Assembly (NCBI GenBank): GCA_033807695.1
Contig: CM066303.1
Location: 3,224,001 to 3,288,000 of the forward strand
Length of the DNA: 64,000 nt
Origin: Daedaleopsis sinensis
Taxonomy: Eukaryota > Basidiomycota > Agaricomycetes > Polyporales > Polyporaceae
Direction: 5' to 3'
A program made the translations under genes and the position numbers. The notes beneath the pieces were generated by a model. It saw nothing but the letters and a program-made list of their open reading frames with translations, was not told where the DNA came from and made no database searches. Positions 1-64,000 of this stretch are shown one piece after another. Each line of letters opens with the position of its first letter. Position 1 is the stretch's first letter.

Positions 1-1665
1 CGTCTGCCACACACCGTGATAGGATTTTCGAGACACAATTGAGCAGGGCGATTGGGCGCCACGCTTTGGCCACGGTGTAGTCCGCCTTCCCAGGTTTCTT
101 CAGTACGACGGTGTCGGAGATCTTCCATCTGTCGGGGTAGTAGCGTAGCTCAAAAGTCGCCCGGAAGAGGCGGCCTAGGTGGGGCGTGAGCGTGTCGCCA
201 CAATGCTTGTAGACTTCGTTCGGGATCGCGTCCGGACCTGCGGCCTTGAATGAGCGTAGTGACTTGATGGCCTGTCGGATTTGACCGTCGGTGATGGGTC
301 GGAAGGTGAACTTGGGGGCGGGATACGGGCCCCCTGGGACCTGGACGTCGCCCGGGGGGAGGAAGAAAGTACGGTATAGCTCCTCCCCTTTGTCTGGATT
401 GGAGGTGATGGTCCTGCGCTGGCCGTCAGGCTCCGTTACCTTCAACGGGGGAATTCGAGAACGTCCGCCGTCCGTCGCTCCTGTCTTGAGGAAGCGGTTA
501 GCGTCCCATATCGTCCGTGCGTCTACCGAATCGATCCACTCATTCCAGTGGTCTTTTTTCGCTGTGCGAATGGCGTCAGTATAGCGATTCCGAAAACGTC
601 GGTACTCAGCGTGCGCAGGGTGCGCGCGCACCGCACGATGTTCGTGCGCGGCCCTTCCCAGCTTCTCCTTCTCCTTCCTCATCTTGGTGAGCTCCTTGGA
701 CCACCAGCGTTTTGCGTAGGGGGTGTCCGGGGCGAGGGGGGCGTGGTCGTCGATCGTAGCCTGCAGGTCGTCCATGAGCGCCGCGAGGGTCTCGTCGAAG
801 TCGTGCTGTGTCTTGATCGCACCCGGGAGGTCCCGAGCGTCTATGCGCGTTGCGAGCGCTGAGTCGAAGTCGCCCCAGTCGACCTTGCGAAAGTCGCGTC
901 GGAGTCGCTGCCGTGCCTCTTCTGTCGGCAACTCGAAGACTGTAAGAATGGGGAAGTGGTCAGTAAGAATTGGGCGCCGGTCCTCGGCGACCCTGCACGA
1001 CTGCAGGCGTTCCAGGAGCGGCTCGGAGCAGAAAACGTTGTCCGGGCGGGTGCGAGATTTGGAGTTCATCGACTCCAGTGTGGCGACCGACGCGGGGAGA
1101 GCCATCTCCATGCCTAAGTCCGCGACACGGTTGATAAGAAGTTCCGCTCGTACAAGGTTGTTTCTGGAAAAAAGTTGATGATTAGTCGGGTCGTCCCAGC
1201 TGGGGTGGTGGCGGTTGAAGTCGCCCAGCCACACCACATGGTGGTCGCCCTCGCCGGTTGCTACGAGCGTGCGGGTCGCCCGAGCGGCAGCGTGTATTGC
1301 CGTGTCGTGCGCGCCGTCCACGTAGAGGTTGAAGAGGAGAATTGTCGCGGCCGCTGTCTTGATCGATATCGCCGTGACGTCGGGATGGGGGACGTCCACC
1401 GGAGCCCAGGCGTTCGTCGAGAGTCGGGCGTTGACTAGGAGGACCGAGCGCATCCGCCCAGCGGTGTCCCTGTCACGAACGGCCGGGTACACGGTTCTCC
1501 AGTGTGGAGTGCTGCGAGTGAGGCGGAGGTGGTCCAGGTACGGCTCCTGGATCGCTATAATGTCAAAGTCAGTAGGGGGGGCACTGTGCAGAAGGTCTAG
1601 TTGGCCGTCCAGGGATTTGTTAATGTTTTGCTGCCATATGCGTAGGTGTGGGACGCCCGGGGCTT
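1..1665 (-). CDS. LINE ORF2: AP endonuclease and start of reverse transcriptase (partial)
   Basis: Product: endonuclease that nicks target DNA plus reverse transcriptase for target-primed reverse transcription. The minus strand is open from before 1665 to base 1. It begins LRIWQQNI, then shows the EEP metal-binding region IIAIQEPY, the WLGDFNRHHPSWDD loop, and LTDHFPI with the catalytic DH. After a linker (RRFRNRYTDAIRTAK) comes the RT N-terminal part: AAGPDAIPNEV, then VVLKKPGKADYT and WRPIALLNCVSKI. The polymerase core with the catalytic aspartates lies beyond the window. No ATG precedes the catalytic glutamate in this frame, and the frame overlaps the end of ORF1 in the -1 register, so translation probably depends on frameshifting or reinitiation (inference). 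No internal stop is seen. Confidence 0.88.
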
Positions 1666-3333
1666 TCAATATGTTGCTGGAGGCGGGTCTCGAAGGGGCG
1701 CGTTGAAGAACCCGTCGAGGTTGACCTGGCGGGGGCCTTGGGTTGCCGGAGCGGTGGGGAAGCGGTGGGAGATCTGGTCCCACAGAGACGGGGGTGGGGG
1801 CGCGCGTGCCAAGAGCTCATTGTCGGTTACCCAGGTGCCGGGGTCGCTCGTCACGAAGTACCTAAAGCCGCTGTCAGCTCGACGCGCGGCGAAATCGCGC
1901 ACCTTTCTGCGGTACGTGGGACAGGAGCGGTCCCACGCCGCGTGGCCGTCCTCCTCGCAGTTTACACAGCGGAAGTAGGCAGAGTCCTTGATTGAGCACT
2001 GGTCGGTGGGATGGTGTCCTGCGCAGACTGCGCAGATCGAGTGGCGGCACGGGCAGTCTCTGGCCAGATGGCCGTCGTATGCTTGACAGTTAAGGCAGCG
2101 CGCCGGCTCTCTGATGTCGCGCCGTACGATAACCCTGCGTCCCGCGATGGTGAGTCCCTTCAGGGCCTGGTTGGCCTGCTCGACGCTGTGGAAGGTCAGC
2201 CGGACGTGAGCAGTGCGTTGGCCCGCGTAGCGCTTCTCGATCTTCTTGATCCATTCTGCGTGCGCGACCGCGCCGTCTTGAAGCTCGTGGGCGCGCTCGA
2301 TCTCGCGCCATGCGTCCGCATTGTGCGGGTCGAACCCTACCGGGACACACTCTGCAACCAGCAGGTAAGTGCGCTCGACTATCTTGGCGTTCGAGCCCAT
2401 TTTTCTGGTGAAGGACGTGTTGACGTGGGGCCTGAGGAGCCAGCGCGCCAGTTCGCGCGAGGAGAGGGTGATGACGACGTCGCCGTGCTGCTGGATCTTC
2501 GCAGAGTCGAGTGTCGCGTCTTTCGGGGGCGTGAGCCCCTCGCCCGCCATGATGTCCACCGCCTGGCGGGCCCGTTCCAGAGCCTCCCGGTCCGACAACC
2601 TCGCGCCCTCCGCGTCGGTGATGGCTACGCCCCGCACCAGCACTTGTCGCTGGAGGAGGTCAGCGAGATCCACCGCCCGGCGCGTGCGTGTGGGGGCAGT
2701 GTCTAGAATCAGTTGAGGAGGGGGCAGCAGAGGCGCACCTGGTGGGATCTGCGCGTCGCGTAGCTCCATCGCCGCCGTCGCCGCCTCCAGCTTCCTTGTG
2801 GCCTCCGTCAGCTGCCCTGCACACTCTAACATCGCCCTCCGTGCCGCATCCATCCCTTCCGCCCCCGACGCGACCTCGTTCTCGACCTTATCCGCATGCG
2901 CGTCGAGGCGGAGAGTGAGCTGGGCCTCGATACGTTCTGCGACCGAGGAGACCATTTTTCCATGCAACTTCTTGTAAGCGACCGCCTTGGCCAGGTGGGC
3001 GAAGGCGATGAGGGACCTGCGTGCTAGGTCGGCCGTCGGAGCGGAGAGGGCGAGATGCAGGAGGCCGGTGATGAGGGCGGAGTCCGAGATCGCGTCGTCG
3101 CCCTCCGGGACGAGTGTCCTTTTGCGGAGGAAGCTGAGTGAGGCGTCGAGGTCGGGGAGGAGCTCCTCCGTCTCCCGGAACAGCTGCTGATGAGTCTTCG
3201 TCGTCGTCGTCGTCCTCGTAGCGGGCCTCGCCGGCGCTGTCGCTGCGCTGGCACCGGCGCCTACTTGCCGTCGCAGCTGTCTGGACGTGTCGCTCGCCGT
3301 TGGCGTCCTTTCGGACTGCCCAGTTTTTGTCAT
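1666..3333 (-). CDS. LINE ORF1: gag-like protein with zinc knuckles
   Basis: Nucleic-acid-binding ORF1 protein that packages LINE RNA. I chose the ATG at 3333 (MTKTGQSERTP), giving 555 aa; the upstream extension to 3981 reads as low-quality sequence. Visible order: Ser/Thr/Ala-rich N-terminus with a TRTTTTTKTHQ run, a helical region (about residues 50-220), a basic globular segment with WLLRPHVNTSF and GSNAKIVERTY, then a C-terminal cysteine cluster: CLNCQAYDGHLARDC, CAVCAGHHPTDQC and CVNCEEDGHAAWDRSC. These are CCHC-type knuckles typical of LINE ORF1. It stops inside the ORF2 frame, with ORF2 in the -1 register. It appears intact. Confidence 0.85.
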   Translation of the reverse strand: MTKTGQSERTPTASDTSRQLRRQVGAGASAATAPARPATRTTTTTKTHQQLFRETEELLPDLDASLSFLRKRTLVPEGDDAISDSALITGLLHLALSAPTADLARRSLIAFAHLAKAVAYKKLHGKMVSSVAERIEAQLTLRLDAHADKVENEVASGAEGMDAARRAMLECAGQLTEATRKLEAATAAMELRDAQIPPGAPLLPPPQLILDTAPTRTRRAVDLADLLQRQVLVRGVAITDAEGARLSDREALERARQAVDIMAGEGLTPPKDATLDSAKIQQHGDVVITLSSRELARWLLRPHVNTSFTRKMGSNAKIVERTYLLVAECVPVGFDPHNADAWREIERAHELQDGAVAHAEWIKKIEKRYAGQRTAHVRLTFHSVEQANQALKGLTIAGRRVIVRRDIREPARCLNCQAYDGHLARDCPCRHSICAVCAGHHPTDQCSIKDSAYFRCVNCEEDGHAAWDRSCPTYRRKVRDFAARRADSGFRYFVTSDPGTWVTDNELLARAPPPPSLWDQISHRFPTAPATQGPRQVNLDGFFNAPLRDPPPATY

Positions 3334-4711
3334 CGTCGGCGGTATGTAGTCTAAAGTATGTAAGTGTAGTCGTCTAATACCAAAGAGCCAGATGCGCCGC
3401 ACGCAGCCAACCTCCCCTGTAAGGCTGGAGCGTGGGAAGAATCCGGGTGGTGGTGGTAGCAGATCAAGGAGGGTCCTCGTGTCCGTGTCGGACGGGCAGA
3501 GGGGAACCCACTCCTCGCAGTCCAGAGCCCGATCCACGAGGGCATCCCGCAGAGACGCCACCGGCCGGATGCTGGCGGACATTGAGCACGCCCCGTGACG
3601 GACCCGCTCAACGAGAAGGGGCGGAGCAGGTCCAACTATCCACCGCGGCGACGGCTGCGATGGAGGTCGAGGCCGAGACGTGGGGCAGGGAGCTGTCGGA
3701 CCAGCCGATATCGATACCCGAGTCCAGCGACAAGGACTCGGAGGAGCGGCGAGTCGCATGGCCTTGAAACGGAAGTGACAGCGTCGAGTCAGCGTCGGGA
3801 TCAGTGAACATGTATGAATTACTATAGAGTACAAGGTGGCGCAGACTGCAGTAGATACTGGACTATCAGCCGGAGCGTGGTGCGCGAAGGATACCGGGCG
3901 AGTCGAAGTTCGGAAGGAAGCTAGAAGCTGCACACCGCGCTCTCGTGCGAGCGCACAGCGAGCCCAGTGGCAGACGCACATGTGCCCTTCACCGTTCGGG
4001 AGGGTTCTGCAGGGCTTATGTGTCGCTTCATGTCGATGAGTAGCCTCGTGCCTACCGGTGTAAATGGCGTGAGCACATGTCCCAGAATATCACTCTCGTG
4101 TAGCCGCGGTCGCCCATGCGAGTCCGAGTCGCGACATTGATGTTCGGTCTTCGTCCTGCAGCCACGGAGCTCAAACGTCGCCCCTCGCGCTGTGCGACGT
4201 CGAGTGGACTTTACATGTACTGCGGTTCTCGACAGAATCGCAGCGTACGGTGCATGGCTCGTCTCCCGATACCGTCTCGAGAGTGCATGCCATGGCCCAT
4301 CCTTGCACCAGATGTGCGGACGTCCGTCGCGCTGCACTGGGCGCATTATGTATGCACCTCCGGACTGAGTCGCGGAGGATGGGGACGTACCGCGTGTGCG
4401 ACGGTTGACAGTGCACGAGCTGCATCGAGCGAGCGGCCGGGCGACGTGCTTGTGTGTTTGGTTCGGTCCCTGGGTGTCGTGAGTGGAGACGTACAGGATC
4501 TGCCTCCAAGACATCGTGGGACCGGAAAGTGCGTGTGCATGAGTGATGTGGTACGTGCCTTGGACGCTAGCCTCGTGGCAGCGACCTCCTCGCAAATGTG
4601 TACGGTGTTCGACTCTAAGTGTTGTTGTCGTCTCTGCGAATCCAGCGTCCGTCTCCGGGTTCGGTACAAGTCTATGAGACTCAAGGTGAGCTCACGCACG
4701 TCCTGCAGGGC

Positions 4712-4755
4712 GGCGCATCCTGCACGTCTCATCCTCAATATGTGCAGGATGCGCC
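4712..4755. repeat. Perfect inverted repeat (14-bp arms)
   Basis: Arms 4712-4725 and 4742-4755 (GGCGCATCCTGCAC and its exact complement) flank a 16-nt spacer. Transcribed, this would fold as a stable hairpin. A diverged version lies at 4997-5023. Confidence 0.8.
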
Positions 4756-4996
4756 TCCGGCCCGATCTATGCTCGTACCTATGGGCTCTCGTCCCTAATG
4801 TCGAGCACAGCCGAGCTCCTGCAAACGGTGGATGAGCGCGGGGAGTCGTGTCTCGGGCGTTGTCCTGTCGCGTCGACCACCCGCGGTACCTGCGGCCGAC
4901 GAATTTGGCGTCCATTCCCGGGTCAGTGTTGCGTGGATCTACGTGGGGCTCAAAATGAGCGCACCGCACGCGCGGTCTTCTGCATGGCGGGGCGTC

Positions 4997-5023
4997 CTGC
5001 ACATCTCAAAATGAGACGTGCAG
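4997..5023. repeat. Second, related inverted repeat (12-bp arms)
   Basis: Arms 4997-5008 and 5012-5023 (CTGCACATCTCA against TGAGACGTGCAG) pair with one mismatch, a G-U pair in RNA, across a 3-nt spacer. It shares the core CCTGCAC-TCTCA with the hairpin at 4712-4755, so the two look like copies of one motif. Confidence 0.7.
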
Positions 5024-5934
5024 AATGTGCCTGCCAATACGGGGTTTGTGCTCGTACACGTACCTGTCGACTTTGTCGCGCTCGGCTGGTGTCCAGATGG
5101 ATATCACGTTGAGTTCTCCAAGGATCGTGGAGACGGCGATGCGCATGATATTGAGAGCACGCGAGAGCATGCGGAGAGGGGAGGGAATGACCGTTGAGGA
5201 CAACGCCGATGGGTCAGATGCGTACACGCCAGCTTGGGTACGTCGCGGACGCGTTCAAGCGCATTGAGCGCGTCTTACACGCGCACAGTGGGGGGGAAAG
5301 TACATTTGTTGCCCCCCGGGGGGGCGTAGGACGAGTTCATGCGCACGGAGCGCATTTGACAGCTGTTTCTGCCGGCGTGCAAGACTCGACAGTGCAGCAC
5401 AGATTCGTGCGCATCGTACGCGTGCGCTTTCTCCTGTTCAAGGTTTATGTGTAGTGAATACAAGAGCAATGACTCACCGAACCGGACCACACGCACACTG
5501 TGTCCCTCGGTCGCGGCCATTCCGGAAGGTTCATCTACGTCCTTTCTGCGAGGGCGTCGGCCGGGCAGGCGCAGGTGCGAGGGGACGCGCAGGGAGTATT
5601 GAACAAGTGCCAGGGGGTCGACGGACACGAGGGAGTGAGCGCAGGAGAGGATGCATGCGGCGGCGGCGGACACGGCTGCAGGGAGCACGCGAGAGCGCCC
5701 GATGCCCGTCACTGTGGTCCTATACCATGTCTCGCAACAGGACAGCAACCAGACTATGAAAGCGGTTCACGCGCTCATTGCTGCAGGAGGAGGACATCCT
5801 TCTCGAGAACTACGAAGACAGCCCGACTACATGGTGTTGCTCCCGCCAGAAGACTGGCCGGCCCCTCCGCTGGCCCAGCCTCGCGATCTCGCACATATAC
5901 GCAAAGTACACACTTCTCTGAAGCCAATAGCGCC

Positions 5935-6380
5935 TGGGGAGGGATCGAGGTTGTCGACTGATCGCCTAGACTCGATGATCCCCCTCGAGGATCTCGCTTG
6001 GGTCGCGGATACGGGTGGGCATGTGCATGACTCCTCCTCTGTGCGTGCTATTAGACGGTCCAAGTTCAACCTGCTTCGCCTCCTCGGCAGCAAGAACCCT
6101 GGCGATTTCTGGAGGGCGTACTCGGATTTTACCCGCAACAAAGCGCGTCCAACCGCGGTGACAGTGCAACAGCTCTATGAGGTGTTCAGACGGCGCATGA
6201 ACCCTCCCCAATCCCTGCCGACACAATTCGACTCACTCACTCACTCGCTCAACCGCCTGGTAGCTAAGACCATGCCGGATTGCTCCGAGGATACCACGGA
6301 TGGTCAGTTTTTCTCCAGGCCGTTCACGAATGAGGAGATCGAAGACGTGAAACAACACATCCGGAAGCCAAAGAGTCCGT
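5935..6380 (+). pseudogene. LINE reverse transcriptase, 5' fragment (split by insertion)
   Basis: The frame reads FNLLRLLGSKNPGDFWRAYS, then a linker ending QFFSRPFTNEEIEDVKQHI and RKPKS. In intact Agaricomycete jockey-like LINEs this segment is followed directly by G-K-D-G-V-S-Y at the start of the RT fingers. That continuation is found 2 kb downstream at about 8440. The endonuclease domain is missing, so the copy is 5'-truncated, as is common for LINEs. The exact left edge is uncertain; sequence upstream of about 5935 reads in frame but is not convincing. Confidence 0.75.
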
Positions 6381-6631
6381 ATTCCCGTTATTCCCGCGCT
6401 CCAGCGCTTCCGCGGGAATCCCCGGGGGCAAGCGCTCGGGCGTCGGCCTCAGGCGCCCTAGCACATTTCACAGTGCCCCGCCTCCATGTCAGGCCTAAGC
6501 CGAACAGAGGGTGGGGGCGGTCGGTGTGAACCAGCTGAGCAACCCTGGCCTTCTTGAACCAAGTCTACGTCTACCGCGCTACCCTCTATTATACGTCTAC
6601 CACTCTACCTGTATTGTCCTCCGAGATCACT

Positions 6632-7243
6632 ATGGCTACTAGTTCTACCCCTCTCTCCTGGCAGCCTACACTCACATTTGTGGATCAAAAACGATGTGCC
6701 AACCGCGGTTGCAAACACACGAAGGTCTCCGCAAAGTGTACCAAGGGGCTGTGTTCCATGTGCTGCGTAATTCTCCTGGATGCCTGCAGCTACCCTTCCC
6801 ATGATCGCAAGCGCACTCAAGAGCATGCTGCTAGAATGTCCCAACCGAAGCTACATGGTCCATGGTCCGTCATGCACCCGCTGCCCGCAGACATACCCAA
6901 CACGAACCGTATCAGGCTACTGGCCCCGAGCCCTCCTGCATCCCAGTTCGCCGAAACCCCGCCTTTCTCCCAGCTTCCCCCATCCCCTCAGCCCTCAGCA
7001 GGAGGTGCCACTCAGGGCCCTGGACTGTCCACTTTTGAGCTTGACCCCATCCTGCTAGACTCCCCCACACACTCGACAGAGCTCAACGCTTCTGGTGAGC
7101 GGCACCATCGCAAACCGTTCAAAGATGGCGATTGGAAGACTAGCTGGATGTGTCAAGAGGCAGATCACCGCCGTCGCGACGAAGCCGAGATTCTTCGCCG
7201 CAAGAATGTCATTGCAATGAGACAATCCTGTCGGCTAGCTTAA
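6632..7243 (+). CDS. Cysteine-rich zinc-finger-like protein, dispersed fungal family
   Basis: About 203 aa, unknown function. I chose the first ATG of the frame (MATSSTPLSW). The N-terminal third carries a compact cysteine/histidine cluster, RCANRGCKHTKVSAKC, then GLCSMCCV and DACSYPSHDRKR. This is a likely zinc-binding unit seen in many multi-copy Agaricomycete proteins. The middle is Pro/Ser-rich (residues about 90-150); the tail is charged (EADHRRRDEAEILRRKN). It lies inside the insert that splits the LINE, and its stop codon overlaps the stop of the convergent gene in a shared TTAA. No intron was needed to read it. Whether it is expressed cannot be judged. Confidence 0.55.
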   Translation: MATSSTPLSWQPTLTFVDQKRCANRGCKHTKVSAKCTKGLCSMCCVILLDACSYPSHDRKRTQEHAARMSQPKLHGPWSVMHPLPADIPNTNRIRLLAPSPPASQFAETPPFSQLPPSPQPSAGGATQGPGLSTFELDPILLDSPTHSTELNASGERHHRKPFKDGDWKTSWMCQEADHRRRDEAEILRRKNVIAMRQSCRLA

Positions 7244-8311
7244 TCCGGGGGCTTGTCCTCGCACACGACACCAGCTGCATCGCCATTGGCAGGTGGAGGG
7301 GATCCGATGCTGGTATCGACGCTCGTGGTGATGACTCCCGGTTCGTTCAACGCAAGCGGTGCACCAGCATCCTTGGAACGTGAATCGAAGTCGGTCTCGA
7401 GGGCGAGAGGGGGAGGATGGTCAGGGTCAAAGTCGGCGAGCTCCGTAACACTGTCGCGCAAGGCCAACATCGCGTCAGCACCCACACCCGAGGCCGACAT
7501 GGATGCACTCGAGGCCAGCGAGCCAGGGAGGGTGGCGAGATCCAACTCGACAACCTCGTCCACCGGAGCTGTGGCGTTGAAAGCATCCTCTGGCTGGCCC
7601 ACCCGACAGCGGCCCAGACGCTGCTGCATGTGAAATGCTGCCTTCCCCTTGATATTGTGGTGTTCTTCAAGCGCGCGATGCGCCGCGATATGGCAAGTAC
7701 GGAACCCGAGCTCAGACGGTGTGCTGCACCCCGCTACGACGCACTCCGCCTCCTTGCCCTCGTGTCCCCGACAAAACCGATGCTTCGTGGTTGGAAGGGC
7801 CCCCTTGCAGTGGCGCACACCACAGCTGGGACGTCCCATCTGAATGCCATCACATACAAGAACATCCACATACGCTGAGTGCGAGAAATTAGAACACAAC
7901 TGGCACAAACACAAGGGAAAACGTACAGTCGGACCCATCCGGCTCCTTGAACTTTCGGTAGCACTTCGAGCACCAATGCCGGAACTCAGGCTGGCCCACG
8001 CACTGCATGAACGTGTTTCGAATTTCCATAGCCTCAGTAAAGCGATCACACTGGAGGCCCGAGTGCGGCACTGTAAGGGCGTAGTGACGATCGGCGGCGT
8101 CACGGAGGAGCGCGAGGAGGGTGAATCCATCCCACACCTCCTCTGTGTGGAGCCTGTGTGCAGCGACTAAGCGATCAGGCCCGTCGAGACCCGACAAGGC
8201 CTCGTGGTATATATGGGCCGCGTTCGTGGCCGACGTCCAGGAGAGAAGGGAAAGAGTGGTGAAAAGGACCAGGACACGGTACTCGATGAATGAGTGTTCT
8301 GAAACCTGCAT
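7240..8311 (-). pseudogene. KDZ-transposase-associated CxC5/CxC6 protein, truncated before the KDZ domain
   Basis: Exon 1 (from ATG 8311) encodes a CxC5-like region: VWDGFTLLALLRDAADRHYA, then WCSKCYRKF. A 5' splice site GTACGT at about 7926 and an acceptor CTCGCACTCAG join it to DVLVCDGIQMGRPSCG, VRHCKG, HRFCRGHEGKEAECVVAGC and FRTCHIAAHRALEEHH, the CxC6-like cluster. In full-length relatives a C-x2-K-P segment leads on into the KDZ transposase domain. Here the frame ends VCEDKPPD and stops at 7240, just where the convergent gene also ends, so the catalytic domain is missing. Family assignment rests on recognised cysteine spacing. Confidence 0.7.
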
Positions 8312-8439
8312 GTACTCAGGATGGCCAGAGTAGTAAGTGCGGATGTCTTGATGAACGGCGTAGTTATTGTGATAAGTTGTCTGGCAATCTAATCGCTGCT
8401 AGTCAGCCTATGATACTGCAGCGAGCACACAGACGTACT

Positions 8440-10445
8440 CTTGGCAGCGCAACAGGGAAAGATGGTGTTAGCTACCAAGCGGTACTGGAGATCCCAACCG
8501 ACCACCTGCGCGGCCTCTTCCAGTCGTGTGTGTCTACCGGCACCATCCCTCAGCAATGGACGACTGCCGTCGTCGCGGCTGTGTGCAAACCAGGGAAGAC
8601 ACCGACCGATCCGGAGAGCTACCGGACGATCGGACTAGAGAGCTGTCTACTAAAGACGCTAACGCTACTGATTGAACACCGCTTGAGAGAGTGGGCGGAG
8701 TCGACACATCGAATACCAGAGGCTCAGAGTGGGTTCCGGACAGGCCAACGGACGGTCAACAACGCGTTCGTCCTCCGCGCATTGATCGAGAAAGCTCGCA
8801 GCATGCGCCGCACGCTGTATGTTGTCTTCCTAGATCTGACGAACGCATTCCCCTCTGTGGACCAGCCTGCCCTGTGGACGAAACTTGCGCGGTGGGGAGC
8901 GAAGGGCCCTCTCATGGACTGGCTACGCATGCTATACTCCACTCTGCGCTACGTTGTCCGCTTCAATGGACAGTGGTCGGATGAGACCTTCAAGTCTCTA
9001 GCTGGCATCCTCACCGGTGACCCTGCATCCCCGATCCTGTGGATTCTCTTCATCTCAGATCTCCGCTTCGATCCCGACGATGACGACGTATTCCTCAACG
9101 GATTGCGAGTCGCTTGTCTCCTCCTTGCGGACGACATCGCACTCGCATCACTGTCCCTGGCTGGGATGCAACGGGAACTCTGGCAGTTCGAGCGGTACTG
9201 CTCCCTCTGCTTCCTAACGGTCAACGTAGTCAAGACGATTGCGTGCATCTTTGGACCGATCCCATCCCCACTCCCCGATCATTTGCTGCACGGACAGCCA
9301 CTACACTTCGTGGACACTGCGAAGTACACGGGAATGACATTCATGACGGTCTCGCGCAATATATATTCACCGCCCAATACTCCAGAAAGGCGGACATGGC
9401 GAAGAAGGTCGCGAATGCTTCCCTCTCAATGCAATCCTACATCGGCTCCCTCCCCCCGCTGATGGCGATAACGCTGTACAATGCGTTCGTCGACCCCCAC
9501 CTGACGTCAGGGTGCGAGGTGGCTCTCGACACACGAGTCTCCGACCTGGAACCTCTTCTCAAAGTCCAGACCATGTACCTACGGCGCGCGCTCGGGCTGA
9601 GCTTGCACTCCCAGCTTCCTCCGCTGTACACCGAGACTGGAGTGTGGCCGCTACAGTACCGAAGGGCGGCGCTTGCCTTGCGATACGTGCTATACGTTGT
9701 GACAAGTGCTCCCCCGCTCGCGCTCGCCGCTCTACTTGAAACATGGACCTTGGCACAGCAAGGGGATAGCTCTTGGTGGAGCGACTTGTATCATGCGCTA
9801 CAAGCCCTCCCCGCACCGATAACCCTCCCTATACGATGCCGCCCCTCCAAGGAGGTCTTCACCGAGAGCCTCTCCCATCTCCAGTCGGCCCTTGCTCACT
9901 ACCTCCGCTCCCTCGTCGAGGGCTCGGAACGGCTGCCGCTCCTACGACTCCGCTTTCAACCCATCCCCCATCCGACACCGCTGTCTAGGGTATGCTGCTG
10001 GCAACCTCATCTTTCGCTGATGCGACGGCCACATCGGGAAGCTCTGATACGCCTGCTCGTATCGGACCACCCGCTTGCGATTGAAGGGCTTCGAAGAGTA
10101 CCTGGACCCCACATTCCGCGAGAGCGTCGAGTTTGTCGCCTATGCCGCCAGCGTTGGGCAGTGGAGAGCGAGACCCATGTGCTGATCGAATGCGCGGAGC
10201 ACCAAATCGAATGCCGAAGGACGCAGTACCTACAGGAAGTGGCCACGAGGATGCCAGCATTCACTCAGATCCAGCGGAGGTTGTCGTCGCCACAACTCCT
10301 CGACTATCTGCTGACCAGGGAAGTTCTCCTCCCTACGACCGCGCACTACGTATTCGACGCTTTCGAGATCGTCAACAGTGTGCCTATGCTGGTTCTCAGA
10401 ACCGAAGAGCAATGGTCGGCTCTGCCCACGCACGAGATGGGCTAG
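8440..10445 (+). pseudogene. LINE reverse transcriptase, 3' fragment with a frameshift
   Basis: Continuation of the split LINE: GKDGVSYQAVLEIP, then ESYRTIGLESCLLKTLTLLI, RT motif A in LYVVFLDLTNAFPSVD, motif B region AGILTGDPASPILW, and motif C as LLADDIALAS (LADD in place of the common YADD). Near 9355-9372 the frame shifts: the first frame reads KYTGMTFMTVSRN and then nonsense, while the second picks up YIFTAQYSRKADMAKK. The AT run AATATATATTC there suggests a dinucleotide gain. The rest carries the usual C-terminal domain ending with CRLCRQRW and THVLIECAEH, the Cys/His motif of these elements. Broken by both insertion and frameshift, so inactive. Confidence 0.85.
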
Positions 10446-12338
10446 TGGAGAGGACTCGCTGTCCAGGAGATCGAACCAATACACTATATGCGGGGCCTAC
10501 AGGAAGGCATCTTGCAGGCAGAAACGTCTGGCGGGTGCGTAGCTTCATCAGACAGTCTTTGAGTGTGGACATACCAAGATTGACGCTCGGGACGTGATAG
10601 ACATGCAGTTGATGTCCTTGCTCGGGTGCTGCATGTCGGTGAAACACTTTGCTGGCCAAGTTGCGTATAGCATACGAAAAACAAGTGCTCTAGTCGCTAT
10701 TGGCAAGGAGCTTTTGACCTGTAACATGCTCTCTAAGTAGTGTACTCGCGGCGTCACAATTATAGTACCCTATGTAACCAATTCACATAAGTAGAGGAGG
10801 AGATGGGTAGGTTTAGCCGCCTGTAGTAGTATATACACAGGTACTTCTAAGTACTAGGCCTAACAGACCAAGAGTACTTACAAGTACCAAGCTGTGCACC
10901 CCCAGCCCTCTCATTGGCCCGCGGGTCCTTCTGCTATCTTCCTCGCCCGGCTGTCCGCCCCTCCGAACGCCATGTCGTCCGATCCCGCCCCTGTCCCGCA
11001 TTCCGATCGCGCCCCTCTCCCGCTCCTCTCCCGCTCTCCACCCCTCCGACACACACACCGCTCTTTGCTCGCTCGCTCGAGGTTGCTCAGAGCTCAGAGC
11101 AACCTCGAGCGAGCAGGGTTAGGCTAGACACGGGAGGACGTCGACCTTCAGTCTGAGCTACCCGGGCGCAACTCGCGCCCGTCCTATCGGGTGGCGCATC
11201 AAGCTCCTTCGTACCGCATGCGCACGTCCCGCCCCTCTCCCGCTGATCCCATCAGCGCTCAGCGCTCAGCCCCTGCCCCTTCCCGCTGGCCCCATACCAG
11301 TCGTCGGCACACCTCCCTCGTTCGCCCCTCCTCCCTGCTTCGCTCCTCCTTGTTCGCCCGCTCTCACTACTTACGATGGGTCCTGATGTTTGCAGATCAG
11401 TTACGCTCGGACGTGCTTCCCGACTGGCGGCGGGCGTGGTGTCAATGGCGCGTCGTCGTGCGTGCCGCGCCACCCGTACGGTCTCTACTGTCCCTATCTG
11501 TCCCCGATTCTCGCGCATGTTCAGGCACACTCCCCGAATCCGATGTCTCTCGCGAGGCACGTACCATCGGCCTGGACCGTCGGCCACTTATCGTCGGCGA
11601 TCAAGCTCTTCCAACACTGACATCACAGTCGTACCTCGCCGGCTACGCGCAGTTTAACATCCGAGGCTTCGCGCGAGGCGGTCGCGCGCCATGTTCGCAC
11701 TACCACTGCCCGACGCGCGCGAGTGTACATCACCACACCGGGGTAACATCAGTTTTGCGCGGTCTGTCGCAAACCGGTCCGTGCACAATTCTTGTGTAGC
11801 GAAGAGGAGCTGTAGGTAGTACGTATTAGTTACAACCAAATGATCATATCACGCCCCACGGGCTTGCCTTTGTGTGTTGTTCCGTTCACAAGGACTTATT
11901 GCCTCGCGTGAAGGTCAGGGCTTCGCTCGCGAGGGTGTGACCCATGCGCGAGCAATGTCCGGCTGCCCTTCGATGACCTTTCTGTGAATCGCATATGTGT
12001 TATAATCGCGCCCACGTGACATATGGCGCCGCGCGTCGAACTCATCCTGGGCGTACTCCGCGCCCCTTCTAGGACATACTTCGCGTGTGATGGTTCATTT
12101 GCTGTGTACATATGCAAGCTATCTCCTACGTTGTCGCCACTCCCGCTGCGCGCGCATGCAGCATGCCGATACCCTGCCGGTGTCTTTGTTCAGCATTTGT
12201 CGCGCTCGCACGCTACTCAGAACGTACCTCATCTACAGCGTTCGGGAATCTCTCCTCCGCTCTCGCAAGCAATCGACGGAAACGAACATGCTGCCTGTGG
12301 TTGGTCAGCGTCATGGCAATGTCTTCACCCATCGGTAT
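10446..12338. other. Stretch without a recognisable gene
   Basis: Nothing with domain support. Short overlapping open frames around 11191-11799 and 12023-12556 lack any familiar motif, and several are shadows of one another. One strong hairpin lies at 11071-11114. The right end runs into the last exon of the KDZ gene. Confidence 0.5.
11071..11114. repeat. Perfect inverted repeat (18-bp arms)
   Basis: Arms 11071-11088 and 11097-11114 are exact reverse complements (GCTCGCTCGAGGTTGCTC) with an 8-nt spacer. No poly-T or gene end is adjacent, so a terminator role is unlikely; it could be the tip of a decayed foldback element. Confidence 0.85.
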
Positions 12339-15300
12339 CTACCTTCGCGCGTACGCCGCAGCCCCGAGGCGGCCTTGGACTTTGCGGTCCTGCGCGCGCT
12401 CTGCCCAGGTTGCCGCGCTCTTGCGGTAGCTCTGTTTCGTCCGGAACATCTCTTCAGACACCGTCTCATTCTCCTCTGTCCACCTGGAGAGAAGTGCACT
12501 ATACCGGAACCAGTGGACTCGTAAACCTGGTGGGTCAGTTAGCGGTGATGCTTTGATATGTGACTGGTCCACTTACTGTCGAACAGAAACTCCGTGATGT
12601 CTTTCCCCGTCTTCTTCGCTAGGAAGGAAAAGTTGCCCCATAGCCAGGATGGGGGACGCTGACTGTCCCCGATGCGTTGTTCCTCGGTAACGATCACGAA
12701 GGCTTGGCAATGGGATTCCAGGAGTTCGCGGAGGTTCGGGTCGTCGCGCGCCATCCCCAACGTGATGAGTCGCTCACGTTCAGCGCGATATCGCGTTTTG
12801 GTGAGGTTCATCGCCGCTCTCATACCATCCAGGCGGTGGTCTACAGGAGCGGTGCGCTTTACGCCGCTGACGTGCTTCTTGCGGTCCTCGACCCCCGCGT
12901 GCATCATGAGCTGCATTCGGAGGTCGTCCAATGCTTCGTGCGCGTATCCCTGCCGCAGTTCGCGCTCAGTCCGCACGGCGTTCGCCATGGCCTCGTCTTC
13001 CCGTACTGCGGCAGGGTAGTCCGAGGGTAATGGCATGGTCGGAATCGCTTCGAGGACTTTCGAGAGCTTGCTACGCATCTTCGCGGCCGCATTTCCTCGT
13101 TTGCGCTTTCGGCGCTTGTCCGTGTGTGAGCTGGGAGTCTCATGGCGCGCTGCGTCCTCGGGGTCAGAGCTGTCGGAGCTATCTGCGTCTGCCTGTGCTG
13201 GTATTAGATAGGATGAGCCTGGCTCGCCCTGCGTGAATGGAGATGAGCGCGGCTGGGACGAGAGGAACGTGTTGAGGTAGGTCGCGAGGTCCGGTCTCGA
13301 ATGCGGCGCGTCCGGGTCCACGCGCGCGCGTTTGGACGGTGTACTTGCCGCGTCATCTCCCCGCAGTTCCTCCTCCGCGCCGCTGTCACTCGACGTGTCC
13401 TCAGCGGAAGAAGCACCATCGGGCGGCGAATTCGGTTCTTGCGCCGATGAGCCCGCACGCACGATGTTTTCGAACGCGAGGTTGACGGCGGGCTGCATGA
13501 ATTCATCGCGCCGGTCCCGGAGAGTCATCGCCTTGTCTGATAGTTCCTGTAACCTCTCCGTGACCTTCGCTATTTGCTTCTGGCTGTTGGGCATCGTCTT
13601 GATGTCCTCGCGCAGCACGCTCCTGGATCATATATCAGTCGGTCTCTCAACGGCCTACATAACGTTCCCATGCACCTGGCCTTTTCCAATTCCAGGATGT
13701 CGTGCATAACACTTGCTAGTCCGTGGCCCTGGTGATCTCCCTTCTCCGCGAGCTCTTGCAGGAGATTTGCGGCTATCTGCTTGGATGTGAGCGCTAGCAG
13801 GAATGCTGTTAGTGATAGACCTGTCACTACTATGGCCCGAGGCTTACAAATCGTGGGTGCGAGCTCGTATTCATTCGGGAGGTCGCCGTGTTGCTTGACG
13901 TCGACAGCCTGTCGTTTCCATGCTGCTTCGCGCTCCTTCCATTCGTCGAGGGTTTCCTGGCCATGCAATTCTACGATGTTGTCTTCGAGTATCTTCACGT
14001 ACTCCTCGGTCTTGCTCAGGTTCTCCTCACTGCGCGCCATCTTGGCCACGAGGAACGTCACTGGGCCGGCGTGAGTACATGTACGCTTCGAAATCGGACA
14101 ACTTACCCATTTGATGCAGGTGTTTCACATTCTGTGCGTCCAGGATGTCGTTGAGCACGTCATGACGGTGTCCGGCCGTCATCTCCTTCGTCGCCCGCGA
14201 TATGGCATTGATGAGTCCCCACAGCCTTTCGCACGTCTCCCCGTCGTCCATGCAAGAACAAGGAAGGAGGTTGAGGGAGAACTTCTGGCGGCACTCGCGC
14301 GTGTGCATGGAGAGATGCCATTTGCCGATCGCGGCGAGGATCGTAGGGAGGTCTGCTGAACTAATAGACTTGAGCTCGTCCAGCATTTCTTGAGTGAACT
14401 CCCGGGCAAGTCGGGACCCTATTCGTATGACGTATTGGCACATTATGTCGTAAACGATGACGAGTAGTTTGAGGGGCAGGTAGGGTTGCAACGCGGACAC
14501 CAGCGCGATATCGATGTAGATGAAGCTAACCTGACGTTAGCATGGTGAGCGAATGTCATGCGGGGCCGGCGTACCCTTCCTTGTTTGCGAGATCTACCAC
14601 CGAGCCCGGGAGCGTGCACATGTGCCGACACAGCACGGCCACGATACCGGAAACCGACCCTCGATACTTGCCATACTCCATGGCGCCGAAATTGGAGCAC
14701 GTACTTTTCTGATGAAAGACGGTTAGCTGATGTCATGGGACGTTAATGAGGTCGTTGTACCTCCTTGTCCTTCGGCTTGGGAACGTGCTTGATATAATGA
14801 GCAAAATCCTGTTCGTGCACAAAGTATCCGCCCCCCATCGAGAGCGGCACGTCGTCAGGGTCTGCGTGCTTGTGTTTCAAATTGAAGTGGAAGTTGCCAT
14901 CTAGGGCTATGTGCAGCGCGTCGACATGTCTGTCGCACATATTCAGATTGTGCTGAACCCGCAGCAAATCTCCATACCGGTATTTCTCGTCACGACCCTC
15001 CCATCCCTCGCGCATGTTGATATCCGGCTGGGGACACGCCGGACACAACGCTGTCAACACCCGCGGCTTGATGTCCCAGGTCGGGTCGACAGCAGCTCGC
15101 TGACATGCTCGAATAAATGTGTACTGCCGGAAAGAGTCGTTCACCTCCCGGTATCGTTCCTAAATGCGGTCAGTGATTGTCCTTCGTACCGTCCTTCGGG
15201 AGAGACTCACTGGGACATCTTCCGTTAGTACAGCGTCCGTGCGTGACTTGAGATAGGTTGAGAAGTCGTGGATGTTGGTATTCGTCTCGATCAGCAACCC

Positions 15301-16243
15301 GTGATAGGCCTCGAGCGCGGAGATGGTGGTCGCGGTGCGTGGACTGGCCCAGGTGGCCGGCCAGAGTCCAGCCTCGATGAGTTGCTCGCTGTCCTCTCGC
15401 CGCGGGTCGCAACGGCAGAATGCCACTGTGACTTTCATCAGCCCCCGTTCGTGGACGACAGTCATGTCGCGGAGGAACGTCGAAGCAGGAGGCCCACCCC
15501 CCTTGGTGGCTATTCGCGGGCAGCACAAAGTGCCGTGCCCCAGGTGCATCACATAACCGAGCTCGGTCATAGTGGTCTTGGCCCAATACTCATCGTCCCC
15601 GTTCCACATGCGGATCCTGTTGTACGGCCGTGTCTGGTGCGAGGTCAGGATACACTCTCCGCACTGCGTAGAGGCTAAGGGGCAGTCTTGACACCGGTAC
15701 CATACTCGCGCAACGTCGTCCGAGACGTGACAAGTTGGGCACTCTGTGCACTCGGGTGGTGTTTCTCTGGCGTCCAAACAATTGCGGGCATGGACGGCGT
15801 GCTTGTCGAGGAACGCACCCATCTTTCTGGACGGCTGCAACAGAGGTTTACAAAATGATACGTACGATGCAGACGTGACGTACCAGGTGCCTTTGGCTGG
15901 CGCTAGGCCCCTGACTTTCCCCGCCATGCGCTGATGTCGTGGGTCTCCCCGCTGCCTCTGTGGTCGTCGGGTCTGCCTTTCCCGCCACCATCGGCGAGGC
16001 CGACGCATGTGGCTCGGTGGAGGATGGTGATGCCATGAAACTGACCGGCGTACCCATGCCAGACCTTCCTTCCCCTCCTCCCGAAAAGTCATAGGCATGG
16101 CGTGATGATCTCTGCGTTGGGGTTTCCGCCGTGGGGCCAGATCCGTTGTGGCCAGTGTTGGACGTCATCGGGGTCGCGGCGGAGCGTGCGAGCAAGCTTG
16201 CTGCGCTACCCAGCCCAGGTATCTTCGGACGGCGAGGACCCAT
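12339..16243 (-). CDS. KDZ transposase with N-terminal CxC2 cysteine cluster, eight exons, apparently intact
   Basis: DDE-type DNA transposase of the Kyakuja-Dileera-Zisupton superfamily. Exons by GT-AG reading: 16243-15866, 15834-15211, 15159-14761, 14708-14575, 14525-14107, 14060-13676, 13622-12577, 12526-12339. They sum to 3573 nt, closing in frame at 1190 aa. N-terminus is Pro/Ser-rich. The CxC2 unit follows with ECPTCH, YRCQDC, CGECILTSH and LGHGTLCC. The RNase-H-like core gives VDALHIALDGNFHFN (first Asp), TCSNFGAMEYGKYRGSVSG, LVIVYDIMCQY (second Asp), KWHLSMHTREC and DGETCERLWG (Glu), then TKEMTAGHRHDVLND. A helical C-terminal region ends VHWFRYSALLSRWTEENE. No premature stop is needed. 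Start chosen at MGPRRPKIPG. Catalytic residue assignment follows the family pattern. Confidence 0.88.
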
Positions 16244-17907
16244 GGCGGAAACGGGGGGCAAGGCGGGAGGTAGCAGGAAATTTGAAAGGAAACAGGGGTC
16301 GGGCGGGTGGTTTTCATATGAGGTGCAGTCCCAATTGGGCATGGGGCCCGATGGCCTCCCACACAGTCCACCATCGTAGGCTTTCATCGGGATGCCGGGT
16401 TCATGCAATATTACACAACAATCTTACCATGAGCATGGACGTACGAGTGTAGTCAATGTATAGGAGGGGCTCTAACTGCCCCCTCACTGGGCGGAACCTT
16501 CACAAATATGCCCGACATGGCCGCAATTGACGATTTGAATGGTTCATATCATGTAATTATCGCAAACAACGGATCAACACACTGAGACTGAGATACCTGA
16601 GTGTGTGGGACATGAGTGCAAAAGTTCCTATGTTCATATCCACGAGGAACGACTCACATCGAGGACCCCAAGTGTTCGCTCCCGCCACGTCCACCCCAGT
16701 TCGCCGGGTATAGTGGCGTTGTGTGTTCCTCCCGTGCCATGCGGTTTGCTGCACTGATGCCGAGGGCGTGCAACCTCAATCTCGGTTTGGATGATGGATA
16801 CAGGAAAAAAAGCTTACCTGTTCCCCAAAGTGTCCCGTCCCTGTTCACGTCCTCCACAATCTCTCCGAATTTGGCCGTTAGAGCTCCTGTGAGCATTGGC
16901 ATATGAGTTACACACTTTGTTACCATACGGTACACGTTGTCGTACCGACAGCAGCTGGTTACCTGCTCGCCTCGGCGCGCAAGGATGAAGCATATCCCAT
17001 GGGTTTGGGCCGAGGTTTGCGAAAGGAAGGGTGTCGGCAGAGCGGTAGGGTGTCCAATGCTCCTGCCCGTCGTTTGGAAATGGTCGGGCGCACGTCTTGG
17101 GTCGGATAGTTCTCTCATCGGAGGCTGCTGCCGTCCGGAGATCACTTGCGTCGGTGTCCCGGACGCACCTTGGAGCTTACATAGCTGGCAAGGTCGCACC
17201 CAGGTGATCGGTGGGTGGTGCGGGGCGTACTCGTGGCGGTGCAGGAGTTAAGGCGTACAGTCGAGGTAGAGGCGAGAGACAAAGAGCACGGCCGGACGGG
17301 CGCAAGTCCTGCGTCGTCGGACTTGGAATCTTGTTGACCTCCGCAAAAGTTCCTATGTCGGTTGTTAGTACCGTAGCTTATGATGTAACTGGGGTTGTAT
17401 TGCAGAGATGACAGAGCTTTGATCGATCGTTATACAGCTGTGTTAATACTTTCAATCGCGGATTCAAAAATTTGCGTCATGTGACGATAGATGGTTCCCA
17501 CGACTGGCGTTTCCCCCAGCACGCCCGTTTGGGACGCGAAGGCTCTCCTCCTTCTCCGCCATCTCCTGCACGTCGCTCTGCTCCCTCTGACGCGACGGAG
17601 CTCTCAAATTACTTTCAAACCGCTCTACTATCTGCTGAGTGTTGTGCCCCGCGATACGCGCGCCGACGCTCGCAGATCTGCCGACAAGGTCTGCCGCGCG
17701 CAACGCTTTAGCTTGCGCCGCGACGATCTCCAACCCTCGCCTCGGTGTCGGATTTATCCCCAGGATCCCGCGACTCCCTCAAACCCTCGCCCAGGAATCA
17801 AGACCTCTCGGTGGCCCCCTTCAACACCTTCTCCGCCCCTCACGTCTCTGCAACCCATCAAGCCCGCGGTGAGTGCGACCTGCAACCCCCATCATCAGTA
17901 ACCCCAA
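16244..17907. other. Stretch without a recognisable gene; holds a 16-bp direct repeat
   Basis: Upstream of the KDZ gene and upstream of family A. Open frames (for example 16654-17199 minus) show no family features. GCAAAAGTTCCTATGT occurs exactly at 16618-16633 and 17343-17358, bounding 709 bp, which could be a target duplication of a small insertion or chance. The segment 17464-17907 directly before the family-A start probably holds its promoter and leader. Confidence 0.45.
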
Positions 17908-20454
17908 ATGGCGTCGTCCGGCGATAGCTCAGCGATCAAACCTCGCCCCAAGTTTCCAAATTTCAAGCGCATTGTACGAGAGCCCACCCCAAGCGATCCA
18001 CAGGCGCCGGTCCCACATCCGTCGGGGGTCGTAGAAGATGTCGCGGGGATTATACATGTGCCCACCATGTACGCTCGGTTGTTAATTCCGCACCCGATCG
18101 CAGCTAACAGAGGCATTGTAGCTCGACGGCGGCGCTCAGCGTGAGTGCGCCGGACTCGCTCGCTGTGTTTTCCTCCGAGTCGGAGCGGAGCGAGGATGAG
18201 GACTCAGCGTCCGCCCCTCCTGTTTTGAAAGTTACACGGCGCACGAAAGGTGACACTCTCCGCCGTGCAGCTCGTATTACGCTAACCGTATCCGCCAGCC
18301 CCGAAGGTGACCAAATGGTATCAGGCATTGGTGGCAGCGCGCGGAGAGTTCGACCGCATGGTCATAACCTCCCCAAATCAGCTCTACGTCCCGCCCTATC
18401 CCAAAGAGACTGCCGTCATTGAAACGTTCAACGACGGCAAGTGGGGGATTCACGAGTACAGTCACAGCCCGCAGGACCTCACTCAGGGTTGGTGGCACCT
18501 GGCCTGCATCCCGACGTCTTCCACGGGTCCAACAGCCGAGGCACTCCGGGTCTCTCTCGAAGCGCGCAAACATTGGAAACCGGACACGACCATCGGCTTC
18601 AGCGGCATGGGTAACATCGTCCCAGAGATGATGAAAGATTTCATGACGCACGCCAAATCGGCCATCGAGGGCTGCGAGCGCATGGTCGCGCCGCCCAACG
18701 TACATCAATACGCTCGTTTCGTGATCACCATCCTGCGACAGTTCGTCCAACGCCTCCGCCACGCCCCCGCGACCCCTTCGGTTACCATCGCCGTCGCAGC
18801 GCATGTCCAGCGCCTGACCCTAGAACTTCTCGGACTACAGACGTACATGGAAGTCGTCGTGCCGCGGATAGAGTCGGGCGACGACCACTCCCGTGATGTC
18901 CTGCCTGTCATCGGGGCTTTCGTCCGAGAAGGAGCCGATGCGGCGACTCTCACAAGGGTTGGGATTCCCGTCTGGTTCCTTCAACCGCTGACGCACAAGC
19001 TCGCAGTGTGGGAGGTCGTGCAAGTTCTTCACTTCCCCAGGGACGTGTCGGACAAACCCTGCGACCCGCCCATCTACCATCGCCCGACGGGCATCGCAGG
19101 GGTGGCCAATATGACCGGCGTCTGGCAACGCAACATGGTCCTCGCAGTCTCGAAACATCTCGGTGGAACTCACCTCGCCACGCTGACTGTCGCCGAGGTC
19201 CCTGAGGCTGCCGATGTCCGCCGTCCTCCTGGTGTCGGCGCGGAGTCCAGCCGGAAGCGAGCGCGGCTAGAAGAACCAGAGGGGGAGAGCAGACATATTT
19301 CCATGCGAGCAGCCGGCGTGTACCTCGACGGCCAGGCAGGAAAGTCCTCCGGTACAAGGCGGCGAGGAGCGCGAGGTAAAGGTAAGAGGCAGCACGCGGC
19401 GGACACCAACGTTGGGGGCCTAAACGAGGGTGTTGTTGAAAAAGGGGAGATATCCACCTCCGACCCGAATGCGCCTCAGCCGGCAAAATCTTTCGTCCCC
19501 TCCCCTTTTACAGACGTTGCCCCGATTTGGGCAGCGGTTCTTCGGGCCGCCTCACCTATACCGCGCACGTCGGCTTCTGCCCTCTATTTCTATCCTCCTC
19601 CTTTCCTGCTCGACACCCTTGACGACCGGTCGTTGTTGAACCTCGTTGCCGAACCGCGGCGGACTTGGGCGCGGTTCGACGAGAAGGTATCCCGCTACGT
19701 CCACAACTTCGTCCGTATCCGCTCTTTCCTTCGCGCTCGCGTCCTCGACCCTTCGCTATCGAACGACCCCCTGACGATTGCGGAGTGGCGTGCCGCGTTA
19801 TGGGGTGATTACAATCCCAAGGACCACAAGGTCATGGCGCACGGTTCTCCCGCTGACCTGCGCCGCGCGAAACGCCGGCAAGAGGGCCACAACTTTATCA
19901 GCCGCCTCATATCTCGGGTGGCGCGGTTGCCTTCGTACAATCCGCTCGCAGGACCGTTCGCGTACGACGATATGGAGGTAGATTTGCTTGCAGCGCGCAC
20001 GGACCTCCGGCTTCGCGAGATAATCGTGTGGGAGTGTCACGAGTTGAACTTCCGGGCGGAGCTGATGGCGCTGGACACCCTCCTTGCACATCGGGAATCT
20101 TGGTGGCAGGTTCACCGATGGCAACGCGAGTCCACCGTGAGTTCCGTCTGGGGAACCCCGTCTTCGGTCATGTCGATTGTCCCTCGGGATCCCGAAGAAG
20201 ACCGCAAGTTCCGCTGGGGTCCTCTTGCTGAGGACGGTGTCGCTCACGATGCCCTCCGGAGTTTTGTTTCTCTCATGCCCCTCTGGCCGGAGTGCCCCCC
20301 GCTACTCGTGGCTGCCGCTGACCGTAACCTATCCTCGGCCGAGTTTGCGAGCATCCAGGAAGCAGCAGTAGGGTTCTATGTACGCACATTTGTAAGAATG
20401 TTCGCCCGTCTCCCCACCCCGCCTGTGCCGTATCCCGCCCCATCTATTGTATAG
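17908..20454 (+). CDS. Family A: ~800-aa dispersed Agaricomycete protein of unknown function
   Basis: I recognise the type, not a function: a multi-copy protein found across Agaricomycetes, often near transposons. The first exon probably starts at the ATG at 17908 (MASSGDSSAIKPRPKF). An acidic segment (SSESERSEDEDSASAPP) and one or two short introns before 18310 lead into the long frame. The core reads TKWYQALVAARGEFDRMVIT, TIGFSGMGNIVPEMMKDF, RIESGDDHSRDVLPVIGAF and GIPVWFLQPLTHKL, all conserved in the family as I know it. A Lys/Arg-rich linker (about 19310-19400) separates a second region beginning APIWAAVLRAASP with several Trp-rich stretches, ending at 20454. Exon boundaries at the 5' end are uncertain. 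No catalytic motif is visible. Confidence 0.65.
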
Positions 20455-20641
20455 TACATCGTTCTGTAATATACAGATGAAGAAACAGTGACCCAGAATC
20501 AGATCCGCTTTGGTGAGTGCTTCATCTTGCGGTAAATAATGCGAAACTAACATCACGTGCCCAGTATTGTTATTTTGCTTGAGCGCCTTGAAGACATGAC
20601 CCGCCCGATATGCGCCTCTTCCATCGCTAACTTATCTCACC

Positions 20642-22535
20642 ATGCGCTGGACTGAGGAAGAGCGTCGGTACGCCGACGAGCTTTTCTTGTCTCCGCAGAT
20701 CCAAACTATCATCGCCGAACGTGGGGCCCAAGGCCCAGAAGAGGCATCGTTGATCATATACCAACGGTTCAAGGAAAAGAACTTCCCGCTGTACCCTGGG
20801 GAGACCGATGCTCAGTACGCCAAGCGTTGCAAGACCGCGAATAAGAAGAAGAAGCCCGTGCCGGTCCGAGTTCCGCCCGAAACTGCTGAGGAACACGCAG
20901 CTCGCTATACCGGGATGAAAGAGGTGAGTAGTTCCCTCAGAGCTGAGAGCGGAGTGTCAGCTGCCCGTCCCCAGACCATCTTGAACCGCATGCACGCCCT
21001 CAAACACAGGCTCAAGACGTCCGCCCGCGTGCGTATGCCCGCCATTCCTAACCTGAAGACGAGCAAGACAACGAGGATGCCCTCGGGCCTCGACGTCTTT
21101 CAAAAGACCTACAAGAACTCTGTCATCGGAGTTGTAGATGGCCCGAACAGGCGTCACTACGACGTAGGCACGCAGAGACGAGAGGCCGCTCTCGCATGGC
21201 ATGGAATGTCCCCCGCAAAGCAAGCCCCATACGAAGAGCAAGCGCGTTCTCTGTCCGGCAATCAATCGACGAGCCAGTCGGCCAACGCGAGCGTGTTTGA
21301 CAGCGGTGATGACGACGACGAGGACAGCGAAGTGTTCGCCAGCCTGTTCCCTCCGTGAGTCACGTTTTCTTGAAACGGCTAGGCATACTCATGAATGACA
21401 GATCTCCTGAGGACATCGCGGTTTGGATCCAAGACGTCATGAAAACATTACGCACCGTGGCGAATTGGGGAGGATCGATCTACATCGGCGGGCCGGACGA
21501 GACTGGAATGCAGCACTACTACATGTACGTCACCAATTGGTGCTTGCCTGCATGCTATGGCTGATCATATTTGCTGTAGCCACTCTGAAGGGCGGAATCG
21601 CCTCGGCGAGGATTTCACCCAAATGCTTTTGAGAACGTTGGGCGCGCCGGCGCCGGCGCTGCCGTTAATCCTGAACCTATGGTTAGCACAATCCCGTGCC
21701 GGTGAGTTTGGTGCTTTCACTCCTTGACGCATTTCCTCACGCTTGTATGCAGGCGCGACGAGGGACGAATTGACCCCCATCGAGCAACTGTTAGTGGAAT
21801 TCAGGAAGAGTGAGTCACGCGGGCAAATTATGATCATTATCTCAGACCAGTGTTGCCCACAGTTATTCCGCCCGTGACGTTTGTCCCTCAGATGACGCAC
21901 GAAGCCCTGTCCGGGGGCACCATCACCGCGGCGCACAGTACGCCTGAGCCTTCTACGTCCCGGGCTGCCCTTGCCAGCCGCGGGGCCTCTCCCGGTTCGT
22001 GCTATCTATATGTCATCAAAGTCTGTTCTCACGCCGTCTATGATCGTATAGAGGGCCCCGCCTTCGACGACGACCATGACATATATCCGGCGAACCCCAT
22101 TTTCGAAGCCCAGAACTCAGCCGGGCCGGTGTCCGAGGTGGCAGCACAAGACGAGCAGTCCCAAATAGGAAGTATAGACGCCGAACTCACTCCACCGCCG
22201 GATGGCCCGCATGAGGGAGACGGTTTGGGAGACACGACTCCGTCCCTCGCGGTGGCACATAACAAGCGAGTTATGTCCGGTGGTGAGACTTCCCGGACTG
22301 GTGAGACTGCTCGGACGGGGCCTGTAGGAGGACGGAAGAAGCGCAAGGTCGCCGCCGTCGCTGGGGTGCCTATGCCCGACGCGCAGGGGGAGCCGTTGAG
22401 GGTCTCAGCGCGTGGTACCATCCCAACGGAGAAGATGGCCCTCCTAATGGCGTAAGTTGATGTTTACTCCATGATGAGCCCGAACTGATTTTGAACAGGG
22501 ACAGACAGAAGAAGGGCAAGGGCAGAGCGACGTAG
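20642..22535 (+). CDS. Family B copy 1: dispersed Agaricomycete protein, short form
   Basis: Multi-exon gene from ATG 20642 (MRWTEEERRYADELF). Features shared with the copies at 25949-29017 and 58217-59748: an N-terminal W-T-x-E-E segment, a basic patch (TANKKKKPVPVR), a helical block (SGLDVFQKTYKNSVIGVV with MSPAKQAPYEEQA), an acidic run (DSGDDDDEDSEVF), and the family signature VANWGGSIYIGGPDETG followed after an intron by short exons (GEDFTQMLLRTLG, TRDELTPIEQLLVEFRK). The end is basic (GPVGGRKKRKVAA, a possible nuclear localisation signal). It lacks the Trp-rich C-terminal domain of copies 2 and 3. Function unknown. The middle exon borders (21358-21850) are my reading and may be off. Confidence 0.6.
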
Positions 22536-22729
22536 GGATATGACGCACAATAGAACACAGTCTCAGCGCCGCATAGCACAACGAATATCGTGATAATGTA
22601 CCAGGTGGATGCGTAAATACAACCGCGGGACTCCGTTCAATTGTAGCAGAGGAGGCTGACATGAGTCACGCATTGTTTAACTGACGCCCGTATCCCGTAT
22701 CTTTCTGAACCCGACCACCGTCTGCCTCC

Positions 22730-24006
22730 ATGGAAATGCCATCCCCTCCTCAGAAGGTTCAGGTTAGAGTCGTCTCCTGGCTGCAGGTACGCCTCGCCCT
22801 CACTCTATGCATCCCACGCACCCTCATCCCGCCGCAGAAGGGCGACCTACCCCTCTATCGCGTTGTCGAGTTACAAGAAAACGAAGCGATATGCCTCGCC
22901 GACATCCCGTGGCTCGTCAACAGTACCAACGAGCTCAACCTCGTGGACGTTTTTCGATATCAGTACGGCGACTGGGCTACCTACTCCCTTCAAAACTACA
23001 TGATCTCCGCCGTCGATGGCGGGGTCACCGTGCTCATCCGAGAACTCGACGTCGACGACGGCGATTGCCTCTTGTTCGGGTACGAGTTCGATTACGGCTA
23101 CCGACAGAGGGGATTCCCGACGGTACCGAAGGAGCTGGCGATGCACGACGAGAGGAAGGAAGTGGGAGCACGGGCGGTGCAGTGCTACTTGTGGACGGAG
23201 GTGCGTTCTCACTCACCCTTTGGCCTGTAGCTCGCGCTCAGAATAGCGAAGAACGGGACCCTGCCTACAGTCCACCTCATCAATTTCGGCGACATGAACG
23301 ACGTAGTGTTGGCAGACAATCCTGGCTTCCTTGCGAGACTGAATGGATGGACGACGAACCTGGACAAGTGGTTCCCCGATGAGCACGACTGGGCGCGAGT
23401 TTCCGCTTTCGGCGGGATCGTTGTCGAGCCCGACGTCGACATCATCTTCCTCAAAGATCCCCTCGTCTCCATCACCATAGGCCTGGGACGCCATCTCGTG
23501 GCCCTTGAGAGGAACCGACAAGTTACCAAATATGGAGATGCTCCCAGGGAGTTCGACGTCGACGCCACAGTACGTACAGGAAAACGTTCGTGGCCTACGC
23601 TAACACGGCGCTGCCGCAGATAACAGCCAACCTCGTCGGAGCCATCAGCCCCGAGTACAACGTGCACACCACTGTCGACCGGGACACGCTCTTCGCGGAC
23701 GTTCACGCCGCCCAAGATGACGACGTTATACCACTGCTCGTTGATGAAACCCCCGTCCAAATTGACACCGTCGGTCCTACAGCACACCGATCAGTATTTA
23801 CAGTACCTACAATGTATGCTCCAGGGCAGTTCGACCACGAGGAAGAGGGCAGGGATGGTGGGCAGCAAGATGGGAACCTCCGTTTGCACGCGCAAACGAG
23901 GAAACGGCCCCGGGAGGGGGACGAGGATGACGATCCGCTTTCTGGGATGCCCCGGCGCCGTATGTCAGAGGGTCCGTGCGTGACGCTCGGGCAACGTCTG
24001 GGCTGA
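22730..24006 (+). CDS. Family C: multi-exon protein of unknown function
   Basis: Reads as four exons from ATG 22730. Intron 1 (about 22787-22836, GTACGCC to CCGCAG) joins VVSWLQ to KGDLPLYRVVELQE. Intron 2 (GTGCGTTC to GCCTGTAG) joins CYLWTE to LALRIAKNGTLPTVHLINF. Intron 3 (GTACGTAC to GCCGCAG) joins EFDVDAT to ITANLVGAIS. All keep the frame, which argues that the gene is real. Notable segments: EAICLADIPWLVN, GVTVLIRELDVDDGDCLLF and RVSAFGGIVVEPDVDIIFL. The C-terminal tail is charged and low-complexity (KRPREGDEDDDPLSG). I recall similar sequences repeated in Agaricomycete genomes but no assigned role. Same strand and close spacing to B and D. Confidence 0.6.
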
Positions 24007-24354
24007 CACCAGCTGGTCGTTAAAATGAAGAACCGCGCGAGTTCCATAGGTTTAACAGGTGCTCGTACCGCCTCCATACGATCGTTTGGAGTCGCCGCTC
24101 AATCAAACGGATCGTATCCACGCGGGAACCTGAACGCCATTCTGCCGCACCAGTCTGATCCGAAAATTTAAGCCCAATCTGAAGATACGGGGGTGTGAGG
24201 GATGGAAGATTGGGGGATAAACCCGGTTTAAGGTGAGTCAGTCGCCCACGCTGTAGGACGACCCAGTTGTCCCCCCTCGCGCTACCGTCCATCGCTCCTC
24301 TCCCGCGAACAGCAACTACCCCCTGCGTATACTCTCCGCTTGACTGTGTACGAG

Positions 24355-25243
24355 ATGCCCAAGGTACGCCTGCGAGTCACCGAGCTGCCGAGCTACAACC
24401 ATCCGGCCACACCGTACTCGCGCCAATCGACTAACACCCCCGCCCTCGGCCTCCCCGCCCGTCTCGGTACGATGGTGTTCGTGCGCCCCATGAGCACGTC
24501 ACCCAAAAGCGAGTACAGCATGGCGTTGCGCGTCCTCGCCCACACCGACGCCGACGCCCGCCGTCCCAAGGCACCCGATACCTGCCTCGGCTGCGGCGAA
24601 CAATGGCCCAAGCTCATGGCGTTTGTCGCGTATCGCACGGACCGAGCGGGGCAATGGGGACACAGGGTGTGTTGCTTGAGTGATATTCACAGCTCGAAGA
24701 CTGACAGACTGCAAGCATATGTCCGAGATTTGCGAGGAGGTTATGTGGCTGCCGCAGCCAGCCGTGCCCGCGGATCTTCACGCCCGCATCCTCGAGCAGA
24801 TCGCGACCGACTCGGGCCAGACAAGTACCACAAGCCCATCCCGCGTGCTCGCTACCTCCAATCATGCCGCGCACGAAGACAAACGCACCTCGGACGCGAT
24901 AGCCCAACGGTTCCACACCGTCAGTAGCGGGAACGACGATTGGACGCTCGCCGTGGAGCTGGCTGGGGGCCCCGCCGCCATACCGTCCCAGGCCGCCATG
25001 CTGCAGCACAGAGACGCGATGCAGATCAGCGACGCCGAGGACGACGAGGCTATGGCCATCGATATCGCGGGGGGGCGCGACCAGATATATCACCAGCGCG
25101 CTGAGCTCGAGCGCATCACCGCCGGTGACCGCGCGGGCCCCGCCGCGGGTGTCGGAAGACCAACGGCCCACAGCGCAAAGAAAGCAGATGGGCACGCAGT
25201 CACGAAAGTATGTACTCGCTCATCTCGCCGGTTGGGTGCCTAA
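24355..25243 (+). CDS. Family D: two-exon protein of unknown function
   Basis: Start chosen at the ATG at 24355 (MPKVRLRVTELPSY). Exon 1 ends GQWGHR; an intron from GTGTGTTG to CTGCAAG (about 24667-24715) joins it to HMSEICEEVMWLPQPAVPAD. Exon 1 has a conserved-looking block LGTMVFVRPMSTSP, RVLAHTDADARRPK, and a CxxC pair in CLGCGEQWPKLMAFVAY that may bind metal. Exon 2 is helical, with ILEQIATD and an acidic stretch (DAEDDEAMAIDIAGG). The end near 25207-25243 may be spliced further. No known domain. It completes a run of four same-strand genes (A to D). Confidence 0.55.
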
Positions 25244-25948
25244 CTGACTCGCGATATGTAGGGCGGCGGGCAGCAGCGGCAGCAGCTTATGTAGTACTGA
25301 TGTACCACTTCACGCTAGAGCCCCAGGACTGTGTTGCACTACGAGCTGGCTATGTACGTGATGTATCACGTACCTTTGCAGACCTAGAGAAAGCGGTAGG
25401 CGGAGCTCTCGGCTACCCGGCAGCCTTCCTTTTACGGATTTCTTGCAGGACATATGCCTCGGCTGTATATAATTAGATTATAGTGCTCTGAAAACATGAG
25501 AATGTACCGCATTTGGGACATCTACCCTCGGGCAGAGACCTAACTGTGTGATTATCAAGATCTAAGGCTTGTAGATTGCAATAGAGCCAAAACTACAACT
25601 GTTGCTTATGTCATAAATGTCACCATACAACAGCATCGGCGTTGTCGTTCATGCATAGCTTTGGACAAGCTTTCAATAGGGAGACACATCATATATGCAC
25701 ACTTGTATGATGCGATAGGGTACAGATAGCACGGACGCGGGACGCGAAACGGTACATGGACGCAAATGGGACACGGACACGGGCATGGATACGGACACAG
25801 AACGGCAGGGGAAAGCCTACTCTAATCTCACCCACGACGGCTCCTTTTGGCTGGGGCAGGAATCGGAGTATCCATGAGTTGTCGCTTCCTGAGATGAATG
25901 ACAAGTCATGAGACAACATTATGTATGAGAGTAAAGGCACCATAGGGC
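25244..25948. other. Stretch without a recognisable gene
   Basis: AT-richer than its neighbours. A run around 25730-25800 repeats GGACACGG/GGGACACGG-like words, a short degenerate tandem repeat. It separates the plus-strand A-D group from the minus-strand family-B gene, so it should contain both 3' ends. Confidence 0.45.
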
Positions 25949-27409
25949 TTACCTGCTCTGGCTTGGCACTGAAGCGTGCACAGGATGCTGTGTAAGTTCC
26001 TGCAGCACCCAGACGACGTCGTCGACAGCCGCAACCCATTGGGATTTTGTCGTCGACGCAACGTCATACCACCATGCGAGAGCAAGCAGGACCATGAGCA
26101 TGCCATTCTTACCAGGCACATTCAAGCTGTCCCACTCGCCCACGCCCTCGCGAGCGGGTCGTCCTTCGGTGTCAAGCGGACGCCAATCGGGCTGCAGGCC
26201 ACACCACCATTCCCACCAAGATTTGGCATATTCGCCCTCCTCAGGCATCTTCGGTGCCTTAGAGAGCACACGACGGACTCGGCGGATCCAATCGCCTACG
26301 GCGGGCGGGCGGCCTTTTGCATTCAAAGCAGTGTTCTGGGCAGAGAATGATTAGCGTACGTATCACGGCGTTGACGCCAGAAAGACGCACCGATGTAACC
26401 CAGCCATACGAATGTTCGAGGCTCGTCCACAACGCAAGCGCGCGGTCGAACTGCTCACCACAGCCCTTCCCATGCATGTGGTCGTAGGCCTCGCGGACCC
26501 ATATAGGCCAGTCTGCCTCATTCACCGTGACCGATGTTGGCGTCGCGGGTGAAAGGGTTGTCGGTGCGGTGGTGTCCGGCAGAAGGGACGTCGTAGGCAC
26601 GCCCGAAGTCGTAGTCGCGCCCGAGGTCGTAGTCGCGCCCGAAGTCGTAGTCGCGCCTGAAGTCGTCGCCGCGGCGCCCGCCGTTGCAGCCGCGCCCGCC
26701 GTTGCAGCCGCGCCCGCCGTTGCAGCCGCGCCCGCCGTTGCAGCCGCGCCCGTCGTTGCAGCCGCACCCGTCGTTGCAGCCACGCCCGGTGTTATAGTGG
26801 CGGCGGCGGGCGTCGTGGTGGTCACGGTGTTCGCGGTCGCAGTGGGCGATATAGTCGCGGCGGCGGGCGTGATGGTGGTCGCGGTCGCGCGCGGAGCCGA
26901 GACCTGGACAGACGCGCCCGCTGGGCTTGACGTCGAGGCCTGAGGGCTGGTGCCTGTGCCGGATGTTGCTGCGAGGGTGGACGATCCGTGTGCATTAGAA
27001 GGCAGCGGTGCCGCGCTCTGGACAGGCAACGGCAAGCCGTTTGAAGCGATGGTGGATGACTCCGGCGCACCCTGACTGTTGGAGGAGCCACCTAACCTCC
27101 CAGAGCGCCGGGGAGGATTCGCGGACGACGGGCCGGATGACGAGGATCCCTGTGCCTTGCGGGAGGTGGTCTTTTTCTGCGGCTTAGGCGGCGCGGGGGT
27201 CTTGTCCAGGCCTAGCGAGGCCAGTAACTCGGCATTTGCTGCGCGAGTGTTCATGACGCTGATCTCGAAGTCGCTACGATCGCGGTGAAGCCACAGGAAG
27301 GCGGTGTGCTCTTCCTCGGACATCTTCTGGAGTTTGCGGCCCATCGCGTCGTTGAGGCCCAAATCTTCGGCTGTCGGCACCTTCGCACCCCGAGGCACGA
27401 CGGGCTGGA

Positions 27410-27440
<31 letters not shown>

Positions 27441-29017
27441 CTCTTCTTCCTCGTCCTCATCCTCGTCCTCGTCGTCGGTACTCGATTCGGAGTCCGAGTC
27501 CGAAGATGAGATACCGGTATCCGACTCATCATCGCTCTGGTCCCGTCGACCACGACGACGTGGGGCCTTTGCCTCTGCCTTTGCCTTGCCTTTTCCCTTG
27601 TCCAGTGCCTTGCCTTTTCTCTTGCCCGGTGCCTTGCCTTGGCTCCTGGGTTGACGGCTAGCGGGCGCGGCGGATGCGGGTGCGGCGGATGCGGGCGCGG
27701 GGGACGTAGCGGGCATGGCGGGGCTTTGCACACGGGGGACGGTGGAGCTAGCACGCGAGGGGGCGGGTTCTGAGGCAGTAGATGTTGATGTCGTGGCCGG
27801 GCCAGGCGGAGGGTCTCCATTGGCGGATAGGTTCGCCTGCCGCTGAGCATACTCTATAATGTAGTAGTTAGCTTCTACGTACTGTCTCATAACGCAGCAT
27901 CAACTCACCTGGGCTGGTCATGAGAAAGCGACAGAAGGAGCTCATAACGTCTCCTGAGAACGTCTGTCCTTCCACACCATGCCACACTCTGCCGCTACTA
28001 GTTCGACCAGCATTGACACTGAATGTTGCGGATCAGCAGGAATCGCACGCGAAGTAGAATGAAATACGGACATTTTAAGGTCGAAGGCCTGTTCGCCGTC
28101 CGGTTTCGGCACACCCGCGAAGAGCGTGAGGTAAAACCCGGTATATTGACGCAGAAGCTCCAACAGGGGTTGCACGACGAGTGCAAAGTTTGCGCGTGCA
28201 CTGAATATAGGTCAGCAACGCGGGGATGCTCGGTGGTTAAAACCAGACTTACATTTCTTGGCCCTCGTCGTCGTCGGGCACTCCTGTCGTAGGCATGAGC
28301 TCCTCTTGGTACTCCGCCATCTCCTTGGCGTGCCTCTGGTCGACGTCGTCTTGAAGCTCTCGTTTAACTTCCTCAGGCTCCTCGGCCAACCACTCACGTG
28401 CAATTGCACCGCGGAAGTTGACTTTTTGGTTGTCTGGAAGGTTTGCGAGGGGCCAGCGTATATCGAATTCGGCGGCGATGTCGTCCGCCCTCATCTCCAT
28501 GTATGCTTGCCAAATGGCTAGCTTCCTGGGCGGGGGTGGAGGATCGACGAGCTGGTGAAGTTTCGCGAGGAGTGGCTTCCAAGGGTTCTGCTTTCGATTG
28601 CCCACGCGGCGGCGGTAGCGAAAGTGGGATTTGAGGCGCTGAGAACATATACACAGTCAGCCACGCAGCAGAAATAGTCAGTAACGAAGCACATACCTCC
28701 TGCGTGAGCGTGATAATCGTCGCTTTCTCCTCCAAGATCTCCGGGGTCTCCTCGGGCAGAGGACCAAATGACGGGTCCGGGTCACGGTCGAGCAGGAGGT
28801 TCCACTGGAACCGCGCCCACCATCGCGCAAAGAACCCCACCCAGAACTTGGCCTCGGCTTTGCGGGAGGTTTCTTTGGCATCGAGGTAGGCTTCAAAGTT
28901 CTCCTCGATGAAGGTCGCGCGGTCCCCGTGAAAGTTGCCTTGGCAGCCGGCTTTGCCGCCCTTGCGTCGCCTCTTTGTCTTCCGACGTTCACGTGCAGCA
29001 GCAGAAGTACGAGCCAT
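25949..29017 (-). CDS. Family B copy 2: long form with acidic and Ala/Thr repeat linker and Trp-rich C-terminus
   Basis: Multi-exon gene from ATG 29017 (MARTSAAARERRK). Exon 1 28697-29017 ends LTQE; exon 2 28253-28638 starts RLKSHFRYRRRVGNRK and holds LAIWQAYMEMRADDIAAEF; exon 3 begins near 28200 with LLELLRQYTGFYLTLFAGVP, the family's GWVGS-GGP position. A long exon (27890-26340) carries a Ser/Pro-rich part, basic KRKGKALDKGKGKAK, an unbroken acidic run of about 14 Glu, then MSEEEHTAFLWLHRDRSDFE, NAELLASLGLDKTPAPPKPQ, and Thr/Ala/Gly repeats in 18-bp units (26590-26790). The C-terminal domain is Trp-rich: NEADWPIWVREAYDHMHGKG and, in the last exon, KSWWEWWCGLQPDWRP. Function unknown. Divergent from the HBD gene 250 bp away. 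Confidence 0.7.
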
Positions 29018-29268
29018 GGCAGTGGTAGGAAACACGCGTGGAGAGGACAAGAGGTCGCGTATCAATAGAGTGTAAAGGTTAGTGGGAGAGCGGGACAGTG
29101 GGACGACGCGTACGGTCACGAATGTCACATCGTGACTTGGAGCACGTGGCTAGAGTAACTCTCGGTTTGTGTTACTGTAGGATAAGATCGATTATCGGAC
29201 TCCCTCCTCCCGTCTCTCTCTCCCCTCCACTAGGTCTCTTCTCAATTCGTCTCTCCTCCCATCGCGCC

Positions 29269-30520
29269 ATGAAGGTCTCCGCTGCACTCATTCAAGACTA
29301 CGACCGCCTCGCTGCGACGCTGGGGGTCACCCCCATCTTCGATCCCTTATCCGGAGAAATCATGCCGATCGGTCAGCCGGAAGGCGGCAAGAAGACCGTC
29401 TACGTCGTATGGGCGGGCCGCGCCCTCGGGCTTTTTCACAACTGGTGAAGTACAAGGTGTTCTTACTACTGACCTATCTACTAACCACCTCTGCGCTTTG
29501 CACAGGGGTCTCACGAGTGCGATGACCACCGGATTCCCAAACTGTGCGTACAAAGGCTATCCCGACCTCGCTAGAGCACGGGTAGGATGGGCCCAGGGCC
29601 CGACTGGCGGTGCGGGGCAGTGGAGGGTCCCCCGAGCTCGGGCTGCTGTGCCCACACCATCTGACGCACCCCCTCGCCCGCGCGGGGACGTTGCAGCTGC
29701 TCATTCTCCTCCGCCCCGCCTAGGCCAGCTCCCTCGCGAAATTCGTGTTCAAGCCCCTTCGCCGAAGCCAGGAGTCCTCTCGGGGCCGCTCGAGGAGCCC
29801 GAGGACTCGGACTCGTTCTACTGGGACGACAACGACGACACGCACGCCTTCGTGGACGCGCCTGACATCCCTCTGTCCCCCACAATTACCAGTGTCTCGA
29901 CCCTCAGCTTATCGGCATCTCCCCCTCTTACATCCGGCACCATCTCCCCTCGCACCATAGCTACCCCCAGCCTCTCGGGGGCTTCGGTTTGGGGCGACGA
30001 GTCCCCGGATCAAGTCTTGATGTCGCGTACCCTTTCGTGCCCCACTCCGCTCGTGTCCAGTCCCCCTCCCATCCGTCGGCGCCACGTGGATGTCCACGAC
30101 AGTGTGAGCACAGCCAAGCCGTCGTCGCCCTCTCCTCGCCCTCGTCCCGGTCCGGTCTCTCCACCACCGACTCATCCACGTTCGAGCCGTGTCACCGCCC
30201 CTCCCCGCCCGTCAGTGAGCACGCAGGGGCAAGATCCAGAGAGCAGGCCGAAAGCGTACTTCGTTGTCGTGCGCGGGGATTACCCGGGCATCTACTTCGA
30301 CCGGTGAGTCAAATACTGCTGCCTGGCCGCATTAATAAGCATGACCGTCACTAATGCGTTATGACCTGCTAGACCCACCGCACTCGCCATGCTCGGGACA
30401 AGTCCCGGGATGAAATTAGTCGCTTTCCGCTCTTTGAGCAAGGCGTCATGGTACTTTGTGCAGCAGTACATGCGCCGCCAGGTTGGCGTTCCGGTGCTCG
30501 ATGAGAGTGAGGCCTGGTGA
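29269..30520 (+). CDS. Protein with two viroplasmin/RNase H1-type hybrid-binding domains, no RNase H
   Basis: Three exons: 29269-29444, 29507-30303, 30373-30520. Introns start GTGAAG and GTGAGT, and end GCACAG and GCTAG. Domain 1 spans exons 1 and 2: KKTVYVVWAGRALGLFHNW, then FPNCAYKGYPDLARARVGW. Domain 2 spans exons 2 and 3: KAYFVVVRGDYPGIYFDR, then GMKLVAFRSLSKASWYFVQQ. Both fit the fold found in caulimovirus viroplasmin and at the N-terminus of RNase H1, which binds RNA-DNA hybrid or double-stranded RNA (known for the family). Between them lies a long Pro/Ser/Arg linker with an acidic patch (EEPEDSDSFYWDDNDD). No RNase H catalytic domain follows. Each domain is interrupted by an intron at the same structural place. 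Divergent from family B copy 2. Confidence 0.75.
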
Positions 30521-30626
30521 GGCATGTATCTTGTACTTCACGTCGCGTGTATTAGCTACCCTTGTCAAAGTCATGTCTTCTGTCGCTCTGCAATAAGCTA
30601 CGTTGTAATCACTGACATCTGGATTG

Positions 30627-31468
30627 CTATTGAGTACTCGTCAAGATATCAAGTTGTACTTCTACAGTAACCATCATGTACTGTATACGAAAAACCGCCG
30701 AACATAACTGACGATAAATCTTACGACGCAGACCTCTCGTACAGTGCTCCATAACCATGACGTCCGAGCACATGGTGTTTTCCATAGCGGCCAGAATCCT
30801 ATCTCCCTCCTCGAGCCACCGTTCTCTGGCTTCGATCCAAGCCTCCAGCCTTGCAGCATCATCACGCGCCTCTGCAATCTCGTTTGCGACCTGCACCGCG
30901 AATTCAAAGCGCGGGCTCTCGATGAACCCCCATGCCCTTAGCGAGCGATTGATATGTGTGAGCGTGACGACTGACAAGTGGTCCCAGGTCTCAGGGAATG
31001 GAATTGGACTCGACATATCCCTACATATTAGCAATGGTTAGTTAGTCAGTAGGGAGAGAGGACGCCCGGGCCGTACATACTTTCTAATAGCTTCCGGCAG
31101 ACTGGGATCCTCCATCATCACTCTGGCACCACCGCACTCTCCACGCGGCACAGAGGGCTGCGCGTCCACAGACTGAGGTCGAACATTCAAACTGGGCGTG
31201 CGCGCGTCCAGTGCAGGTGGATTGGCATCTGATTGCCTGCTGTCAGAAGTATGTCAATTGCAGGGTACCTGAGCGAGATGAAGGCGACGTACGTAGGAGG
31301 GTCGGTGACTTTCAACCCAGTGGCAGCACCTCCGCTGAGCGTGAGTCCTTCTCCAGTGGCAGGCTCAGCCTTCTGAGCCCGGACCTTGGCGCGATGGCGT
31401 AAGTTACGAGCTCTTCGCAGCTCTCTCTTGCGTTGCAGCTCGTCCATAGAGGCGGCCTGAGTTGACAT
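30627..31468 (-). CDS. Small three-exon protein of unknown function
   Basis: Start at ATG 31468 (MSTQAASMDELQRKRELR). Exon 1 is strongly basic and helical (RRARNLRHRAKVRAQKAEP). Exon 2 reads ANPPALDARTPSLNVRPQ and ends LPEAIRK. Exon 3 begins DMSSPIPFPETWDHLSVV and holds THINRSLRAWGFIESPRFEF, then AWIEARERWLEEGDRILAAM. The last exon matches a pattern I recall from small, repeated Agaricomycete proteins (a G-F-I/L-x-S-x-R-F block followed by amphipathic helices). Exon borders are approximate. Tail to tail with the HBD gene, with about 100 bp between. No function can be proposed. Confidence 0.5.
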
Positions 31469-31706
31469 GGCGCGTAGTCCGAGGAGAGCAGTCACCGAGA
31501 GTGATGGGGTGAGACAGTAGAGAGGATTCTGAGGGGAGGCGCTGAGACGTTGTGGTCTCTGTTCTCAAGCGTCTCAGCAAAGAACGGAGACATTCGCGCG
31601 AGCGCTGAGACACTCTCAGCTCCCGCGCAGTGGCTCTTGTCATGATACACCAGTGCATGTATACGAACCAAGCTTCTGTATCATCCATTTTTTTCCGAAT
31701 ACACAC

Positions 31707-31896
31707 ATACGCCGTGCGCATTCGTACATACGTGCAGTCAACCTCAGTACGCCGCGCGCGCTCGTGCCTACGCCACGCGCATTCGTCCGCGCGCATTCCG
31801 CATACGCCGCGCGCATTCGTACATACGCGCAGTCAACCTCAGTACACCGCGCGCGCTCGTGCCTACGCCACGCGCATTCGTCCGCGCGCATTCGTC
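31707..31896. repeat. Tandem duplication, ~95-bp period
   Basis: ATACGCCGTGCGCATTCG at 31707 recurs with few changes at 31802, followed in both by the same word series (GCAGTCAACCTCAGTAC, then CGCGCGCTCGTGCC). Shorter GCGCATTCGTCC repeats extend it to about 31910. It lies just downstream of the stop codon of the oxygenase-like gene. Confidence 0.75.
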
Positions 31897-32468
31897 CGCG
31901 CGCATTCGTTCCTATGCCGCGAGCGTTCGCGCCCGCATCGCCTGCACCTCCTCCCATGTGCTGATCCTATCTACCACCGCGCGATCCCAGTACGGCTGCC
32001 CTTCCCGGAGCTTGCGGCCGGACTGCTCCAACACTTTCTTTGACATATACCCACAATCCTCCCACCTAAACAGCCCTGCAGCCGCGTATTGCGTGAAGGA
32101 GTAGCGGCGCTCGTCCTCACCTAGACGCGTATTGGAATGTGCGACGATGGCGGAAGGGATGATGATGCACACGAGAGGAGGGAACTCGATTATCAGCCCG
32201 AGATCCCAGAGGACTAGATGTCCACTGGTCTTGGGGTCGTACGTGCCAATCGCGGTGATGGCGCACGGCCCGTACGCCAAATTGAGGTGGTCGTAGTGCT
32301 TGCTGGTCCTAGTGCGAGAGCCGACATTGAATGTTGCGCCTGCGAAAACGTTCTTTTTCCAGAGCCGTCGCAGTCTTCGGTTCCGCGCGGCCAGGTTGTT
32401 CAGAACCGAGTCATAGTACTTGTAGATCTTAGGTTGGAACATCTGAAGTCCAGCTGCTCAAAGCCAAT

Positions 32469-32475
32469 CAAGTGA
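32469..32475. repeat. Target-site duplication of foldback copy 1 (left)
   Basis: CAAGTGA directly before the element; exact match at 35889-35895. Confidence 0.9.
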
Positions 32476-35400
32476 CACCTGTAGTCACCACTCTTGTTAA
32501 CAGAATACACACCTGTGCCTGTGCAAAAAGTGCAAAAAGTTGTCCATGACCTGCAGCACATTGTTATGTTAACAGAGGTGGGGCAAGGCTTGACAGAGCT
32601 GAAGCTATGTACATGTTACAATGCCTTGGACACTGTCTACAGAGTGTCACAGTCACAGTGTGTACTCTGTTGTCGCTGTCCATGGCCCAATATAACAGAC
32701 AATGTGCACTCTGTACTGACTGTCCATGACCTAGTATACAGACAGTGTGCACTCTGTTGACACTGTGTAAGGCCTTGAATACAGGTAGTGCGCACTCTGT
32801 ACTAACTGTGTAAGGCTTTGAATACAGACAGTGCACACTCTGTTGTCACCGTGCAAGGCATTAAATACAGATGATGTGCACTCTGTACTGACTGCCCATG
32901 GCCTAGTATACAGACAGTGCGCACTCTGTATCAACTGTGTAAGGCCTCGTATACAGATGGTGCAAACTCTGTAATAACTGTCTAGGACTATTATAACAGA
33001 TGACCGATGTTTTTGATTGATCTCTAGGGTATTAGTAATAAGCTGAAGATCTGATTATGATATGATCTCCTTGTTATCTCTTTAGATAACAGCTTCTTAT
33101 CTATGCTGATAGCTTGACCATCTAATCTACTGCCCTGGGATCAATACCACGCCACTGGGCGCTTATTTGACACCTTTTCCCGCACCTCATTACCTCAATT
33201 AGGCAGGTAGGTGGCTGGGCTACCCTAGGGGGGCCCACTTCCTCACCCCATACCTCCCTCATTTCTTGATGAATTCCTTTCATCCAAGTTATGGTATACT
33301 TATATACTGAATGGCTTCCACCCTGCACAATATGTAGGTACCTACCCCTCCATTCAGTGCACTGCAATAGGTAGAAATGGTCACTTTATTTGGATATAAA
33401 ATGCTGAATAGCTCAATAACCAGTGGGTGCACCATCATGCACAAAGTGCCATTAGAAGGGGCTTTACTGTGACTTTCCAAAGAGCCCTCATACACAGTAA
33501 TCCGTCCACGGGAACCCTGGATATGCACCGGTGCTCCTCCTATCCTACCTCCAAATTGTCTGGGGTATACCTCCCTCAATTCCTGACCAATAAATGTGAT
33601 CCTTTTTGTGTTCTATGTGTCTACTATACTAACCCTCATACCCATAGTGTGCCTGACCGTGCACCCCATTGATCCAGATACAATGGGTAATCAGTATGCA
33701 GGTTACCCCCCTGATGGTACATTCAATACCTCACTGATTGGGGTGTGTAAGGCACTGTCGGAAAGCTACAGCATACGGCTTTCTAACGGTACCCTACTCA
33801 TTTCCATACACACAGCGGTCACTGAGATACACACATGCCATCCTCGTACCACACCTTAGCACTGTTTACCCCATATCTTGCTCTACCAATTACCAAATCT
33901 CATCATTCTTTCTTTGGTAGCCTCCTACTACGTAGCCTAGTCCAGATCATGCATAGCTACCCTTATCCATGATCTTGCTGATACTTGTTACCACTATTCA
34001 GTGCATTGTGCTATCCTATCACCTCTGATAGTCGCACACAATGTCAGATAAGAAAGGAGAGAGATATAGCTTCATGCTGCAGAAAGAACCATAGGAATCC
34101 ATGAAGAATTGGTCACGGGACACCGGAATTAGCTGTACGAGGTGGTTTTGTAGCTACAGTGGCAAGCAGTGTGTTCAGACACTGTGCAGCTTTAGCGTCA
34201 AACAGTGTGCATTTCGCTGTTTGGACAGTTACTTCACCAATTCTCCACATAATGACATTCTGTTTTTTGCACCTTGTTCACACATATAGGGACTACTCAT
34301 GTTGGCAGTAGATCTGTGGAATAGGTCTCCCAAACCTGCGAGATCAGGGTGATCAAGGGAAACACTGATAAGCCAATGGGTAGGGTAAATTGTGTCTGAT
34401 AAAGGCGGCAGCTGGACCATAGTAGATGACAGAATAGATGACCATACTCACAAAATTTGAAGGTGATACATGCATGTGGTAAGCAGATCTACCGCAAACG
34501 ATACTGGGGTAAGGGGAGGAGGAGAGGGTGTATGTATCTCCATGACCCCTGTGTGTATGACAATGAGTAGGGTACCGGTGGAAAGCTGTATGTCCTGGCT
34601 TTCTGACGGTGCCCTACTCACCCCAATCGGTGAAGTATTGGATGCACTATCAGAGCGGTAACCTGCATACTGATTGCCTATTGTATCTGGATCAATGGGG
34701 TGCATCACCAGGCACACTACTGGGCTGAGGGGTAGTATAGTAGACACATAAAACGCAAAAGTAATCGCATCGATTGATTAGGAATTGGTGGAGGTATACC
34801 CCAGACAATTTGGGGGTCAGGTAGAAGGAGCACCGGTGCATATCCAGGGTTCCCGTGGAAGGATCTGCATCCATGAGGGCTTGTTGGAAAGCCACAATAA
34901 AGCCCCTTTCAACGGTACCTTGTACATGATGGTGTACCCACCGGTTACCGAGCTATTCAGCATTTATCACCCAAATAAAGCGACCATTTCTACCTATTGC
35001 AGTGCACTGAATGGAGGGGTAGGTACCTACATATTGTGCAGGGTGGAAGCCATTCAGTATATAAGTATACCATAACTTGGATGAAAGGAATTCATCAAGA
35101 AATGAGGGAGGTATGGGGTGAGGAAGTGGGCCCCCCTAGGGTAGCCCAGCCACCTACCTGCCTAATTGAGGTAATGAGGTGCGGGAAAAGGTGTCAAATA
35201 AGCGCCCAGTGGCGTGGTATTGATCCCAGGGCAGTAGATTAGATGGTCAAGCTATCAGCATAGATAAGAAGCTGTTATCTAAAGAGATAACAAGGAGATC
35301 ATATCATAATCAGATCTTCAGCTTATTACTAATACCCTAGAGATCAATCAAAAACATCGGTCATCTGTTATAATAGTCCTAGACAGTTATTACAGAGTTT

Positions 35401-35888
35401 GCACCATCTGTATACGAGGCCTTACACAGTTGATACAGAGTGCGCACTGTCTGTATACTAGGCCATGGGCAGTCAGTACAGAGTGCACATCATCTGTATT
35501 TAATGCCTTGCACGGTGACAACAGAGTGTGCACTGTCTGTATTCAAAGCCTTACACAGTTAGTACAGAGTGCGCACTACCTGTATTCAAGGCCTTACACA
35601 GTGTCAACAGAGTGTGCACTATCTGTACACTAGGTCATGGACAGTCAGTACAGAGTGCACATTGTCTGTTATATTGGGCCATGGACAGCGACAACAGAGT
35701 ACATACTGTGACTGTGACGCTCTGTAAACAGTGTCCTAGACATTGTTATATGTACATAGCTCCAGCTCTGTCAAGCCTTGCCCCACCTTTGTAAACATAA
35801 CAACGTGCTGCAGGTCATAGACAACATTTCGCACTTTATGCACAGGCACAGGTCTGTATTCTGTTCACAAGAGTGGTGACTACAGGTG
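32476..35888. mobile_element. Foldback element, copy 1 (3413 bp, no transposase)
   Basis: Begins CACCTGTAGTCACCACTCTT and ends with its complement. The two halves are long inverted repeats, roughly 32476-33850 against 34520-35888: the 81-codon frame at 33122-33367 (minus) is identical to 34997-35242 (plus). Identity declines inward, and the middle ~650 bp is unique. Near each end lies an array of ~43-bp units around GTGCACTCTGT. No coding potential beyond palindrome-mirrored frames, so it is non-autonomous. Flanked by 7-bp duplications CAAGTGA. It sits inside an intron of the oxygenase-like gene that would be 59 bp without it. Confidence 0.92.
32640..32990. repeat. Subterminal ~43-bp repeat array of the foldback element
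   Basis: The words CAGACAGTG-GCACTCTGT and GTGTAAGGCCT or GTCCATGGCC recur about eight times at ~43-bp spacing. The mirror array is at about 35385-35730. Copy 2 has fewer units, which explains most of its shorter length. Subterminal repeats of this kind often bind transposase (family knowledge). Confidence 0.75.
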
Positions 35889-35895
35889 CAAGTGA
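35889..35895. repeat. Target-site duplication of foldback copy 1 (right)
   Basis: CAAGTGA, identical to 32469-32475. Confidence 0.9.
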
Positions 35896-36862
35896 GCGCG
35901 CGCGAACGTAGCAGTGGGAGAGCGGTGCGTACCATTGCCTAACATGGCAATGCGCTTCGTTGCCGTAAGGTTTACAAGTTTGTCGACCACTTCTTGGTTC
36001 GCAGCACTACCTTGCGACAGCATTCCCACCGTCTAGTAGTTGCACTCGGGTTGGCAATGTTCGACCCGCACGGAAGAGTCGAGCCGATTCCTTACCTGCT
36101 GGCCGCCGCCATACGAAATCCCAACACTGATAGCGCTCACATCAGGGCCCCGCCGGTTCTTCAAATGCTTTGTATCAAAGCGGTAAGTCTGCTTCGCTTC
36201 GTCGAATGCGTCCGCTAACTCTTGATTCAGAGCGTGATAGGTAGGATCGTCGGGTGTCCCCACAAGAGAGCCTATGACGTATACACCCGAGGCATCGAGA
36301 ATCGCATGCGACGTTCTGGTACGCGGATCTTGATATGGTCGTACATTGATGAGAGAGGTGAGTGTCACTTACCGGCCATCCCAGCTGCAATACTTGAATC
36401 CTCGACTAATCAGCTTCTCCACTGTGTCCATCCCTAGGTCCTCCTTTGAAATCTCCTGCAGCACACCCATATATCCGGTAGAGGCTACGTTGGCGTCCGC
36501 CATATCCAAGGAGAGCGTGCTGATAATAGGCGACGTGAGGGCAGGATCGGTGGGTGGTAGCCTATCAGTAGCGGTCGGAGTAGCAATAAGTGGGGCCAGC
36601 GGGATGGGCGGACCACATGGGGCGTCGGCGCGCTTGACTGCGATGCCTTTAAGTGGTCTGTTCATCTCGGGGTCCTGGTTCTGTTCTCGGCGTGCTCGAC
36701 GCAGTCGCTTCTTGCGCTCTCGCCGATGATACTTCTCCTTCGAGATAGAGTCGTCGAAAGAGTTCTTGGGCGGCGGCGACGGTGCGGCAGAGGACTGCTC
36801 GAGAGGGAGCTCTGGCTCGACTTGAGCCGCGGTGGCAGCGGGCGCGTGGACTGCCCGATCGT

Positions 36863-36869
36863 CCTCAGG
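36863..36869. repeat. Target-site duplication of foldback copy 2 (left)
   Basis: CCTCAGG directly before the element; exact match at 40127-40133. Keeping one copy restores an uninterrupted reading frame (TWRDPE-DDRAV) in the host gene. Confidence 0.92.
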
Positions 36870-39800
36870 CACCTGTAGTCACCACTCTTGTGAACAGAAT
36901 ACAGACCTGTGCCTGTGCATAAAGTGCGAAATGTTGTCTATGACCTGCAGCACATTGTTATGTTTACAAAGGTGGGGCAAGGCTTGACAGAGCTGGAGCT
37001 ATGTACATGTTACAATGCCTTGGACACTGTCTACAGAGTGTCACAGTCACAGTGCGCACTCTGTTATCACTGTCCATGGCCCAATATAACAGACAATGTG
37101 CACTCTGTACTGACTGTCCATGACCTAGTACACAGATAGTGTGCACTCTGTACTAATTGTCCATGGCCTAGTATACAGACAGTGCGCACTCTGTATCAAC
37201 TGTGTAAGGCCTCGTACACAGATAGTGCACACTCTGTTGTCACTGTGCAGGGCCTTGAATACAGATGGTGCGAACTCTGTAATAACTGTCTAGGACTATT
37301 ATAACGGATGACCGATGTTTTTGATTGATCTCTAGGGTATTAGTAATAAGCTGAAGATCTGATTATGATATGATCTCCTTGTTATCTCTTTAGATAACAG
37401 CTTCTTATCTATGCTGATAGCTTGACCATCTAATCTACTGCCCTGGGATCAATACCACACCACTGGGCGCTTATTCAGCACCTTTTCCCGCACCTTATTA
37501 CCTCAATTAGGCAGGTAGGTGGCTGGGCTACCCTAGGGGGGCCCACTTCCTCACCCCATACCTCCCTCATTTCTTGATGAATTCCTTTCATCCAAGTTAT
37601 GGTATACTTATATACTGAATGGCTACTACCCTGCACAATATGTAGGTACCTACCCCTTCATTCAGTGTACTGCAATAGGTAGAAATGGTCGCTTTATTTG
37701 GGTGATAAATGCTGAATAGCTCGGTAACCGGTGGGTACACCATCATGTACAAAGTACCGTTGGAAGGGGCTTCATTGTAGCTTTCCAACAAGCCCTCATG
37801 GATGCAGATCCTTCAACGGGAACCCTGGATATGCACCGGTGCTCCTTATACCCTACCCGCAAATTGTCTGGGGTATACCTCCCTCAATTCCTGACCGATC
37901 AATGTGATCCTTTTTGTGTGCCATGTGTCTACCATACTAACCCTCATACCCATAGTGTGCCTGGCCATGCACCCCATTGATCCAGATACAATGGGTAATC
38001 AGTATGCAGGTTACCCCCCTGACGGTACATTCAACACCTCACCAATTGGAGTGTGTAAGGCACTGTCGGAAAGCTACGGCATACGGCTTTCTAACGGTAC
38101 CCTACTCATCCTCATACACACAGCAGTCATCGAGATACACACATGCCATCCTTGTACCACACCTTAGCACTATTTACCCCATATCTTGCTCTACCAATTA
38201 CCAAATCTCATCATTCTTTCTTCGGTAGCCTCCTATTACGTAGCCTAGTCCAGATCATGCATAGCTACCCTTATTGGTGATCATGCTGATGCTAAGTTTT
38301 CTTATCAGTTGTTACCACTATTCAGTGCATTGTGCTATCCTATCACCTCTGATAGTCGCACACAATGTCAGATAAGAAAGGAGAGAGATATAGCTTCATG
38401 CTGCAGAAAGAACCATAGGAATCCATGAAGAATTGGTCACGGGACACCGGAATTAGCTGTAGGAGGTGGTTTTGTAGCTACAGTGGCAAGCAGTGTGTTC
38501 AGACACTGTGCAGCTTTAGTGTCAAACAGTGTGCATTTTGCTGTTCGGACAGTTACTTCACCAATTCTCCACATAATGACATTCTGTTTTTTGCACCTTG
38601 TTCATACATATAGGGACTACTCATGTTGGTAGTAGATCTGTGGAATAGGTCTCCCAAACCTGCAAGATCAGGGTGATCAAGGGAAACACTGATAAGCCAA
38701 TGGGTAAGGTAAATTGTGTCTGATAAGGGCAGCAGCTGGACCATAGTAGATGACAGAATAGATGACCATACTCACAAAATTTGAAGGTGATACATGCATG
38801 TGGTAAGCAGATCTACCGCAAACGATACTGGGGTAAGGGGAGGAGGAGAGGGTGTATGTATCTCCATGACCCCTGTGTGTATGACAATGAGTAGGGTACC
38901 GGTGGAAAGCTGTATGTCCTGGCTTTCTGACGGTGCCCTACTCACCCCAATCGGTGAAGTATTGGATGCACTATCAGGGCAGTAACCTGCATACTGATTG
39001 CCTATTGTATCTGGATCAATGAGGTGCATCACCACGCACACTACTGGGCTGAGGGGTAGTATAGTAGACACATATAACACAAAAGTAATCGCATTGATTG
39101 ATTAGGAATTGGTGGAGGTATACCCAAGACAATTTGCGGGTAGGGTAGAAGGAGCACCGGTGCATATCCAGGGTTCCCGTTGAAGGATCTGCATCCATGA
39201 GGGCTTGTTGGAAAGCTACAATGAAGCCCCTTCCAACGGTACTTTGTACATGATGGTGTACCCACCGGTTACCGAGCTATTCAGCATTTATCACCCAAAT
39301 AAAGCGACCATTTCTACCTATTGCAGTACACTGAATGAAGGGGTAGGTACCTACATATTGTGCAGGGTAGTAGCCATTCAGTATATAAGTATACCATAAC
39401 TTGGATGAAAGGAATTCATCAAGAAATGAGGGAGGTATGGGGTGAGGAAGTGGGCCCCCCTAGGGTAGCCCAGCCACCTACCTGCCTAATTGAGGTAATA
39501 AGGTGCGGGAAAAGGTGCTGAATAAGCGCCCAGTGGTGTGGTATTGATCCCAGGGCAGTAGATTAGATGGTCAAGCTATCAGCATAGATAAGAAGCTGTT
39601 ATCTAAAGAGATAACAAGGAGATCATATCATAATCAGATCTTCAGCTTATTACTAATACCCTAGAGATCAATCAAAAACATCGGTCATCCGTTATAATAG
39701 TCCTAGACAGTTATTACAGAGTTCGCACCATCTGTATTCAAGGCCCTGCACAGTGACAACAGAGTGTGCACTATCTGTGTACGAGGCCTTACACAGTTGA

Positions 39801-40126
39801 TACAGAGTGCGCACTGTCTGTATACTAGGCCATGGACAATTAGTACAGAGTGCACACTATCTGTGTACTAGGTCATGGACAGTCAGTACAGAGTGCACAT
39901 TGTCTGTTATATTGGGCCATGGACAGTGATAACAGAGTGCGCACTGTGACTGTGACACTCTGTAGACAGTGTCCAAGGCATTGTAACATGTACATAGCTC
40001 CAGCTCTGTCAAGCCTTGCCCCACCTTTGTAAACATAACAATGTGCTGCAGGTCATAGACAACATTTCGCACTTTATGCACAGGCACAGGTCTGTATTCT
40101 GTTCACAAGAGTGGTGACTACAGGTG
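36870..40126. mobile_element. Foldback element, copy 2 (3257 bp)
   Basis: Same family and orientation as copy 1: identical 20-bp ends, the same inner order, and the same unique centre (GAATTGGTCACGGGACACCG at about 38430 against 34107). Long inverted halves run roughly 36870-38170 and 38850-40126. It differs from copy 1 by scattered substitutions, a shorter subterminal array, and a small central insertion (about 38290-38310). Its 7-bp duplication is CCTCAGG. Inserted in a coding exon of the same gene that holds copy 1. Confidence 0.92.
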
Positions 40127-40133
40127 CCTCAGG
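40127..40133. repeat. Target-site duplication of foldback copy 2 (right)
   Basis: CCTCAGG, identical to 36863-36869. Confidence 0.92.
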
Positions 40134-40852
40134 GTCGCGCCATGTGGCGGTGGCTGACTCCCAGCTCTCCCGTTGTCGTTCAAGGACGTCTCTGATACGA
40201 CGATGGAGAGGGAAAGCGAAGCCGGTGTCGCTTTGCACCGGTTGTCCGACATTCGAGCCCCAGGGCGAAAACACGCCGCCGGATCGGGTCTACAGAAAGG
40301 CGTGGGCGTCTCCTCTCGAAGAGTCTGGAGGCGTTCTCACCTTTCTGAACCCTCCTGGGACGTTTGACTCTGAGTTAGACCCATCTGCCGCTGCCGCGCC
40401 GGCAGGGGGAGAGTTAGTCGTTAGCACATCGCGGCGACAGGTGTATACGACCATGGGTACCCCATTAGTCCGCCTCGAGCTCCGGACCCCAAGGTCGGGG
40501 CACACGCAACGAGCTGAGGAGCACTTCAATCGGACCCCAAGGTCGGGGTACACGCTAAGAAGGCATTACGGACGGGAGGACCTCACAACAATGCGAACTC
40601 ACCGTTGGAATTCATGGCGGGAGGAGATTGCATGCCTCGCGTCTGAGTGCACGCAGAAGGGATAGGACGGGAGAGATGGCAAGATTGACGATTTTATCGG
40701 CCGCGGCAGGACACGGTCCTGCCCGTTCCGCCAGCTGAAGTCCAGAGTCCCTCCCCCCGCTTCTCCGCCGCTGAATTCCGTCGCTGTGTCCCCTGCGCGC
40801 GACCGCTTCTCCGCCTTTAAATTCTGTCACTCTGTTCCCCGCGCGCGATCTC

Positions 40853-42014
40853 ATGTCTAAGAAAGCTAAACGACCTACTGTCTCTCTCGCCCAGGACGAT
40901 GCAGAAGAGTTCTTCCTCTCTCCGGAGGAAGCCCTGCAACGCTCGACGGCATCGACACGCGCACCGAGCGTGTCCGGACAGTCATTTTCGGTCGACTTCG
41001 CATCTGCCGACCAACGCCGCGTCCTCAAAGAGACTGTTCCCATTCCCGCACCGGTCGCGCCCGCCGAAGTCCCTCCTACGCACGATGTCAATTCGGCTCC
41101 GCTCACCATGAACTCGATCCCCGACTGGGCCTCATTTTTCCGACTGGGAGAAGAGGGGCTTGATTTAGACCAAGATGCTTCTGTGGCCTTTGAAGAACAT
41201 GCGCGAAGGTACATCAATTCGGTGAGTACATTATTCGCTTGAGCCTCGCCGTCCCGCCAATTCTGTTCTGTGAAGGACGTACCCATGAAGACATGGATCC
41301 CCGAGCGCGACCTCTACCTGGACGAGTTGATCCGCCGCCAAGGCCGCGGCGACTTCACGGCCGCAGTATGCGTGTACTGCAAGGGCGACAACCCTGGCCA
41401 GGCCGTGTTCCGCTGCTCGGACTGCTCCCCGGGGCCACTGTGCTGCGACAAATGTCTGTGTGAGCGTCACACCCTCCTGCATTATCACCGTATCAAGGTA
41501 TGTCCATATAATTTGGACTTCTTCCCTAAAGATGGACCTCGCGCTGACACATCTCGGCTCCTAGCGTTGGACCGGCCAGATGTTCGAGACGAGCTCGCTG
41601 TACGATGCTGGCCTCTCCAAGCAGCTCGGCCATTTCGATGGTTCTTCATGCTCCAATCCAATCGCGGCGAAGAAGGACTTCACCGTCATCGACACAAACG
41701 GACGACACATCGTTCGACTCTCATTTTGCGGCTGTGACCGAGCTTCCGAGGCCGGCAATCTTGTGCAGCAGCTTCTACGCGCCGACCTCTATCCCGCGAC
41801 GCAGATCGAACCCAACACGGCCATCACGTTCCAAATGCTCGACCACTACCACATTCAAAGCTTACAGGGAAAGATCACCATGTATGACTACTACGAGTCG
41901 TTGCAGCGCATGTCCGACAACACCGGTACGAAGCACATACAAGACCGATACCAAGCATTCATGCGAATCGTTGCCCAATGGCGCCACCTCCACCCGTGGT
42001 TTCCCTACTTGTAG
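40853..42014 (+). pseudogene. KDZ transposase N-terminal remnant (CxC2 region only)
   Basis: From ATG 40853 (MSKKAKRPTVSL). An intron near 41224-41270 joins ARRYINS to a segment with MKTWIPERDLYLDELIRRQG, CVYCKGDN, FRCSDCSPGPLCCDKC and CERHTLLHYHRI, the CxC2 cysteine cluster. A second intron (41499-41564) leads to FETSSLYDAGLSKQLGH and RLSFCGCD, PATQIEPNTAITFQML, then YQAFMRIVAQWRHL. In full-length KDZ proteins this R-M-x-x-Q-W-R-x-L helix continues into a CPACP motif and the catalytic core. Here it ends in HPWFPYL and a stop at 42014, directly before AT-rich repeat DNA. The catalytic domain is absent, so it cannot be active. Confidence 0.8.
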
Positions 42015-42856
42015 TACAATAGCCCACAAACCTGCCCGAACCCTTGTGTATTCTGTGGGCAAATTGTATTATGTTATAGAGGTTGTACAGCCAGGGTACT
42101 ACCATAATATAACACAGTGACAATTGTATAAGACTTCTGTATAAACCCAGGTGTATTGTAAAACATCTGGGACCCTAGTATTACACCGGTTGTAATATGT
42201 CCCAGGTTGTATATCATTGTATAACAATCATATATAAGCCTAGGGTGGATTGTAAAACATCTGGGACCTCAGTAGTACACCATTGTAATATTGTATAACA
42301 TTTCTGTATAAACCCAGGGTGTATTGTAAAACATCTGGGACCCTAGTATTACACCGGTTGTAATATGTCCCAGGTTGTATATCATTGTATAATGATCCTG
42401 TACAGGCCTGGGGTGAATTGTAAAACCTCTGTGACTTCAGTAATATACCAGTTATAATATATCCGTGATTATAGATCATTGTATTACAGAAGTGCGAAAG
42501 TTGTATAACCATACAGGACTACCACAGCAATTGTATCACTCTACGGTTTGTAATACTCGGTCAGTTGTACAGCCGTACTACAGCAATTGTAAAATACTCT
42601 AAATTGTATTACTGCAGCCTTGGCGGGAATTGTATATCAATTGCCTCACCTCATTGTGATATTCGAGGTCAGGGTCTTGTACATCGGTTGTAATACTCTT
42701 CAAGCTGAGTAACGAGGCAGAATTGTAAAACAAACATCACCATGCATTCATAATGCACGTGCCCAGGGATTGTAATACTCTATAAAGCTGTGACTTAAAG
42801 TCTTGTATTACAAAAGCTTGCGAAAGAACGACCTATAAGCAGTGATTGCATCAAAT
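42015..42856. repeat. AT-rich degenerate repeat block
   Basis: Variants of TGTAAAACATCTGGGACC and GGTTGTAATATGTCCCAGG recur; a long copy starting TTCTGTATAAACCC at 42134 is repeated at 42302 (period about 168 bp), with shorter derivatives to about 42800. TTGTAATA and TTGTATAAC words alternate in both orientations. It joins the KDZ remnant to the end of family B copy 3, and its composition is unlike both. No coding potential. Confidence 0.8.
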
Positions 42857-44388
42857 CTAATCAAGACGTGGTCGCTTCTCGGCGTTATCGGCCTCACTCT
42901 CATTGTCCATCGCTGCGCGCTTCAGATCGTAGGCCTCGTGGCCTACTCGCAATACCCATAGAACATCACCCATCGCGTCGTGCACATCTGCGAGAGAACT
43001 ACCTGCTTCGGTGACGGCTGACAGCCACCATGCAATACCCATGACGGGCAGGAACATGCCGCACGTTCCACCACGCCACAGTGCGTCCCATTCCGCCTTC
43101 TCAGTCGGAGCGACACGAGCAAGTGGCCACGGCTGGTCCAGACGGAGACGACAGGTAGGCTGCATAGATGCCCACCAAACCCGCCAGCGGTTCCCAAAGT
43201 CGTCGGGCTTGATCACGGGGAGCCGGTCGTATGCCCGGTGTTCTTTCATCCACGTTCCGAATTCTTCCGGGCGCTGCTGAGTCGGTAGTCGAGCGCTGTT
43301 GCCCTGTGTCCACATCATATTCAGTAAGAAGTAATAAGATAGGGAAGAACAGAGACGAACTCGTCCATCGGGGTACCCCATACGTTTCTCGAACCGTTGC
43401 CATGCGTTCACCAACTCCAGCCACACACTGCCTCCAGCGTCGAGGAGCTTGAAATACTTGATGGAGGAACATACCCACTCAGGTGCTCCTTCGTCGTATA
43501 GGGAGACCTCGGCAGACTCTCCCAGAGCAGGAAGTGTCGTGCTTACCGTGGCGGAAGCGATGGCCACTGTAGTACTCGGCGGCTCTTGGGTAGAGACGGT
43601 CGTGTTCGAGAAGCCGCCGAGGTCTGGACCAGTCGCGTTGAACATTACAGGGATCGGGACAACCAGGGAGGGGTCGAGCGTGCTTGACGATCCCGGCGTC
43701 GAGACGGATGCTGCGGGAGAGGGACTGGTCGTGCTCACGGTGTTAGAGGCAGGGAAAGTCGTGCTCGGCGCTCCGGGGCTGGGGACGGGGAGGCTCGAAG
43801 CTGCGGGCGCGGGGCCTACGGTCGTCGTTGATCCATGGGCCGAAACCGTCTCGTTAAAGGCCGGGGTGGCGGGCAGGGGCGCGTCCGGAGCGGGGACAGG
43901 CGTGCTCGACGCGCCCGGAGCGGGGGTGGGCGTGCTCGTCGCGCCCGGAGCGGGGGTGGGCGTGCTCGACGCGCCCGGAGCGGGGACAGGCGTGCTCGAC
44001 GCGCCCGGAGCGGGGGTGGGCGTGCGAGCGGGGGTGGGCGTGATCGACGCGCCCGGAGCGGGGGTGGGCGTGCTCGTCGCGCCCGGAGCGGGAGCGGGCG
44101 TGCTCCGAGTCGACGTGCCCGGCGCAGGAACGGGCGTGCTTGATGTGCCAGGAGATGGAGAGAGCGTGCTCGATGCACTGGCAGGAGCGGGCTCCGGACC
44201 AGAACCGGGGATGACCGTGGTTGCCTGTGCTGGGGCGTCGGTGGTGAGGACGGTTGGCGACGTTTCCGAGGTCAGGGGGTTGTCGGTAGTTGCAGGTGTA
44301 GTGGAGGTAGCAGGAGGAGTAGCAGCTGCAGCTGCAGCCTTAGAACGTGTTGTGCGCGTCGGTTTGACAGCCGTGGGATTGGGCGCGC
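42857..44388 (-). pseudogene. Family B copy 3, 3' half (severed by the LTR element)
   Basis: The minus-strand frame is open from the LTR junction at 44388. It starts APNPTAVKPTRTTRSKA, passes an Ala run, then a long low-complexity linker built from ~30-bp units on the DNA (43880-44110), encoding APGASSTPTP-like decapeptides. The C-terminal domain follows: APEWVCSSIKYFKLL, VWLELVNAWQRFEKRMGY, RPEEFGTWMKEHRAYDRLP, FGNRWRVWWASMQPTCR and GTCGMFLPVMGIAWWLSAV, ending RPRLD. This Trp-rich domain matches that of copy 2 (KSWWEWWCGLQPDWRP). An intron probably lies near 43290-43350. The 5' half is at 58217-59748; with one target duplication kept the frame rejoins as REKRAPNPTAV. Confidence 0.78.
44383..44388. 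repeat. Target-site duplication of the LTR element (left)
   Basis: GCGCGC directly before the 5' LTR; same hexamer at 58217-58222. A 5-bp duplication plus one matching base is possible, but six is the simplest reading, because one retained hexamer restores the host frame. Confidence 0.85.
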
Positions 44389-45349
44389 TGATGCGCCCCG
44401 TAGTGGCGCCAGCCCCGCTTTTCGCGCCATCGCCGATATACGGCGATGCCTACTACGACACGCTGGCCAGGACGGAGTCCCTGCCCTCGACCTCCCACTC
44501 CAGGACCACCACATCCCTCCGACAAGGCGGTCGGAGGGGACGCCTCATGCGGCCCACGCAGCGCGCGAGGCCTCCGGCCTCCAACGGGCGCGACGCCCTT
44601 CCCTCCAACGGGCCGCGCCCGTAGGAGGCTTGCGAGTGTTCCCCGCAGCCCCGGCAGGAGGCTGGGCAGCAGCCTGAGGACCGCTCCGACACCCGAGACC
44701 AGAGCGGGCCGCAGTTTAGGTTACAGGCATCGTGCGGGACCGATGACACGCTAGTCGCAGGCGGAGGCGGCGGTGCAGGGGTCCAGGCGTAGCCGTTCCT
44801 GACCGTTCTACGAGACCAGGCGGTAGGACCCGACTGGCGCCCAGGCCGAGGGTTTAGCCACGGTTCCGCCTCCTCGCGGAACTGCGACAAGGCGGGTTCG
44901 AGGTAGTTTCAGGAGACACTGGAGAGTAGGGCAGAGGGTTACGAGCGGGCGGACCACGCTGGAGGCTCCGGATTGGACGAGGTTCGAGGTACCGCACGGG
45001 ACGGTAGCAGTAGATAGGATGCCCGCGTAGAGGACTTGTAGCCTCAGATCCCCCATCCCCCATATCCATACAGGCGCGAGCCCAGCGGTCCGACGCACTC
45101 GACGACCTCGCTGTCGAGCCCGTCCTCGGTGTGATCTCCTTCGAGCCCCGTCCTTCCACGTGCTCCGCCCGTCGTAGTTCCCTGTCCCCTTCTCGATCCC
45201 TCGCTCTCCGGCCTTCGACGTGCGCGTCTCGTCGTAGTTGTTCGTTCCAGTTGCTCGGGAACCAGAGGTCCACCTCGCACCCTTCGGAGCGTCTGCCCGG
45301 TGTTGTGTCTGCTGGGTTTACCTAGTAGATCGCCGGTGCCCTCCCATCA
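44389..45349 (+). repeat. 5' LTR (961 bp)
   Basis: Starts TGATGCGCCCC and ends CCTCCCATCA (terminal TGAT...ATCA inverted repeat). Matches 57256-58216 over its full length. Confidence 0.95.
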
Positions 45350-45901
45350 CTTGGAGCCCACCGCGAGGGGATATTCTCTGCTACCTCTGAGGTCAAGCTG
45401 CAACCTACGCTACGACCGGTCCCTGACCCCGCACGCACCCGAAGCACCACGTCCGGCTCCCGCCCTCCTCGACCGCCGCCCACGGAAGAACCCCGGCCCG
45501 TCTCCCAGCGCAGTGCCTCTCCTCTGACCGATCTCGACGAGCTTCCCGAGACGGAGGACCACCCCGCGCCAGTACCTCCTGCCACCTCTCGCGCTCGCCG
45601 CACATCCACCTCCGTCCCGCCGCGCGTCCCGGCCCCGCGGACTACACAGAACTCGCGAAGAGCTGCTGCGACTGCGGTCGCCCCCGGATTCGACGCTCCC
45701 ACCGCCTCCGCCGTACGACGAGCTGGTAGAGAACCGACTCCACGAGCTCCCTTCCCTAGCGTAGCACCCCCGGCACCTCGGGTTCCCCCTACGTCCAGCG
45801 CATCCCGCCGTACAACTGCACCTCCGCCGCCGCCCGCACAGCAACCCTCCCAATCGACCGCCCCGATTCCCCTGCTTCCTCCTGCAGCGACTGTACCCAC
45901 C
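45350..45901 (+). other. Leader between 5' LTR and gag ATG, open in the gag frame
   Basis: The gag frame stays open through this whole 552-bp leader without an ATG (LGAHREGIFSATSEVKLQ near the LTR; RVPPTSSASRRTTA and IPLLPPAATVPT just before the gag ATG). It reads as a Pro/Arg/Ser-rich segment. Either gag is N-terminally extended from a non-AUG start, or the bias is incidental. Confidence 0.5.
45352..45368 (+). promoter_or_regulatory. Candidate primer-binding site
   Basis: TGGAGCCCACCGCGAGG begins 2 nt after the 5' LTR. Position and the TGG start fit a tRNA-primed site; I cannot name the tRNA. Confidence 0.4.
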
Positions 45902-48526
45902 ATGGCCTCCCCGCTCGACGCACTCCCTGCGCGCAACAGCCGGCAGGCGCCCGTGTGGAAAGAGGCTGATACCACCCGCGACGACGTGGAGCTCTTCTTC
46001 AAAGATCTCGATCGACTCTACGCGCAGAACTCCGTGACCGACCTCGCTGATCAGAAGAAGGGTGCGGTTACCCTCTACGTCCCTCCGGACGTTGCTAAGG
46101 CATGGGCACTACTGGACACCTTCGACGACGCGAGCAAGACGTGGGAGGACCTCAAGGAGGAAGTCTTAGGGTTCTACGTCGGCTCCGACAAAGACCATGT
46201 CTACACTCGACGTGAGTACCGTTCCCTGATAGACTCGACCCTCGCCTCCGGAATCCGCTCCCTCCCCGAATACCTCGCCTTCTATCGGCAATTCTTCCCG
46301 CGCTACAAGTACCTCTCCACGAAGCAGCCCACGGCCGAGGTCTCCGGACCGGAAGGGGTCGATGACCTCCTTCGCGTTGCTCCCGTATTCGTACGCGACA
46401 AGGTCGACAACTACCTCAACCTGAAGCATCCGAACAAGCATAGGGACGATTCGTACCCGCTCGCGGACGTCCACGAAGCAATCACGTACAGTCTCGAAGG
46501 GATCCCGCGCGCGCTCGAAGCCCGCATGCCGCCGACGTACCCCGCCCCCGCACCAGCGGCAGGCACCGAGCGCCGAGGACAACCGGTGAAGCCCGAGCCG
46601 ACGATCGAGACACTCCAATCGCAGATCCAGAACTACGAGCGCGACCTCCGCGATCTCCGCGACCTCACGCGCGGTTGGACGAATCTCCTGGCAGCGCGCC
46701 CGCCACAGGCTGTACCTCCTCCACTCGCGCCGGCAGCAGCTCAGCCCGCGGCCGCAAACCTACCTCCGCCCATGCCTCCGCGTATGCCACAAAACCAGTA
46801 CGGCTACATGCGTCCCCCCTGCTTCTATTGTAACGAGGAGAACTGTCACTCGCGACGCTGCCCGTCCTTCGCGGAGGACGCGGCGAACGGACTCGTCATC
46901 CGCAACGAGCGCGGCTACATGGTCCTTCCGAACGGCAACGAAGTACCCCGTACCTGGCCAGGGCTCACCATGCGCGACCGCGTGCACAACTGGCACGAGC
47001 ACAACCCAGGGCAGAAGGTCCAGGCCGCCGCCGCACAGATGATGGTCACGGTGGAGTCCAACATGCTAGAAGGCGCGACGAACGTCACGGATATCCAGGA
47101 TCGGATCGATAGCCTCCGCCACCAGGCGTCCATGTTGGAGCACCGCGTCGCGACGCGCAGCCAGGGAAAGCTACAATTCGACGGGGTGGAACTGCCCGCG
47201 CGGAAGAAGGCGGTCCGCATCGACGAGAGCCGGAACCAGGCCCATGCCCCTCAGGACGCCACGGTGGACCTACCCCGTGAAGCACGCGGGGGCCGCGACC
47301 TGCCTCCTCACCTGGCGCCGGCGGGAGATAGAGCGGGGTCGCCAGCAGGCCCGCTAGTAGGCCCCGAGCTTCGCGCGCAGGAGCACCCTTACGCCAGGGC
47401 ACGAGACGCGACGAATGCAGGCGACCTCGCGCCGCCCGTCACGAAGAAGACGGAGTCGAACCCATCAGTGACCGCCCCGGCATCCCTTCAACCTGCGCCG
47501 CGCGCGGGGACGGAGACGGTAACGCACCCTCCGAGACCAACCCCGGTACTTGTCGACCCAACCGCCGGCCGTCGCGTCTTCGAGCGCGCCTTCGGGAAGG
47601 AGCAGCGGGTCATGGTGTCCCCGGCAGAACTCGTCAGCATCTCCCCGGAAGTTCGCAAGTACGTACACGAGGCGACCTCGCCAAGGCGTGTCTACGCCGC
47701 GCGCCAGGCAGTGGAAGGAACGCAACTCCCTCCTGCGCCGCGCGAGGTAACGGCACAAGCTGCGGAGCCGGCGAGGGCGGCACCCGAGCCCAGACTTCAA
47801 GTCGCGCAATCGATGGTACAGCAGGCGTGGCCCTGGAGCCCGGACGAAGAGGACGAGGAATGGTCGGACGAGGAGGAAGGAGAAGAGTTCTACGATGCGC
47901 TTCCCGAAGAGGAGGGGGAGACCCACTGCTTTCGTACGACCATAGAGGAGGTTGAAGACGAAGACGACGACCTGCGCGCGCGCGCGCCCTTGCACTCGCG
48001 CGTCGAGACAATCCAGGGCGAAGACCTCATCGTTGCAGAGCCACTAGCCCCTCTCCGGTCGATCTACGGCTTCCTAGGCGCGACGGACCTCACTACGGAG
48101 TGCGTCCTCGACTCCGGGTCGCAGTCCATCTCGATCAGCGTGGAGCACTGTCATCGCCTCAAAATCGCGTACGACCCGACCGCCCGGCTGAACATGGTCA
48201 GCGCAAACGGAACATCGGACACAACCCTGGGGATGGCGCGGCACGTTCCACTCGAGGTCGCAGATGGGTTCATCGTCTATCTCCAGATGCAGGTGGTCGA
48301 GCATGCTAGTTTCGATGTCCTGATGGGGCGCCCCTTCGAGCTGCTCACAGCGATGAAGGTCAACAACGAACTCGACGGCCGACAGTCCATCACGATCACC
48401 TGTCCGAACACGCATAGTACGATTACCTTGCCCACGTACGCGCGCGGCGAGCCGCCGGCGCGTACGCGCAGCGAGAAGGCCAAGCCGAAGAAGTCCCCCC
48501 TGGGGTTTCTTCTTTCGAGGATCTGA
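45902..48526 (+). CDS. Gag-protease polyprotein of the LTR element
   Basis: 874 aa from the ATG at 45902 (ACCATGG context). The capsid-like helical region occupies residues about 15-210 (KTWEDLKEEVLGFYVG, EYLAFYRQFFPRYKYL). A coiled stretch follows (TLQSQIQNYERDLRDLRDL). A zinc knuckle near residue 304 reads CFYCNEENCHSRRC, spacing C-x2-C-x5-H-x3-C, a slight variant of the usual CCHC. After a long disordered acidic and Pro-rich part (DEEDEEWSDEEEGEEF) comes a retropepsin-like aspartic protease near residue 735, ECVLDSGSQSISIS, with ASFDVLMGRPFE further on. The stop is at 48526; pol lies in the -1 frame and overlaps, so pol is probably made by -1 frameshifting. No stop codons interrupt it. Confidence 0.92.
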   Translation: MASPLDALPARNSRQAPVWKEADTTRDDVELFFKDLDRLYAQNSVTDLADQKKGAVTLYVPPDVAKAWALLDTFDDASKTWEDLKEEVLGFYVGSDKDHVYTRREYRSLIDSTLASGIRSLPEYLAFYRQFFPRYKYLSTKQPTAEVSGPEGVDDLLRVAPVFVRDKVDNYLNLKHPNKHRDDSYPLADVHEAITYSLEGIPRALEARMPPTYPAPAPAAGTERRGQPVKPEPTIETLQSQIQNYERDLRDLRDLTRGWTNLLAARPPQAVPPPLAPAAAQPAAANLPPPMPPRMPQNQYGYMRPPCFYCNEENCHSRRCPSFAEDAANGLVIRNERGYMVLPNGNEVPRTWPGLTMRDRVHNWHEHNPGQKVQAAAAQMMVTVESNMLEGATNVTDIQDRIDSLRHQASMLEHRVATRSQGKLQFDGVELPARKKAVRIDESRNQAHAPQDATVDLPREARGGRDLPPHLAPAGDRAGSPAGPLVGPELRAQEHPYARARDATNAGDLAPPVTKKTESNPSVTAPASLQPAPRAGTETVTHPPRPTPVLVDPTAGRRVFERAFGKEQRVMVSPAELVSISPEVRKYVHEATSPRRVYAARQAVEGTQLPPAPREVTAQAAEPARAAPEPRLQVAQSMVQQAWPWSPDEEDEEWSDEEEGEEFYDALPEEEGETHCFRTTIEEVEDEDDDLRARAPLHSRVETIQGEDLIVAEPLAPLRSIYGFLGATDLTTECVLDSGSQSISISVEHCHRLKIAYDPTARLNMVSANGTSDTTLGMARHVPLEVADGFIVYLQMQVVEHASFDVLMGRPFELLTAMKVNNELDGRQSITITCPNTHSTITLPTYARGEPPARTRSEKAKPKKSPLGFLLSRI

Positions 48527-48555
48527 CTGACAGTCAGGGAGATCTCGCCCTCGTC

Positions 48556-51500
48556 GTGGAGTACGACCACACGACGGGCCAGTTGGACCTGACCTCGTAC
48601 GCCGAACTCGAAGATACCAGCCCCGAAACGATTCAGCACGCCTATCTATTCGCGACCGATGACCCCGAAACATCTACAAAAATCAACAACGCTTTTGCCT
48701 CTGCTTCCTTCGTTTCCTCCGTTCCGCTCTCTCCGTCTGAAGTACCGTCGTCGTTCGATACCGCGTCGGCGAAGGCCCCCGGGCCTGGTCCAGAACCTCG
48801 ACCCCCAAAAGCGGCTCCGCAGGAGTCGCACCCATACTACGTACGCGCGCGCGCGTACCCCTCTCGACCGACAAAATCGCTGGGCCGTCGCCCTACTCCC
48901 CTTGGCGCACGAAGCGCGTCCCCCACCGGCCAGGCGCGAGCGCGCGCTTGGCCTGAAGAATCCATCGAAGTCTACGCGAAAACGAAGAAGAAGTACAAGC
49001 CGGTCGCAAAGAAAGTACGTCCGGTAGCGAGCCACCTCCCGGAACACTTCCGGATAGTGCGGAACCGCGTCGGCGACCCCCTCGAAAACATGCCCCAGCT
49101 CGATGCGAATCCGCCCCCCTTCAAGCCGACCGGGAGGTACACCCAGGAACGACACGACCTGATCGACGAAATCCACCGGGAGTGGCTGTCACCGGAGGAG
49201 CTACGCGTCCTACACGACCTCATGTGCAAACAGGAGCTCGCGTTCGCATGGGAAGAGTCCGAGCGCGGTCGTTTCCGCCAAGATATGTTTCCTCCTGTAC
49301 GGCTCGCGGTAGTCGACCACGTTCCTTACAATGAAAGAAACGCTCCCGTCCCCCCTGGCATCTTCCGCGTGCTCCTCGAGATGATCAAGCAGAAGATCGA
49401 CAATGGCGTGTACGAGCCGTCCAACGCGTCGTACCGCACGCGGTGGTTCTGCGTGCTCAAGAAGGACGGGAAGTTGCGCATCGTCCACTCGCTCGAGCCG
49501 TTGAACCGCATCACGATCCAACACAGCGGAGTTCCCCCCGTACCGGAGCACATCGCGGAGCAGTTCGGAGGGCGCCCCTGTGGCTCGACCTTCGACCTCT
49601 ACGTCGGCTACGACGAGCGGGAGATCCATCCCGACTCGCGTGACCTCACGACATTCCAGACCCCGTTCGGCGCGATGCGGCTTACCACGCTGCCCATGGG
49701 ATGGACGAACTCCGTACCTATCTTCCACGACGACATCGCGTTCATCCTCCAGCCGGAGATGCCGGACCACGCAGCAAACTACATCGACGACGTCTTCGTC
49801 ATGGGCCCGAAGAGCGCGTACCTGTTGGAGGACGGAACTCCCGAATGCATCCCCGAAAACCCCGGAGTCCGGCGCTTCGTCTGGGAACAGCTGCGGAACG
49901 ACAACCGTATCATTCAGCGCATCAAGCACGCAGGAGGTACGTTCTCCGGTAAGAAGTCGCGCTTTGCGCCCCCGCGTTTTGGCGCCCTCGGAAGCCGATG
50001 CACCCCGGAAGGGCGCGTGGCGGATCCGGAGTGCGTACAGGCCGTAGTCAACTGGACAGTATGTAAGACGGTCTCCGACGTGCGCGCGTTCCTGGGTACG
50101 GTTGGAGTCGCGCGCATCTTCATCAAGGACTTCGCGAAGATAGCGAACCCGCTCAACAAGCTGCTCCGGAAGGACGCGCCGTTCGAATGGGGGCCCGACC
50201 AGGTGCGCGCGATGGAGGACCTCAAGTCGGCGCTAGCCCACTCCCCGGCGCTCCGAGCGATCGACTACGAGGACGACGCGCCAGTCATCCTCGCCGTCGA
50301 CACGTCGAAGATCGCAGTCGGCTACCTGCTATGCCAAGAAGACCGGGACGACCCCCGCCGACGCTACTACAGCCGTTTCGGGTCGATTACCCTGAACGAC
50401 CGCGAAGCGCGCTTCTCGCAGCCCAAACTGGAGCTGTACGGCTTGTTCCGCGCGCTCCGCGCGATGAAGCTCTGGCTCGTGGGCGTCCGGAACTTAGTAG
50501 TCGAGATCGACGCGACGGCGATACGCGACATGCTGAAGAACCCGGACATCGCGCCTAGCGCAGTTATGAACCGGTGGATCATCGCGATCAATATGTTTCA
50601 CTTCGAGCTACGTCACGTTCCTGGGGTACTGCACGGACCTGACGGACTCAGCCGACGCGTCCGACAACCCGGGGACGAAGAAGGCGACCAAGAGGAGAAC
50701 GAGGAGTTCGACGACTGGATCGACAACATGTACGGCTTCCTCCACCTCGTGAACCTACCACCGCGGTTGCCAGACGCACCCATCGTATACTCCACGCCGC
50801 GCACGGCGCGGGAGGTCGACGCCTTCTTCCAACAGACCAGCGGGACGGCCGCATCCACGCCGGCGATCAAACCGCCCGACTACAGCGCCTGCCCGCGTAC
50901 CTCAGCGGCGCAAGAATTCGACGCGCGCGTAGACCTCGTCCAGCTCTGGCTGAAGAACGGTTCCCTACCAACGACGTCGGAACGCGCACGCGAGCGATTC
51001 GAGAAGTACGCGCGGCAGTTCTTCCTACGCGACGACCGACTGTGGCGTATCGCGCGCGACGGGAACCATCGACGGGTACTGGGTCCCGACACGCGCATGG
51101 AAGTACTGGTAGCGCTACACGACCACCTCGGCCACCGCGGGATCGCCGCGACGATTTCATTCGTGGGGGAACGCTTCTGGTGGCCCGAGATGAAGGCCGA
51201 CATCGCTTGGTATGTTAAGTCCTGCCACCAATGCCAGGTCCGCCAGACCTCGCGCGTTCAGATCCCGCCCACGGTCGCACTTCCCGCACCCCCCATGGTC
51301 CGCGTCCACATGGACACGATGGACATGCCCGGCCGATACAAGCACTTCTTCCACGCGCGCTGCGCGACGACGAGTTATGCGGAAGGTCGCGCCTCCACTG
51401 TTCAGACCGCGAAGGCCCTGGGCGATTGGATCTACCAGGACCTACTGTGCCGGTGGGGCGCCCTCTCCGAGATTGTGTCTGACAACGGGTCCGCCTTCGT

Positions 51501-52287
51501 CGCGGCTCTCGAGCATCTGGAGCGACAATATCACGTAAAGCACATCCGGATTTCGGGCTACAATTCGCGCGCGAATGGAATCGTGGAGCGCGCGCATGTC
51601 GACGTCAGGGAGGCCCTGTTCAAGTCTTGCTTCGACGACGCGCAGAGCGAGTGGGTGTCTAGAGTCTACTCAGTGCTCTGGGCGGACCGCGTAACCACGC
51701 GGCGCCGGATGGGGTGTTCCCCTTACTTCGCAGTGACCGGGACGCAGGCTATCTTACCCTTCGACATCGCTGAAGCTACCTACCTCATGCCAACGCCGAC
51801 GGAGCTCCTATCGACGGCGGACCTCATCGCGCAGCGCGCGGTGGCACTGCAGAAACGGCCAGAGCAACTTGAGAAGCTACGCTCGCGAGTCTATCGCGCG
51901 AGGGTCCACGCGGCACAAGAGTTCGAACGCCTGCACGCGCGAACGGTACGCGACTACAACTTCGCGCGCGGGCGGCTGGTCCTCATCCGAAACACGGCGA
52001 TCGAGAAGTCCCTCAACCGCAAGATGCGCCCGCGATACCTGGGACCACTGGTGGTGGTTTCTAGGAACCGTGGAGGGGCCTACATCGTGGCGGAGCTGGA
52101 TGGAGCGGTCCACGACCGCCCAGTCGCCGCATTCCGACTGCTCCCCTACCTCGCGCGCGAAGAGCTGATCGCGTTCGACCTGTCCGACTTAGACGTGTCA
52201 CGTGACCGCGTCGCCCAGATGGAGCAGGACGAGGACGACTACGACGACCGCGGCGAACCTCAGGACACGCAAGACGAGGAAGACTGA
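48556..52287 (+). CDS. Pol polyprotein: reverse transcriptase, RNase H, integrase
   Basis: 1243 codons from 48556; the frame is open further upstream through the end of gag (-1 register), so this start is nominal. RT: STFDLYVGYDEREI (motif A), LTTLPMGWTNSVPIF (motif B), and NYIDDVFVMG near residue 409 (motif C, YIDD). RNase H: ILAVDTSKIAVGYLL near 579 and VVEIDATAIRDML. Integrase: the HHCC zinc unit HDHLGHRG and SCHQCQVRQ near 854-890, then the DDE triad in VHMDTMDMPG, VSDNGSAF and GIVERAHVDV, the last two acids about 35 residues apart. The C-terminus has RPRYLGPLVVVSRNRGGAYI, an integrase tail typical of Agaricomycete Gypsy elements; I see no chromodomain. No stop or frameshift. Confidence 0.95.
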   Translation: MEYDHTTGQLDLTSYAELEDTSPETIQHAYLFATDDPETSTKINNAFASASFVSSVPLSPSEVPSSFDTASAKAPGPGPEPRPPKAAPQESHPYYVRARAYPSRPTKSLGRRPTPLGARSASPTGQARARAWPEESIEVYAKTKKKYKPVAKKVRPVASHLPEHFRIVRNRVGDPLENMPQLDANPPPFKPTGRYTQERHDLIDEIHREWLSPEELRVLHDLMCKQELAFAWEESERGRFRQDMFPPVRLAVVDHVPYNERNAPVPPGIFRVLLEMIKQKIDNGVYEPSNASYRTRWFCVLKKDGKLRIVHSLEPLNRITIQHSGVPPVPEHIAEQFGGRPCGSTFDLYVGYDEREIHPDSRDLTTFQTPFGAMRLTTLPMGWTNSVPIFHDDIAFILQPEMPDHAANYIDDVFVMGPKSAYLLEDGTPECIPENPGVRRFVWEQLRNDNRIIQRIKHAGGTFSGKKSRFAPPRFGALGSRCTPEGRVADPECVQAVVNWTVCKTVSDVRAFLGTVGVARIFIKDFAKIANPLNKLLRKDAPFEWGPDQVRAMEDLKSALAHSPALRAIDYEDDAPVILAVDTSKIAVGYLLCQEDRDDPRRRYYSRFGSITLNDREARFSQPKLELYGLFRALRAMKLWLVGVRNLVVEIDATAIRDMLKNPDIAPSAVMNRWIIAINMFHFELRHVPGVLHGPDGLSRRVRQPGDEEGDQEENEEFDDWIDNMYGFLHLVNLPPRLPDAPIVYSTPRTAREVDAFFQQTSGTAASTPAIKPPDYSACPRTSAAQEFDARVDLVQLWLKNGSLPTTSERARERFEKYARQFFLRDDRLWRIARDGNHRRVLGPDTRMEVLVALHDHLGHRGIAATISFVGERFWWPEMKADIAWYVKSCHQCQVRQTSRVQIPPTVALPAPPMVRVHMDTMDMPGRYKHFFHARCATTSYAEGRASTVQTAKALGDWIYQDLLCRWGALSEIVSDNGSAFVAALEHLERQYHVKHIRISGYNSRANGIVERAHVDVREALFKSCFDDAQSEWVSRVYSVLWADRVTTRRRMGCSPYFAVTGTQAILPFDIAEATYLMPTPTELLSTADLIAQRAVALQKRPEQLEKLRSRVYRARVHAAQEFERLHARTVRDYNFARGRLVLIRNTAIEKSLNRKMRPRYLGPLVVVSRNRGGAYIVAELDGAVHDRPVAAFRLLPYLAREELIAFDLSDLDVSRDRVAQMEQDEDDYDDRGEPQDTQDEED

Positions 52288-52835
52288 GTGGGCCGGGCCC
52301 CCAGGAGGGAGCCAATTTCAGTTGGGGGGAGAACGGCGGCGACAACGCGCGCAGGAGGAAGGAGCGCTTCAACACCAGGCCTGTGTAGCACACCGACTCG
52401 CACTTGTACTCCCTTACCAACAATCAATTCAACTCTCCCTTCCACGAAACTAGACTATGAGCTACACGCGACACGAGACGGAGACCAGACGACGATGCAT
52501 TCCGGGCCAAGCGTACAAGAAAGCGGACTTACAGCAAGCGCGACCAGAAGGACCAGCGGTATATACGGGAGCGTAGGCTCCGGAGCGTACAAAGCGACGA
52601 CGACGACAGCGACGAGCGCGAAGGAACGATGAAAAGAGAGAGACGCGAGGGCGAGAGGAGGGACAGGATTAGGGATTGGAGGTATAGTAGGGAAGAGGAG
52701 GCGAGGCGATGAGGGCGCGAGCGCCGAGAGAAGTCCACGGAGAGAACATGACGAGAAGAACGGGGGGCCCACGCGTACGAATCAAGCATGCAGAAGTCCA
52801 AGAGGGGGCCTACGAGGCGACCACTCGCCCGACGA
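52288..52835. other. Region between pol and the first antisense gene
   Basis: Contains the first polypurine-tract copy at 52315-52332. After it the sequence is purine-rich on the plus strand (52600-52720, many GGGAGAGG words) with no coding evidence. It holds the convergent 3' ends of pol and of the antisense gene A1. Confidence 0.6.
52315..52332 (+). promoter_or_regulatory. Internal polypurine tract, copy 1
   Basis: ATTTCAGTTGGGGGGAGA, 28 nt after the pol stop, identical over 18 nt to the tract before the 3' LTR (57238-57255). It could act as a central plus-strand primer, or mark where the 3' LTR once joined. Confidence 0.7.
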
Positions 52836-54846
52836 TCACGCGTCCTCCTTCAAGACCGCGCGGAGGACGGCGGCGTTGGGGTCGCTACTGAACTTGTCAG
52901 CGAACGACACCACCTCGGGCAGCCCGGGCGCGAAGTCGCTCCCAAACGGCTCCCCGGAGAGGCGTTGCTCGCGACGGCGGATACCGACGAGCTCCCGCGC
53001 GTTCGCCCAGATCTGCTCGACGAGGAAGTTCGCCCGCTCGCGACCCTCCCGCGCGAGGTCCAGGTCGAACGGCTCGAACTCCTCCTTGGGGAGCACCTCG
53101 GTCCCGGCACGCGCCTTCCCGGACGACGACGCGGAGGCGACGGGCCTCTTCTTCTTGTCCACCGCGCCGGACCCGGCCTTCGTTGCGGAGGAAACGCGGG
53201 CCTTCTTGGGAGGAGGGGCCTCGTCCTCGTCCTCGGAGATCTCGACCACCTCGGCGTCAGGAGGCGCGCGCCCGTCCCCCGCCATGGCGGCGCTGACGGC
53301 CTGCGAGGTAGCGCAAGCGACGGCCAGCTCCTTCAGCTGCTCGGGCGGGGGGTAGGGAGTAGGCCCCTTGGCGGTCCCGATCAGCGTCAGGTGGTCACTC
53401 CGGTGAAAGAGCCGCCCCTGCAGCGCGGCCTGGTCGAGGACCCGAATCTCGCGGCCGCTCTTCTCGAAATCGCGCGCGACCCGGATGGCCTGGAGAGTGG
53501 TGTGGGGCTCGCGGCTGTTCGACCTCAGCGCGAACCCGGCGCCGTTATAGACACCGAGCACGGCGTTGGTCGCGGACTTGAACTCGCCCGTCGTGGACAG
53601 CCCGCCGTACATGCAGGCCGCCTTGTGCGTGGGCGGGTTCGCGCACCGGTCGCAGCGGAGACCGTTGGGGTTGGCCTTGGTGCACGGACGTCCGCTAGCC
53701 GCGCACTTGTCGCACGGCCCAGAGATCCAGACGGTCGCCGCGACCTCCCCCATGTTGTTGACGACGGGCGTGGGGGTCGAGCCGGTCTTCTTACCGGTGG
53801 TGGTGATCCGACCCTTCGGCGCAGCGGGGAGCGTGGTCTGGCGAACGGCGGACCGTCGAGTAACCCGTCCGTCCCCGGGCGTAGCGGAAGGAGCAGCAGC
53901 GGGGGGGGTCGGAAGGGTGAGGGGGACGGCCCCAGGCTCAGGCTCCGCCTCACGCTGGGCGCGCGTACGCTTCACTGGAGCCGTGGGGGTGAAGGGAGAG
54001 GCGAGCGGAGCCGCCTCGTCGTCCGCCTCGACAGGGACAGGGGTCTGACGCGGGAGGGTGAGGGACTCGAGGAAGGAGTCGAGCTCCACGGGGTCGACGG
54101 CAGCGGAGGGGGTGGCGTCCCCCGGCGTGAGGCCCGGCCCGACAGCGACGGCGGGAGAGGCGGTCCCCTCCTCCTCGGGCGGCGGTGAAGCGGGGACAAT
54201 CCACGGGGCGGCAACGTCTTCTCCGCGCGCGGCACGGTGGGCAAGGGCTTGGACGTCCGCCGGCGGGACGCGCGGAAGCTTGCGGTAGTCGCCCAGGAGC
54301 GCACACTCGTGCTGCTCCCACTTAGCGAGGAACAGGAGCCGGCGCGCGTTGCGCAGCCTGCCGGCGTGAGTCTCAGAAGCGACGCGCTGCGCGAAGAGGG
54401 CGACGGCACGGGCCCGGGACCGCGTGGTGTACTCCAGCACGACCTCGTACGCGTCGGACGCGTCGAAGACCCTTTTACTGGCCTCGAGGAACGGGGCGAA
54501 GGAGCCGTCGGCCTCGCCCAAGCTGTCGAACTCCAGCTGGTCCTGGTAGAGCCGAGGTTAGCAGTCGGGCACGGATGGCGAACGAACCAACGGGGCGTAC
54601 CATGCACTCGAGAGCGCGGTCAATGGCCTTCCGGGCCTCCGCCTCCCCCATTCGCGCCAACTCCTCCGCGCCAGTGTTGGCAAAGAAGTCCGCAGCCTCC
54701 TCAGCGGCAACCGAGGGTGTAGGGGAGGCCGACTTCGGGACGCGTTGGGTAAGCGGAGGCTCGGGGCCTGGGTCGGGTACGAGGGAAACGGACGAAGGAG
54801 GGACCGTAGGGAGCGTGACGGACGAAGGAGTGGCCGAGGGGGACAT
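52836..54846 (-). CDS. Antisense cargo gene A1: ~650-aa protein with zinc-cluster-like motif
   Basis: Two exons: 54846-54601 (MSPSATPSSVTLPTV, then FFANTGAEELARMGEAEARK, ending ALECM) and 54542-52836 (DQLEFDSLGEADGS onward). The 58-bp intron has GTACGC and CTACCAG ends and joins in phase 0. Exon 2 has a helical start (VFDASDAYEVVLEYTTRSRA), a Pro/Thr-rich middle, and at about residue 365 a cysteine cluster CDKCAASGRPC plus CDRCANPPTHKAAC, spacing C-x2-C-x6-C-x9-C-x2-C-x9-C. This is close to, but longer in the last loop than, fungal Zn(II)2Cys6 DNA-binding clusters. Downstream are an acidic patch (EVVEISEDEDEAPPPKKAR) and a helical end. Function unknown; a nucleic-acid-binding role is an inference. 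It cannot be translated from the genomic RNA, being antisense. Confidence 0.68.
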
Positions 54847-55048
54847 GGCGGCGGCGAGAAGAGGTAGGAGAGAGAGAGAGGAACGAAGACGCGCACGCAA
54901 AAGAAGAACCCACGAAGGGCGCGACATTTTAAGGAAGGACGTACGGCCCAGGGGCCCATCAACTTCCCCTCGTCTCTGTTTACAAAACAACGCCGGGACG
55001 GACCCGGCGCGCGCTGCCGGAACGCTTCTATTCTTCCTACGGACTGCC

Positions 55049-55755
55049 TCAAAACTCCTCGTCGACTACTATGGTATCCGGTGCGCCCCCTACGGCTTCG
55101 GCTTCCGCGGCGACCGCCTCCGCTGTCACTACGCCCGGAGCCCCCAATTCCGCCTGCCTCGCGCGCTGTGCCGCGACCCTCAACTGTAACGCCTCGCGCC
55201 GCTCCACCTCCGCGACAAGTAGATCGGTCTCCGCCTCCAACGTGCGCAGCCGCGCGGAGGTCGCGATCTCGTGTACAGGGTCCGCGAGCTGGGACTCCAC
55301 TGCGTTCAGGACCAGACGCTGGTACTGGACGTACGCGCGCGCCACGACGAGGTATTGGTCGCGGATGGGGTCTACGACGTCCATCACCGCGTTGTCGAAT
55401 TCGGCCTCAAGACGCTCGCCCTCTGGCAATCGGGCGAACGCTGCAGCTACACGGTGCAGGTCCTGACGAAGGACGGTTGGAGCCCCGTCGTGAAGCGCGC
55501 ACCAGGCCACCTAAAACGGGGAATTCAGTTCCCATTCTGGGCGACGGATCACAAGTTCGGAGCGCGTACTAATACAGGCCCGATCTCTTGGAGCAGGTCC
55601 GACAGCCCGGGCCCGTCGACGTCACCAGCGGCAGCCTTCGTCTCGATCCGATCGAGGAGGCGAAGGAAGCGACTCAGTATGGTGGCGGTGTAAGAATGGT
55701 AGAAGTCCCGATGGGAGTTCGAGAGCTCGAACAGAGGGCGCAACCGAACCGGCAT
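55049..55755 (-). CDS. Antisense cargo gene A2: ~215-aa coiled-coil protein
   Basis: Start at ATG 55755 (MPVRLRPLFELSNSHRDFYH). Exon 1 encodes SYTATILSRFLRLLDRIETK and LSDLLQEIGP; an intron (donor GTATTA or GTACGC near 55570, acceptor CGTTTTAG near 55512) joins in phase 0 to VAWCALHDGAPTVLRQDL. Exon 2 is almost wholly helical: RVAAAFARLPEGERLEAEFD, LVVARAYVQYQRLVLNAVES and TLEAETDLLVAEVERREALQ, which suggests a coiled coil. The C-terminus is acidic (PDTIVVDEEF). No known family. Lies 200 bp upstream (in the antisense direction) of A1, with the 28-bp tandem array before its start. Confidence 0.58.
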
Positions 55756-56058
55756 GTGCGTCGGCGAGTAGGCGGGCGAGGAGACGCAGGGCACGAAGCT
55801 ACCGCCCGCCCGGCCGCGTGGAGGCCTTTTATGGGCCACGCCATTCAGGGGGGGGGAGGCCTGGCGCCCAGACCACGGCCCCGACTCAGCAAGGCGGCGC
55901 TGGCACATCGTTCTGGCGGCGCCATGTCTCGTCCCGACGGGAACTAGGGGGGAACTGAGCCCGCGCGCCCCCTTTCTCCGTCGGCGCACGAGGATGAAAC
56001 GGGCGGGACCAGGGCGATAAACGGGCTGGAGCACAAGGTACTACGGTACGCGCGCGCA

Positions 56059-56310
56059 GGACTGGCGAGCGAAGCGAACAACACGCGGACTGGCGAGCGA
56101 TTCGAGCGATACACGGACTGGCGAGCGAAGCGAGCGATACACGGACTGGCGAGCGATTCGGGCGATACACGGACTGGCGAGCGATTCGGGCGATACACGG
56201 ACTGGCGAGCGATTCGGGCGATACACGGACTGGCGAGCGATTCGGGCGATACACAGACTGGCGAGCGAAGCGAACGATACACGGACTGGCGAGCGATGCG
56301 GACGACACAC
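56059..56310. repeat. Tandem array, nine 28-bp units
   Basis: Units start GGACTGGCGAGCGA and alternate AGCG or TTCG, then GATACAC. 252 bp equals nine exact periods; a shortened unit follows at 56311 (GGACTGATGAACACGAG) and again at 56373. It lies between A3 and the start of A2, where an antisense promoter or enhancer for A2 and A1 might sit. The open frames through it are a consequence of the repeat, not genes. Confidence 0.9.
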
Positions 56311-56540
56311 GGACTGATGAACACGAGACGACAGCGCGCGTGCGTAGGACCGACAGTCGATGCGGGCGACCCACGGACTGGTGAACACGAGACGGCAGCA
56401 ATAGCGGGGAAGCACGATGTACCCCCTGGCCCTACTCTAGCAAGACGGGCAGGGACCCTACAGGAAGGCGGACACGGCAGCGGCGATCACTACGTACGAA
56501 GCACCACCACCCCCCTCCCGCGGGTCGCGTGGCCGGCCAC

Positions 56541-57162
56541 CTAGAAGTAGTTATGGCCGCGCAGGGCGGACAGCTCGGCGTTGAGGGTCTCCCGTTCGGC
56601 CTCCAGGTCCCGGATTCGTTCGTCAAGCGCAAGCGCGAGAAGGATCCCCTCCCCTTCGGCGCGGTCGGCGGTACGGCGGAGGGTACGGAGTTCAACCAGG
56701 GACCGCTGGGCGATGGCACGTTGGGTCACGACCTGGTCGATGCGAAGAAGGCGGCGGTCGGAGGCCACACGGTTCTGGAAGGTGAGGAAGGCATCACGGC
56801 CGAAATCACGCCAGCCGTCCAGGGTGGCTCTCTCGACGCGAGCAATGAAGGCGGCCAGGACGGAAGCGGAGGCGCCGACGAGGGCAAGCGCGCCCTACGG
56901 ACTACGTCAGGCGTGGCTAGAGGGAGGCGGACGGAGGGCGTCTCACCACCATGTCGGCCAGGGCGACCAGCTCGGTTTCCACGCCCTGCAGTTGCCCCTC
57001 GGACCCCGCATCGGCTAGGACCTCGAATTCGACAACGGCGCGCTCGAGCTGTCGGGCCGCCAGCGCGTGCGCACGGGCCAGCATGTCCGGGTTCAACGGG
57101 CTGCTCGGGAAGGGCTGCGCGCGGAGGTTCGGGAAGGCGTCACGGGTGGGAGTTCCGTTCAT
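56541..57162 (-). CDS. Antisense cargo gene A3: ~189-aa helical protein
   Basis: Two exons: 57162-56947 (MNGTPTRDAFPNLRAQPF, then NPDMLARAHALAARQLERAV, ending LVALADMV) and 56894-56541 (GALALVGASASVLAAFIARV, then RDAFLTFQNRVASDRRL, ending ELSALRGHNYF). The 52-bp intron has GTGAGAC and GTCCGTAG ends and joins in phase 0, which removes an otherwise in-frame stop. Exon 2 starts with a small, Ala-rich hydrophobic stretch followed by a coiled-coil-like helix (DERIRDLEAERETLNAELSA). It begins 94 bp inside the 3' LTR boundary, so its promoter would lie in or next to the LTR. No known family. Confidence 0.6.
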
Positions 57163-57237
57163 GGTCAAGGTGGAGGAAGCCCGTCAGTCCAAACTGCCGT
57201 CCCTTTATACCACGCAGAGGGACCGGGGACGGTCCCG

Positions 57238-57255
57238 ATTTCAGTTGGGGGGAGA
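57238..57255 (+). promoter_or_regulatory. 3' polypurine tract (copy 2)
   Basis: ATTTCAGTTGGGGGGAGA immediately before the 3' LTR TGATG, the normal place for the plus-strand primer of reverse transcription. Identical to 52315-52332. Confidence 0.9.
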
Positions 57256-58216
57256 TGATGCGCCCCGTAGTGGCGCCAGCCCCGCTTTTCGCGCCATCGC
57301 CGATATACGGCGATGCCTACTACGACACGCTGGCCAGGACGGAGTCCCTGCCCTCGACCTCCCACTCCAGGACCACCACATCCCTCCGACAAGGCGGTCG
57401 GAGGGGACGCCTCATGCGGCCCACGCAGCGCGCGAGGCCTCCGGCCTCCAACGGGCGCGACGCCCTTCCCTCCAACGGGCCGCGCCCGTAGGAGGCTTGC
57501 GAGTGTTCCCCGCAGCCCCGGCAGGAGGCTGGGCAGCAGCCTGAGGACCGCTCCGACACCCGAGACCAGAGCGGGCCGCAGTTTAGGTTACAGGCATCGT
57601 GCGGGACCGATGACACGCTAGTCGCAGGCGGAGGCGGCGGTGCAGGGGTCCAGGCGTAGCCGTTCCTGACCGTTCTACGAGACCAGGCGGTAGGACCCGA
57701 CTGGCGCCCAGGCCGAGGGTTTAGCCACGGTTCCGCCTCCTCGCGGAACTGCGACAAGGCGGGTTCGAGGTAGTTTCAGGAGACACTGGAGAGTAGGGCA
57801 GAGGGTTACGAGCGGGCGGACCACGCTGGAGGCTCCGGATTGGACGAGGTTCGAGGTACCGCACGGGACGGTAGCAGTAGATAGGATGCCCGCGTAGAGG
57901 ACTTGTAGCCTCAGATCCCCCATCCCCCATATCCATACAGGCGCGAGCCCAGCGGTCCGACGCACTCGACGACCTCGCTGTCGAGCCCGTCCTCGGTGTG
58001 ATCTCCTTCGAGCCCCGTCCTTCCACGTGCTCCGCCCGTCGTAGTTCCCTGTCCCCTTCTCGATCCCTCGCTCTCCGGCCTTCGACGTGCGCGTCTCGTC
58101 GTAGTTGTTCGTTCCAGTTGCTCGGGAACCAGAGGTCCACCTCGCACCCTTCGGAGCGTCTGCCCGGTGTTGTGTCTGCTGGGTTTACCTAGTAGATCGC
58201 CGGTGCCCTCCCATCA
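57256..58216 (+). repeat. 3' LTR (961 bp)
   Basis: TGATGCGCCCC to CCTCCCATCA. Same length as the 5' LTR, and every mirrored open frame is identical, so little time has passed since insertion. Confidence 0.95.
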
Positions 58217-58222
58217 GCGCGC
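58217..58222. repeat. Target-site duplication of the LTR element (right)
   Basis: GCGCGC directly after the 3' LTR, as at 44383-44388. Confidence 0.85.
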
Positions 58223-59748
58223 TTCTCTCGTGTCTTCTTGGGCGCTGCGGTAGGCTTCAACTTGTCTGCTGCTGCTCTCACCTCGTCGCCCTGGGCTGCC
58301 AGTATCGCCTGTACTTTTGCAATATTCGCTTGTCGTTCCAACTCAAAAGCAATCGGATCGACGCGAGGGATCCATCGGACGTCGTCAGGCGGGGTGGTTG
58401 TGGTGGCTGTGCCGTTAGACGTAGCCGACGTAGTTCCCGTATTCGACGCGCCCTCGCTCGACACGTCTCTGCTGGAACCCTCGGAGGACGCGACAGTTGA
58501 TGAGCTGGACGAAGAAGGAGTGGGATCCGTGGGCTGAGGGGTGCCGGCCTTGGAAGGTTGGGAGGACGTGTCGGACCTTGCACGTGGGGCAGCGCCGTAT
58601 GCTGCCGCCATTCTCGACCCCGTGCCCGAAACTGCATATATCCTGTAAGCTCCTACTATTTAAAGCATACTAACTGTATAACGTACCGAAACAGCTCGTC
58701 ACAAACGATGCATAACTGTCCACGAGCGGCTGCCAGGCAGAAGATGCCTCCGGGAACGTATGACCCAGGTTCACCGTTTCCCCCTCGTGAAAACTATAAT
58801 GTCCCAGTGAGTATACATTCCCTGATATGCTTTTGATGGAGATGCACTAACCACATGGTCACCATCTTGCCCGTGTCAGGGCGAGGGCCGCCGACTATGA
58901 TAGTACCGACCCATCCAGTTTGCTCCCTGAGCGAAGTCAAAACATTCTCCAGCTGCTTCGGGATTGCCGAGATTCGTCTGCGACACCAAGGTATGTGTAT
59001 GCGAGGACGTATCAATGAGGTATGATGGCTTACTCGTGAATAGTCTGCGCTCGCGCGCCCAACTCCGGAGTCTCGACATCCGCATCCGGCTCGGTGAACG
59101 CATCCACGCCGTATTCTTCCGGATTTTGAATGCGAAACTCCTCTACCTCTGCCTGCACTTTCGCGTCCTCCTCGCTCAGCATCCTCTTCGCTTCTTGATG
59201 CATGAACTTCAACCACGTGAGTGGGGTCGTCCCTGTGGCCGTTGCGCCTTCTCTATGCTTGGCGTAGAGGTCGCGTATGACTGGGACGACGTCGTCTTTC
59301 AGCTTGATGTACGCCTGGTAGGCATGCAGCTTCACAGGACGCTTTGGCGCTGCCGTGAGGTTGAGAGTGCCGGGCTCCTTCTTGGTGGCCTTCAATTTGG
59401 TCAACCGTCCGAGACGGTGGTTCCAGAACCAGTTGCAGATTTGCTGTTAACGCGGAGGTCAGTAACAAGTCGCAGGCTCAAACGGCAACTCCCGCTGACC
59501 TCTTTGCGTGTAGCCACTGTGACTGTGACCTCCCCACCACCGCGAGTCCTTCTGAGGGTGGTGAACGTGACCTTGGTGTCATCTACATCTTTCGTAATGA
59601 CGCCCGGCGCGAACTTGTCGAAGTACCGCTGTTGGACGACGGTGTAGAACGTTGGCAACGTCTTCGCGACGCGCGCGTTGTCAAATTCGGGCGAGAGCTC
59701 CACGAGCCAGTCGTTCTCTTCAGGAGCAGTCCACGAGGGGCGCGGCAT
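58217..59748 (-). pseudogene. Family B copy 3, 5' half (severed by the LTR element)
   Basis: Start ATG 59748 (MPRPSWTAPEENDWLVEL). Exon 1 59748-59500 ends VATRKE; exon 2 from 59443 begins QICNWFWNHRLGRLTKLK, then KLHAYQAYIKLKDDVVPVI, ending QTIHE; exon 3 reads RISAIPKQLENVLTSLREQ and TGWVGTIIVGGPRPDTGKM; a further exon gives GETVNLGHTFPEASSAWQPL and FVTSCFG; the last holds ELERQANIAKVQAILAAQ and ends KKTREKR at the LTR. The order matches copy 2 exon by exon. The remaining 3' half lies 13.8 kb away at 42857-44388. The gene is inactivated unless it is spliced around the element. Divergent from the HBD gene at 60114. Confidence 0.78.
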
Positions 59749-60113
59749 GGGTGGAGATGCAGTGAGCGAGGAGGAAGGGTTAGGGCGCGAGTGATAGCTG
59801 GAACAACGGTGTTCAGCGGATGCAATGTGGCAGGACAAGCAGCAGTCCTGTCGCGCAGAGACTCGCCGGGCAAGTGGTCACGTTTGGCGTGTCGATCACG
59901 TTTTTGTAAAATTATTGTGCAATGGGTGGTTCACAACCGTTAACTGACTCGTCCATTTTAGGGAACCCGATCAGGGCACTGATATCGATTCCTCCTTTCG
60001 ATCTCCTCCTCCTCCTCCTCCTCCCAACGACTGTCCTCCCTCTTGTGCCATCTGTATGCCCCGTCATCTGCGCCGCCCCTATTCTCAAGTTGCTAACCTT
60101 TCCTTAGACATCA

Positions 60114-60769
60114 ATGCGCCAATCGAGTGAAGCTCCCGAGTCTGCGACTCCCGATCCGTTACCCGATCTCTCGCAACTCTCGATCACTGGCGATCCCGAT
60201 CGGAGGGCGCAGCGACTGGACGCGGAGACCGGAGGTGTCAATGTCTTCGTGAACGTTCATGCAGGCAGTGGCACGACTCCAGGGCCTATCACAATCAATA
60301 TCACGACGACTAGCTCGAATGCCCCTATCGAGGATGTTCGCGCCGGCGCCGGGCCATCGCCCAGGGCCGCACCCACGCTGCCTCCCCAGCCTGCCCCCGG
60401 CATCGCTCAGCGCCCGCCTGCCCGTCTGTCTGGCGGCGTTCAGTATATCATGCGCGGTGGAGGGAAAGTCAGAGTAGATTGGGTGGCAGAACGTGAGTCC
60501 TCGCTATACATGTATGAATACAAAGTGTACTGATATTCCTCGCTTCTCAAGTAGAACATATCGAGCCCGAAGACCCATCATACACTAAGAAGTGGTATGT
60601 CATTACGGCAGGTCTGCGAGTCGGTATATGGCGGTCGTGGTTGAGTATGGAAGGGTTTGTGACAGACGTTCGAGGGGCGCGGTATCAGTCTTGCGATACC
60701 CGCGAGGAGGCCGATTCTGCCTACTATGACGCGAAACGCGAAGGTCGAGTTCACCAGCTTCTCAATTAG
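60114..60769 (+). CDS. Protein with one viroplasmin/RNase H1-type hybrid-binding domain, no RNase H
   Basis: Two visible exons: 60114 to about 60491 (MRQSSEAPESATPDPLPD; GVNVFVNVHAGSGTTPGP; GPITINITTTSS) and about 60553-60769. Donor GTGAGT and acceptor TTCTCAAG join AE to LEHIEPEDPSYTKK. The domain reads KWYVITAGLRVGIWRSW, then RGARYQSCDTREEADSAYYD, ending EGRVHQLLN. It matches the RNA-DNA hybrid/dsRNA-binding domain family of viroplasmin and RNase H1. No catalytic domain follows. An acceptor-like CTTTCCTTAG just before the ATG suggests a 5' UTR intron or an upstream exon. It is the second HBD gene in the window placed head to head with a family-B gene. Confidence 0.7.
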
Positions 60770-61201
60770 TATCGTCGTGTACTCTCTCGTAGACAGGATT
60801 GTGCAAAGCATTCTGCATATTGTTGCCAGTGCCCAAATTCATTCGTGTACTTTTCCGTCAGTAGTATGCGCATGCACTTGTGATTCGCGCAATGGCATGG
60901 GTATTCGACTGTACATTCCTACTAGAACCTGGCATGTGCTCGAAAAGTCCTACCTACTAGCTTTTTACCGAGTAAATTACCTGTTACCATCCCTATCTCT
61001 TAGAAATTATGAACGTCATCTATAGTATCATTGAACAAGGGTAGAATGTTGTGTGAGACTGCAGCAAGACATCTATTGACCAGATCGATGCAGTTCGCAG
61101 TGGTGCAGTGCACTGATCAGTTGAACGTGCATGCACCGTCTCAGCGCTTATGCGACTTTCAACCCGTCTTCTACTACTACTATCAACGTCCGTCTTCCGT
61201 C
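60770..61201. other. Intergenic, no gene seen
   Basis: AT-richer spacer between the HBD gene and the second KDZ gene; it should contain the KDZ promoter. No structured repeat noticed. Confidence 0.5.
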
Positions 61202-64000
61202 ATGGACAGAAAGCGGAAGAATCTGCCAGGCTCCAGGTCCTACAAGCGGCGACGCTTTCAAGAGATGGAGGTGCCTGAGCCGAACGTTAGCATCGGACTG
61301 GACTCAGGGGGTCAATCTCAGGCTGAAGCTTCAAGTTCTGCCGAGGCACCGTCAGGACCCACTGCGGGCATGGTGTCGCAATCGAGCCACATCGCCTCCG
61401 AGATCGTCGTGGAGAATATGACATTTCACGTCGGTGCATCCGGTCGCCTCGGGCAGCGTTCGAATCTTCGAACGGTTGCCGTGGATTTTGAAAGCGGGAG
61501 GTCCACTAGTGCCGCCCCACTGCCATCCGATCCGGACGCGCCTAACAACCTCGACCCCGACAATGTCGCTGAGACGATTGCATCCATCATGCAGGGTCTG
61601 CCAGTCGCAGATGGCGAGGATCTCGAGCAGAACGACCCCGGGCCAGCGGCTCAGCAGGGCGGTAGCCACTGGCAGAGTGCCGGGAGACGCCACCGCAAGC
61701 GTCCTGAACTGCGTGCTGCGGTAAGTGCTAAAATTCGATGCATATACCCCCGTGTGCCCTTGAGAGCTCTCTGGGCCCTCGGACATGCGCGATAGTGTCT
61801 AACTCAATTATCTATCTAATAGAACCGTTTACGAAAGTGGCTTCCCGAGCGTCAAGCTTTCCTAGACGAGCTTCTCTCGTATGAGGGATGCGACGAACCG
61901 TTGGATGAAGAAAACATCCCCTGCAGCTCGTGTAACAAGAACCCTGCGACGGTCCGATGTGAAGACTGCTTTGGTAGGCCAATCCGATGCACTGGGTGCG
62001 TTCTCGAGCGACATCAAGAGCACATCTTCCATCGTGTCGAGGTGAGCCCCCGGGCCGCATTGCGCTGTCGTCCGTGAACTTGGGCGTAAGTATACTGACG
62101 ACTTGGTCAGGTCTGGAATGGCAAGACGTTCACTCGGTCCTCGCTGGACGCACTCGGGCTCATCGTGCAGGTCGGGCACGCAGGTGGAGCCTCGTGTTTG
62201 GCCTCCCATCAGACTCGTCGCCTAGTGGTGTGCGACTCGAGTGGCATTTACCACGTTCGAGTTCGCTTCTGCAAGTGCCTGGATGAGTCCTCGTGCGAGC
62301 TCGTCCCGGAATGGAAGCAGCTGATGCGAGCCGGCTGGTTCCCTGCGACCACCGATGTTCCGGCCACCGTCTTCACATTCCGCTTGCTCAACACCTACCA
62401 AGAGCTCAATTTCCAGGCCAAGACCAACCTGTACGACTTCTGGAAGACCATGGAACGGATTACAGACAATTCCGGCGGTTCCGAGGTACCGGTGAGTCCT
62501 GCGACCTCTCCATCTTCTCTGTAGGGATTCATAGCTGATCTCGACGGCATGCAGAACCGCTACAAGCAGATATCACACGCCGTTCGAATCTGGCGGCATC
62601 TCGTGATGCTCAAACGAGCTGGCCGGGCTCACGATCCTTCGGGTGCTGCCGGTACGAAGCTCGGCGAGTTGGTAGTGGAATGCGCTGCATGTCCGCACCC
62701 CGGCAAGAATCTGCCAGACGACTGGGAGAACGCGCCTCCCCAGACGAGGTGAGTAGTCTATTATATCCATTACGCAGATGTATTCAATTGATTATTGTAT
62801 CCGTGGAATGTCAGGTGGCTGTACACGTTGTATCTAATGATAGACGCAAATTTTCGAGCCCGATGTAAGGACAAAGGTATCGACGACATTGAGATGGGAT
62901 CTGGGTGGTCATACTACGTCGAGGAAAAGGCGTATCAAGAACATCTCCAGGCATGCGCTAGTCAGAAGGAGGTAAGTGATACTTAGCTGCGTACGCCTGA
63001 GGGCACTGTCACTAACAGCTGTGTACCTAGGAGAACACGTGCTCGGCAGAGCACAATGCGATCCTCAAGGCCAACCTCCATAAGGAAGGTTACATCGCGT
63101 CCGGAATCGGCGCTGTACTCTGTGCGCGCCATGCGCTAGTGCGGAAAAATGGCGCCGGTGATCTGCAGCGCGGTGAGGGGTAAGCGTTTTCAATAGCCAC
63201 ACTGTGACGCTCGCCGGGATATAACTTGAAACCTAGCTACGCAAACATGGATTACTTGGTATTCTCGACACTGCTCGGTTTCATCCTCTTGTTACTCCTC
63301 CTCTCGTACGACATCGCTTGTCAGTGGTACAAGCATTTCTTCGCACGGATGGAGAACAATTTTCCTCCCGAGATGCATCTCGACCGCTCCCGAGTCAAGG
63401 ATATCCGGTTTGCCATCCCGAAGAAGCACTTCAGGGTCCATGGAGGAGAGTCTCACTCTCGCTTCTCTCTCAACTTCTTGGATCACGTCGGCCGAACATA
63501 TGGTGAAGGAATCGAATCCCATTGGTCGCACATGAATCCTCTCGCGCTCAGTACCCGTGAGATGGGCCCCGGGTTACGTCACGAGACGTACAACGACCAT
63601 TGGGGTGCCTGGAACTGGCAGAAGACAATTTCTTTTGGTACAGTTCATGTCCCGATCCCGGTTACGTCTTTATACTTACCTTTCGTCCCAGGCCCAACTG
63701 TGCTGCGAGCCCTAGAAGAAGCTCACGACATGAGTATCAAACATCGTGCCCTTTTTGCGGACTACGCCTCCGGGATTCCGCACGACGTCACTGCAAAGTG
63801 GGAGGAGATGCTGCGCTTGTGGCAGGCTGATCCGAGCAAGCCGGATCCATTCGAGGAACCTACTGCAAGTGCGTGCGCTACCCTACTCTCTCCCACGCTA
63901 GTGTCCTGTTTGTTCTGATACTGATCCCGGGTCGTAGGCATTTCCCTCGCAGACGTGAAGCTGCAACTGAGCGAGGAGGAGGCCGCCGAGGCCGCAGCAG
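61202..64000 (+). CDS. Second KDZ transposase with CxC2 cluster, partial at window edge
   Basis: Start at ATG 61202 (MDRKRKNLPGSRSYKRRR). Exon 1 61202-61720, exon 2 61823-62041, then about seven further exons with short GT-AG introns. CxC2: RKWLPERQAFLDELLSYEG, CSSCNKNPATVRCEDC, CTGCVLERHQEHIFHRVE, FCKCLDESSC. Then IRIWRHLVMLKRAGRAHDP, CAACPHPGKNLP, and the core LYTLYLMIDANFRARCKDKG (first Asp), WSYYVEEKAYQEHL, CSAEHNAILKANLHKEGYIA, LLSYDIACQWYKHF (second Asp), HFRVHGGESHSRFSLNFL and YGEGIESHWSHMN (Glu), then RHETYNDHWGAWNWQK. No stop is needed up to the edge, where the helical C-terminal part (SLADVKLQLSEEEAAE) is still open. Diverged from the copy at 12339-16243, so a separate lineage, not a duplicate. 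Confidence 0.88.

Follow-up and report, generated by a model that had tools for sequence, protein, structure and literature searches.

Beyond the pol gene of a young 13.8 kb Ty3/Gypsy element we found approximately 4.9 kb of sequence that holds three minus-strand genes, designated A1, A2 and A3. The element occupies positions 44389-58216 of the window, by which we mean the whole 64,000-nucleotide stretch of DNA analysed here (source contig C4). An earlier note on this DNA had described such a region with three minus-strand genes, and their models do join in frame; it had also called the genes cargo and the module the best candidate here for an undescribed system. The locus raises the question whether these genes are passengers or a maintained part of the element, and what they might contribute to it.

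Structure and target sites of the element

Paired LTRs, a target site duplication, a polypurine tract ahead of the 3' LTR and the order of reverse transcriptase (RT), RNase H and integrase place the element among the Ty3/Gypsy retrotransposons. The 5' and 3' LTRs (961 bp, TGATG...CATCA; plus strand, 44389-45349 and 57256-58216) showed 0 differences in 961 positions, which bears out the earlier description of an element lying whole between two identical LTRs. The flanks have GCGC (also GCGCGC) in common, with the target site duplication GCGC at 44385-44388 on the left and 58217-58220 on the right. All on the plus strand, a putative primer binding site, suggested by the flank sequence, is located 2 nt past the LTR (45352-45368) and is followed by a gag ORF (45902-48526) with an aspartyl protease-like C-terminal part, whose Pfam match was narrowly below the cut-off, and by the pol ORF (48559-52287). 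Pfam matches in pol were ordered RT (residues 300-417), RNase H (544-678), the H2C2 zinc-binding domain (844-897) and the integrase core rve (912-1002), with RNase H and H2C2 above and RT and rve below the cut-off. The chromodomain that would assign the element to the chromovirus branch was not matched by Pfam at E <= 1 at the integrase end of pol. Upstream of 48559 the reading frame of pol stays open, overlapping the gag end at 48418-48526. This overlap suggests a frameshift; inspection by eye revealed no clear slippery site between gag and pol. Host DNA immediately left of the insertion contains 30-bp GC-rich repeats (43717-44201).

A 4-bp target duplication fitted all eight elements for which both LTRs were readable, and a ninth (C5a) by eye. 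The eight duplications were ACGT, GCGG, CCGC, CCGG, GCGG, ACGC, ACGG and GCGC, the ninth was GCGC, and all of them have CG in the middle. The chance of CG-centred duplications in 8/8 elements is approximately 5e-10 at local CpG frequencies of 0.02-0.12. Since every target duplication read has the form NCGN, we conclude that integration is site-biased, and the integrase seems to pick CpG targets. No differences between paired LTRs were found in the window element, C3, C8, C10b and C12, one each in C10a and C11, and five in C5b, where one LTR carries a 512-base insertion. The 5' LTR of copy C5c was not found in the stretch examined. Other repeats share the final 133 bp of the LTR at 95%, as seen at eight places, for example at C4:3957491, C4:3962531, C5:1748673 and C5:1758421, paired approximately 5.0 and 9.7 kb apart; these repeats are perhaps a shorter or defective relative of the element.

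Distribution of the module in the host genome and beyond

All copy searches were made in the host genome (G000; 51.6 Mb, 24 contigs). A search with the LTR, in which 40 of 55 candidates were scored, yielded 58 matches, and a search with pol yielded 152 candidates, 37 of which were scored while 115 are outside all counts. Among the 37 scored pol copies, seven showed an identity of 98-100% (window family), three of approximately 92% (sister family) and 27 of 63-64% (lineage B). Every one of these 37 (of 152 candidates) carried module sequence downstream of pol, and in the window family (7/7) and the sister family (3/3) A1, A2 and A3 were each matched. A search with the lineage-B module gave 33 matches, 28 of them across all 4761 bases, and 23 of the 27 lineage-B pol copies had a full-length module match. 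The remaining lineage-B copies showed a shortened module (C10:1674962), a module split by insertions (C6:4161032 and C10:243740) or a match to A3 only (C5:3204114).

Integrase_H2C2 matches in the genome numbered 121, of which 48 had an A1, A2 or A3 match within 12 kb and 73 had none, indicating that the module is confined to one Gypsy clade here, as far as sequence search reaches. Module matches without Integrase_H2C2 within 12 kb were found at C1:1329532 and C1:1331281 (A3 and A1), C8:558275 (A3), C12:16587 and C3:4683699 (pieces of A2), and in the lineage-B element L058, whose pol is incomplete and matched at residues 972-1221 only. The two matches on C1 (1329532-1331499) are of lineage-B type (29% and 32%) and could be a truncated element or a stand-alone module. 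Both A2-like pieces (C12:16587-16898, close to the contig end, and C3:4683699-4684007) are decayed (67%, one stop each), have no A1 or A3 match nearby and may represent truncated elements or independent genes.

The A1 frame was whole in eight of ten copies, which means that intact copies exist; in C5c we found a frame shift and an altered splice acceptor, and in C11 a later insertion interrupts the gene. Between the window element and lineage B, with pol at 63%, exon 2 identities were 29% for A1, 27% for A2 and 31% for A3. In the cross-lineage alignments A1 kept six invariant cysteines, and A2 and A3 each kept a single invariant tryptophan; the A1 alignment consisted of seven sequences, and several rows of the A1-A3 alignments were near-copies of one another.

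Outside this genome, protein searches (about 8,000 candidates scored per run) identified P0001 as a relative of A1, and P0002 and P0003, which have the same source tag as P0001, as relatives of A3. P0002 resembles A3 of the window group and P0003 resembles A3 of lineage B, so both groups are present in other samples. Viral contigs searched for A1 and pol gave no confirmed relative, and a plasmid search gave two weak matches to pol.

Introns, selection and exchange of A1

A1 (52836-54846, 650 aa), A2 (55049-55755, 213 aa) and A3 (56541-57162, 189 aa) are all encoded on the minus strand, each as two exons that in the gene models join in frame via one short GT-AG intron (54600-54543 in A1 and 55575-55511 in A2). 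The in-frame GT-AG joins had been claimed before and stand, while for the intron of A3 the placement 56946-56895 (52 bp) fits better, since splicing in the sister family uses this position. Intron lengths differ among copies, with 58, 57 and 52 bp for A1 (window, C3 and C12), 65 and 63 bp for A2 and 52 bp in both cases for A3 (window and C12). The GT-AG borders and splice positions are preserved across copies, except for the acceptor in C5c, and the intron letters drift. A branch-like CTAAC or CTGAC is present in the introns of A1 and A3, and A2 has a weaker match only. Lineage-B A1 contains an additional intron (60 bp at two loci, 59 bp at three), after removal of which the frame runs on in all five loci despite the 1-base length difference. 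Conserved borders and a frame that is kept through length changes are indirect evidence that points to splicing. Between A2 and A3 lies a 28-bp tandem repeat (56059-56316, 9.2 units), whose unit number varies among copies; a similar array was absent from the C12 stretch L040 and from lineage-B L058.

In comparison with the three sister-family copies, dN/dS was 0.15-0.16 for A2, 0.11-0.12 for A3, 0.36-0.41 for A1 (at a dS of 1.15-1.23, i.e. near saturation), 0.05-0.06 for pol and 0.11-0.12 for gag (544 of 874 codons aligned in the comparison with C5a). Within the window family there were few changes, and A-gene values ranged from 0 to 1.10 with several undefined. The aligned A1-A3 codons of nine other copies contained no stop; neither a dN/dS near 1 against the sister family (0.11-0.41) nor random stops were seen. 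In a six-frame control of the window element against C12, the claimed minus frame was stop-free and had the lowest dN/dS in every exon except exon 1 of A1 (0.42, versus 0.37 for the mirror frame on the plus strand). Against C3 the claimed frame was lowest for both A1 exons, and A2 and A3 showed too few changes for the frames to be ranked. All four comparisons among the five lineage-B loci having that stretch of A1 gave a low pN/pS (0.14, 0.12, 0.17 and 0.11). By these codon comparisons A1-A3 are under purifying selection. The earlier proposal of an accessory module that travels with its element thus held, given its presence at 37/37 scored pol copies, the kept gene order and splice positions and the purifying selection; the label cargo was not upheld as worded.

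A1 changes much more rapidly than pol. For the C3 copy (L014, L046) dS was 0.365 for A1 and 0.03-0.05 for gag, pol, A2 and A3. Identity of this copy was 82-83% in the blocks of 53689-54888, 92-96% in 52489-53688 and 96-100% elsewhere, and exon 2 of its A1 was 92% identical to P0001. This mosaic and the likeness to P0001 indicate that A1 is exchanged between elements; we infer that the A1 tract of the C3 copy (52.5-54.9 kb) was swapped in from another lineage.

Polypurine tracts and candidate promoters

The internal polypurine tract TTTCAGTTGGGGGGAGA is located on the plus strand 28 bases beyond the pol stop (52316-52332), and the same tract lies ahead of the 3' LTR (plus strand, 57239-57255). 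No other match was found in the window when up to 3 mismatches were allowed, and two matches arose in 0 of 100 shuffles. Both tracts were present in 10/10 copies, with the inner one differing at 1 of 17 letters in the three sister-family copies. In lineage-B copy L058 the two sites, 4304-4317 and 8519-8532, both read AAGTGGGGGGGAGG, and two matches arose in 0 of 200 shuffles; the other lineage-B copies match the L058 tract stretch at 94-99%, the letters themselves being read in L058 only. Tract pairs are alike inside a lineage and different between lineages. A shared reader, namely the lineage's own RT and RNase H, would cause this agreement; sequence conversion between inner and outer tract is the other reading.

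Beside the 3' tract the minus strand carries the palindrome GACCGTCCCCGGTC (57221-57234; GACCG-TCCC-CGGTC, of the form CCG-N4-CGG), then the TATA box of A3 (TATAAA, minus strand, 57204-57209), ending 35-41 bases before the A3 start. All three groups (window family, sister family and lineage B) have the TATA box and the palindrome next to the 3' tract. The TATA box is the same in the sister family and is represented by TATATAAA in lineage B, where the palindrome reads AACCGTCCTCGGTT (AACCG-TCCT-CGGTT) with both arms altered jointly. CCG-N4-CGG is the arrangement of the yeast regulator Leu3, which we take as a lead and not as a test. The idea of an enrichment of the palindrome in the element was dropped, with 16 occurrences of CCG-N4-CGG versus 19 expected and 2 of ACCG-N4-CGGT versus 0.66 expected; the examined part of the lineage-B LTR contained no such pattern. 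A2 is preceded by a TATA-like box ATAAAA on the minus strand (55827-55832; CATAAA in the sister family), and a TATA-like box TTAAAA of A1 was looked for in the sister family and not seen there. The earlier note had placed transcription of the module on the 3' LTR side, and this can be refined: the candidate boxes of A3 and A2 are inside the internal region, from where transcription may start.

Predicted proteins

At approximately residues 355-395 of its protein A1 encodes a cysteine cluster C-x2-C-x6-C-x9-C-x2-C-x9-C, with a final spacer of x8 in lineage B. Zn2Cys6 proteins generally show the spacing C-x2-C-x6-C-x(5-12)-C-x2-C-x(6-9)-C, which A1 fits with its last loop at the long extreme. No Pfam family, PF00172 included, was matched by A1 at E <= 1. 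GAL4 was the sole match in a profile search of PDB and was located at the cluster (E 2.6 and 6.7, not significant). The structure model of A1 had a mean pLDDT of 50; for exon 2 it was of fair quality at residues 41-110 and 271-420 alone, where block means were 55-85 apart from a drop to 45 at 381-390. Each cysteine pair coincided with short helices, and the model matched no PDB fold at E <= 0.001. Most basic clusters of A1 fall within its last quarter.

A2 and A3 gave weak unrelated Pfam matches only (E 0.11-0.19), and a comparison of their profiles with each other gave no convincing match (probability 0.9 of 100, E 0.061). Exon 2 of A2 was modelled as long helices (mean pLDDT 68), and a profile search with A3 gave a single PDB entry (E 0.57, not significant). 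The most hydrophobic 19-residue stretch averages approximately 1.0 in A1 and A2 and 2.06 in A3, where it lies at the splice junction; the usual threshold for membrane segments is approximately 1.6. A3 is thus possibly membrane-bound, with the stretch not kept in lineage B. EVVEISEDEDE in A1 (approximately residues 514-523) and the C-terminal DTIVVDEEF of A2, which resemble SUMO-interaction motifs, occur in similar forms in the sister family and not at those places in lineage B.

Possible function of the module

We favour, with a probability of roughly 0.55, the reading that this is a selected antisense module in which A1 is a Zn2Cys6-type regulator acting with A2 and A3, and in which the inner tract primes a second plus strand. 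The module, kept through lineage splits, probably helps the element and is not a chance rider. Comparison of the copies shows a recently active Ty3/Gypsy element with no detectable chromodomain that carries a long-standing selected module of three antisense intron-bearing genes. The antisense orientation would allow the introns to survive retrotransposition, since the genomic RNA corresponds to the sense strand, on which the spliceosome would find no splice sites there. The conserved boxes suggest that transcription of A2 and of A3 probably starts at a TATA promoter belonging to each gene. A1 is most likely a nuclear DNA-binding regulator of the Zn2Cys6 type that may, together with A2 and A3, act on the control region of the element, e.g. 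on the CCG-N4-CGG palindrome, and so tune expression. Since the inner tract is conserved in 10/10 copies and in L058, it most likely serves to prime another plus strand, by which the module and the 3' LTR would form a separate DNA segment. Points against this explanation are the missing Pfam match of A1, its pLDDT of 50, the absence of a PDB fold match at E <= 0.001, the palindrome being not clearly enriched and the A1 box not seen in the sister family, and the hydrophobic stretch of A3 is unexplained by a nuclear role.

The selected genes might instead act on the particle or the pre-integration complex, i.e. in nuclear entry, in target choice or as a stand-in for the chromodomain, which we regard as a realistic if distinctly less probable explanation. 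The chromodomain-free pol, the site-biased integration at NCGN targets (8/8 and the ninth) and the basic clusters of A1 would agree with such a role, but an integrase alone can produce a dinucleotide preference and nothing links A1-A3 to particles. Fast change and exchange of A1, which in the C3 copy diverges far beyond pol, could also be explained if the module counters host silencing such as quelling or DNA methylation, and the motifs resembling SUMO-interaction sites that two families have in A1 and A2 would be in line with this. We consider it improbable, as dN/dS of A1 (0.36-0.41 against the sister family, 0.17 for C3) gives no indication of positive selection across the gene as a whole and as the motifs were missing from the corresponding positions of lineage B.

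Elements are able to capture genes, and a few module matches are without Integrase_H2C2 within 12 kb (on C1, C8, C12 and C3, and L058), as might be seen after a recent capture of host genes or with a nested element carrying passenger cargo. Recent capture was set aside and is very unlikely, because the module is common to lineages with pol at 63% and its remaining matches in the genome adjoin integrase matches. That the antisense RNA itself is functional and the proteins incidental is the least probable of these explanations: such regulation has been proposed in plant elements (PMC7264820), but codon-level purifying selection, invariant cysteines and a frame kept across introns of changing length argue for the proteins.

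The selected regulatory module can be carried one step further, to a tentative and rather doubtful picture of a clade with two plus-strand segments, gag-pol from the 3' tract after strand transfer and a self-regulating antisense block from the inner tract, with a GAL4-like regulator reading the palindrome. If this were true, the palindrome would lie between the promoter of the block and the tract, a single short region would link reverse transcription to gene control, and elements would exchange A1 as a part. The clade offers three genes under selection, young copies, introns by which antisense mRNA would be recognisable, a candidate DNA-binding protein together with its candidate site, and a polypurine tract in two copies; each of these is open to direct testing. 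Some zinc-cluster genes annotated in related genomes possibly belong to mobile elements.

Comparison with known systems

In lentiviruses and foamy viruses the 3' tract is repeated internally as the central polypurine tract, and the transcript of HBZ in HTLV is spliced. A conserved second copy of the 3' tract is also present here, whereas the inner tract lies just past pol and borders the antisense module, where it would act as a primer; for HIV this comparison draws partly on an abstract. The cysteine spacing of A1 agrees with the Zn2Cys6 (GAL4-type) regulators, while the PF00172 match of that family was not found. Such regulators bind CGG half sites, for which the palindrome is a candidate site here.

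LTR elements with antisense genes have been described previously, as the available parts of these publications show (PMC11963269, PMC8365987, PMC5408684), and a review of 2020 regarded their roles as undetermined (PMC7264820). The label of an undescribed system did not hold as worded, as Gypsy elements with antisense genes, including the fungal Boty/brtn, are already known (PMC11963269, in part). In the plant Gypsy elements Grande (gene23), RIRE2 and Retand the antisense ORFs are likewise found between pol and the 3' LTR in a long region. For the Grande gene an own promoter and a nuclear product have been reported (PMC7264820; PMC11963269, in the portion available), and antisense RNA regulation was proposed for plant elements (PMC7264820). 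In contrast to these three, the element described here has three tandem genes, each with an intron, a six-cysteine cluster and bracketing polypurine tracts, of which the Retand passages found make no mention. According to the same passages about half of the Retand elements have tandem repeats in this region, which here occur in the window family; the Retand domain TRP28 (Transposase 28) was not matched by Pfam in A1-A3, which sets the element apart from that lineage. The antisense genes HBZ and APH-2 of HTLV have nuclear, regulatory products (PMC11963269, in part) and an antisense promoter in the 3' LTR (PMC7264820). They likewise belong to an LTR retroelement, whereas the boxes of A2 and A3 are internal. 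In mainly open-access literature, among the titles and abstract openings listed, we found no fungal element in which several intron-bearing genes lie antisense, no zinc-cluster protein in such a block and no inner tract bordering it. The Boty-like elements of Botrytis, by the partial description available, are also fungal Gypsy elements with an additional antisense gene (brtn), but one versus three here. We conclude that the element is a new, richer variant of the Gypsy elements with antisense genes, distinguished by three genes, their introns and an inner polypurine tract.
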